Source: a virus. Taken from it: a stretch of DNA of 31,859 nucleotides. Both the position numbers and the translations under genes were made by a program. This document shows positions 1 through 31,859 of the stretch, piece after piece (the stretch's first letter is position 1; each line of letters begins with the position of its first letter). Under the pieces are notes generated by a model. It did no database searches. It worked only from the letters and a program-made list of their open reading frames with translations, and was not told where the DNA came from. The stretch covers positions 1 to 31,859 of IMG/VR virus record IMGVR_UViG_3300031851_000101, one strand, 5' to 3'.

Positions 1-230
1 GCATAATTTAAATATGCAAAATCTTCAGGAAGTTTTGCTCTACCATGCTCTATATCAAGAACAACTTCTTTAGTTCTATGAATTCTTAAACCTAAATCAT
101 AATTCACTCTTGTTGCCACTTTGATCAACTGTGCAGGATCAATCATATTCTCTAATGCATAGTTTGCAAAGTCAACAGATACATCCTCGTATAATTGATT
201 AAAAGTCCTATATTTTTGTGATACGCTCAT
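1..230 (-). CDS. Partial connector/ring-like virion protein (N-terminal 76 aa)
   Basis: The gene starts at an ATG at 228-230 and runs off the left edge, so only about 76 residues are visible. The N-terminus (MSVSQKYRTFNQLYEDV) leads into a helical stretch with DPAQLIKVATRVNYDLGLRI, then a KLPEDFAYLNYA segment. Short helical proteins with a 'KLPxDF' segment are typical of head-tail connector and ring proteins of Crassvirales-like phages; that identification is from memory of the family. A second ATG at 235-237 is in another frame and soon meets a stop, so the 230 start is preferred. The gene lies 12 nt after the stop of the lysine-rich protein at 243-569. The function is inferred from the family and from nearby connector candidates at 1299-1970 and 10733-11440. 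Confidence 0.6.
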   Translation of the reverse strand, partial: MSVSQKYRTFNQLYEDVSVDFANYALENMIDPAQLIKVATRVNYDLGLRIHRTKEVVLDIEHGRAKLPEDFAYLNY

Positions 231-242
231 TGCTCATTTTTT

Positions 243-569
243 TTAACAATTCCATTTTCTTAAAGCTAAAGCTTTTCTAGTGGGTTTTCCATTAGGTTTT
301 TTCATTGGTCCTTTTACTCCACTCATTCTTGCACAAAATGATTTTCTTCTTTTAGCTGCTTTACTGCCTGGTTTTAATTTAGAAGGTTTTGTAGTTACTG
401 CAGTTTGTAGTTTAGATCCGGGGTTCTCCCTTCTATATGAGGCAACACCTTTTGCATTTAATCCCCCTTTAGGATCTTTACCTTCTTTTCTAGTCCAGGC
501 TGCAGTAGAACCGCCCTTCTTAAACATACCAGGAACTCTGACACCTTGTGAATTATATATTGGATCCAT
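243..569 (-). CDS. Small Lys/Arg-rich phage protein with PGMF motif
   Basis: This 108-aa protein starts at the ATG at 567-569, giving MDPIYNSQGVRVPGMFKKGG. An upstream in-frame ATG at 621-623 would add 18 residues but overlaps the 52-aa gene next door, so it is rejected. The start lies 1 nt after the stop of that gene, so the two are probably translationally coupled. The sequence is strongly basic and ends in a cluster with KAAKRRKSFCARMSG and ALALRKWNC. I recall similar C-termini in uncharacterised proteins of many marine phages. The positive charge would suit nucleic-acid binding or packaging in the virion, but that is inference. The N-terminal YNxxGVRxPGMF motif recurs in two neighbours (736-1029 and 1029-1295). 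Confidence 0.8.
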   Translation of the reverse strand: MDPIYNSQGVRVPGMFKKGGSTAAWTRKEGKDPKGGLNAKGVASYRRENPGSKLQTAVTTKPSKLKPGSKAAKRRKSFCARMSGVKGPMKKPNGKPTRKALALRKWNC

Positions 570-570
570 C

Positions 571-729
571 TTATTTCTTTTTGTGTAATTTTTGAACATC
601 AAAAGTAGCATATAAAGATGCACCCTTGTGAGCTACAAACTTACCTGTATGTTTCATCAGCTTTGGAGCTTTCTTGCCATCTTTCATCCAGTGATATCCT
701 GCTGGAGCTTTTACTCTTTTACCTGTCAT
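571..729 (-). CDS. 52-aa lysine-rich microprotein
   Basis: A short ORF runs from the ATG at 727-729 to a TAA at 571-573. The protein begins MTGKRVKAPAGYHWMKDGKK and ends in VQKLHKKK, with about a quarter of residues lysine. The reading frame fills the gap between two like genes exactly, with 6 nt to the upstream stop and 1 nt to the downstream start. That tight packing in a cluster of similar basic proteins is the main evidence that it is real. It lacks the PGMF motif of its neighbours. I do not recognise a family; a DNA-binding or virion-internal role is only a guess from charge and context. Confidence 0.65.
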   Translation of the reverse strand: MTGKRVKAPAGYHWMKDGKKAPKLMKHTGKFVAHKGASLYATFDVQKLHKKK

Positions 730-735
730 AACTTT

Positions 736-1029
736 CTATTTATACATCCCAGGAACTTTCATTCCTACATTATTATATACCGGTTCTCCACCATAATTAG
801 CTTTTGAGGTTCTATTCCCCATTCCTACTTTTCTTTTCTTAGCAACTTCTTTTTTCTTATCAACCTGACTCCACGTTTTAGGAGTATTGCCAGAAACCTT
901 TTTGCTAGGTCTACATTTTTTAATTCCTTTAGTTTTAGAACTACCGCATTCTCTACCATTCTGGTCTGTCCATTTCTCTTCAAACCATCGTTTAAGAGCT
1001 GCACCCTTTGCTGTTTTTCTAACTGCCAT
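736..1029 (-). CDS. DUF5872-like basic protein with C-terminal PGMY motif
   Basis: This 97-aa protein has an N-terminal segment with LKRWFEEKWTD, then CGSS, then KKCRPSKKVSGNTPKTW. This combination (KW.D, CG.S, CRPSK.vs..TP) matches my memory of DUF5872, a small domain found in phages and large DNA viruses with no known function. The C-terminus reads VYNNVGMKVPGMYK, the same motif that opens the proteins at 243-569 and 1029-1295, here moved to the other end of the chain. The ATG at 1027-1029 overlaps the stop of the upstream gene by one base (TAATG), which suggests coupled translation. The protein is strongly basic, and the two conserved cysteines could bind metal or form a disulphide. Confidence 0.8.
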   Translation of the reverse strand: MAVRKTAKGAALKRWFEEKWTDQNGRECGSSKTKGIKKCRPSKKVSGNTPKTWSQVDKKKEVAKKRKVGMGNRTSKANYGGEPVYNNVGMKVPGMYK

Positions 1030-1295
1030 TATTTTCCGGCTTTCTTTTTTCTACATTTTGCAATCATACCACTAGCATAAGCGCTAGGAAATACTTTATG
1101 TGCAGCTTTTGCTTTATAGTAGCAAGAATCTTTTTTAGTACTTGATGAACCACCTTTTTTCTTTTTGATTACACCTCTACCTATTAAAACATCTTTTCTA
1201 GTTACTTTACCATCTCCGGATAGATCTGGAAATGACCCTCCTTTTTCAAACATTCCAGGAATTCTTACTCCCTGATTATTATACATTGCTTTCAT
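1029..1295 (-). CDS. Small basic protein with EF-hand-like loop and Cys-rich tail
   Basis: This 88-aa protein opens with MYNNQGVRIPGMFEKGG after a short MKA leader. Residues about 24-36 read DLSGDGKVTRKDV, close to the Ca-binding loop of EF-hand and dockerin repeats (D.S.DGKVT..D). The C-terminal part has CYYKAKAAHKVFPSAYASG followed by MIAKCRKKK. The 'PSAYASG..KCRK' ending is common in uncharacterised proteins of marine phages, from memory. It starts 3 nt after the stop of the connector-like gene at 1299-1970 and overlaps the next gene by one base. A metal-dependent role is possible, but the loop alone does not prove calcium binding. Confidence 0.8.
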   Translation of the reverse strand: MKAMYNNQGVRIPGMFEKGGSFPDLSGDGKVTRKDVLIGRGVIKKKKGGSSSTKKDSCYYKAKAAHKVFPSAYASGMIAKCRKKKAGK

Positions 1296-1298
1296 AAT

Positions 1299-1970
1299 TT
1301 ATCTATTTGCATCTACTTTATTATCACCATCAACTACCGGAATTTGAACAGTTAGCATCATTGCTTGAACAACCTGAGTTTCAATTTCAGCAAATAATGC
1401 TTCCGGTATATAAATATCTTGTTTATATCTTGGTACGCATTGCTCAGCTTTATCGCATAACCAAAATCCAATTTCATCATCAAAAACTCCTTCAATCTGT
1501 ATAGCATCCCAATCAATGTTTGGTAAGTATAGATATCCATCTAAATACCAAAAGTATTTTGTTTTATTATATTTAAATGAAGTTGTTTTAGTCATTGAAG
1601 TATATGTACTTGGTTGAGTAGCTTGAACCTCTATAGATCCATCAATGGAACTTACAGTTCTGATTAAAGGACCCCAATATCCCTCAATCATATCGGGAAG
1701 CTTATTTTTACTTCTTTTTATAGTGCAGCCGCTTTGTATACCAGAACAATGAGCCTCAACTTTATCTACCTCTATCAATTCTATATAGGGAAGCTTTTTC
1801 CATACAGCATTAAACTTCATTAGTTTATTTGCATAATCTTGCCTACGCATTAAGATTTGAGCAAACTTTACTACCATGCTGTATACATACCTATCAGTAA
1901 CAAAAGCATCTTGAACTTCAGCTTTTACTTGACCTCGTATTCTTGATATAACTTCACCTATTGTTGTCAT
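1299..1970 (-). CDS. Head-tail connector / ring-type structural protein
   Basis: This 223-aa protein begins MTTIGEVISRIRGQVKAEVQ. Helical N-terminal residues (1-50, including DRYVYSMVVKFAQILMRRQD) are followed by a beta-rich middle with LPYIELIEVDKVEAHCSG and a C-terminal segment with YIPEALFAEIETQVVQAMM. The general plan (N-terminal helices, beta insertion, C-terminal helix) and the position in the tail/connector region suit the small ring proteins below the portal in short-tailed Crassvirales-like phages. The ATG overlaps the stop of the upstream 188-aa gene by 4 nt. The family assignment is from memory and moderate. Confidence 0.65.
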   Translation of the reverse strand: MTTIGEVISRIRGQVKAEVQDAFVTDRYVYSMVVKFAQILMRRQDYANKLMKFNAVWKKLPYIELIEVDKVEAHCSGIQSGCTIKRSKNKLPDMIEGYWGPLIRTVSSIDGSIEVQATQPSTYTSMTKTTSFKYNKTKYFWYLDGYLYLPNIDWDAIQIEGVFDDEIGFWLCDKAEQCVPRYKQDIYIPEALFAEIETQVVQAMMLTVQIPVVDGDNKVDANR

Positions 1971-2533
1971 AATTCAAATTCATTATAATTATCAGATATC
2001 TTTTCTGCTTTATATAAATGTGATATCTTATATCTATTTTGTACAATAATATATTTAGTCCAATCTTCAGGATATTTTTTGGCTACAGATCTTTTAAAAT
2101 TTCTACAAGCTTCAAATTTCCAAAGCTCTCTATTCTTAAATCTGTATTTAGCTGATGAATTTGTATAAAATATTTTACCTATATTACCATCTGTTTCCCA
2201 ATTTTGATTTTTTAAAATCTTACCATATTCATTAGACTTTCCAAAATCAATGTTCTGTTTTTTATATTTTGCCGGAGAACATGTACCTATAAATAAATAT
2301 CCTAAAGAGTTGGGTAATTCTACACCATCTCTAAATTCAATCACACCATTCCATAAACCTTCATTATATCTTCTAATTATACTTTTTAATTTATTATTAT
2401 CTATCTTTTCATAAAGAGGATATTTATCTTTAAACTCTTTTATTGTATTTGCGTTTAAAAAACCAATTCTCTTTTCTCTAAATCTAGGAGCATTGAGATC
2501 GGGTTTTTTGAATTTATCTGTCATATCACTCAT
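1967..2533 (-). CDS. Conserved phage protein of unknown function (188 aa)
   Basis: The product is hydrophilic and rich in aromatic and lysine residues, without signal peptide or membrane segment. Recognisable blocks are FRDGVELPNSLGYLFIGTC at about residues 67-85, DGNIGKIFYTNSSAKYRF in the middle and WKFEACRNFKRSVAKKYPEDW near the end. I recall similar blocks in uncharacterised proteins of Bacteroidota phages, next to connector genes. Two starts are possible, MSDMTDKF at 2531-2533 or the internal ATG at 2522-2524. The first sits directly after the AT-rich box of a promoter-like motif and would give a nearly leaderless message; the second leaves a short leader. The gene overlaps the connector gene by 4 nt. 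Confidence 0.7.
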   Translation of the reverse strand: MSDMTDKFKKPDLNAPRFREKRIGFLNANTIKEFKDKYPLYEKIDNNKLKSIIRRYNEGLWNGVIEFRDGVELPNSLGYLFIGTCSPAKYKKQNIDFGKSNEYGKILKNQNWETDGNIGKIFYTNSSAKYRFKNRELWKFEACRNFKRSVAKKYPEDWTKYIIVQNRYKISHLYKAEKISDNYNEFEL

Positions 2534-2551
2534 TATAATTTACAAAAAAAA
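2531..2551 (-). promoter_or_regulatory. Promoter-like motif, copy upstream of 1967-2533
   Basis: On the minus strand a run of eight T is followed by GTAAATTATAATG. It resembles the elements before 8470-9024, 10733-area/9136-10650 and 15625-16914 (TTTTTGTATATTATAnATG type). The position between genes supports a promoter, but the ATG at its end is also the annotated start codon, so function is uncertain. Confidence 0.4.
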
Positions 2552-2578
2552 CATCACTTATAAAAGTTAAACTTAGTA

Positions 2579-3760
2579 TTAATCTGCTAAATAGGTTAGT
2601 TCGCATATATTACCCTTACTAGGTGATTGCAATTCTAATTTACCAGATCTTCTATTACCAATATATTTTTTATGATAATGATAGTAATCCGTCTTAGATA
2701 AACTAGGTAATGTTTTATGTATGAAACCTGCGGTCTCACCAGTTGTTATATATTCTATTTTTTTATTCTGATGAAAATGCCCTGTAAATAAAGTTCTATT
2801 TTTAGTACCGCCCCATTCTTGAGCAAATTCTGTTGCATAAACAATTGGTGTATTTTTACTTACAGCATCTCCATGTTCAAATGCATTAAAATTATCTTGC
2901 CAAACATGAACTTTTCTTTCTTCATATTTCACATCCCAAGTTATCCTATCGCAATCTATAGCTTTAGATAAAGCATGTACTAAATGAAATGATGATAATC
3001 TATCATGATTACCAGGTACATATACTATAGTTAAATGCTTAACATGGGCAACTATAAATGTGATAGCCCAAATCATAGCATCAAATGCTTGAATGTAAGC
3101 TTCTGTAGCTGTACTACAATTATCTAGAGGCGTTCCGCTAGTAGTTGTACCATGAAACGTATCCATGTTAATTAAATCACCTCCTACAACAAAAAATAAT
3201 TCTTCTATATTATGTGAAGCAATTGCCCTCTTAATAAGATTCTGAACCGTATCCTCAAAATCCTTATCTATTGTTTCATTACCTTCTTTACCAAAATGAA
3301 TATCTTGAAGTGACATTATACCACACACAACATCTCTATCAGGATGCAATGAGTAACCTTTAGGTATGGATAGTTTTGGTATATTATATTTTTTAGGCTT
3401 CCATACATCTAATAGATCTTTTAAATAATCACTTTCTGTTTCTTTAATTTTGGTTATAAGTGCAGATATACGCCAATGGTCAGCCATTTGTTTGTTCCAA
3501 TACTGAGACAGCTTCCATTTACTTGTATCTATATTTAAAAGTTTTATTATTTCTTCTGCAGATTTAGGTTCACTTTTAGATATTCCCGATACTGTAGATT
3601 CTCCTTTATCTAAATTATAATGTTGTTCAGATAAATCTAACTTTCCTCTTACTAATTTTTTTAAGTGAATATATTTTTTTGTGGATATACCTAATCTTTT
3701 AGCACAATATGCATTACCTTTCTTCCACTTAAAAGATTCTTTTATCTTATCTAAATCCAT
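2579..3760 (-). CDS. Calcineurin-like metallophosphoesterase
   Basis: All five signature motifs of the calcineurin-like phosphoesterase fold are visible in this 393-aa protein: D153-x-H155 (LQDIHFG), G194-D195-x-x-N198 (VGGDLIN), G250-N-H-D253 (VPGNHDR), H296 (FEHGD) and G327-H-x-H330 (TGHFHQ). It should bind two metal ions and hydrolyse phosphoesters; the substrate could be nucleic acid, nucleotide or phosphoprotein, which the sequence does not tell. Residues 1-45 look like a helix-turn-helix (NAYCAKRLGISTKKYIHLKKL), which could direct the enzyme to DNA. It is odd to find it inside a structural module. It follows a clear terminator (3801-3827), so it may begin its own transcription unit. Confidence 0.92.
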   Translation of the reverse strand: MDLDKIKESFKWKKGNAYCAKRLGISTKKYIHLKKLVRGKLDLSEQHYNLDKGESTVSGISKSEPKSAEEIIKLLNIDTSKWKLSQYWNKQMADHWRISALITKIKETESDYLKDLLDVWKPKKYNIPKLSIPKGYSLHPDRDVVCGIMSLQDIHFGKEGNETIDKDFEDTVQNLIKRAIASHNIEELFFVVGGDLINMDTFHGTTTSGTPLDNCSTATEAYIQAFDAMIWAITFIVAHVKHLTIVYVPGNHDRLSSFHLVHALSKAIDCDRITWDVKYEERKVHVWQDNFNAFEHGDAVSKNTPIVYATEFAQEWGGTKNRTLFTGHFHQNKKIEYITTGETAGFIHKTLPSLSKTDYYHYHKKYIGNRRSGKLELQSPSKGNICELTYLAD

Positions 3761-3800
3761 TTTGTAACTTTAAGTTATTAAATTTAAGAAATTATATTGG

Positions 3801-3827
3801 AAAAAAGAAGCCCAGCAATACTGGGCT
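3801..3827 (-). terminator. Rho-independent terminator after 3871-4422
   Basis: The 7-bp perfect stem AGCCCAG / CTGGGCT (3809-3815 with 3821-3827) has a 5-nt loop and is followed on the minus strand by CTTCTTTTTT. It ends the transcript of the Cys-rich virion genes to its right. Confidence 0.85.
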
Positions 3828-3870
3828 CCAGAACTTTGGTAATAAAAAACCAACAAATTATCACCTCTGT

Positions 3871-4422
3871 TTACAATAATGTTGTAAATAATATTTCCAC
3901 GCTATCACAAGTAGCTGCTCCAGAATCTGTGGAAACCAATTTAACTTTATAATCAGTTGCTGCAATAAGACTAGATATTGCTAATTGCAATACAGTTGGT
4001 CCTACAACACCTTGTGAAACATATCCAACACCAGAATCAAGAAACACCTCTATTTGAGTTGTTGCTGTAGATTCATTATTCCAAAGTATTACTGCTGAAT
4101 TAGATGTTATATTAGCAGCATATACATTATATGGGGCATGGTGTAAATCATCTGAAGTACATCCGCCAATTCCCTGACTCATCATTAAAGCCATTTTTTG
4201 AATTATAGAATCTAATCTTTCTCCTGTTTCAATTTTTATAATGCTCCCAGCAGTACCTACTTGAAACGTGGTTCCGCAATAACTAACACATTCTGCGCAA
4301 CATATTGTAGCACACCTTTCACTTCCTACACTACAATCACTGTAACTACAAGGATTACTTAGTGCTACGTCAGTACAACCGCATGGTTTACTAGGGTTAC
4401 ATTTATTACAATTACAAGCCAT
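3871..4422 (-). CDS. Cys-rich virion protein with C-terminal FN3-like domain
   Basis: The first 50 of 183 residues hold 12 cysteines, at positions 3, 5, 8, 14, 16, 25, 30, 37, 41, 42, 45 and 49, in blocks such as CNCNKCNPSKPCGC and CATICCAECVSYCG. This density suggests a metal-binding or disulphide-linked knot. Residues about 90-183 have the pattern of a fibronectin type III beta-sandwich (APYNVYAANITSNSAVILWN, then IAATDYKVKLVS, ending EILFTTLL). FN3-like domains are common on phage surfaces and probably help attach to cell-surface sugars. The gene lies 18 nt after the 1201-aa surface protein and just before a terminator, so it ends that operon. Its role as tail or surface decoration is inferred. 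Confidence 0.7.
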   Translation of the reverse strand: MACNCNKCNPSKPCGCTDVALSNPCSYSDCSVGSERCATICCAECVSYCGTTFQVGTAGSIIKIETGERLDSIIQKMALMMSQGIGGCTSDDLHHAPYNVYAANITSNSAVILWNNESTATTQIEVFLDSGVGYVSQGVVGPTVLQLAISSLIAATDYKVKLVSTDSGAATCDSVEILFTTLL

Positions 4423-4440
4423 TTTATTTTATTTTATTAA

Positions 4441-7400
4441 TTAAGGTAGACATGTCACACAATCTACATATGTAGCATCTAGACTGCAAGGCGTTACATC
4501 CGCAGCTGTAGCTGAACAGTTATCTATTATAGTTACGCATTTAGAAGTTGCACTTCTCCAGTCATCAACAGTTCCGGGAGACCAATCAGGTCCATTATTT
4601 GTAAGTTCAACAACAGTACCTATAGCAATTGTACCACAACCATGATCTGTTATAAAAACAAAGTATGTTTCACTCTTGCTGCAGCTAGATACTTCATAAG
4701 TATTTGTTACAGGAATTGTTGATGCAGGATATGTATTATTGCATCCTTTTACAGATCTGGTTAAGTTTTCTTTAAACTTATCATTTGTACCATCTTCTAT
4801 TGAATCTAGTTCTGCGGAGCTTTTTTCTTGATCTAATAATGCAAGAGCTCCTCTACTGTCTCCTTTATATAACTGAGGCATTGTAGCACCTCCTGGGATA
4901 GTTGCTGCCGTATAAGGCATAGCTGGAGCTAATCCGTCTAACATAAAAGATGTAATATCAACAGCAGTTTGAATACCATACTTAGAAGAAGGTATTAATT
5001 CTGCAGTATATGCCGCCAACATTTGTAAAATAGTAGCTGCATCTGCTCCACCAGAATTATGAATAGTTAATGGGAATAATACAGTTGTTAAGCCTAAAGG
5101 AAATTGATTTATATTAATACCATTTGCTATACCCCACGTACTGGTAGGAGCAACTGGAGTACCTGTTGTACCTGTTGTCATATCTATTAAGGCAGCCGCA
5201 TCTTCTTTATACTCAGGTGTTGGTTGAGTTGAAAAACCAGCGCCTAATGTATTTGCGTGATATTCTGTATCAGATTGATTTGAAAATATTATAGCATATG
5301 CTGCACTTTTAAATACACCTGCTCCACCACTCCAAGATGTAGGAAGAACCTCCAATCCTTGCCATGGTAAAGAAGCAGATTGAGTCCAGCTAGAACCATT
5401 ATCTACAATTGCTTTATGATATCCTAGCCATTTTTCATCATCAGTAGGTATAAAGTAAATATTACCAGCATATCCAAATTCTGAAATCCAGTACGTTCTT
5501 AGTTCAGCAAGACCTTGTTTAATCTTAGCACCTTCAGCATCTGTATATCCGTTAGTATTTATAAATGCATAAACATCTTGGTCTGTATAAGAAAGTTTTA
5601 CATTACAATTTACTAATGCAACTTGAACTGTTATTACAGCTACTTCACAACCTCCGGAACCTGCAATAGTAGGTTGAAGTTGAATCTGGAATGTATCAGC
5701 ATAATCATTGCTTCCTGGAGCTACTGTAGTATATGTAAACTGATTCTCGGTAGTAGGGCTTTGTGTAACATTACCCAAAACTGGACTACTAAGAACAGTC
5801 ATACTTGGTTCACCGCTACCTAAAACATAAGGTAAGTTGATTACCACACTATCTCCATTATTACCGCATAATACTTGAATTGATTCTGGTAATATATATG
5901 AAGGACATGCACAACATTCAACAACACTTCTTACAGACTGTGTTGTATTATCCCATCCTGCATATATATATCTAGTTATAGTACCCACAACTCTTTTACC
6001 AACATAAAACCAATAACTATCAGAATTGCCGCCAAATACAAAATAGCTGTTAGGACCGCATTCTAATATTTGTCTAGCAACTTCCTGACCAGCAGGACAA
6101 GCAGTAGACATAGATGTTGACAAACACTCTTCAGGACTTTGGGTTGTACTCCAAACTTGAGTTGCAAAATCATATCTTAAAATAGTTGGCACACTTGTTA
6201 TTGGACCAGTACATGTTTGATCTACTTTTATATATACAGAGCCTGAAGTTGCACCTGTAGATATAGTTCTTAAACCATCCGAACCAGAAGTAGGAGCACC
6301 ATAGGTTATACCATCAGTACTAAAAGATATCTCAGCACTAACCGGAGAAGCATCTTCATATGCAACTGTTACTGCAACATCCCCAGCAACCCCAAGATAA
6401 TCCATTGTAGGACTAGTTAATGTTGCTGATTTACAAGCAGGACCAGCAGGACCTAAACTTTCAAGCTTTATGATTTCATCTATTGGGTCATACCAGTATC
6501 TACTATAAACACTGCCAACCGCATATTTTCCTAAATAAACATCCGTAGATTCAACAGCATCTGATGTAAATACATTTGTAAGTACATCAGCACAAGTTTC
6601 TCCTGGAATAGTAACTGCAATACTTGGGCAAAGTTTTGGTATGCTATTAACAATTACACTAACCTGAACATCATATGTTTGTCCAGGAGCAGCTCCTGAA
6701 AATATATAGTTAATTGATGATGGAGGATTTGTTATAGTAGTTGTCCCAAGTACAACTCCTGTACTTTGAGAGGTTGCGGTTATTTCATATGTAACTGTAG
6801 CACCTAAGTTATTTGTAAAGCCTACAGTTATTAAACTAGATCCAGGTGTTACTACAATATTTTGAGGACAAGGTGCACTCATTGGAGCTATTAATAGTTG
6901 TCTATCTTTACATTGAGAAGTACCATCTGTAATACAAAAGTTAACTACAATACTTAAGGATTGAAATCTATTTAATGTAGTAACATCAACATTAACTCCG
7001 CTTGGTGAATTAATTAAGTTTGAAACTACAATATTTTGACTTACACTGCTTCCATCTGCATCTGTAATTGTAACTACTGTAGATCCTCCGCAATCTGAAA
7101 AACCAGAAGGTATTGTAGAACCTTGAAAATTTAAATTTATTAAATCAAAAACACCATTTCCAGTTGTGTCTATACCATTCCATGCAAAAATAAAGTCTAC
7201 ACCATCACAACCTGAATCACAACAGTTTTCTTGTATATCTGATACAGCTGAATATAGATCGCAAATAGCAATCCATTGATTAATATTAGACTCAGCTAAT
7301 GTTCCCGGATTAGCAACCCATCCTGTAAGTCCGCTAAATGGCTGGCGAGTAGTTAGACTCTCTTGACTACCAGTTATACATTGAGCACCTATAGCAGCAT

Positions 7401-8046
7401 TTACTAAAGCCACAGATCCTACTGCATTTCTAAAACTACAAAATTGGGTTTCAAGAGCTAATACCAAAGTTGATATAGGAACGCTTTGTCCAATGAAAAT
7501 ACAAGATGATACAACATCAAAATCAGATACTTCAGGTTTTCTACATGGAAGAACACAATCCTCTAGAATAGAAACTCTATCCGCTAAGTTTAAAATATTT
7601 TGTTCAATTAAACTTATTGAAAATAAAATATCACAAATTCTATTACTTATAAGATCAGCCCAATCTTCTAAAGGTAATTCTGTTACAGGATTTCCTAACT
7701 TATCATTATACTGCAAACAAGCAGGTAGGTTAATTACTGGTAAAACTATATCTTTTGTAGCTTGATTACATATGTAATCTACTATTGCTTGTAATGTTCC
7801 TGTTAAATCGGCAGGTATACCACTATCAGGTAATGCACATTTAAGATCTAATCCTGTTAAATCTGGATCACAAGTACAAGCTTGATCAATTATATCACAT
7901 AGTTTAGTTGCTAATGCAGCAACTACATCAGAAACAGTATCTCCGTTACATATATTAATACATGCAATATCAGGACCTTGCCAAACTACGCAGTTTGATG
8001 AAATAGGGTTGCAAGGTGCAGGTGTATTATTTTTAGATGGTATCAT
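4441..8046 (-). CDS. Large multidomain virion surface/tail protein (1201 aa)
   Basis: The N-terminus is cysteine-rich with NCVVWQGPDIACINICNGD, a block I associate with structural proteins of Bacteroidota phages. The next 170 residues are helical with regularly placed cysteines (TKLCDIID, YICNQ, RICDILFSIS). From about residue 290 on, repeated beta-sandwich segments follow, including FN3-like stretches near 395-480 (SLITVGFTNNLGATVTYEI, then GQTYDVQVSVIV). Residues about 800-1100 form a different globular part starting LSYTDQDVYAFINTNGYTD. The extreme C-terminus is again cysteine-rich. No enzyme motif is evident. Size and domain mix suit a tail spike, receptor-binding or surface protein. It overlaps nothing and sits between 8060-8278 and 3871-4422 in one operon. 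Confidence 0.75.
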   Translation of the reverse strand: MIPSKNNTPAPCNPISSNCVVWQGPDIACINICNGDTVSDVVAALATKLCDIIDQACTCDPDLTGLDLKCALPDSGIPADLTGTLQAIVDYICNQATKDIVLPVINLPACLQYNDKLGNPVTELPLEDWADLISNRICDILFSISLIEQNILNLADRVSILEDCVLPCRKPEVSDFDVVSSCIFIGQSVPISTLVLALETQFCSFRNAVGSVALVNAAIGAQCITGSQESLTTRQPFSGLTGWVANPGTLAESNINQWIAICDLYSAVSDIQENCCDSGCDGVDFIFAWNGIDTTGNGVFDLINLNFQGSTIPSGFSDCGGSTVVTITDADGSSVSQNIVVSNLINSPSGVNVDVTTLNRFQSLSIVVNFCITDGTSQCKDRQLLIAPMSAPCPQNIVVTPGSSLITVGFTNNLGATVTYEITATSQSTGVVLGTTTITNPPSSINYIFSGAAPGQTYDVQVSVIVNSIPKLCPSIAVTIPGETCADVLTNVFTSDAVESTDVYLGKYAVGSVYSRYWYDPIDEIIKLESLGPAGPACKSATLTSPTMDYLGVAGDVAVTVAYEDASPVSAEISFSTDGITYGAPTSGSDGLRTISTGATSGSVYIKVDQTCTGPITSVPTILRYDFATQVWSTTQSPEECLSTSMSTACPAGQEVARQILECGPNSYFVFGGNSDSYWFYVGKRVVGTITRYIYAGWDNTTQSVRSVVECCACPSYILPESIQVLCGNNGDSVVINLPYVLGSGEPSMTVLSSPVLGNVTQSPTTENQFTYTTVAPGSNDYADTFQIQLQPTIAGSGGCEVAVITVQVALVNCNVKLSYTDQDVYAFINTNGYTDAEGAKIKQGLAELRTYWISEFGYAGNIYFIPTDDEKWLGYHKAIVDNGSSWTQSASLPWQGLEVLPTSWSGGAGVFKSAAYAIIFSNQSDTEYHANTLGAGFSTQPTPEYKEDAAALIDMTTGTTGTPVAPTSTWGIANGININQFPLGLTTVLFPLTIHNSGGADAATILQMLAAYTAELIPSSKYGIQTAVDITSFMLDGLAPAMPYTAATIPGGATMPQLYKGDSRGALALLDQEKSSAELDSIEDGTNDKFKENLTRSVKGCNNTYPASTIPVTNTYEVSSCSKSETYFVFITDHGCGTIAIGTVVELTNNGPDWSPGTVDDWRSATSKCVTIIDNCSATAADVTPCSLDATYVDCVTCLP

Positions 8047-8059
8047 AATTTTACTTCTT

Positions 8060-8278
8060 TTATATTGTCGCGCAATCTATAATTTTAATAGTTAAACCAG
8101 TGCTAGGAGTTAGTTTCTTAGAACTTAATTTCTCCCATTCGCATAAATCATTTTTTATTGTTACAGTTTGAAAATCAAAATGACAACACGGAGTAAGGCC
8201 AAATCTTTTAGATTTAAAATCCTGATATGCAGCATTTGCAAACTGAGTCTTTATCTTTATTTGATTTGGATTATCCAT
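8060..8278 (-). CDS. Small protein of virion gene cluster (72 aa)
   Basis: The product begins MDNPNQIKIKTQFANAAYQD and contains the pair CC at about residues 31-32 (FGLTPCCHFD) and two more single cysteines (LCEW and IIDCATI). It has no membrane segment. Its start overlaps the stop of the 59-aa gene by 8 nt, and it ends 13 nt before the 1201-aa protein, so it belongs to the same transcription unit. I do not recognise a named family. The shared cysteine content with its neighbours suggests a virion or assembly role. Confidence 0.65.
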   Translation of the reverse strand: MDNPNQIKIKTQFANAAYQDFKSKRFGLTPCCHFDFQTVTIKNDLCEWEKLSSKKLTPSTGLTIKIIDCATI

Positions 8279-8450
8279 TTCTTATTACTTTGTTTTTAGC
8301 ATCGTTTAATTTCTTTGTGAGTGGGCTTATGTTAACGTTTAGCTTAGAGTTATAACTTGGTAAACAAGTTTTATGAACTACACTACCATCTGCTGCTTTT
8401 GTTTTTTGACATCCACAACTAAATCCTTTATTACATTCTACACACTTCAT
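8271..8450 (-). CDS. 59-aa Cys-motif microprotein
   Basis: A short ORF runs from the ATG at 8448-8450 to a TAA at 8271-8273, filling what would otherwise be a 190-nt gap in a tightly packed operon. The sequence begins MKCVECNKGFSCGCQKTKAA, with cysteines at 3, 6, 12, 14 and 29. CxxC followed by CxC suggests a small zinc site. The second half is lysine-rich and helical (NISPLTKKLNDAKNKVIRNG). It overlaps the following 72-aa gene by 8 nt. The function is unknown; it joins a run of Cys-rich proteins between 3871 and 9024. Confidence 0.65.
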   Translation of the reverse strand: MKCVECNKGFSCGCQKTKAADGSVVHKTCLPSYNSKLNVNISPLTKKLNDAKNKVIRNG

Positions 8451-8469
8451 TTTATTGGTTTTATTGTAT

Positions 8470-9024
8470 TTAGCAATTAGATGATGTTATGCACAATATT
8501 CTGCGTAAACGCTTTAATGCATAATCATACATTTCCATACCTTTTGCTGGTGAAATACAATACTCAACTTCTGCTACAGCAGCATCAATTAAAGTTCTGA
8601 TATATTGAATCTCACTAATTAAGTCCTGAGTCTCTGATGATGGTTCGCAAGTATCAATACCAATACTGCATAATACCTCATTGTATAAATTTAAAATACT
8701 TGATACTCTTAGATGATTATATTCAACAAATACCTCAGCATTTGGAGAAACGCTGTATCTAATTATATAGACACCATCGGGCAAAGCGGCTTGCTCTGTA
8801 CCGCAATTCACAGTTTGAACTCCTAAATCACAAGCTGCTAAATTTAAATCAAAATTTTTATCAACTTGAATCAGAGCTGGAGAATTAAAGCCAGGCACTG
8901 TAATTAATAACTCTGAGCAATCTACAGGTAATAATTCTGTATACTGACTAGTATCTCTTATAGATAGTATCTCACAGTTTGCTACACTAGGAACCTCTAA
9001 ACTTAAAATATGCTTTTCAGCCAT
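8470..9024 (-). CDS. Conserved phage structural protein (184 aa)
   Basis: The preferred start is the ATG at 9022-9024 (MAEKHILSLEVPSVANCEIL). The frame is open for 12 codons upstream, but that stretch overlaps the promoter-like motif at 9045-9065. The first 110 residues are beta-rich with LPDGVYIIRYSVSPNAEVFV and EYNHLR. The last 70 are helical, with ISEIQYIRTLIDAAVAEVEY and KGMEMYDYALKRLRRILC. A beta domain joined to a helical C-terminus suits a connector, tail or head-fibre component. I recall similar 'PDGxYxIRYSVSPN' proteins in Bacteroidota phage structural clusters, without a firm function. It is the first gene after the terminator at 9074-9107. Confidence 0.7.
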   Translation of the reverse strand: MAEKHILSLEVPSVANCEILSIRDTSQYTELLPVDCSELLITVPGFNSPALIQVDKNFDLNLAACDLGVQTVNCGTEQAALPDGVYIIRYSVSPNAEVFVEYNHLRVSSILNLYNEVLCSIGIDTCEPSSETQDLISEIQYIRTLIDAAVAEVEYCISPAKGMEMYDYALKRLRRILCITSSNC

Positions 9025-9044
9025 GGAAATAAAATTTACATATA

Positions 9045-9065
9045 CATTAATAATATACAAAAAAA
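9045..9065 (-). promoter_or_regulatory. Promoter-like motif, copy upstream of 8470-9024
   Basis: The minus strand reads CTTTTTTTGTATATTATTAA then TG, directly downstream of the terminator at 9074-9107 and about 20 nt before the start codon. It closely matches the copy at 10696-10714. A promoter for the Cys-rich virion operon is the simplest reading. Confidence 0.5.
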
Positions 9066-9073
9066 GATGCTAT

Positions 9074-9107
9074 AAAAAAAGAAAGGCGGGATATAATATC
9101 CCACCTT
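9074..9107 (-). terminator. Rho-independent terminator after 9136-10650
   Basis: Arms 9083-9094 and 9096-9107 pair on the minus strand with one G-U wobble; the centre AT pairs will open to form the loop. A run of seven T follows on the minus strand (9080-9074). Confidence 0.8.
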
Positions 9108-9135
9108 CTTTTAAATTGATATATTTCAACTTATT

Positions 9136-10650
9136 TTATAGACCAGTTTCAACAGGTACAACATTACCTAATGCTGTAGCCTGAGCTGAAATAGCAGCCC
9201 ACATAGCTGTTAAATTTGTATCAGCAAGTGATCCAGGCGTAACAAAAATCTCATATAGGTATTGATCATTGTCAAATACACCAGATGGATTGTTAAATCT
9301 TGGAACACTGTGCTGTAAATAAAACACTTTGTATAAGGCACTTCTATTAACAGAGTCTCTAATCACAGAAGATCCTTCAATCTCTCGGATTCTTGATGAA
9401 TCAGGATTTCCTTGATTGTATGGATTCTGCATGTAACGATCTGAAAGGATTAAAGATCTAACAACAGTTTCACCTGAAGTTTGAGCCATTTGTCCTGGAG
9501 TTGAAGTAGCAACACCGCAATCATTACAAGGATTACCAGTCTCGTCTAATAAAGATGCTATAAGAGATACAGGCTCTTTTTCATAATGATCTCTAGTATC
9601 AAATGAACAGTTACCAAATTTAGTATCTACATATGCTCCTTTAAGAGTAACACAAGCTGAAACTTGATCACCTACTGGGTCAGCGGTAGGTGTATACCCA
9701 CCATTAAGAACTTCAGAAAGTGTAAAGTACTCAGTTGTTGTTCCTGTAGTAATTGCCATACTTACGTTTGTAGCAATAGAACCAACATCAAAAGTAATAT
9801 CATCAGCAGGAGTTCCTCCGCCAACAGCAGTACCTAAAACAGTAAGTGTATCTCCGACTGCATATCCTTGAGCTGCACCAGCTGCAGAATCAAGAGTTGC
9901 AGTAGCTGTACCAGCAACTGAATCAACAACAACTGTTAAAGTTGCACCTGTACCACTTCCACCAGTAGTAGTTACAACAGCTGTATAAGTACCAGTATTT
10001 AATGTACCTGCGGTCGAACCAGCGTCAAATGTAGCAGGAACACCATTAGTTTTATCAGCACCTTCTTCAATAAAAGGTTTGATAATTGGGTCATTAATTG
10101 CCATTTGAACTGCAGCAGCTAAAGCCATTGCAGGATCAAGAAAATCTTGTCCGTCTGCACAACAAAGTCCTGGAAGTGCTCCACCGTTAGCAGCAGCATC
10201 ACCTGAACTATCACCGATAGCGTAAGCATTGTGATTCAAGAAACGTAGTGCTGGAGAACCTTTAACGTCTAAACGTATAAAAAGGTTTTGCCCACATGGA
10301 GCACAATCAGAAGCAACACATAGTTTTACTTCTGCTTGTTCAGGTTCTACTTTATCAGCAACCCCTAATCTTGATACATATCTAAAGTTGATACCTTTAG
10401 ATTTAATTGATTCTTGGTATCCACCATGTCCTGGGTTGTTACCAATTTTGTCATTTGGGTGGTAGTTACCACCTACTAAATAAGCTAGATTGCCCGCAGC
10501 TGAAATATTTGCCGCTGTATCAGTCTTCCAGGATTTACCATCAACTAATCCAAACTGACCTGCTTTAAAAGCAGATGAGGCAGTTGCAGCAGGAAGTGCC
10601 GCACCATCAGCTAACCAACTCTTGCAAAATGCGTGATTAAAATAAGCCAT
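9136..10650 (-). CDS. Phage structural protein with inserted beta-rich domain (504 aa)
   Basis: The protein opens MAYFNHAFCKSWLADGAALP and continues with blocks IGNNPGHGGYQESIKSKGIN and LDVKGSPALRFLNHNAYAIG, which look strongly conserved and globular. I recall this type in Bacteroidota phage virion clusters but cannot assign a precise role. Residues about 205-300 differ: they are rich in Gly, Thr, Val and Ala (TLNTGTYTAVVTTTGGSGTG, then GYAVGDTLTVLGTAVGGGTP). This matches a beta-sandwich insertion common in phage surface proteins. It is flanked by its own promoter-like motif (10696-10714) and terminator (9074-9107), so it is probably a monocistronic, highly expressed virion protein. Confidence 0.75.
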   Translation of the reverse strand: MAYFNHAFCKSWLADGAALPAATASSAFKAGQFGLVDGKSWKTDTAANISAAGNLAYLVGGNYHPNDKIGNNPGHGGYQESIKSKGINFRYVSRLGVADKVEPEQAEVKLCVASDCAPCGQNLFIRLDVKGSPALRFLNHNAYAIGDSSGDAAANGGALPGLCCADGQDFLDPAMALAAAVQMAINDPIIKPFIEEGADKTNGVPATFDAGSTAGTLNTGTYTAVVTTTGGSGTGATLTVVVDSVAGTATATLDSAAGAAQGYAVGDTLTVLGTAVGGGTPADDITFDVGSIATNVSMAITTGTTTEYFTLSEVLNGGYTPTADPVGDQVSACVTLKGAYVDTKFGNCSFDTRDHYEKEPVSLIASLLDETGNPCNDCGVATSTPGQMAQTSGETVVRSLILSDRYMQNPYNQGNPDSSRIREIEGSSVIRDSVNRSALYKVFYLQHSVPRFNNPSGVFDNDQYLYEIFVTPGSLADTNLTAMWAAISAQATALGNVVPVETGL

Positions 10651-10695
10651 TTTTTTTTCTTTTTTTTGTTATAAATAAATAATTGTCCTTATGGA

Positions 10696-10714
10696 CATAT
10701 ATAATATACAAAAA
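10696..10714 (-). promoter_or_regulatory. Promoter-like motif, copy upstream of 9136-10650
   Basis: The minus strand reads TTTTTGTATATTATATATG, followed by a small inverted repeat GTCC-ATAA-GGAC at 10686-10697. It lies in the intergenic space 46-64 nt before the start codon at 10650. Confidence 0.5.
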
Positions 10715-10732
10715 GATTTAATTAAATCAAAA

Positions 10733-11440
10733 TTAATTAGATCTTTCTGCAGCTTGTTGCTCTCTATTTGCCTGATTGAAGTTATCAATATCTCCTGCTA
10801 TAATTGCAGCAGCTTCATCTAATATTAATTCAACAATATCATCTTTAAAATCTGACTCTACATCAACCGTGGATGTATCGCCAGTATAAGGGTCTACAGC
10901 ACCTATAAATTGTATGTATGTAGGTCTTTTATAATAAGTCAATATTGGCTGAACAATATCAAAATCCTTGTTTTTATAAATTCTAATTCTATTGTCTAGT
11001 ATTGTACAAAATGTTTCTGCCCAATTAAAATCTGGTCTTTTTAATGGATCTCTTTGTATTAAATTTACATTTGCTTCTTCAGCTAAATAAACTTGCATTA
11101 CTCTAAGATCTGGGCAACATTCATCTTTGGCAGAAGCTGTTACTCTTTTGTATTCTAAATAATCATCAATTGGGAAATTTGTAGTTTCAAAATAATCATC
11201 TGTGGTTATTCCAGTTAGAGGAAGTTCTCTAAGTAAGACTTGCATGTCATCAATCCTACGTTTAGAGAACTCATCTCCTTCTTTATACATATTACCACCA
11301 TGGAGTTGTCTTCTAGACCATTCAACTGCAGCTTTATTAAAAGCCTCTGACATTTGCCATAATTCTATATTATCATAATCATTGCTTGATAATTTATTAA
11401 GTCTTTGCTTTAACTTTATCTGTACAGTTATATTATCCAT
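10733..11440 (-). CDS. Head-tail connector / ring-type structural protein
   Basis: This 235-aa protein starts MDNITVQIKLKQRLNKLSSN, followed by a helix with QMSEAFNKAAVEWSRRQLHG. The middle is beta-rich (FPIDDYLEYKRVTASAKDEC and IRIYKNKDFDIVQPILTYYK). The C-terminus is a long helix (DDIVELILDEAAAIIAGDID). N-terminal helices, beta insert and C-terminal helix resemble connector or adaptor proteins stacked under the portal, and the plan parallels that of 1299-1970. It lies 9 nt downstream of the 338-aa gene and before the promoter of 9136-10650. I infer a connector role from architecture and context. Confidence 0.6.
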   Translation of the reverse strand: MDNITVQIKLKQRLNKLSSNDYDNIELWQMSEAFNKAAVEWSRRQLHGGNMYKEGDEFSKRRIDDMQVLLRELPLTGITTDDYFETTNFPIDDYLEYKRVTASAKDECCPDLRVMQVYLAEEANVNLIQRDPLKRPDFNWAETFCTILDNRIRIYKNKDFDIVQPILTYYKRPTYIQFIGAVDPYTGDTSTVDVESDFKDDIVELILDEAAAIIAGDIDNFNQANREQQAAERSN

Positions 11441-11449
11441 GATTTATAT

Positions 11450-12466
11450 TTAAGCTTGCCAATAAGGCTCAACCTTATCTAACAGTGATTTTAAAACTTC
11501 TTCATTTTCAGGATTCTTCAAAAATGTCAGAACTTCGCTAGGGACTTTCCCTAATCTTATTCCACTATCTAAAGTTTCAATCCATCCTGTGGATTTTACA
11601 AGAATAAATCTATAAAACATAGCATCTTTTACTAAAGCTCTAATTTTAAGATCTTTCATATTGTTTTTCGCAGCATCAATGAAACTTTCAGCAGCGCGTT
11701 TTTTATTTGACTCACTTCCATCTCCTGAAATAAATCCATCCATATTTTCATACATGATATCAATAGATGTAGATTTGGTATATTGAACACTGTCTGAATC
11801 AACTACTTTAGCTACATACATTAATTTTGATTTATTTTTATCATATAAATCTTCTAATTTAGATAGTGCTTTATTCTTCAGCTTCTTATACTCAGTTCTA
11901 GTTGATACTGTTTCTTCTAATTGATCTAAATAAAATTTAGTAGGATTTGCTTTTTTCTTTGCGTCTTTTAATGATTTTGCTATCATTGAAAATCCTCCTG
12001 CATTAATTGCATGCAACTTTATTAAATCATAAGGATCTTTTACAGGATCTAAAAATACAGGCTCATTACCACATCTCATGCTTATTCTAGACCAAAATGA
12101 ATCATTATCTGGTTTTAGTAAAGTTAATTTATTCCAAAAATCTTTATCTTCTGGATCTATAACATTTGCTGCTAATTCTGCTTCAAGTTGAGAAACAGCT
12201 TTTCTAATTTCTTTAATTTTAATTTCTTTTTCTCCCGGAGGTAGCATTTTAACTTCTGGCGCAAATTCATTAAGTCCTGTAACATATCTTTTAACTCCAT
12301 TCATTTCTAAACAAGCTAAAGACTCTTCATGCCATACCCCATCATGGAGTGACATTCCATATGATTCTAATCCCATATTTTCTTTATCAGGATTAAAATA
12401 AGGGCGTACAGCTACAGTTTGATTTTTCCGTTGCTGATACTTTTCTACAATTGTGTAATTTTCCAT
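11450..12466 (-). CDS. Conserved phage structural-module protein (338 aa)
   Basis: Recognisable conserved-looking blocks are VRPYFNPDKENMGLESYGMS, NGVKRYVTGLNEFAPEV, KDFWNKLTLLKPDNDSFWSR and CGNEPVFLDPVKDPYDLIKL. The protein is mostly helical, with a lysine-rich middle (SLKDAKKKANPTKFYLD). No enzyme motif or membrane segment is visible. I recall proteins with the 'RYxTGLxExAPEV' and 'GNxPVxLDP' blocks in phage head/connector clusters but not a proven function. It is the first gene downstream of a TAnnTTTG promoter that overlaps a 16-bp palindrome (12507-12522), and it is followed 9 nt later by the connector-like gene. Confidence 0.65.
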   Translation of the reverse strand: MENYTIVEKYQQRKNQTVAVRPYFNPDKENMGLESYGMSLHDGVWHEESLACLEMNGVKRYVTGLNEFAPEVKMLPPGEKEIKIKEIRKAVSQLEAELAANVIDPEDKDFWNKLTLLKPDNDSFWSRISMRCGNEPVFLDPVKDPYDLIKLHAINAGGFSMIAKSLKDAKKKANPTKFYLDQLEETVSTRTEYKKLKNKALSKLEDLYDKNKSKLMYVAKVVDSDSVQYTKSTSIDIMYENMDGFISGDGSESNKKRAAESFIDAAKNNMKDLKIRALVKDAMFYRFILVKSTGWIETLDSGIRLGKVPSEVLTFLKNPENEEVLKSLLDKVEPYWQA

Positions 12467-12501
12467 TTTTGTTTGGTTTTTATAAATTATTAATCATCAC
12501 T

Positions 12502-12530
12502 CAAATGTACATAATTATGTACGTTATCAA
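12502..12530 (-). promoter_or_regulatory. Bacteroidota-type promoter overlapping a 16-bp palindrome
   Basis: TACATTTG on the minus strand (12502-12509) matches the Bacteroidota -7 consensus TAnnTTTG exactly. A TTG at 12528-12530 lies 18 nt upstream and may be the -33 element. The perfect palindrome GTACATAATTATGTAC (12507-12522) lies in the spacer and touches the -7 box, as an operator would. Confidence 0.6.
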
Positions 12531-12543
12531 TTAATATTTCTAA

Positions 12544-12561
12544 TGCCGGCTTTCACCGGCA
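12544..12561 (-). terminator. Hairpin terminator after 12578-13237
   Basis: TGCCGG and CCGGCA form a perfect 6-bp stem with a 6-nt loop, just downstream of the 219-aa gene. On the minus strand it is followed by an AT-rich but not strongly T-rich stretch, so termination may be partial. Confidence 0.6.
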
Positions 12562-12577
12562 ATAGTTATTTGAGTAA

Positions 12578-13237
12578 TTATAAATCTTCGTACTTCTTAT
12601 CTGTCTTTTGAACAGGTGAAGCCATTTCTTTATCTGCTCCAGCTCTAGCCTTTAAAAGTCTATCTCCATATGTAAAAGTTTTTGAAAATTTAGTTGCAAG
12701 AGCCACTTTAAGCCCTTTCACTTTTGTAATTCTTCTATCTAACTCTTTCTGAACCTCTTTGTCTGCTGATTCATCCTCTCTAAAAAGTCTGATGCTAAAA
12801 GATACTTTGTATAACTCCACATAATTTTTATAATATTTAGGAGCTTCTACTGCTTTATCTTCTGTTATCTCTTCACATCTTTTCTTTGCTACATCTTCGT
12901 GAATTTCAGCTGCTGCTCTTATATCGTCTGATTTAGTTGCATCTTCTTTTACAAGCTTTGCTTCTTCTTCTCTTACTTTATAGTCTTTACAGTCAAACTC
13001 TTTTAAATTATTAAGTGAACTATCTGCAACACTATGCATAATATATTTCCTATCAAGTGCTTGCGTTACTGAAACTTTCTCACCAGCTATTGTAACACCT
13101 GCTTCTTGCGGAGCTTTAAAAGGTGATTCTACATAAGCTTTTCTATCAAACGTTACCCCAGCTGTTGCATTAAAAGATAATGCCTGAACTCTGTCATCTC
13201 TAAGCGCTGCTTCTTTTGCGTATATTTCTTCTGCCAT
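12578..13237 (-). CDS. Charged helical phage protein (219 aa), unknown
   Basis: The product begins MAEEIYAKEAALRDDRVQAL and is very rich in Glu, Lys, Asp and Ala. A central helical or coiled-coil stretch runs over about residues 85-140 (YKVREEEAKLVKEDATKSDD, then EIHEDVAKKRCEEITEDK). A beta-containing segment follows (YYKNYVELYKVSFSIRLFRE). The gene lies 12 nt after the one at 13249-13893 and is followed by the hairpin at 12544-12561, so the two form one unit. The location two genes after the major capsid protein fits a head-associated or internal protein, but I do not recognise a family. Confidence 0.6.
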   Translation of the reverse strand: MAEEIYAKEAALRDDRVQALSFNATAGVTFDRKAYVESPFKAPQEAGVTIAGEKVSVTQALDRKYIMHSVADSSLNNLKEFDCKDYKVREEEAKLVKEDATKSDDIRAAAEIHEDVAKKRCEEITEDKAVEAPKYYKNYVELYKVSFSIRLFREDESADKEVQKELDRRITKVKGLKVALATKFSKTFTYGDRLLKARAGADKEMASPVQKTDKKYEDL

Positions 13238-13248
13238 GATTTCTATTT

Positions 13249-13893
13249 TTAAATGATTGTTGGTACTACCCCTTCATAACAAAGGAATTCAAAATTTGCT
13301 ATTACTGTTCCTGTAGCATTTGCACCTGGACCACTTTGATTTGCAACTACAGACAATGTAAAATCTACAACAGAATCAGTCGTACTTTCAAGTATTGCCA
13401 TTGAATCAGTCGGATTACCATTATTGGTAAGGCTGTCCTGAAGTTCAGCTCCATTTTGTAATACATTAATTACATTTGAACTTAAACTATTATCAGCACA
13501 TGTTACAACACCTTTCATTTCCCAAGGTAGGTAATAACCTTCATTACCTTCTCCTGGAACTTCTGGAATATTGACGCTAACTAACTCAGTTAATTCACTT
13601 GAACTTCCCTGAAGAGCTCCTATGATGGTTAACTTCCAACCTTCTTGTACAGTACCATTGCTAAATGTAATTCTTGTTGCTGTTTTTTGCAAAACGCTAG
13701 ACGGTAGAGCTGCCGTAGATGATTCAAATCTATCAGAAACTAATTGCAAACCTACTTCTGCCGCTTGTCCCACAGAATTGAGATGAGATAGTCTAGCAAG
13801 TTGAATTGTACTATCTCCTTTCTTTCCAGCTCGTATATCTTTTTTAATATACTTGTCTGGGAAGAGTGCTTTTATTCTTTCTATAAATGCCAT
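13249..13893 (-). CDS. Probable head-associated beta-rich protein (214 aa)
   Basis: The gene follows the major capsid protein and its terminator by about 65 nt. The protein starts MAFIERIKALFPDKYIKKDI, a basic helix, and is beta-rich afterwards, with ATRITFSNGTVQEGWKLTII and DFTLSVVANQSGPGANATGT. There are no catalytic motifs. A capsid decoration, head-closure or auxiliary protein would suit the position directly downstream of the capsid gene; this is inference from context alone. Its start is preceded by an A-rich leader and no Shine-Dalgarno-like site, as elsewhere in the window. Confidence 0.55.
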   Translation of the reverse strand: MAFIERIKALFPDKYIKKDIRAGKKGDSTIQLARLSHLNSVGQAAEVGLQLVSDRFESSTAALPSSVLQKTATRITFSNGTVQEGWKLTIIGALQGSSSELTELVSVNIPEVPGEGNEGYYLPWEMKGVVTCADNSLSSNVINVLQNGAELQDSLTNNGNPTDSMAILESTTDSVVDFTLSVVANQSGPGANATGTVIANFEFLCYEGVVPTII

Positions 13894-13919
13894 TTTTTTA
13901 AAGTTTTAAAATATTAAAC

Positions 13920-13945
13920 AAAAAAGGGGAGAATGAACTCCCCTT
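13920..13945 (-). terminator. Strong terminator after the major capsid gene
   Basis: AAGGGGAG (13924-13931) and CTCCCCTT (13938-13945) form a perfect 8-bp stem with a 6-nt loop. On the minus strand it runs into T6. It follows the capsid stop codon by 14 nt. Confidence 0.9.
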
Positions 13946-13959
13946 AATAATTGCCATTC

Positions 13960-15579
13960 TTAGAATGAACCTCCCGTTACTGGGTTTCTCATTACAATCT
14001 TTAACACTTTAGTTGGATCTTTAACCCAAATAGCAGGCATACATTGAGTCATATAAACTCTATATCCATTGAACTGTCCAGTAGAAGCAAACCCTTGAGT
14101 TCGTCCCATGTAGTCCATTGTACCATTTTGGTAGAACCACTTAAGTTGATTATCCCATGATAATTTCAACAAGTGAATGTTATCATTTCCATTGTCTGTT
14201 ACATCAAAAATGATAAAGCTAAATGAGCTAAGAGGACGACCATCAATTAATGGGTTCTCAATATCATTAGTATGTAAGTTATCAAATGCTGGGTTAAGTA
14301 CAAACTTAACATTAGCAAGGAAAGGAATAGTAAAGCTTGTGTAAGCAAAACCAAAGTCTAAGTCCATTCCTGATCCAGTTACTGCACCAATATCAGAAGC
14401 ATTTTGAACTAATCCAGAACCATATACTTCATCAGCAATAGCTTTGTTGATTAATTGCATTCCTCCAATACCTGTTTGTACAATAAGCTGACGCTGTGGG
14501 TCTGGCCCTTTAAACTCAACTTTTCCTTGATAGAAGTTGTAAAGTTCAGATTTAAACATGTCAAGTGTAAATGCAGACTTATTGTATACTCTCTTAAATG
14601 AGTTATCCAACTGTGACCAAAGACCAACTGATAATCTAATATCATCTGGACCGTCTTGTCTGATTCTACCACCTTTACCCCACATAAGGTAAGTTTCAAT
14701 ATCATTTGCAATCTTAGAAAGATGCGCTGCTTCCATATTAGTTACGAAAGTTCTAGATAGTTGACCACTTTCAAATGCATCTCTAGCACCTGATTTACCC
14801 ATGCTGCTTACTAATTCTTCAATAGAAGAAACAGAAGGATTATTAGGATCTTGGTTAAAGTTTCTCCAGATCTCAGTTACAGGAACTGTACCATCTGCAT
14901 TCATTCCTCCTTTGATCATAAGATCAGCTCTAGAAGAGATTGAATAATGAACGTGTGCTTCTGCTCCTCCTACAAAGTTGTAGAATTCACGGAAACCAGA
15001 ACCCATCTCCATATCAGAGAATCTTTCACCATACTCACCTCTAGCAGAACCTTTTCTAAAGTATTTAGTTCCAGCTTCTAAGTAAAGATCGGCATTTAAA
15101 GATGCTGCATTGTTATTGTTTACTAATTGAACAGTGTAAATAAAACCATCACCTGCAGGTATAATATCTTCTGCTGTAATGTACATTTCAAGTCCATTAT
15201 ACTTGTCATAAGTAATAATGTCACCATGTCCAAAAGATCTTTTAGAAAGTTTAATTCTAAAAGTTGTACCATCTGCACCAAGCTCGTTTTCTGCTTCAAT
15301 GTTAGAAACGATAAAAGGTAAATCTTGGGCAATTGGTGTTTGCCATTTGTACTCACCACGCGCATTGTCTACCATAATTGTATTCTTTCCACCAAAGGAA
15401 GCCATTTGATATAAAGGCATTTCTACCTTTTGGGTCATAGCCCAAAGATCAACAGGTCCCATATCCATAGGCTCAGAAGAACCAAGCATATTAGATAAGT
15501 GATAAGAATCAATATGAGAGCTAGCCTTGTAGCTTGTGTCTCTAAGGAAAATTCCATTGTTTAATACTGGAGTTGCCAT
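13960..15579 (-). CDS. Major capsid protein
   Basis: This 539-aa protein lies directly after the predicted scaffold and ahead of the strongest terminator in the window. It begins MATPVLNNGIFLRDTSYKAS. Blocks include WQTPIAQDLPFIVSN, the G-rich GSGFREFYNFVGGAEAHVHY and a C-terminal MDYMGRTQGFASTGQFNGYR. The length and mixed alpha/beta composition suit an HK97-fold capsid protein of the Crassvirales size class. There is no obvious delta domain, which agrees with a separate scaffold gene. Gene order portal, fibres, scaffold, capsid supports the call more than any single motif. The message begins after a 45-nt AT-rich spacer with no clear terminator from the scaffold gene, so they may share a transcript. 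Confidence 0.82.
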   Translation of the reverse strand: MATPVLNNGIFLRDTSYKASSHIDSYHLSNMLGSSEPMDMGPVDLWAMTQKVEMPLYQMASFGGKNTIMVDNARGEYKWQTPIAQDLPFIVSNIEAENELGADGTTFRIKLSKRSFGHGDIITYDKYNGLEMYITAEDIIPAGDGFIYTVQLVNNNNAASLNADLYLEAGTKYFRKGSARGEYGERFSDMEMGSGFREFYNFVGGAEAHVHYSISSRADLMIKGGMNADGTVPVTEIWRNFNQDPNNPSVSSIEELVSSMGKSGARDAFESGQLSRTFVTNMEAAHLSKIANDIETYLMWGKGGRIRQDGPDDIRLSVGLWSQLDNSFKRVYNKSAFTLDMFKSELYNFYQGKVEFKGPDPQRQLIVQTGIGGMQLINKAIADEVYGSGLVQNASDIGAVTGSGMDLDFGFAYTSFTIPFLANVKFVLNPAFDNLHTNDIENPLIDGRPLSSFSFIIFDVTDNGNDNIHLLKLSWDNQLKWFYQNGTMDYMGRTQGFASTGQFNGYRVYMTQCMPAIWVKDPTKVLKIVMRNPVTGGSF

Positions 15580-15624
15580 AATTGATTGTTTTTTGTTATT
15601 TGTTATTAATTATATATTTGATTG

Positions 15625-16914
15625 TTACATCCGTTTAAAAAAGTTATTAGGTCTGCTAATTTTCTTTCTAGCTGGTTTTGTTTTCTTAGAGTCTTCGGCT
15701 GTTTGCTGAACCCCCATTGAATTAGCATTTCTATTAGCTTGTTCTGTTTTAAGTTTTCTAACAGTTTTTTCTACACTTTTTTGAGCTCCCTTTTCCATGA
15801 TCTTAGACTTATATCCATCTGGATCAGCTAATAACCAAAGAGCCTCTGTAATTAAACCATAGTTTGGCTCCTGGAATTGGTATTTCTCTAACAAGTGACC
15901 TAATAAGTTTGTATTTTTTCCATTTACAGAAGGATATGCTGGCTGGACTAGACCGTTATATAATAAAGATTGAGTTCTTTTATCAACCTTTAAATCATTT
16001 ACTTTACCTTCTTTTAATGTTTCATAAACATTATGCATATACTGTTTTGATGCTTGTTCTTGCTGCTTTTGTTTTAATTGCTGTTCTTGCAATTTTTGAG
16101 CAACAACTTTTTCTTGCATCTTATCTAATTTTGGTTTAAACTTGGCAGCTTGTTGTTCAAGTTTACCTAAGTCTTTCCAAATTTCAATTTCTTCATTTAT
16201 CTCTTCTTGTGTTCCATATCCAGTAGTAGATAAATATTGCATTATAATATTTTCTTGTCCAGATTCAGTTGAAGAATCCAAGTCAAAAGTTTCTTCAGCT
16301 TGAGCTAAAGTTTTAAATAAACTTTTTAAATCAGTCCCACCATCTGCTACATACTGCGCAGCAACTTTTAGTTCATTTGGTAAAGCCTCAAAAAATTGCT
16401 TAGGTGTTTCTCTCCTAACTTGATTTGCTCTTTCTTCTAGATTAGCCTCAATTAGATCTTGAAGATCTTTTGGTGAGTATTCTGATATTGGTTTATCATC
16501 TTCAAATGCAAAAAACTTTTCATCTTTTATAAGTTTATCAAAAACATCTTCAACTCCGTTTATAGGCTTTCTACCTCTAGTTTCTACTTGTTCTTGCTCA
16601 ACTCCTTCAGAATCATCATCTGTATCATCGGCTATATCAGAAAGGATTTCAGCACCTTCTGCTTTAATCCCTTCTTCAGTTTTTTTGGTAACTTCTTCTG
16701 GTGTAACAACATCCTCTTTATCCATCCAGTCTTCTTTTTCAACTGGTTCAGTAAAGCTCATATCAGGTTTAGGATTAATAGGATCCATGATGTTAGGTTT
16801 AGCCTCTTCAGGAAGAGTTACACTATCCGCATCAGGACCCATCGGAAATACATCCTCTATATTGATATTTTCTGTTGTTACTTTAGTTTCCACTGTTTTA
16901 TTTTCTTCACTCAT
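15625..16914 (-). CDS. Capsid scaffold protein
   Basis: The first 130 of 429 residues are acidic and probably disordered (ADDTDDDSEGVEQEQVETRG). A central helical part follows (SPKDLQDLIEANLEERANQV), then a Gln/Lys-rich coiled coil at about residues 255-300 (QEKVVAQKLQEQQLKQKQQE). The tail is basic (ARKKISRPNNFFKRM). An acidic, coiled-coil, Gln-rich protein with a basic C-terminus coded just before the major capsid gene is the classic scaffold arrangement, in which the basic end binds the capsid shell. No protease motif is visible. A promoter-like motif lies upstream at 16946-16960. Confidence 0.75.
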   Translation of the reverse strand: MSEENKTVETKVTTENINIEDVFPMGPDADSVTLPEEAKPNIMDPINPKPDMSFTEPVEKEDWMDKEDVVTPEEVTKKTEEGIKAEGAEILSDIADDTDDDSEGVEQEQVETRGRKPINGVEDVFDKLIKDEKFFAFEDDKPISEYSPKDLQDLIEANLEERANQVRRETPKQFFEALPNELKVAAQYVADGGTDLKSLFKTLAQAEETFDLDSSTESGQENIIMQYLSTTGYGTQEEINEEIEIWKDLGKLEQQAAKFKPKLDKMQEKVVAQKLQEQQLKQKQQEQASKQYMHNVYETLKEGKVNDLKVDKRTQSLLYNGLVQPAYPSVNGKNTNLLGHLLEKYQFQEPNYGLITEALWLLADPDGYKSKIMEKGAQKSVEKTVRKLKTEQANRNANSMGVQQTAEDSKKTKPARKKISRPNNFFKRM

Positions 16915-16945
16915 TTTGTTGGTTTTAGTGTTAATAGTATACTAT

Positions 16946-16960
16946 CATATATAATATAAG
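16946..16960 (-). promoter_or_regulatory. Promoter-like motif upstream of the scaffold-capsid unit
   Basis: The minus strand reads CTTATATTATATATG in the 131-nt gap before the scaffold start. It shares TATATTATATATG with the copy at 10696-10714. The gap otherwise holds only AT-rich sequence. Confidence 0.45.
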
Positions 16961-17045
16961 ATATTCTTTTTAGATAAACTTAAATTATTTGAAGTTTATA
17001 AAAAGTTTTTATCAGTTATATAGCTAACGCAATAATTTTTATTTG

Positions 17046-18515
17046 CTAATTATGAAATCTATATTTAGTTGCATTATATAGTGCTTCATGCTCTGTTGCA
17101 TTTAAAGCCTTATGATAAATACCGCAGATATTTAACAGCCCTCTAAACTGACCAGCAGGACCCAGGCCTTGAGTATTAAAGTATCCAATACTAAGAGATC
17201 CATCACTTCCACCTATTCCAATCAAATCTTGAGCACTTGCATTAGCATTTGCGCTACTTATAAATTGACCATTTAAATAAAAATCTACAGTAGCTGGTGC
17301 TGCATTATATGTCATATTAAAAGAACAAGATATCAAAGCCCATTTATTAGTAACACTTGAAAAAAGATCAGACCTATTTGTAGCTGAAACTCCGCTTCCT
17401 CCAGATATCCTCTGCAGTCTAGTTTTATATATAATCTGAGTACCATCCGGTGTTACACCAAATACTCCATTATTATTTCTTCCACCAACATTTCCTATAG
17501 CAGTTGCACATAATCCCCAATTGCCATTTCCTTGATCAGGATCAGCATCCGAATCTAATTTTATCCAAGCAAAAAGACTGTGGGCAAGAAGAGAAAATTT
17601 AGCCTCATCTCCATTTGGATGAACACCTGGTCTAGGTGGCCTTCTAATAGGTGTGACAAATCCACTTGTTAATCCAGACTCAATACCGTTGAATCTAAAA
17701 TTTGAGCCATCGAAGGTAGTCTCATAATATAAAGGATTTTTATTATAGTTAGCATCGCTGCATTTTCTATTTTTATAAACATCAAAATCAACTCCTTCAG
17801 CAGTTTCAACATAATTTGATAGAACCCCTCTTTCCCACTGATGGCCATATATAATTAAACCTGAAGATCCATCACCTTGATATGTTGTATCCCCTGTTGC
17901 ATCACCCATAAAAATACCTAACTCAGTTCTTACTTCAGTAGTTTGAGTACTTTCATCAAAAATAATAGTATACCAAAACCTATACCATCCACCGCCTAGT
18001 GATTCCACACCTTGATCATAATTATCAGAATCACTAGCAATAATTGTTCCCGTGGCAGGATCAACTGTTACAGAACCACTACTTGGATTATTAGCATTAT
18101 TAATTAACAAAGTTCTAGATCCAGAAGAAACCTTTACATGTATAGAATGAGTATACATTTCATATGGACCTCCTTCAATAATCGGACTTATTGGAAAGTC
18201 AAATCTCATTTTATGAGTTCTATCAAAAGTATCTAAAGATTCTGTTATAAGAGTTGTTGGATTTCCGCTACCATCAGGTGCAGGAGTACCTGAAGCTCCT
18301 AAAGTTAAATTAAGAGGTGTTTGTGAGCTGGGGCCATATGAAAAATCAGTTACTGGGGGACAAACATTTGAAAAAGTTCTTGTTCCTGCAAGTAAATTTT
18401 TACCACCTTGTGCTGTAGAATATGCATTAAGGTTAGGAGATCTAGTTATAGGAGCATCTGGATCTAACCAAAAGACTAACTCATCTGTATCTATATTTCT
18501 TCTGACAGGAATCAT
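17046..18515 (-). CDS. Fibre protein with LamG/concanavalin-like lectin domain
   Basis: The C-terminal part of this 489-aa protein (about residues 300-489) has the pattern of a LamG/concanavalin A-like jelly roll: SLFAWIKLDSDADPDQGNG, NKWALISCSFNMTY, VDFYLNGQFISSANANAS, LSIGYFNTQG, GLLNICGIYHKALNATEHEA. Such domains bind sugars. The middle (about 100-240) resembles the carbohydrate-binding beta-sandwich seen in many phage fibres (ESLGGGWYRFWYTIIFDEST). The N-terminus (VFWLDPDAP) probably anchors the protein or starts another lectin-like unit. It starts 1 nt after the collagen-like gene, so the two are likely co-translated and may form one appendage. Its position after the portal gene matches that of head-fibre genes in Crassvirales. 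Confidence 0.75.
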   Translation of the reverse strand: MIPVRRNIDTDELVFWLDPDAPITRSPNLNAYSTAQGGKNLLAGTRTFSNVCPPVTDFSYGPSSQTPLNLTLGASGTPAPDGSGNPTTLITESLDTFDRTHKMRFDFPISPIIEGGPYEMYTHSIHVKVSSGSRTLLINNANNPSSGSVTVDPATGTIIASDSDNYDQGVESLGGGWYRFWYTIIFDESTQTTEVRTELGIFMGDATGDTTYQGDGSSGLIIYGHQWERGVLSNYVETAEGVDFDVYKNRKCSDANYNKNPLYYETTFDGSNFRFNGIESGLTSGFVTPIRRPPRPGVHPNGDEAKFSLLAHSLFAWIKLDSDADPDQGNGNWGLCATAIGNVGGRNNNGVFGVTPDGTQIIYKTRLQRISGGSGVSATNRSDLFSSVTNKWALISCSFNMTYNAAPATVDFYLNGQFISSANANASAQDLIGIGGSDGSLSIGYFNTQGLGPAGQFRGLLNICGIYHKALNATEHEALYNATKYRFHN

Positions 18516-18516
18516 A

Positions 18517-19329
18517 TTAAAGTATATTCATATTTTCTAATGAAGTAATATAAATTTTAGTGCCATCTGAAGTACCTTTCATTAATGTTATATTATTTAT
18601 TACAGGTTGTAAACTATTATTAGTGTACATATTTGTGCCAGTTTGTAAAGTTACAATCTCTGCTGCTGTATTATCAATTATAAAGATATAGTCTCCTACA
18701 CCTAGGTTAGACATTGATATTGTAGTACTTCCTGTAATATCTATAGTAAACGTATTACCTGTAGAAAGATCAATTGTATCTGCAGCTCCTGCAAATGTTA
18801 AAGGTACTATAGGTGTCCATAAACTAGCTCCTGCTGGACCAATTGGACCAATAGGACCTTGTGGACCATCTAAGCCTTGTAGTGCTAAAAAAGTCCAGTT
18901 AGCTGTATCTACTGAAGGATCTGTAGCACTTGGTCCTACTGGATTTGTACATACATAACTAGATCCATCAAAGAATGCTACGTCATCAACTACATATGAA
19001 GAAGCTGCGCTCCATGTACCTGTAAAGTTTAATCCTGCTGCACCTACTGGACCTGCTGGTCCTATAGGGCCTGTTGGACCTGTTGCCCCTGGAGCACCAT
19101 CTGCTCCTGGAGGTCCTGCTGGACCTTGCGGTCCTGCGCCACCTCCACCACCACTAGAACCAATATATTCAGAAAGTTCCTTTATTCTAACTGCTTTTGA
19201 CTCAAGATCTGGAACATTATTTTTACTTATATCTTTTGCTATGTAGATAACATCATCCTCTTTTATAGCCGTTCTCTTTAAAAATAAACGTCTCTGTACT
19301 AAACCTAGTATTTCTTGTAATATCTGCAT
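18517..19329 (-). CDS. Collagen-like fibre protein with ChiC-type sugar-binding module
   Basis: This 270-aa protein has an N-terminal helical anchor (1-58). A Gly-X-Y collagen repeat follows at about residues 66-99 (GPQGPAGPPGADGAPG and on). Next comes a module with TGTWSAASSYVVDDVAFFDG and SYVCTNPVGPS (about 102-148) that matches the ChiC/CBM5_12 carbohydrate-binding pattern. A second short Gly-X-Y stretch lies at 152-168, and a beta-rich C-terminal domain completes it. The collagen parts should form a trimeric rod separating the binding domains. It lies 2 nt after the portal gene and 1 nt before the LamG gene. A head fibre or tail fibre role is inferred from this location. Confidence 0.85.
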   Translation of the reverse strand: MQILQEILGLVQRRLFLKRTAIKEDDVIYIAKDISKNNVPDLESKAVRIKELSEYIGSSGGGGGAGPQGPAGPPGADGAPGATGPTGPIGPAGPVGAAGLNFTGTWSAASSYVVDDVAFFDGSSYVCTNPVGPSATDPSVDTANWTFLALQGLDGPQGPIGPIGPAGASLWTPIVPLTFAGAADTIDLSTGNTFTIDITGSTTISMSNLGVGDYIFIIDNTAAEIVTLQTGTNMYTNNSLQPVINNITLMKGTSDGTKIYITSLENMNIL

Positions 19330-19331
19330 TA

Positions 19332-22091
19332 TTATTTATTTTTCTTTTTTTCTTTTTTGGATTCAACGTCATATTTATTTTTATTCTCCCTTGCTATTTC
19401 CAAATTAGTTTGAGCAACTTGTCTCTGTGTAGATAGTTTATCTCTATCTAAATTCAATTTCTGTCTACCTGCTTCCTGCTTCATCACATTCTCTTCTCTT
19501 TTCATATCCATTTGCTCTCTATATCTGCTAGTTTCTTTTATATCATCCATAGCATCTTTAAAATCAGATACTTCATTTTGATTAATATCTTGACTAGCCC
19601 CGTATCCAGCAGATCTTATTTCTGCAACGGTGATATCTTTTTGTCTATTCTTTTCTGCTTCTTCAGCTTGAGCCTGCAATCTCATTTGTTCTTGTTGTTG
19701 TTGAGCTTGAATCTGTTGCTCTTGCATTTGCTGCTGTTGTTGCATTTCTTGCTGTCTTTGCTGTTGTGACTTTGTTTCAGTATCCTTAAGTATATCTGAA
19801 ACTTCAGCTATTGATTCTGCTTTAAGTATGTTACCTAAATCATAAATACTAGCACCAGTAGTATTATTTTGAATAGCCATTTGCTTCAGTTGTTCTAATA
19901 TTTGTCTATGATTTGTTTTAGTTGTTGCAAATACATTAAATTCTCTAAGTAATAAATCTGTACCATTTATTACAAAATTCACCTTTTCAGATTCTGTTGT
20001 AATATAACTAAGTCTAACACTAGGATTAGTACTATGATAGAATTGAGCTAAATCAGTTCTCATTTGATGAACTCTTGGCATTAACTGATCAGAATGCTGA
20101 TTAAAATATATCTCTGTTTGAGCATATGACTGATTCATTGCATTAACAACTCCTGTTGCTGTTTCATTGCCCATAGGTGAACCCATTCTTTGAGGATTTA
20201 CACCAATAGCATCAAATGCCTGTTGTTTAAAGTAATTAGCTAATTGTATTCTAGACATTAATCTACTTGTCTGCTCTAGATTAAGTGTTTGATAATGATT
20301 AAAGTTTGTTGCATTTTCCGTATTAGTAATAGAAGTATCTAAAGGAAGCATACTAAAATCCTTCATTGCCGTATATGCTTTTGCATAATTATGTTTACCC
20401 CAATCTTCTCCCATTGAATGTCTAGGCAGTGCATTTTGATCAAACATAATTACAGTACCTAGCTCATCTACAAGTATATCAGCTATCTGGTTATTTACCA
20501 TGTTATAGCCAACTTGATATGCTTTCATTAAATCTACTAATGATGTAGATTTTGTATTTCTATCTGAAAATACCCTACCTTCCATAGGTAATTTGCATCC
20601 ATATAAATTATTGTCACCTTTAAATTGAAATGGTATTCTTCCAGGCTTAGGTCTATTTATTCCAAGATATATAGGATTAATATTGTCTCCCATATTAGAT
20701 CTCCAAAATGCTGGTAAATTAGGTCCAATTTTTACACCACCGCATACCTCGTTAATCCAAATCCAATCTATGTGCTCACCCTCTAATAGATTTTCTTTAC
20801 TTTTTTGTTTAAAGATTGTAGTATCATAAATAGGTTTTTCAGTAACCTTATAGTTTTCATCTATAATTTCTTGAATTATTTCACCATCTTTTTTAATTCT
20901 AGTCAGGTGTCCAAGTTTACGCTGTGTCTTCCAATATGTTGTGGTAACTCTCATTAATTCAGCTTCACCCCATATTGAAACATCATCACCTTCATTTAAT
21001 ATTTGACTTATAATATCTCCGCCTTTAGCTGGATCATCTGACCAGTTACTCACATACTGTCTGTATGCTAAACCTGGCATTTGAGTATTCCATTCATGAG
21101 ATCTAGAAGGATCATAGTAAGATCCATCATTCTGCATACCATTTACCTGATATAACGCTGATCTTGCGGGATAAATTTCCTGAAGTGAATGAAGCTGCTT
21201 CTCAGTCATTAAATAACCATATTTATCAATAACATCTGAAACAGTCATAAGATCAATTTTTCCGCCATAGTTTGCATCTGAAATATATCTTACATCTGGA
21301 GACTTCTGATAAAATGTAAGTACTGGATTCCAAACCTCAATATCATAATCATCTTCCATCATTTTAAAATGCCAGAATTCTCTATCACAAACAAGTGAAT
21401 CACGAAAAGCTCTTTCTTCAAGCTCTTGCATTTTGAATCTTTCTTCATCAACATTTCCCTGGTGGGTTGCCCACTCTTCAATCATGCTTCTATAATCCAT
21501 AGAAAAGAAGTCTTCTATCTCAGGAAGACTTTTAAGATTTTCAGGAGACATTTGTTGCTGCGCTTCTTCTGATTGAGGATCCATGCCCATTTCAATCATT
21601 TTAGCTAATAACTTAGCCTCAGCATCAGCAAGAAGATTTTCTTCAACCATAGCCCTTTTCTGCTCAAGCATCTCATTATAAGATGTGTTGTCCACTGCTC
21701 TATATTGGACTTTAGAATATCTTTTTGAAAACTCTCCTGTTAGTACATTAACTACATTAGGGATTATTGGGTAAAACTTTAGTTCTAATGCCGAATTATC
21801 TTCTTTAGTTAATACATCCATTAGATCCTTATAATCATTATCTTCTTCAATAATGTAGTCTGTTTTATCAATAATGCCTTTTGCCAGTTTATAATTCTTT
21901 AGTAATTTTCTAGCATTATGCCTTAAGAATTCAATACCTTGTAGCTCAAGCCAATCAATATTCCAAGCATACCAGTCATCATTTTTCTTTTTCGCAGGTA
22001 GAAATTGTATGGGTTGAGTAAGACTAGATGAAGTTGGATAGCCCTCTCCTTTAGCTCCATTTTTTAGTTGTAGTGCATTAAATACCTTCAT
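19332..22091 (-). CDS. Portal protein
   Basis: The gene follows the large terminase by 1 nt, the canonical place for a portal. The 919-aa protein is large even for a portal. The first 620 residues are a mixed alpha/beta body with YAWNIDWLELQGIEFLRHNA near the start and RQYVSNWSDDP further on. A segment with PQRMGSPMGNETATGVVNAM (about 640-660) is followed by helices, as in the stem/crown of portals. From about residue 775 to the end is a Gln-rich, highly charged coiled coil (QQQRQQEMQQQQQMQEQQIQ and on) ending KKEKKKNK, probably disordered or reaching inside the head. Family membership is inferred from size, context and composition. Confidence 0.8.
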   Translation of the reverse strand: MKVFNALQLKNGAKGEGYPTSSSLTQPIQFLPAKKKNDDWYAWNIDWLELQGIEFLRHNARKLLKNYKLAKGIIDKTDYIIEEDNDYKDLMDVLTKEDNSALELKFYPIIPNVVNVLTGEFSKRYSKVQYRAVDNTSYNEMLEQKRAMVEENLLADAEAKLLAKMIEMGMDPQSEEAQQQMSPENLKSLPEIEDFFSMDYRSMIEEWATHQGNVDEERFKMQELEERAFRDSLVCDREFWHFKMMEDDYDIEVWNPVLTFYQKSPDVRYISDANYGGKIDLMTVSDVIDKYGYLMTEKQLHSLQEIYPARSALYQVNGMQNDGSYYDPSRSHEWNTQMPGLAYRQYVSNWSDDPAKGGDIISQILNEGDDVSIWGEAELMRVTTTYWKTQRKLGHLTRIKKDGEIIQEIIDENYKVTEKPIYDTTIFKQKSKENLLEGEHIDWIWINEVCGGVKIGPNLPAFWRSNMGDNINPIYLGINRPKPGRIPFQFKGDNNLYGCKLPMEGRVFSDRNTKSTSLVDLMKAYQVGYNMVNNQIADILVDELGTVIMFDQNALPRHSMGEDWGKHNYAKAYTAMKDFSMLPLDTSITNTENATNFNHYQTLNLEQTSRLMSRIQLANYFKQQAFDAIGVNPQRMGSPMGNETATGVVNAMNQSYAQTEIYFNQHSDQLMPRVHQMRTDLAQFYHSTNPSVRLSYITTESEKVNFVINGTDLLLREFNVFATTKTNHRQILEQLKQMAIQNNTTGASIYDLGNILKAESIAEVSDILKDTETKSQQQRQQEMQQQQQMQEQQIQAQQQQEQMRLQAQAEEAEKNRQKDITVAEIRSAGYGASQDINQNEVSDFKDAMDDIKETSRYREQMDMKREENVMKQEAGRQKLNLDRDKLSTQRQVAQTNLEIARENKNKYDVESKKEKKKNK

Positions 22092-22092
22092 G

Positions 22093-24267
22093 TTATTTTA
22101 AATTTTTAAATCCAGATCTTCGTTTTCTACCAGACATAGATTTTTTACTCCCCATATTTCTAAAGGGACTGTACTTTAATTTATACATTTTTTTTGACTT
22201 ATCCAAAGAAGAAGATTCTTCTTTTACCTTTAAGTATCCTCTGTTTGCCTCTTGCACTTTAGCAAATGCAACTAAAGCGGAAAAAGCTACAAGCCTATCA
22301 ACATTTAATCCAGGCTGATATTGCTTCATTTCCGTTAAAAGCATGGGATCAGGTATTCTTTCAATCCCTAAAGTTGAACTTATTATATTACCATCATCAT
22401 CGGTTTCATTATTTATTTCCTCTCTTAAATATTCAATAGCATAAGATATAAGATGTGATTTAAATAATGTACCTGTATTTTTCCAACCATATTCCTGATA
22501 TACATTCTTATTAGATCCTAAGTCTTTTAAAAAAACCATTTGACTTTTGGGAACTAGGTATTTCTGTTTCTTTTTAGAAACCATGTAATTTATAAAGTGA
22601 CTAATATTATTTTCAACCACCGTCCATGCATTATACCATTCGATTATTAAAAGAAGTTGCTCATGCGTTTTGTTTATATCATCATATCTTCCAGACCAAG
22701 CACATACAATCTTATCTCTTTCTGTAAACGTTTCAGGTCCATCCGGAGTTTCTCTTGTAACTTCAATTGCATTTTTCATTACAAATATAGAACACAAAGA
22801 ATCAGATGTTGTAGTTTTACCTTCTGATACAGGGTCAATAGAAGCATAATATGCACCAAAAGGAGGATTTTTTATTGGTCTTTCATATACTACCGGAACA
22901 CCCCTTTTGTCTGACATCTTTTTATCTACCGGAAATGTTGATATAGGTATTTTTGTAGATCTTTTTGCAACAATTCCACTTTGATCTCTACTAAGTTCTA
23001 TATGCTCATAGAAATAATCTTTATCTTCAATTTTTTTAAGTTGCTTAGATATAATACCTTGAGGAAATATTGATTCTTTTCTATAAGCAAATCCTTCTGC
23101 AATATTAGTTGGTTTCTGAGATATTCTTAATTGGTATTGTTCAGGATTTAGTTTATTTTTCCAATCTTCTCTTTCTATCATTATAGCTTCTAAAGCTTCT
23201 TTTACTTTAGAATTACCAAACTGATCTATGTATGGTGGCATTGACCATTGTTCGGGAATAAATAGTCCGGATAAACCTATAGCACCATCCTTGTCTAAAA
23301 GGTTTGTTTCAACCGCATATATATCATTATTTGTAGGATTAAGGATCATATCTTTAAGTGGATTACATTGATCTAAATCACCTACAGATCCAGCAGCAAT
23401 AAACTGACCTGTAGTTATCATACCAGAAGACATTGCAGGACGCAGGTACTCATATGTATCTCCCATTTTTGGAGCAATACCCGCCTCCTCATGAAAGAAG
23501 TAAGTTGTCGGCCCCCCTACTCCAGTTGTTGCATTCTTTTCAAATGATGCACCTTGTATTTTAGATTTTAAACCTTTACTTGTTTTTCTATTACCTACTC
23601 TAACTTCAATCTGTTGCTGCCAAAGTAAAACCTTTTCCGGGTTACTTGGTCTATACCAAGCCGTATGCTCATTAAGAAAATCTTTGTATTCCTCTAAGAA
23701 CTTCCAAGATCCTTTATCATTTATATAATCCTTAAGACTTGCACCAATTTTACATACAGATCCTTCCTCAAACCAATATGTATTTATGAGCTTACCCATA
23801 TGAAAATAAGAAGATGCTATCTGACGTTTCTTAAATATGGCAGCATGCTTATTACTTAATTCTGCTATTAGCTCATATAAAGCCATATGATATTGGGCAT
23901 CCCTCACTTTGGCAAATCCATATGCCTTTTCTTCTTTATCATATATAGGTAAAAAGTTTAACCACATATAATAATCTCTAGTTAAATACCAAATCTTATC
24001 ATTATTCTGATATATTACACCAAGCCTACACTTTGCTTTTTCAGAATCCCAATATTTTCTAAAATCTTTACCTCCATTGGGAGCATTTAGGTATATACCC
24101 TCCTTATTAAATTTTCTAGCTTCCTGATTAAATATTTTAGATGTTTCATCAAATTCATATTTACCAGGTTCCTTAAATAAAGGCAATAAAAAATCTAACC
24201 ACTCTTGATCAGTCTCAAAAGTGGTTGTTGTCCAATCTCCATTTAAATATGTTGGAACTACTCTCAC
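22093..24267 (-). CDS. terL: Terminase large subunit (ATPase and nuclease)
   Basis: This 724-aa protein drives DNA packaging. A degenerate Walker A-like segment KKRQIASSYF lies at about 147-155. Walker B is TTYFFHEEAG at 254-263, with the acidic pair E260/E261, and motif III is TTGQFIAAGSVG at 285-296. The C-terminal nuclease has D478 (YYASIDPVSEGKTTTSD), E552 (TVVENN) and a late aspartate in NVDRLVAFSALVAF. The block PTNIAEGFAYRKESIFPQ (387-404) links the two domains, as in other large terminases. The C-terminal tail is basic. The start overlaps the GroES-like gene by 4 nt, and the portal gene follows by 1 nt. Confidence 0.92.
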   Translation of the reverse strand: MRVVPTYLNGDWTTTTFETDQEWLDFLLPLFKEPGKYEFDETSKIFNQEARKFNKEGIYLNAPNGGKDFRKYWDSEKAKCRLGVIYQNNDKIWYLTRDYYMWLNFLPIYDKEEKAYGFAKVRDAQYHMALYELIAELSNKHAAIFKKRQIASSYFHMGKLINTYWFEEGSVCKIGASLKDYINDKGSWKFLEEYKDFLNEHTAWYRPSNPEKVLLWQQQIEVRVGNRKTSKGLKSKIQGASFEKNATTGVGGPTTYFFHEEAGIAPKMGDTYEYLRPAMSSGMITTGQFIAAGSVGDLDQCNPLKDMILNPTNNDIYAVETNLLDKDGAIGLSGLFIPEQWSMPPYIDQFGNSKVKEALEAIMIEREDWKNKLNPEQYQLRISQKPTNIAEGFAYRKESIFPQGIISKQLKKIEDKDYFYEHIELSRDQSGIVAKRSTKIPISTFPVDKKMSDKRGVPVVYERPIKNPPFGAYYASIDPVSEGKTTTSDSLCSIFVMKNAIEVTRETPDGPETFTERDKIVCAWSGRYDDINKTHEQLLLIIEWYNAWTVVENNISHFINYMVSKKKQKYLVPKSQMVFLKDLGSNKNVYQEYGWKNTGTLFKSHLISYAIEYLREEINNETDDDGNIISSTLGIERIPDPMLLTEMKQYQPGLNVDRLVAFSALVAFAKVQEANRGYLKVKEESSSLDKSKKMYKLKYSPFRNMGSKKSMSGRKRRSGFKNLK

Positions 24268-24527
24268 ATTTCTACTATTGCTAGTATAGTATCAACATTA
24301 ATAAGCTGATGGTTTTTACCTTCATGCTTCATGCTTACTCCTTCTGCATATTCGGCATACTTAATAATATCTCCAGCTTTTACCGATGTTACATCTTGAC
24401 CTACAGCAATTACATCTGCCATATAATCCTTAGCTGTATTCGGATTTATAATGTCAGTTCCTGGAAAAAACTGCTGCGGTTGTCTATCTTTGATTAATAC
24501 TCTTCTACCTATTGGTGTTACTTTCAT
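24264..24527 (-). CDS. GroES-like co-chaperonin
   Basis: The 87-aa sequence reads MKVTPIGRRVLIKDRQP, then a variable loop FFPGTDIINPNTAK, then DVIAVGQDVTSVKAGDIIKY, AEYAEGVSMKHEGK and the ending NVDTILAIVEM. This is the GroES/Cpn10 pattern from start to end: K.xP.xRVxIK, the flexible loop that docks on GroEL, xVIAVG, V+.GDxxxY, and IL.I.E. The length is slightly below the usual 95-97 residues. Phage co-chaperonins (T4 gp31 is the known case) adapt the host GroEL to fold the phage capsid protein. The gene lies between the 172-aa gene and the large terminase, overlapping the latter by 4 nt. The host GroEL would be the partner. Confidence 0.88.
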   Translation of the reverse strand: MKVTPIGRRVLIKDRQPQQFFPGTDIINPNTAKDYMADVIAVGQDVTSVKAGDIIKYAEYAEGVSMKHEGKNHQLINVDTILAIVEM

Positions 24528-24537
24528 TGGTTTTATT

Positions 24538-25056
24538 TTAGATTTGATCGTAGGCCAACCCTTGACCTCCCCTTACTGATGATTGTTGCTCATCTTTTAA
24601 ATCTTTATACGCGCCTTTAAATGATTGCCTAATGCTATCAAAGTCTTTGGCAACAGCTCTTATTTGGCTAATATTACCATCTCTACCGTCTGTTATCTGA
24701 GTATTGGCCATATACGTTGCCATATTGTCTAAAGCTTTCTTAATGCCCATATAAGCCCTCATTGTGGGTGTCTCATATAACTTATGACACATATCCAAAG
24801 CAAGTCTTATCTTGCTATCTTCCGGAGACTCCTCTAAGCCCACTTCTTCTATAATGATGTCTTCCTTCTCATGTTCTGGTAAATGAAAAAAGGGATTCAT
24901 GTCTGGATTAGGGCAGCTCATATAAAACAAATATTTTAATATGTTTAAATAAGTTTCTGGATATTCATCTATTATATCCTTTAAAAAATTTAGCGTATAA
25001 CAATGATCTGTTAAAACTAAAGCTCCATTATCTACTTCAAAAAGTTTAATTAACAT
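24538..25056 (-). CDS. Conserved phage protein before terminase; possible small terminase
   Basis: This 172-aa protein contains NPFFHLPEHEKEDIIIEEVG, then KLYETPTMRAYMGIKKALDN, then ITDGRDGNISQIRAVAKDFD and a tail GAYKDLKDEQQSSVRGGQGL. I recall these blocks from conserved proteins encoded next to terminase in Crassvirales-like and other phages. It is helical and lacks a clear helix-turn-helix. Position two genes upstream of the large terminase makes a small-terminase role possible, but that is context only. It ends 11 nt before the GroES-like gene and starts 3 nt after the nuclease gene, so all are in one operon. Confidence 0.7.
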   Translation of the reverse strand: MLIKLFEVDNGALVLTDHCYTLNFLKDIIDEYPETYLNILKYLFYMSCPNPDMNPFFHLPEHEKEDIIIEEVGLEESPEDSKIRLALDMCHKLYETPTMRAYMGIKKALDNMATYMANTQITDGRDGNISQIRAVAKDFDSIRQSFKGAYKDLKDEQQSSVRGGQGLAYDQI

Positions 25057-25059
25057 ACA

Positions 25060-25872
25060 TTATTGTTTATTTTTTATAAAGTTTATTAACGCAATAACCT
25101 CAGATTTAAGATATAGTAATTCATACATCTTTATTTCCTCTAATACAGGTTCTCCATTTACATGCTCATTAATAGGGTATCCGTTTTTATCTTCCCCTAC
25201 TTGTTTAAATTTTACATGTTGAATTATAAGTTTACCTATTTTAAGTTTGGGGTTATGCTTTTTAATAATATACGCATAAATGCTGAGTTGTAAGTTATAA
25301 TGATTCAAATTACAGTCATCTAAGTGAGATACTGGGTTATATAACTTTTTAGTTATACCCTCCCAGTTTGTAAATCCTTTTTCTTTTATTTCTTTATTTG
25401 TCTTATAATCTGTAATATTAATTGTGCCATTTACAATTTCAACTAAGTCTGCTTGTCCGCATAGTTTTGCAGACTTTAAATAAACTAAATGTTCTGGATA
25501 TACGCCATCTGGAAGTTTCTGATCAGGTGCTGTTTTAATACCTTCAGCATCTACAATTGGCTTTACTATTGGTACTTCTACACCGTCTCTTTGAATAGTT
25601 TTAAAATCTAGCATATCAGCTTCTCTCTGATTATGATACCAATTACCAAGTTTAATTGCTCTATTCTTTTCTCCTTCCCAAGCGTCTAAAATTTCTTTTG
25701 GTGTCATACCGTACCATTTAGATCTTTTATTTCTAGATGATTTTTTTGCTTGTGTTTCACCATCAAAAGGTTCTTTAAACATGCTGACTAATGATGTAAC
25801 ACTAGTCCAATCTATACTATCATGATCATTACTTTCATAAGTGTGACCCTCTTCTTTAAATATTATTGCCAT
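25060..25872 (-). CDS. PD-(D/E)XK nuclease (Cas4/RecB-like)
   Basis: The motif set of the Cas4/RecB/lambda-exonuclease branch is visible in this 270-aa protein: a GxxxH-like LGNWYHNQ at about 75-82, GQADLVE with D142, ITDYKTNK with D155 and K157, and the Q195-xx-xY199 motif in LQLSIYAYII. The enzyme should cut or resect DNA with Mg2+. In Crassvirales a PD-(D/E)XK family is typically encoded near IHF and terminase genes, as here; it could help in DNA processing before packaging or in recombination. It starts immediately after the zinc-ribbon gene stop and precedes 24538-25056 by 3 nt. Confidence 0.85.
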   Translation of the reverse strand: MAIIFKEEGHTYESNDHDSIDWTSVTSLVSMFKEPFDGETQAKKSSRNKRSKWYGMTPKEILDAWEGEKNRAIKLGNWYHNQREADMLDFKTIQRDGVEVPIVKPIVDAEGIKTAPDQKLPDGVYPEHLVYLKSAKLCGQADLVEIVNGTINITDYKTNKEIKEKGFTNWEGITKKLYNPVSHLDDCNLNHYNLQLSIYAYIIKKHNPKLKIGKLIIQHVKFKQVGEDKNGYPINEHVNGEPVLEEIKMYELLYLKSEVIALINFIKNKQ

Positions 25873-26187
25873 TTAATTTTCTTTTTCTAGTTTATTATTT
25901 AAAGCATCTTCTTCTTTTTCACTCATGACCGCATCCCATTTTCCAATAGGGCATTCAGTAGATAATGATCTTAATTTTAATCCTAAAGAACACCCGCAAT
26001 TACTACAACAAGGTTGAGTACCTGGAACAGCACAGTCATTTCCTTCTACATCTAAGTATTCACATTTAGAACATTCCTTCCATCTTAATGCGGCTTCTTC
26101 TTCTACATGTTCTTTTTTAAATATATTGTTCTTTATGCCTTCAAGTATTTCTAGACCTGTCCTAAATATGCTTTTACTTTTTTTCAT
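25873..26187 (-). CDS. Small zinc-ribbon-like protein
   Basis: This 104-aa protein has cysteines arranged as CSKCEYLDVEGNDCAV, then CCSNCGCSLGLKLRSLS and CPIGKW. At least two CxxC-type pairs suggest a treble-clef or zinc ribbon. The N-terminus is basic and the C-terminus is charged and helical. The 'CGCSLxLKxRS...CPxGKW' block is one I recall from conserved small phage proteins beside IHF-like genes. It overlaps the IHF-like gene by 14 nt and abuts the nuclease gene, so it might act with either in DNA transactions. The function is unknown. Confidence 0.7.
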   Translation of the reverse strand: MKKSKSIFRTGLEILEGIKNNIFKKEHVEEEAALRWKECSKCEYLDVEGNDCAVPGTQPCCSNCGCSLGLKLRSLSTECPIGKWDAVMSEKEEDALNNKLEKEN

Positions 26188-26533
26188 TTTTAAATTTTTT
26201 TCTATCTATGATTGATTTCTCTATTTTAGATAATGCGCTTTCTAGTTCCTTGATTTTATTTTGCGTAATTATTGTTTTATCATACCCTTTATATGTAGTC
26301 TTTTCTAGATTACCTAGATAACTTTTATTCTTTTTTATTGCTTTCTCCACTCTAACTTTACGTAGTGCAAATGTCCCAAGACCATCAATAAATATTCTAT
26401 TACTTTCTAGTGATGATAGCGCCTGTCTAACTTTATCATAATAGAAGTCTATAAAATCATCAACAACAGATTCGTGAACTTCAACTTTTTCTGCAATCCC
26501 CTTTCTAAAATTTTTATGTTGTTTTGGATTCAT
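26174..26533 (-). CDS. HU/IHF-like DNA-bending protein
   Basis: The 119-aa sequence has an N-terminal helical part (KNFRKGIAEKVEVHESVVDD, then FIDFYYDKVRQALSSLESNR) followed by IFIDGLGTFALRKVRVEKAI. The block 'I.I.GLGTF.LR' corresponds to the conserved G-x-G-x-F strand of HU/IHF proteins just before the DNA-binding arm. The arm region is replaced or extended by a lysine-rich helix (residues 65-119). IHF-like genes beside terminase are a known feature of Crassvirales genomes. A role in genome condensation, replication or packaging is likely. It overlaps the winged-helix-like gene by 4 nt. Confidence 0.78.
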   Translation of the reverse strand: MNPKQHKNFRKGIAEKVEVHESVVDDFIDFYYDKVRQALSSLESNRIFIDGLGTFALRKVRVEKAIKKNKSYLGNLEKTTYKGYDKTIITQNKIKELESALSKIEKSIIDRKKFKNEKK

Positions 26534-26886
26534 TCTACACCTAATACCTTATAGTCTAAATATACCGCCCCTTCAGTTTGAAGTTTGATATCTTTAGATA
26601 TACTTACAGTTTTTTTATTTGTACCATTTTTATTTACAAGACCTTTCTTTTCAGCTTTTGTTATAGCATTTCTAGCTGATTGTGGACTTTTAAATATATT
26701 ATTTGTTACAGCAATTTTACAAAAATCCGTAAGCTCATGTTCACCTAGTAAAGCAAGTTCTGATAAACAATTTAAATCTGCATTGCTTATTTGTATATTA
26801 CTAAAAAAACAGTGTGTTAATATTTGATATCTTATAACTTCTTTAGTAGTAGTCCTTACTTTTTTTTCAACTTTATTTACAATCAT
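26530..26886 (-). CDS. Winged helix-turn-helix-like protein
   Basis: This 118-aa protein carries a likely winged helix: LNCLSELALLGEHELTDFCK, then IFKSPQSARNAITKAEKKGL, then VNKNGTNKKTVSISKDIKL. The pattern (helix, recognition helix with SARNAI, then a beta wing VxKxGTNKKTVSI) is typical of RepL/MarR-like DNA-binding domains. In Crassvirales such a gene is often found beside IHF, which supports a replication or transcription role. It lies directly after the endolysin gene (stop/start overlap of one base) and overlaps the IHF-like gene by 4 nt. There is no direct evidence for a target site. Confidence 0.65.
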   Translation of the reverse strand: MIVNKVEKKVRTTTKEVIRYQILTHCFFSNIQISNADLNCLSELALLGEHELTDFCKIAVTNNIFKSPQSARNAITKAEKKGLVNKNGTNKKTVSISKDIKLQTEGAVYLDYKVLGVE

Positions 26887-27809
26887 TACTTTAAACTTAA
26901 TATCATATCAATCATATCAGGATCTGGATAAATATCCATCTTGCCTTTTCTAACATTCGTATGAGATAGTAAACCTTTTATTTTTCCATAATAAGCATCC
27001 TCTTGAAATTCAAATGCTTTTACTGGACCATGCTTCTTTATAAGTTGTTGTAGTCCTATTCTCATGTCTATCCCATCTCTTTCCTGTATGTACTTAAGAA
27101 GCATTTCAGTTTCTTCAACTTGACTAGATGAGTACTTGTGCCAAAATTTTCTACGTCTAAAAGCTTTTCCCAATTCAATAACTTGATCAGGATGCGCTTT
27201 TTTATTAACGTAACTTTTATGCTCATCATCTAAATAACCTATAGAACATATCTCTAGTCCAATAGAGTGCCTATTCATATATCCAGATCCGGTTTTACCT
27301 AAATGCCAACCATATCCGTCTTCTGGAAAAGCTTGCACCATAACTCCATCATACTCATCATCTCCAGTTCTATAGTTTTGACCCCCCAGAACAAATTCAG
27401 TAGCTACACGCCCCCGCTTATCTCTTTCCCAATGATCTATACATCTATAGGGGTTGCATCCTCCTGCTGTATGATGTAAAAACATATACTCATTCTTTCC
27501 AAATTTATTAAGATACTCTTTAGAGCTTAAATAATATTTGTGTATAGTTTGATTATAATTAGTCTTAAAATACTGACTTTCTACATCCGTATCTTCATCA
27601 ATATCTTCTTTAACATATTTAGTCAATAATAATGCAGCCCATGTTTTAGATCCAACAATTCCATCAACACGTAAATTTTTTGAAAGCTGAAGATTCATGA
27701 CAGCCTTTTCTGTCTGAGGTCCAAACTTACCATCAGGAATAATGTTTAATTTTTTTTGCAACCTTACAACATCAGGTCCAGAATCACCTTTTTTTAAAAG
27801 TTTATTCAT
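26886..27809 (-). CDS. Endolysin: peptidoglycan-binding domain plus amidase
   Basis: Residues 4-62 are a peptidoglycan-binding repeat (LKKGDSGPDVVRLQKKLNI, DGKFGPQTEKAV, VDGIVGSKTWAALL). Residues about 105-300 form a type-2 N-acetylmuramoyl-L-alanine amidase (T7 lysozyme/PGRP fold). Zinc-site candidates are H112/H113 in FLHHTAGG, H283 in LSHTNVRKGK and D292 or D296 in KMDIYPDPD. GYGWHLG (166-171) and NRHSIGLEI (179-187) are typical core blocks. The enzyme would cleave the link between stem peptide and glycan at lysis. No signal peptide is seen, so it needs a holin or other route; none is evident close by. It overlaps the coiled-coil gene upstream by one base. Confidence 0.92.
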   Translation of the reverse strand: MNKLLKKGDSGPDVVRLQKKLNIIPDGKFGPQTEKAVMNLQLSKNLRVDGIVGSKTWAALLLTKYVKEDIDEDTDVESQYFKTNYNQTIHKYYLSSKEYLNKFGKNEYMFLHHTAGGCNPYRCIDHWERDKRGRVATEFVLGGQNYRTGDDEYDGVMVQAFPEDGYGWHLGKTGSGYMNRHSIGLEICSIGYLDDEHKSYVNKKAHPDQVIELGKAFRRRKFWHKYSSSQVEETEMLLKYIQERDGIDMRIGLQQLIKKHGPVKAFEFQEDAYYGKIKGLLSHTNVRKGKMDIYPDPDMIDMILSLK

Positions 27810-28111
27810 TACATTCTTTTTAATTTTTTGGCAGATTCTGCACTTTTATTAAAATCTTTTTCAATGGTTTCCTCTTTTACTTTTTCAATTTCTGGCTCCT
27901 GCTCTTCTGATTCCATAGTCTCATAAGCATTTGCCAAAAATGCCTGAGCTTGTAATCTTTTAGCTCTAGATTCTTCAATCTGAGTCATTAGTTCCTCATA
28001 TTGTGCTTGAACCTTTAAGTGAGGTATTTGAGCTTTATAGAACTTTGTAATATCCGCTCTTCGTTTAGCAGCTTCTTCTGTAGTTAGTGTTTTTTGCGCA
28101 TCTTCCGCCAT
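27809..28111 (-). CDS. Coiled-coil phage protein (100 aa)
   Basis: The sequence begins MAEDAQKTLTTEEAAKRRAD, followed by ITKFYKAQIPHLKVQAQYEE and LMTQIEESRAKRLQAQAFLA, a continuous amphipathic helix. The last 35 residues are acidic then basic (EEQEPEIEKVKEETIEK, KKLKRM). No transmembrane segment exists, so it is not a holin by sequence. Proteins with 'RRxxITxFYKxQIxxLK' are familiar to me from Crassvirales-type genomes without a proven role. It is the first gene after a TAnnTTTG promoter (28135-28142), and its last base overlaps the endolysin ATG (TAATG type). Confidence 0.65.
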   Translation of the reverse strand: MAEDAQKTLTTEEAAKRRADITKFYKAQIPHLKVQAQYEELMTQIEESRAKRLQAQAFLANAYETMESEEQEPEIEKVKEETIEKDFNKSAESAKKLKRM

Positions 28112-28134
28112 AATATTGGTTTTTAAATTTAAAC

Positions 28135-28142
28135 CAAATATA
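28135..28142 (-). promoter_or_regulatory. Bacteroidota-type -7 promoter box (TATATTTG)
   Basis: The minus strand has TATATTTG, an exact TAnnTTTG match, 24 nt before the start of the coiled-coil gene. No good -33 TTG is seen at the usual distance; the upstream sequence is T-rich. Confidence 0.5.
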
Positions 28143-28167
28143 TAAAAAAAGTTTAACTAATAGAAGT

Positions 28168-29028
28168 TTACGGTCTAATTATTTTTGTAGTACCATTTTC
28201 GGATTTGTTTATAATTAAACCCTTGTAGTATTTATCTACTTCCTGTCCCAGTATGTTGTACGATTTTGAATCTATTCCTCTTTTGCGATAAATAGATATA
28301 GGATACCACGATTGCATGTACCCATCTATGTCAGTTTGTTTCAACCTATAATACACATGATTATATATTACAGAATAATCTATGTATTGATACTCTTGCA
28401 AGCTTGTAGAAAATCCTGCTGCAGGTATCTCATCAATTAAATCCCAGCTTTCTCCATCAATAGATCTAAATAAACTAAAGTAGTTACTGTTATACTCAGA
28501 TGCTGTAGACCAATCTAACTGAACACCGTCATCTAATAACTTTGCTGTAAAGTCTAACTGCTCTACTGGTAAAGGTGTGGGATCATATATGCTTAGGAAT
28601 TCTACATGGGAGTATTTACCGTTTATATTACCAGATCCTCCGGTTGTATTTAAAACAAACGCAAGAGCAATCGTTGTAGTGGGTAAAGTAACTCCATAAA
28701 GCCCATTAAGATTAGATATGTCATAGAAAAACCAACCATTGTCATAAAAATACAATCCAAACACATCACCACTACGGATATCACTCTCTTGGCTCCAGAG
28801 TAACTCAACTGTAGACCATGTGCTGAAATCATACATTGGACTTTGGAATACATAGAACTCACCCGCCAAATAGTTTCCTGTAATATTAAAGCAAAGATCG
28901 CCAGCATGGGAACCAGTATTACCTCCGGGACTAGTCCACTCACCAATACCATCAAAACTATCAAAGGGGTCATCAACTTGTCCATAACTTAAAAACGAAA
29001 TTAAAAATAATACAATTAACCATCTCAT
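28168..29028 (-). CDS. Secreted protein resembling a type IX secretion cargo
   Basis: The start at 29026-29028 gives a signal peptide (MRWLIVLFLISFLSYGQ) with cleavage likely after residue 16 or 17. Residues 20-148 form a jelly-roll-like domain. Residues 156-246 match the beta domain common in Bacteroidota T9SS cargo proteins: LDFTAKLLDDGVQLDWSTAS, EYNSNYFSLFRSIDGESWDL, YIDYSVIYNHVYYRLKQTDI. The end YNILGQEV, then KGLIINKSENGTTKIIRP resembles a type-A T9SS sorting domain (LGxxV ... KGxYIIK ... NGxTxKxxx). The 286-aa protein would go to the periplasm via Sec and possibly to the cell surface through host T9SS. A longer in-frame start exists at 29071-29073 but hides the signal peptide. Its ATG overlaps the upstream stop (TAATG). 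Confidence 0.8.
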   Translation of the reverse strand: MRWLIVLFLISFLSYGQVDDPFDSFDGIGEWTSPGGNTGSHAGDLCFNITGNYLAGEFYVFQSPMYDFSTWSTVELLWSQESDIRSGDVFGLYFYDNGWFFYDISNLNGLYGVTLPTTTIALAFVLNTTGGSGNINGKYSHVEFLSIYDPTPLPVEQLDFTAKLLDDGVQLDWSTASEYNSNYFSLFRSIDGESWDLIDEIPAAGFSTSLQEYQYIDYSVIYNHVYYRLKQTDIDGYMQSWYPISIYRKRGIDSKSYNILGQEVDKYYKGLIINKSENGTTKIIRP

Positions 29029-29345
29029 TATTCTGGATATTTTTCTTCCATTAACTTTTGTAATTTTGCACACCTTAGATAATACTCAGACTCATCCAGA
29101 CTCACGTAATAATCAATAATTGATTTTAATTCATCTTTCTCAATCCCTCTTTGCGGGTCATATGCAAGTAGAGTACTAAATGCAGAACCAGCGCCATCTT
29201 CCAATAGTTCCTCAAATGTTATGTTCTTCATCAAAACCTCAAATGAATTATCATATGCAGTCTTAAGCAGTCTACGTTCTAAAGCCATTCTCTCCGCATC
29301 AGATAGACCTTCAATGTAATCTTCTGGTTCTTCTCTTTCTTCCAT
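29028..29345 (-). CDS. Small acidic helical protein (105 aa)
   Basis: The chosen start at 29343-29345 gives MEEREEPEDYIEGLSDAERM, typical of a hydrophilic cytosolic protein. The frame is open upstream to 29468, but that part is rich in His, Tyr and Trp and includes the promoter-like elements, so the longer version is rejected. The rest is helical and acidic with ALERRLLKTAYDNSFEVLMK and DELKSIIDYYVSLDESEYYL. It is the first minus-strand gene next to the divergent switch and is coupled by TAATG to the T9SS-like gene. I recognise no family. Confidence 0.6.
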   Translation of the reverse strand: MEEREEPEDYIEGLSDAERMALERRLLKTAYDNSFEVLMKNITFEELLEDGAGSAFSTLLAYDPQRGIEKDELKSIIDYYVSLDESEYYLRCAKLQKLMEEKYPE

Positions 29346-29354
29346 GAGTATCTT

Positions 29355-29412
29355 CTTTATATAGTAATATACGTATTTCTGTCCAGCCCCCCAACGTTTC
29401 CTTTCAAAAATA
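29355..29412 (-). promoter_or_regulatory. Candidate promoter region for the leftward unit
   Basis: TATTTTTG on the minus strand (29405-29412) matches TAnnTTTG. Further downstream, GTATATTACTATATAAAG (29355-29372) resembles the promoter-like motif found before other late genes. Either could start the leftward transcript; no clear -33 is visible for the first. The whole intergenic stretch is 29346-29541. Confidence 0.4.
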
Positions 29413-29487
29413 TACCCCCTCCCTAATTTAAAAAATGTGTGTGTTGCATGTGCATAGGGTCCTAGCATTCTGCTCCCCGCCTAATTT

Positions 29488-29520
29488 TTGAGTTGGGGGG
29501 ACCCCCGTTAAATAACTCAA
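29488..29520. other. Hairpin in the divergent switch region
   Basis: TTGAGTT (29488-29494) pairs perfectly with AACTCAA (29514-29520). Inside, GGGG pairs with CCCC, leaving a GGAC loop and an unpaired GTTAAAT on one side. The hairpin ends 21 nt before the start of the first plus-strand gene. It may be a leader structure or DNA operator; direction cannot be decided. Confidence 0.5.
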
Positions 29521-29541
29521 TAACTAATTCGCAAGACTCAT

Positions 29542-29814
29542 ATGGAAAGACAATTAAACTGGGGTGACTCCCAGCCAATTGCCGACTTCTTACGTGATCT
29601 AGGCGCATCAAAGATGCAGATTATCCGTTCACCAAAAACGGGTAAGCGTTTCTTTGCTGTCCCAGGCACGTCCGTGACTGGCGCTATCAGTGAAAAGGTT
29701 GAAACCTTAACACTGGAGCTTACAGTCACAGAGGTCACAAGCGAAAACGGTGAAACGTTTTTACTTGTTTGTAAGCCATCTGATAACAACGTGCTCGGTG
29801 AGCTATCGTTGTAA
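29542..29814 (+). CDS. Unknown 90-aa protein, first rightward gene
   Basis: The product MERQLNWGDSQPIADFLRDL continues with GASKMQIIRSPKTGKRFFAV, PGTSVTGAIS and a beta-like C-terminal half ending ETFLLVCKPSDNNVLGELSL. It looks like a compact alpha-beta protein without membrane segment. I do not recognise a family. The base composition is noticeably less AT-rich than the late genes (28 of 60 bases are G or C in 29581-29640), which suggests a different origin or RNA-level constraints. Its last 44 bases are also one arm and loop of a long hairpin (29771-29824), and a strong terminator follows 18 nt after the stop, so it appears to be a single-gene transcript. No clear plus-strand promoter is visible. 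Confidence 0.65.
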   Translation: MERQLNWGDSQPIADFLRDLGASKMQIIRSPKTGKRFFAVPGTSVTGAISEKVETLTLELTVTEVTSENGETFLLVCKPSDNNVLGELSL

Positions 29815-29824
29815 TCAGGCTTAC
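29771..29824 (+). ncRNA. Long hairpin overlapping the end of the 90-aa gene
   Basis: Nested perfect arms are GTAAGC/GCTTAC (29771-29776 with 29819-29824), CTGAT/ATCAG (29780-29784 with 29814-29818), ACAAC/GTTGT (29786-29790 with 29808-29812) and GCTC/GAGC around a GGT loop. That is 20 pairs in 54 nt, spanning the stop codon. It could regulate mRNA stability or readthrough to the terminator that follows. Confidence 0.6.
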
Positions 29825-29831
29825 AGGCCAC

Positions 29832-29874
29832 CCAATACTGCGCTGAAGGAAGTAGGCGGAAGTATTGGTTTTTT
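29832..29874 (+). terminator. Rho-independent terminator after the 90-aa gene
   Basis: CCAATACT (29832-29839) pairs perfectly with AGTATTGG (29861-29868), followed by T6 (29869-29874). The 21-nt loop is purine-rich. The T-run fixes the transcript direction as rightward. Confidence 0.8.
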
Positions 29875-29877
29875 CTA

Positions 29878-29934
29878 CACTACACTGACTATAGTTACGG
29901 GGACGAGGAGCCCACGTAAAATAGCGGTGTAGTG
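29878..29934 (+). ncRNA. Structured RNA element: four-step stem
   Basis: CACTACAC (29878-29885) pairs with GTGTAGTG (29927-29934), CTAT with ATAG (29889-29892, 29921-29924), TTACG with CGTAA (29895-29899, 29915-29919) and GGG with CCC, closing an 8-nt loop ACGAGGAG. All 20 pairs are nested in 57 nt. It starts only 3 nt after the terminator T-run. 31 of 60 bases in 29881-29940 are G or C. It contains no ORF. Confidence 0.6.
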
Positions 29935-29971
29935 CACCACTTTACTGAATAATATCATTAAATCCACTCAT

Positions 29972-30009
29972 TGCAACCTATAAGCAGGTGATAGCGCTTA
30001 TACATTGCA
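29972..30009 (+). ncRNA. Structured RNA element: two-step stem
   Basis: TGCAA/TTGCA (29972-29976 with 30005-30009) and TATAAGC/GCTTATA (29979-29985 with 29996-30002) stack with a symmetric 2x2 internal loop and a 10-nt apical loop. It lies in the 573-nt gene-free stretch 29815-30387. Confidence 0.5.
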
Positions 30010-30096
30010 TAACGGATTATAGTTTTAACTTAATACCACAAGGACTATGTATATAGGATCTAACGGCTGTGTAACTCCATTGGAATGGGTTCGCAA

Positions 30097-30190
30097 TGAG
30101 AACGCCTAAAGTTCTCAGCTATTGGGTTATCCGTTCAATGAAACCAGTGCCACTGCAGAGGCGACAGCAAACCTGGTTGAGAACGGATAA
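30097..30190 (+). ncRNA. Structured RNA element: hairpin plus long stem
   Basis: TGAGAAC/GTTCTCA (30097-30103 with 30111-30117) makes a 7-bp hairpin. Nine bases later TTATCCGTTC (30127-30136) pairs perfectly with GAACGGATAA (30181-30190), enclosing AACCAG/CTGGTT (30142-30147 with 30173-30178) and a 25-nt GC-rich interior. Half of the bases in 30121-30180 are G or C, well above the coding DNA around. No ORF of useful size crosses it. Confidence 0.6.
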
Positions 30191-30241
30191 ATGCCCATGT
30201 TCGTGCTTACTTGAGCACTTAAGCCCTTAAACTTTTAAAAT

Positions 30242-30350
30242 ATTAGACAGCTACTGACTATTTGTACGCGTGTTTATTGTTTTATGGGTGACCCAAATAA
30301 ACCCTAGATTCATGGGTAGTATGAATCATAATCAATTGTTGCTGTCTAAT
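30242..30350 (+). ncRNA. Structured RNA element: three-way junction
   Basis: ATTAGACAGC (30242-30251) pairs perfectly with GCTGTCTAAT (30341-30350), 89 nt apart. Inside are two hairpins: GTTTATT/AATAAAC (30272-30278 with 30296-30302) capped by TGGG-TGA-CCCA, and GATTCAT/ATGAATC (30307-30313 with 30321-30327) with a 7-nt loop. Together they form a three-way junction. A 30-aa ORF starts 38 nt later. Confidence 0.65.
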
Positions 30351-30387
30351 TATATATATGGCTACAATCCACTCTAACACCACAACA

Positions 30388-30480
30388 ATGAAGAACATTG
30401 CACACTTATCAATTGCAATTCTTATGATGGGAGTCTCTACTATGTTTGCTTATGGCTTACATGTAGTATTATCTATCTAA
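30388..30480 (+). CDS. 30-aa single-pass membrane microprotein
   Basis: The ORF starts at the ATG at 30388-30390, after an ACAACA-type leader, and ends at TAA 30478-30480. The product begins MKNIAHLSIAILMMGVSTMF and ends AYGLHVVLSI. After a short basic N-terminus, almost the whole chain is one hydrophobic helix. It is too short for homology by eye. Phage microproteins of this kind may be lysis, superinfection or membrane-stress effectors, but none is shown here. The location between two structured elements (30242-30350 and 30506-30600) argues that it is part of a regulated small transcript. It could also be a chance ORF. Confidence 0.45.
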   Translation: MKNIAHLSIAILMMGVSTMFAYGLHVVLSI

Positions 30481-30505
30481 GAAGAGTACTTACCTATAGG
30501 TTGAA

Positions 30506-30600
30506 TGTCTTAGTACCTGGGAATAGAAAAAATCTAAGACAAATCCAAGAGTTGGGAAAAAGTTCTATGTTGGGAGAACCCAAAAGACTACAACTCTTGG
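30506..30600 (+). ncRNA. Pair of adjacent stem-loops before 30629
   Basis: TGTCTTAG/CTAAGACA (30506-30513 with 30534-30541) is an 8-bp stem. Three bases later CCAAGAGTTG/CAACTCTTGG (30545-30554 with 30591-30600) is a perfect 10-bp stem that encloses TTGGG-AGAA-CCCAA. They fill the 148-nt gap between the 30-aa and 114-aa genes. There is no T-run after them, so a processing or leader function is more likely than termination. Confidence 0.55.
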
Positions 30601-30628
30601 ACTATTAATTAACCTTAAACCACTTACT

Positions 30629-30973
30629 ATGGAAGATTATGATGAAATAAAAGCACTCTTTGGAGGAGACCTAAAGCCAAAGAAAGATCTTCTTAGAAGA
30701 TTTAAGAGAAGTTATATTGTCTCTACTTATAGTTCACATGAGTGGATTAGTACTCAAAAAGCTTTTTGTAAGTTGTTTTTGAGAATTCAGTTGCACCGTA
30801 GAGGTTACTCTGCACTAAAAGATATGTTCTACCCTTCTCGTAAGGTATCTGACTTTCTTCACAAAAGGTTCAACCTGAACACTTACAATTTCAATAGTGA
30901 TTGTTCTATTGAAAGACATCGTCCTGGTACAGGGCAGATTACCCACCACAGCCCTTGGCATGATTGTATCTAA
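30629..30973 (+). CDS. Unknown basic protein (114 aa)
   Basis: The sequence MEDYDEIKALFGGDLKPKKD leads into a basic, helical stretch LLRRFKRSYIVSTYSSHEWI and FCKLFLRIQLHRRGYSALKD. Later parts (FYPSRKVSDFLHKRFNLNTY) are also basic; the last 25 residues are low in hydrophobics and overlap inverted repeats, so the true product may vary at its C-terminus. There is no membrane segment and no recognisable domain; charge would suit nucleic-acid binding. The start follows an A-rich leader (CCACTTACT then ATG). The codon pattern is AT-rich, like the late genes and unlike the noncoding spacers on either side. Confidence 0.6.
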   Translation: MEDYDEIKALFGGDLKPKKDLLRRFKRSYIVSTYSSHEWISTQKAFCKLFLRIQLHRRGYSALKDMFYPSRKVSDFLHKRFNLNTYNFNSDCSIERHRPGTGQITHHSPWHDCI

Positions 30974-31070
30974 CCAAGGGAATAACCGTATTTTCAGTAG
31001 TGAGTTAACCGTAATGGGGAAGCTAAGCCAAGAGCTTAAGCTTCCTCAGAGATGGATGCTCACTATTTTT
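30952..31070 (+). terminator. Stem-loops after 30629-30973, second one terminator-like
   Basis: CCCTTGG/CCAAGGG (30952-30958 with 30974-30980) straddles the stop codon. Next, TAGTGAG/CTCACTA (30998-31004 with 31059-31065) encloses a long stem GGAAGCTAAGC/GCTTAAGCTTCC (31018-31028 with 31034-31045, one bulged A). T5 follows directly at 31066-31070, so this may terminate the transcript; the long enclosed structure is more elaborate than a usual terminator. Confidence 0.5.
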
Positions 31071-31091
31071 ACTTACCACTAAAACTAAAAT

Positions 31092-31346
31092 ATGACAAAA
31101 GAGTATTCGTTAAAAGATATGTTGGCATTTGCTGATCATATCAGAACTCGGTGTATAAAAGAGTCTAATCATAACTATCCTTTCCCTGATATCAAATTGG
31201 AATTTAGAATATGGTCACAGAAGTTTTATACTCCTAACAACTCAGAATTTAAACCTGAGTTAGTTAAATATGACATTGGAAACAACTTCCAAGAAGATAT
31301 GATTAATGATATGTTTGATGACGATGACATGCATCCATATGATTAA
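31092..31346 (+). CDS. Unknown small protein with acidic tail (84 aa)
   Basis: The product begins MTKEYSLKDMLAFADHIRTR and carries KLEFRIWSQKFYTPNNSEFK in the middle. The C-terminus is very acidic (MINDMFDDDDMHPYD). It is soluble, without signal peptide or known motif. The ATG follows a stretch of A (ACTAAAATATG) like other starts in the window. A terminator-like structure lies 22 nt upstream and another stem-loop 19 nt downstream, so it may be its own transcript or part of a processed one. An acidic tail could suggest interaction with a DNA-binding protein or DNA mimicry, which is a guess. Confidence 0.6.
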   Translation: MTKEYSLKDMLAFADHIRTRCIKESNHNYPFPDIKLEFRIWSQKFYTPNNSEFKPELVKYDIGNNFQEDMINDMFDDDDMHPYD

Positions 31347-31364
31347 CATTTAAATCTTCACAAA

Positions 31365-31419
31365 GATAACGGGCACATAGTCCTTGAGATTTGATCACCT
31401 CATCCACTATGTGCTTATC
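31365..31419 (+). ncRNA. Stem-loop after 31092-31346
   Basis: GATAA/TTATC (31365-31369 with 31415-31419) and GCACATAGT/ACTATGTGC (31373-31381 with 31406-31414) form a 14-bp stem with a 3-nt bulge and a 24-nt loop that can fold further. It opens a gene-free stretch that reaches the right edge. Confidence 0.55.
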
Positions 31420-31512
31420 CAATTAAACAAGTACTATATGCCTAATTGCAAGGGTACTCTAGGAAAGTTATAGTAGGTCAGTAAGTTGAAGAGTAAGGCT
31501 GACATTTTACAT

Positions 31513-31649
31513 TAACAATTGCAACGAAGAGCCAGTATGACTGGAAAATCTGCTTTAAAACGCCTCTCTGTAACGCAGGTACAACTATTTGATTTATCAA
31601 ATGACTGCCAGGTAGCATCGTTGACATTCGTGTCTTAATGCAATTGTTA
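31513..31649 (+). ncRNA. Structured RNA element: multi-branch fold
   Basis: TAACAATTGCA (31513-31523) pairs perfectly with TGCAATTGTTA (31639-31649), 115 nt apart; ACGA/TCGT (31524-31527 with 31618-31621) continues the stem inside. Enclosed hairpins are CCAG-TATGA-CTGG (31532-31544), ATTTGA-TTTA-TCAAAT (31587-31602) and GACA-TTCG-TGTC (31623-31634), the last with a TTCG tetraloop. No ORF covers it. Confidence 0.6.
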
Positions 31650-31859
31650 TTAATTAACTAGGAAGTGCCTTGCCAAGGCTAGTCCTGCAATGAGGATGAA
31701 GACAAGGGAATGGTAAACCCATCAAAGTATATCTAGACAGGCCAAAACACGTTTGAACTACAAGCAATCACTAGGAATAGGAGGTTGTCTCTTGATTGAG
31801 GGTAGGAGTGCAGTCTGGATGAATTATAATTAATGGGGCAAATGCTTACCCATAGAAAG
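31650..31859 (+). other. Gene-free right end with further small hairpins
   Basis: No ORF of more than a few codons is visible on either strand. Small stems are GCCTT-GCC-AAGGC (31668-31680), CAATCA/TGATTG (near 31766-31798) and ATGGG/CCCAT (31833-31837 with 31849-31853) with GCA/TGC inside. The segment may continue the structured noncoding region beyond the window. Confidence 0.4.

Follow-up and report, generated by a model that had tools for sequence, protein, structure and literature searches.

The stretch of DNA analysed here, called the window throughout, is a 31.9-kb virus record (IMG/VR record IMGVR_UViG_3300031851_000101; 31,859 nucleotides) that encodes a terminase, a portal and a major head protein according to PHROG matches. 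Among the matches listed, the terminase shows 24–27% identity to those of crAss-like phages over ~87% of its length; it is matched by 131 phage records, many of which are phages of Bacteroides, Flavobacterium and Cellulophaga. The window thus carries both the crAss-type terminase and the portal by which a Crassvirales-like phage is recognized. The terminase, portal and head genes, together with the terminase matches, therefore show that P0001, the gene under study, belongs to a genuine phage with a host among the Bacteroidota, and the preliminary description of this DNA was right to call it a phage gene.

P0001 is read on the minus strand (Table 1). The peptides quoted in the preliminary description were all found, and it is the minus strand from 29028 down to 28168 that carries them; a plus-strand reading of the same stretch was ruled out, with many stops and no open frame. 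The start codon of P0001 lies inside the stop codon of gene A (TAATG), and this overlap is a translational coupling of the two genes. Words of the TAnnTTTG type also stand right after the gene in loci L050, L051 and L053, as TATATTTG does here, and are possible candidate promoters for the next gene. No Bacteroidetes TTTG–TAnnTTTG promoter pair was found in the window, TATATTTG itself standing without a −33 partner. The small conserved plus-strand gene, which has relatives in L054–L056 and a similar counterpart in L083, diverges from the late block and marks a divergent promoter region.

Table 1. Features of the window, with positions on the 31,859-nucleotide record.
Feature	Position	Strand	Remarks
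P0001 CDS	28168..29028	(-)	286 aa; ATG at 29028; stop 28170..28168
Predicted Sec/SPI signal peptide MRWLIVLFLISFLSYG, residues 1-16	28981..29028	(-)	Expected cut G16^Q17 (Bacteroidetes Q-rule)
N-terminal jelly-roll domain, residues 17-150	28579..28980	(-)	MAM / cleaved-adhesin / CBM-like fold; best-conserved part
Ig-like domain (LDWSTASEYNSNYF ... VYYRLKQTD), residues 153-248	28285..28572	(-)	Kind that precedes sorting domains of T9SS cargos; strands in the AF2 model
Short CTD-like tail KSYNILGQEVDKYYKGLIINKSENGTTKIIRP, residues 255-286	28171..28266	(-)	32 aa; A3 profile
Upstream gene A	29028..29468	(-)	Overlaps P0001 start; syntenic
Downstream gene C	27809..28111	(-)	Small protein; neighbour kept in relatives
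TATATTTG, Bacteroidetes -7 type TAnnTTTG	28135..28142	(-)	Between P0001 and gene C; consensus match only
Endolysin (peptidoglycan-binding + amidase)	26886..27809	(-)	Two genes downstream of P0001; conserved
Terminase large subunit, crAss-like	22093..24267	(-)	Marks P0001 as phage-borne
Small conserved divergent gene	29542..29814	(+)	
GroES/cpn10-like gene	24264..24527	(-)	Directly before terminase
Collagen-repeat fibre-like protein	18517..19329	(-)	PHROG tail fibre
LamG-like protein	17046..18515	(-)	Follows the collagen-repeat gene
Three small basic proteins	243..623, 736..1029, 1029..1295	(-)	Common motif Y-N-x-x-G-[VM]-[RK]-[VI]-P-G-M-[FY]-[KE]

Homologues of P0001 (55–99% identity) were found on ~14 viral contigs. 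Eight related viral loci (L006, L044–L047 and L054–L056) share the gene order (A)–P0001–C–amidase–E–HU-like–G–H–I–GroES-like–TerL, with gene A missing or cut off in some of them. Three further observations concern other genes of the window. A GroES/cpn10-like neighbour also follows the gene for a protein with the same short C-terminal tail (hereafter the short-tail gene) in about seven other loci, and collagen-repeat and LamG-like genes recur near it in L049 and L052. One of the three small basic proteins has a basic KSFCARMSG...RKWNC end.

Signal peptide, passenger and Ig-like domain

Signal peptidase I substrates of Bacteroidetes carry Gln at position +1 (the Q-rule), as described in PMC5837995 and PMC10653852, and P0001 has Gln directly after its predicted cleavage site. 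In the alignment, Gln occupies this position in every full-length relative, and the h-region diverges. Signal-peptide calls were made by alignment and by a regular expression, which detected a signal peptide with Gln at +1 in 68 of 73 short-tail viral relatives but in just 21 of the 566 ORFs that neighbour them; of the five relatives missed, two clearly carry a signal peptide. The Sec signal peptide proposed in the preliminary description is thus confirmed as a conserved MRWLIVLFLISFLSYG^Q. Export of P0001 is very likely, and these patterns strongly suggest that it proceeds through Sec with cleavage before Q17.

The segment that follows was folded alone because the angle between the domains had made Foldseek matches to the whole P0001 model long and low in TM score. 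The isolated domain was predicted by AF2 with a pLDDT of 82.6 and a pTM of 0.80, and Foldseek matched it to the MAM domain, CBM11/16/30, reelin repeats and the gingipain cleaved adhesin, all with TM scores of ~0.5. Scans of P0001 against Pfam, NCBIfam and PHROG assigned no family, and a PDB sequence search gave no match; the Pfam matches seen among relatives (FtsK_4TM and F5_F8_type_C) were weak, near or below noise, and were rejected.

The Ig-like domain agrees with the earlier suggestion of a β domain common in T9SS cargos: in a genome-wide scan, it matched ~27 Bacteroidota loci that carry the same domain just before a C-terminal sorting domain. The cellular loci with a complete end continue into the usual CTD of 75–85 residues, and one locus is cut off.

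The short C-terminal tail in phages and cells

The preliminary description had likened the C-terminus of P0001 to a type-A sorting signal, and had named the lack of a TIGR04183 or PF18962 match as the result that would count against it. Neither model matched P0001 or any other part of the window, even in loose searches with E values up to 10 or 1. The TIGR04131 search, likewise proposed beforehand, also came back empty, as no NCBIfam family was found for P0001; for type-B and type-C CTDs, neither TIGR04131 nor another NCBIfam sorting model recognized P0001 or the 27 tails compiled here. Canonical CTDs were recognized by the same searches, with the huge-phage locus L014 and G003 as positive controls: TIGR04183 matched one C-terminus among ten related ones, and the genome of Fluviicola sp. 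XM-24bin1 (G003) yielded at least 150 PF18962 cargos. Each of the four huge phage records with the Ig-like domain (LR745206, LR756500, LR756502 and LR756504; W01–W04; 462–642 kb) likewise has at least one canonical type-A CTD over the TIGR04183 cut-off. What stands of the earlier claim is a module that resembles a sorting signal, whereas its assignment to the type-A domain by the standard models does not hold.

Like the type-A CTD, the short tail occupies the C-terminal position after the same Ig-like domain. Its glycine and terminal Lys/Ile pattern looks similar to motifs D and E, with weak statistical backing and a variable end in the window's own clade. The two also differ: type-A CTDs span ~75–85 residues from motifs A/B (PNP) to E, whereas the tail of P0001, with only ~32, is ~50 residues shorter, has no PNP (motif A/B) segment and falls outside the models. 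An hhalign comparison with 21 canonical CTDs was weak (probability 8.6%), with the G-x-x-V region aligned, and against the CTD profile the tails outscored shuffled versions of themselves with p ~1e-7, a value to be read in light of the tail sequences not being independent. In HBP35, the terminal 22 residues of the CTD, which include motifs D and E, are enough for GFP to be secreted (PMC10202324).

Searching IMG/VR with the Ig-plus-tail alignment returned 321 places. Nearly all of the best 80 of these 321, which were read individually, show a signal peptide, a variable passenger, the Ig-like domain and the short tail at the stop codon, and in 65 of the 80 the stop is reached 26–28 residues after the G of the GQEV-like motif. 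The tail profile, A3, was built from 27 sequences with P0001 as row 1; the module pattern x-N-x-x-G-Q-E-V ... G-x-[VI]-[IF] ... DG ... K followed by the stop fits P0001, which is partly circular given its place in A3, and the near-identical homologue in L044 scores 3.6e-16. The profile has no meaningful match in Pfam, NCBIfam or PHROG, and a literature search returned no account of the short tail. When 18 virus records were searched with A3, 15 records of 41 kb to 635 kb matched with exactly one copy each; the other three, all huge phages, have canonical or divergent tails. No isolate phage with the module was found in INPHARED, where only four unannotated huge phage records match. In the viral locus L131 and in L014 (huge phage LR756500), as in the genome loci above, a canonical CTD comes after this Ig-like domain, and the two endings are therefore interchangeable at this position. 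With unrelated passengers, a place at the stop codon and this interchangeability, the tail, as far as the sequences tell, behaves like a sorting signal. Other exported phage proteins with short CTD-like ends, e.g. ...IYDMSGRKVNLDWAPNGMYLVVEDGMVVRKIWK, are encoded in L124 and L128 (genes −2/−1) and in L129 (+1 and +2), and these ends look intermediate between the canonical CTD and the short tail.

The tail is also found in cells. Within the order to which Fluviicola sp. XM-24bin1 (locus L020) belongs, an order-level group as defined by the search tool, 68 of 150 genomes carry it at E ≤ 1e-4, with up to six per genome; at 1e-6 the number is ~47 of the 150. Among 396 Bacteroidota drawn from across the phylum, G003 alone passes 1e-6, and 305 of the 396 have SprA. 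Co-occurrence with the T9SS was set aside as a discriminating test; it is uninformative within the Fluviicola order because 147 of the 150 genomes have SprA. Among the 51 distinct cellular proteins read, 50 have the tail at the exact C-terminus and 18 lack the Ig-domain signature; from these 18 and from the distribution, it follows that the tail travels without the Ig-like domain and characterizes a single order-level group. These unnamed proteins, found here, share with P0001 the signal peptide type, the Ig-like domain, the tail and its C-terminal position; they differ in being chromosomal, several per genome, joined to other passengers and in some cases without the Ig-like domain. We infer that members of this group are hosts of the short-tail phages, and a tail so nearly confined to one order could serve as a host predictor for orphan phages.

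These cellular proteins bear on whether P0001 is instead a virion component, i.e. a protein with an Ig-like domain that decorates the particle or forms a fibre and has an N-terminus merely reminiscent of a signal peptide. P0001 does lie in a late structural block, and Ig-like domains are common on virions according to a review as cited in PMC6949934. Moreover, in ~25 T4-like loci the short-tail gene is found at the gene for the major head protein or in its vicinity, and in L049, L052 and L060 it lies near collagen-like and LamG-like fibre genes; the late block is the feature common to all of these genomic settings. Nevertheless, we consider a virion component unlikely, since ordinary chromosomal proteins show the same build of signal peptide, passenger, Ig-like domain and tail, the signal peptide with Gln at +1 is kept while the core sequence diverges, and capsids assemble in the cytoplasm, which is closed to a Sec-exported protein.

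The main doubt about the tail as a signal comes from the window's own clade, in which the last ~15 residues vary. The K(K)I(I)K/R end is missing from several relatives, and the proteins of L050 and L051 terminate immediately behind GQE(V/I)K; a frameshift behind these truncated tails was ruled out, as no KGL... continuation was found in another frame. Such variation is odd for an essential signal, and in relatives of the L050/L051 type the signal may have relaxed or the Ig-like domain may be sufficient. It would also suit a periplasmic or outer-membrane lysis helper, either spanin-like or an envelope-loosening partner of the nearby amidase, in which the tail is a relic: the ending is degenerate in part of the wider clade, and the place two genes upstream of the endolysin is conserved, albeit in one phage lineage. 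However, L054–L056 combine the same N-domain with an intact tail, no transmembrane or lipoprotein feature was seen, and in unrelated short-tail phages the identified recurrent neighbours, the major head protein among them, include no lysis family. A lysis role is accordingly improbable.

Evolution of the gene

The P0001 gene is under purifying selection: dN/dS is ~0.1–0.5, and below 0.6 wherever computable outside the signal-peptide segment, a tiny stretch in which it reaches 0.87. Because of this selection, the synteny and the occurrence of the tail at the exact C-termini of scores of unrelated proteins, the features of P0001 go beyond chance.

The preliminary description had raised the possibility of capture from the host, and a recent capture is not upheld. 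In the tree of the Ig-like domain and tail, the clade that holds the window comprises 13 rows, all from phages (support 100/99), and the split between phage and cell needs four changes (4–6 in bootstraps) as compared with 24.6 in shuffles; the gene has therefore long been resident in phages. Recent capture was rejected on this tree and on the absence of a cellular relative of the N-domain in one genome-contig scan. The only close match in that scan was L015 (CAKZOX010000148.1), a contig in a Campylobacteraceae MAG that is syntenic with this phage lineage and was probably mis-binned.

Between the window and L002, synonymous divergence is 0.26 in the N-domain and 0.64 in the Ig-like domain, and is saturated in the tail. 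Being lower in the N-domain than in the Ig-like domain and tail of the same pairs, it indicates that the N-domain, i.e. the passenger, was exchanged by recombination. Such exchange, the varied passengers of the wider family and the MAM/CBM/cleaved-adhesin-like fold would all be in keeping with an exported surface protein that serves the general fitness of the infected cell (as an adhesin, or in aggregation or glycan binding) and not exclusion. The single copy in each of 15 phage records and the late block suggest a specific end-of-infection role, and we regard general fitness value as somewhat unlikely.

Proposed role and relation to known systems

We favour the view, with a probability of about 0.58, that P0001 is a surface protein that leaves the cell by means of a short signal of the T9SS type; dependence on the T9SS is in itself fairly probable. 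P0001 would be a late protein that ends up in the envelope of its Bacteroidota host during infection rather than in virions. Sequence and synteny suggest that it is made from the late block with the endolysin, packaging and head genes. It would then be exported by Sec and cut before Q17 by signal peptidase I, as the Q-rule strongly implies. The Ig-like stalk and the short tail may together form a compact T9SS-type signal, equivalent to motifs D and E of type A, with which the host T9SS would take P0001 across the outer membrane. Once displayed or released, the jelly-roll, as an adhesin or carbohydrate-binding fold, could bind a surface glycan or protein. More tentatively, the tail may represent a previously undescribed signal of ~30 residues for the type IX route (or a parallel outer-membrane route), limited to one order-level Bacteroidota group and its phages, each phage keeping one such late surface protein.

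Llp of phage T5, a lipoprotein of a phage of Gammaproteobacteria, confers surface exclusion by a late block of the receptor. By analogy, the likeliest benefit of P0001 would be that the phage receptor is masked or altered late, so that neither re-infection nor re-adsorption of progeny to debris occurs. The two proteins are likened in this proposed late block from the cell surface and have no sequence relation, and receptor masking or superinfection exclusion by P0001 is a doubtful proposal at present.

If the favoured reading is true, many Bacteroidota phages (crAss-like, T4-like and huge) routinely remodel the exterior of the infected cell via the host secretion machine. The short tail would provide a handle on the minimal T9SS signal, which is a longstanding question, and would allow the annotation of cargos missed by present models. 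What is new here is the tail class, together with the findings that many phages have exactly one copy of it and that among bacteria it is almost restricted to a single order.

The idea of a phage-encoded T9SS cargo as such is older. It was put forward for Cryophage by Bellas et al. (2020; PMC7468147), who suggested that the phage hijacks the host system and counted superinfection exclusion among the possible purposes. The Cryophage cargos and P0001 are both phage products with a T9SS-type C-terminal signal, but the former carry recognized type-A sorting domains on enzymes and PA14 proteins, whereas P0001 joins a jelly-roll passenger to a short tail outside the models. T9SS sorting domains have also been described in ORFs beside crAss-BACON genes (de Jonge et al., 2019; PMC6949934). 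Like P0001, these ORFs belong to crAss-like phages and lie near structural genes; unlike P0001, they combine BACON repeats with a recognized sorting domain rather than an Ig-like domain with a short tail.

Follow-up and report, generated by a model that had tools for sequence, protein, structure and literature searches.

GOLLD and ROOL, which are without established function, rank with the largest RNAs of phages. ROOL is a large structured RNA found near tRNAs. GOLLD is reported from phages near tRNA islands, and GOLLD env-38 was seen by cryo-EM as a multimeric cage (PMC12286853). Another noncoding RNA that occupies ORF-less phage DNA is the long noncoding RNA of ICP1, which is abundant and about 800 nt long (PMC7567579). 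The locus described here is comparable to the latter by description, as putative noncoding phage RNA in ORF-less space, but belongs to a different phage group.

The window, i.e., the whole stretch of 31,859 nt that was analysed (IMG/VR virus record IMGVR_UViG_3300031851_000101), comes from a phage whose terminase has its best named matches in the uncultured gut phages cr116_1, cr10_1, cr55_1 and others (~25% identical, with 86% of the protein covered), and also matches Flavobacterium and Cellulophaga phages. We take the cr116_1, cr10_1 and cr55_1 records to be crAss-like phages and, judged by its terminase, the carrier phage is distantly related to this group. Neither the island nor the giant RNA that follows it in relatives had a match when searched as DNA against named phages.

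This giant RNA provides the link to GOLLD. The sister contig, which is the closest relative, extends 165-250 nt past the window end and then carries an RNA of ~780 nt; the full length of the GOLLD model (RF02032) aligns to the 3' half of this RNA. Model positions 1-416 (3' domain) are matched in the sister contig (L091, E 1.6e-10), in L007 (5.4e-11), in L155 (4.3e-30) and in others, with scores of 45.7 bits for the sister contig, far below the curated gathering score of 150 bits, and 116.9 bits for the best relative tested. The GOLLD-like RNA of the sister contig is followed by a tRNA-like RNA in which normal D and anticodon arms are missing, and relatives have a tRNA and GOLLD island at the corresponding place. 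A sequence-only reading of the window had named GOLLD and ROOL as known large phage RNAs that it could not match to this DNA. The in-window elements are indeed not GOLLD and remain unmatched by its model, whereas the sister contig carries a divergent GOLLD just past the point where the window ends; ROOL was not matched in any cmscan of the window and relatives. None of the papers compared describes a series of small exchangeable RNAs ahead of GOLLD. Two further candidates were discarded: an Algoriphagus match to the GOLLD pattern (L166) falls in an ordinary coding region, and L168, a supposed relative of the G006/G010 RNA, has little more than about 21 nt in common with that RNA.

The island comprises the following features, several of which are compared with a relative, L002.

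29542-29814: 90-aa ORF, the first rightward ORF
29832..29868, + strand: hairpin a, downstream of the first rightward ORF, stem CCAATACT/AGTATTGG
29878..29934, + strand: hairpin b, a long interrupted stem with CTACACTACA-like closing arms, identical in L002
29953..29954: insertion site of an extra 84-nt RNA cassette in L002, with its own 8-bp stem TAGCATGT/ACATGCTA
29972..30009, + strand: hairpin c1, with one closing-side change in L002 that gives little information
30047-30109, + strand: micro-ORF of 20 codons, peptide MYIGSNGCVTPLEWVRNENA and stop
30097..30117, + strand: hairpin GAGAAC/GTTCTC spanning the micro-ORF stop codon
30124..30196, + strand: hairpin GGG-TTATCCGTTC/GAACGGATAA-CCC, with element d nested in its loop
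30203..30218, + strand: small hairpin e, GTGCTT/GAGCAC
30242..30350, + strand: element f, 10-bp closing stem TTAGACAGC/GCTGTCTAA
30360-30482: ORF of 30-40 codons
30506..30541, + strand: element g, stem TGTCTTAG/CTAAGACA around CCTGGGAATAGAA
30544..30601, + strand: element h, 11-bp stem TCCAAGAGTTG/CAACTCTTGGA that encloses an inner hairpin
30629-30973, + strand: 114-aa ORF, no assigned function; L002 (97%) and G006 (82%) have the only relatives
30996..31066, + strand: element i, outer stem AGTGAG/CTCACT
31092-31346, + strand: 84-aa ORF, no assigned function
31371..31416, + strand: element j, an 11-bp, freely varying stem
31422..31510, + strand: cassette k, which L002 lacks
31513..31649, + strand: element l, closing stem AACAATTGCA/TGCAATTGTT
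31661..31840, + strand: element m, ~180 nt, noncoding and highly conserved

The sequence-only reading had placed a dense series of stems in gene-free spacers between 29771 and 31859. Their density is borne out: perfect Watson-Crick stems of at least 7, 8 and 9 bp number 19, 9 and 5 in the spacers of 29815-31859, versus 9.7+-3.5, 2.3+-1.6 and 0.7+-0.9 in dinucleotide shuffles, and 0/100 shuffles matched the observed numbers at any of the three lengths. The longest lie at 29832-39/61-68, 29878-85/29927-34, 30127-36/30181-90, 30242-51/30341-50, 30506-13/34-41, 30544-54/91-601, 31373-81/31406-14 and 31513-23/31639-49. The extent needs correction: 29771-29814 is the end of the 90-aa ORF, and four ORFs interrupt the spacers. 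On the + strand, the mean folding z in 120-nt windows is -1.33 for the spacer region versus -0.37 for the rest of the window, with z < -2 in 25% versus 9.5% of cases; the lowest values are -5.1 at 29821 (the region of hairpin b, 29821-29940), -4.4 at 30961 (element i) and -3.9 at 30121. Folding below the shuffles is found in about half of 29815-31859, but not in 31381-31859, where z is about 0. The earlier G+C counts are correct (30/60 at 30121-30180, 31/60 at 29881-29940 and 20/60 at 24061-24120) and the spacers are richer in G+C (0.39 vs 0.33 for 1-29000), but this enrichment, read at first as a sign of structure, is modest and uninformative by itself.

The description of these RNAs as undescribed also stands, with no in-window element matching Rfam 15 at curated cut-offs or relaxed E-values. 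Rfam scans of the window, and of 2.5 kb with relaxed E-values, gave nothing convincing; a RAGATH-25 hit (E 0.16) was rejected because it falls within the 114-aa ORF. Neither group I or group II introns nor known self-cleaving ribozymes were matched by Rfam in the window, and no tRNA or tmRNA was found there by ARAGORN or Rfam. Related-protein searches retrieved only two loci with the 114-aa ORF and only one with the first left-arm ORF. A promoter scan gave nothing above shuffles. Antisense targets of the spacers within the window reach at most 12-13 nt, as expected by chance, and one such match, between element j and the start of the micro-ORF (31375 vs 30039), was rejected as it is absent in L002.

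Comparison with relatives shows selected RNA structure, in support of the structured RNAs first proposed, and covariation above background was found for elements j, l and i. Element j combines an invariant core, CCTTGAGnnTTGATCACCTCATCC, and a palindrome, TGATCA, in its apical loop with a stem that is 100% paired in five phages, with 3 pairs changed on both sides, and its covariation score was equalled in 1/500 shuffles. In element l, which also contains a second helix, ACGA/TCGT, and the conserved GGAGCCAGnnTGACTGGAAAATCTGCTTTAAAACGCC, both outer helices keep pairing by compensatory changes in L142; its middle domain is missing in L142 and L161, and a more diverged copy is present in L117. 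A covariance model of element l recovered, apart from the sequences it was trained on, only L161, which is nearly identical to L142. Element i has an internal loop, ACCGTAATGG / CAGAGATGGATG, an inner stem, GGAAGC/GCTTCC, and an apical stem, AAGC/GCTT, that is GTGC/GCAC in L002. In element h, an inner TA pair is CG in L002 and two G-C pairs are G-U; the pairwise L002 alignment misaligns the base of this stem and the apical part of i, so that the break count is too high there. Element f has inner hairpins (GATTCATG/..ATGAATC) and an interior that is identical in L002, with two closing pairs broken, while the loop motif of element g, judged by eye, recurs in hairpins of L007, G006 and L011 (CCTGGGAACAGAA, CGTGGAAACAGAA). 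Element m shares 96% identity with L129 over about 170 nt in unlike flanks; that it is structured is suggested by this conservation and a few consistent pair changes, its folding energy not being unusual. The stems at 29832-29868, 29878-29934, 29972-30009, 30203-30218 and 31422-31510 are not proven by the comparison, being near-invariant in, or missing from, the single relative. Hairpin a, for instance, has an invariant stem in L002 and hence no covariation information, and is unlikely to be a conserved terminator because the T-run 3' of it in the window is missing in L002. For cassette k, a search for relatives found none.

Whole elements are also gained or lost between phages that are 90-95% identical, cut at the closing stem. 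The 84-nt cassette of L002 recurs at L007 4207-4122 (- strand, E 6.8e-21), and L002 in turn is without the 41 nt nested in the hairpin at 30124..30196. In L002, predicted pairs survive substitution better than the same pairs moved elsewhere, with P 0.005 on the + strand and P 0.097 on the - strand, which favours the + strand; against this, the P value for both-sides changes is also low on the - strand (0.003). The structures, their strand, and the gain and loss of whole units are supported by comparison, and the elements, which in the closest relative run on towards the divergent GOLLD, are probably real, uncatalogued RNAs rather than chance hairpins.

The micro-ORF has relatives in L007, G006, L010/L011/L129 and L008, and more distant ones of 22 codons in L138 and L172. 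It is present in at least five distinct phages, each with a different hairpin at the stop codon, and differences fall mostly in third codon positions (92 vs 59 and 58). The arms of these hairpins pair in 25/25 cases with their own partners and in 45/100 with those of other phages, for stems that were hand-picked, which partly biases these counts. Downstream, element d (stem AACCAG/CTGGTT, loop ..GGCGACAGCAAA..) is similar to the hairpin GAGTTTAACCAGCTTGGCAACAGAAATGGTTT of relatives, and the arm TTATCCGTTC can alternatively pair with an upstream AACGGATTA (about 30012).

Such features make cis-control the main rival explanation, best supported for the micro-ORF unit: the elements, which alternate with small ORFs, would be leaders, attenuators or intercistronic hairpins of an early mRNA, setting translation or stability of adjacent small ORFs. 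In at least five phages the unit keeps its position behind the first ORF, and its very short conserved ORF, stop-codon hairpins and competing downstream stems recall leader-peptide attenuators, but it differs from these in that a single regulatory codon is not repeated in a run, that a rightward U-run terminator was not found and that no conserved regulated gene lies downstream. Intrinsic terminators (a G+C-rich hairpin, then a T-run) were looked for in the spacers and none was found on the + strand. Elements j, l and m are not bound to one neighbouring gene, and control of one gene is argued against because element j follows different ORFs, or directly precedes GOLLD without an ORF, depending on the phage. 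In the sister contig, up to 1.4 kb contains no ORF that reaches 60 aa, which also exceeds the usual need of gene control, and cis-control of the whole island is unlikely, if still worth serious consideration.

Decay is improbable: the tRNA and GOLLD island of relatives and the abnormal D and anticodon arms of the sister's tRNA-like RNA would suit remnants of tRNA genes or GOLLD 5' domains kept in a region that tolerates insertions, but remnants would preserve neither stems by compensatory changes nor invariant loops, nor would they retain the identity of element m in unlike surroundings. A ~100-bp block at 29405-29515 is common to many relatives; this block and the position adjoining the divergence point of the two gene arms would agree with inverted repeats acting as DNA, i.e., as replication origin, packaging or recombination signals. 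This is the least probable explanation, as only the + strand shows G-U replacements in the pairs of element j, the + strand but not the - strand gives a significant result in the substitution test, and the conserved loops are neither repeats nor arrays of one binding site. It is scarcely more probable that the small units are GOLLD partners, i.e., client or linker RNAs captured in, or joined to, the GOLLD cage, with j dimerising by TGATCA kissing loops.

On sequence grounds, the rightward island of RNAs that precedes the divergent GOLLD is real, and we lean towards an island of units releasing stable, individually acting RNAs alongside GOLLD. In this relative of crAss-like phages, it would lie where the rightward gene arm begins, as separate small RNA units of about 40-180 nt on the + strand, several closed by their own stem, between very small ORFs and upstream of the divergent GOLLD and the tRNA-like RNA, both seen in the sister contig. 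The rightward transcript would be cut or terminated into individual stable RNAs that, like the RNAs of phage tRNA islands, act in trans, next to GOLLD. Only the micro-ORF unit, with the hairpin at its stop codon, has more the look of a cis-acting leader. Several elements have one relative or none, and the position of the micro-ORF unit is constant, as expected of a cis element, both of which speak against stand-alone RNAs; nor did Rfam match any known ribozyme in the window that could release single RNAs.

In this marine phage lineage, 1-3 kb of structured RNA units exchanged as modules precede a divergent GOLLD, at a locus that also has the conserved micro-ORF and the hairpin at its stop codon. 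Provided that they are transcribed, the units offer several new RNA families and concrete candidate partners for GOLLD.

Sequence comparison supports selection on + strand secondary structure for several units of the RNA island that occupies the spacers at the right end of the window (29815-31859). These spacers had been described from sequence alone as a dense field of stems with raised G+C, and a recount of the window returned the same G+C figures exactly. Maximal perfect Watson-Crick stems with a span of up to ~160 nt, counted in the four spacers, number 19 (≥7 bp), 9 (≥8 bp) and 5 (≥9 bp). The corresponding means for dinucleotide shuffles are 9.7, 2.3 and 0.7, and 0 of 100 shuffles equalled the real counts. 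In 120-nt windows, + strand folding energy is low for the genome at 29641-29940, 30121-30360, 30541-30660, 30961-31080 and 31261-31440, and ordinary across 31381-31859. The field of stems is thus real, though uneven in strength along the region.

The closest relative of the window, the 57-kb sister contig IMGVR_UViG_3300021371_000016 (L002), is 90-95% identical to it where the two align in the island region. Its substitutions hit 44 pairs predicted from the window alone, of which 17 (39%) still pair versus 24% with relocated substitutions (P = 0.005 for the + strand and 0.097 for the - strand); the 39% is probably a lower bound, because elements h (30544-30601) and i (30996-31066) are partly misaligned. 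Element j (31371-31416) keeps 14 pairs in five of five phages, three of them through two-sided changes, while its two remaining changes turn A-U into G-U on the + strand; the covariation signal is lost when the partners are slid. In element l (31513-31649), ACAACTACA/TGTAGTTGT takes the place of AACAATTGCA/TGCAATTGTT in the closing stem, and CAAGGA/TCCTTG that of CAACGA/TCGTTG in the following helix. The apical stem of element i is AAGC/GCTT in the window and GTGC/GCAC in L002. In a set of seven stems defined by hand, 97% of positions pair when both arms are taken from one phage, and 63% when they are taken from two. This contrast is partly built in because some stems were chosen as the best local stem; j and l are the clean cases. 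Two closing pairs of element f (30242-30350) are broken in L002, and elements a (29832-29868), b (29878-29934), c1 (29972-30009), e (30203-30218) and k (31422-31510) lie outside the covariation evidence.

Between the window and L002, the bulk of the spacer sequence is identical, and three whole stretches have been gained or lost:
At 29953: extra cassette of 84 nt in L002, with its own 8-bp stem at both ends
In the loop of hairpin 30124-30196: ~41 nt missing in L002
31422-31510: ~88 nt missing in L002
The 84-nt cassette has a near-identical second copy in L007, a related phage contig, and window elements recur in further relatives:
Element j: L007, L129, L117
Element l: L142/L161, with a diverged copy in L117
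Element m (31661-31840): L129
The neighbours of these copies differ from phage to phage, so that in gain and loss and in changing company the units resemble the tRNA genes of phage tRNA islands.

The island also holds a very short ORF:
30047-30109, + strand: micro-ORF of 20 codons, MYIGSNGCVTPLEWVRNENA*
Homologues of the same length are found in L007, G006, L010/L011/L129 and L008, and more distant ones, of 22 codons, in L138 and L172. Differences concentrate at third codon positions (92, versus 59 and 58 at the other two). Most micro-ORFs in a comparison that leaves out L138 have a hairpin at the stop codon, each built from different sequence; at the stop region of L129, the best fold is just weakly better than shuffles. 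On the 3' side, relatives carry a hairpin with loop GGCAACAGAAA, of which the window has a variant. An RNA of ~90 nt closed by GTAGTAT/ATACTAC is common to L007 (~4010-3910, - strand) and L172 (after the micro-ORF), and its inner hairpin displays two-sided changes.

The window ends in mid-island, and the island continues in the sister contig, here in its stretch L091:
L091:16391-17167, - strand: ~780-nt RNA, putative divergent GOLLD, starting 165-250 nt past the window end
L091:16307-16381, - strand: tRNA-like RNA, GGCAGTACCACATARGA..TAGGTTCGAATCCTATTACTGCC, behind GOLLD
The 3' half of the ~780-nt RNA matches over the whole GOLLD model (45.7 bits, E 1.6e-10), and scores reach 47.2 bits in L007 and 68-117 bits in the relatives L139, L133, L137, L150, L167 and L155. 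None of the copies tested reaches the curated cut-off, 150 bits, and they hence escape standard annotation; we call the RNA a divergent GOLLD by model coverage and E-value, not by the curated threshold. The sequence-only reading, which had mentioned GOLLD, came close: the RNA is not inside the window but follows shortly after its end. The tRNA-like RNA, found in four other phages (L134, L127, L014, L094), has an acceptor arm and a T arm, but a single long hairpin stands where the D and anticodon arms would be; ARAGORN reads it as an odd tRNA-His(atg) or as unknown.

The window record itself is a 31.9-kb virus fragment. Its left arm (29 kb) carries long tailed-phage ORFs that run leftward, among which we read 22093-24267 as the large terminase; by gene order and size, 19332-22091 is the probable portal and 13960-15579 the probable major capsid gene. 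The terminase has relatives in at least 599 IMG/VR stretches, the best named ones (~25% identity) being from uncultured gut phages, which we take to be crAss-like; Flavobacterium and Cellulophaga phages match too. The ~780-nt RNA has ~50 homologues in IMG/VR, and 26 of 36 contigs with such an RNA carry a relative of this terminase, at 84% down to ~25% identity, so GOLLD is spread over the window's lineage and more distant ones. The 1.5 kb ahead of GOLLD is gene-poor in these contigs (51% without ORF, versus 30% of loci). The rightward arm starts at 29542, and a noncoding block between the two arms (29405-29515, ..GGGTCCTAGCATTCTGCTCCCCGGCTA..), kept in more than 10 relatives, is probably a shared promoter or leader region. 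Adjoining the portal-like gene, 18517-19329 (- strand) encodes a 270-aa protein with collagen-like GPQGPAG repeats.

Other RNAs were seen in related contigs. A noncoding stretch of ~580 nt, different from GOLLD (L092:530-1130, - strand; L100:~15660-16235, - strand), is 83% identical between G006 and G010, with stem-preserving changes by eye, and gave no match in an Rfam search; in G006 it sits directly ahead of the tRNA-like RNA, GOLLD's place in the sister contig. A 20-nt exact match to it occurs at L168:6654-6673 (+ strand), in a stretch of another phage that looks tRNA-rich by eye. Pistol ribozymes lie downstream of GOLLD at L155:2050-2111 and L133:1434-1498 (both + strand); that of L155 begins six nt past the GOLLD 3' end, which its self-cleavage could possibly release. 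L146:10809-11188 (+ strand) is a phage-borne tmRNA gene (RF00023, 57.3 bits, full model).

A position ahead of GOLLD and modular gain and loss of units are supported by these comparisons. We favor, with some reserve, a reading in which the island would be transcribed rightward, the transcript processed into separate RNAs, and these structured, modular + strand RNAs would act in trans. Cis-acting control of small early genes, for which the micro-ORF unit is the best candidate, seems rather unlikely for the units as a whole, and that they are remnants or DNA-level signals is more improbable still.

GOLLD and ROOL are reported to form cages of many copies, to lie near tRNA islands and to have no known function (PMC12286853); in phage ICP1, the most abundant transcript is a ~800-nt noncoding RNA (PMC7567579). 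Contact of the small RNAs with GOLLD would be the novel case, and an improbable one. Shallow literature text searches did not turn up this locus, and some elements may figure as numbered candidates in large published screens for structured RNAs of phage genomes. The proposal of undescribed structured RNAs was right, at the "probable" strength it was given. Phage islands of noncoding RNA that include GOLLD are a known kind of locus. Judged by Rfam 15 and the literature searched, three features of this one are not catalogued: the families of small RNAs, their exchange as modules, and the micro-ORF with a hairpin at its stop codon.
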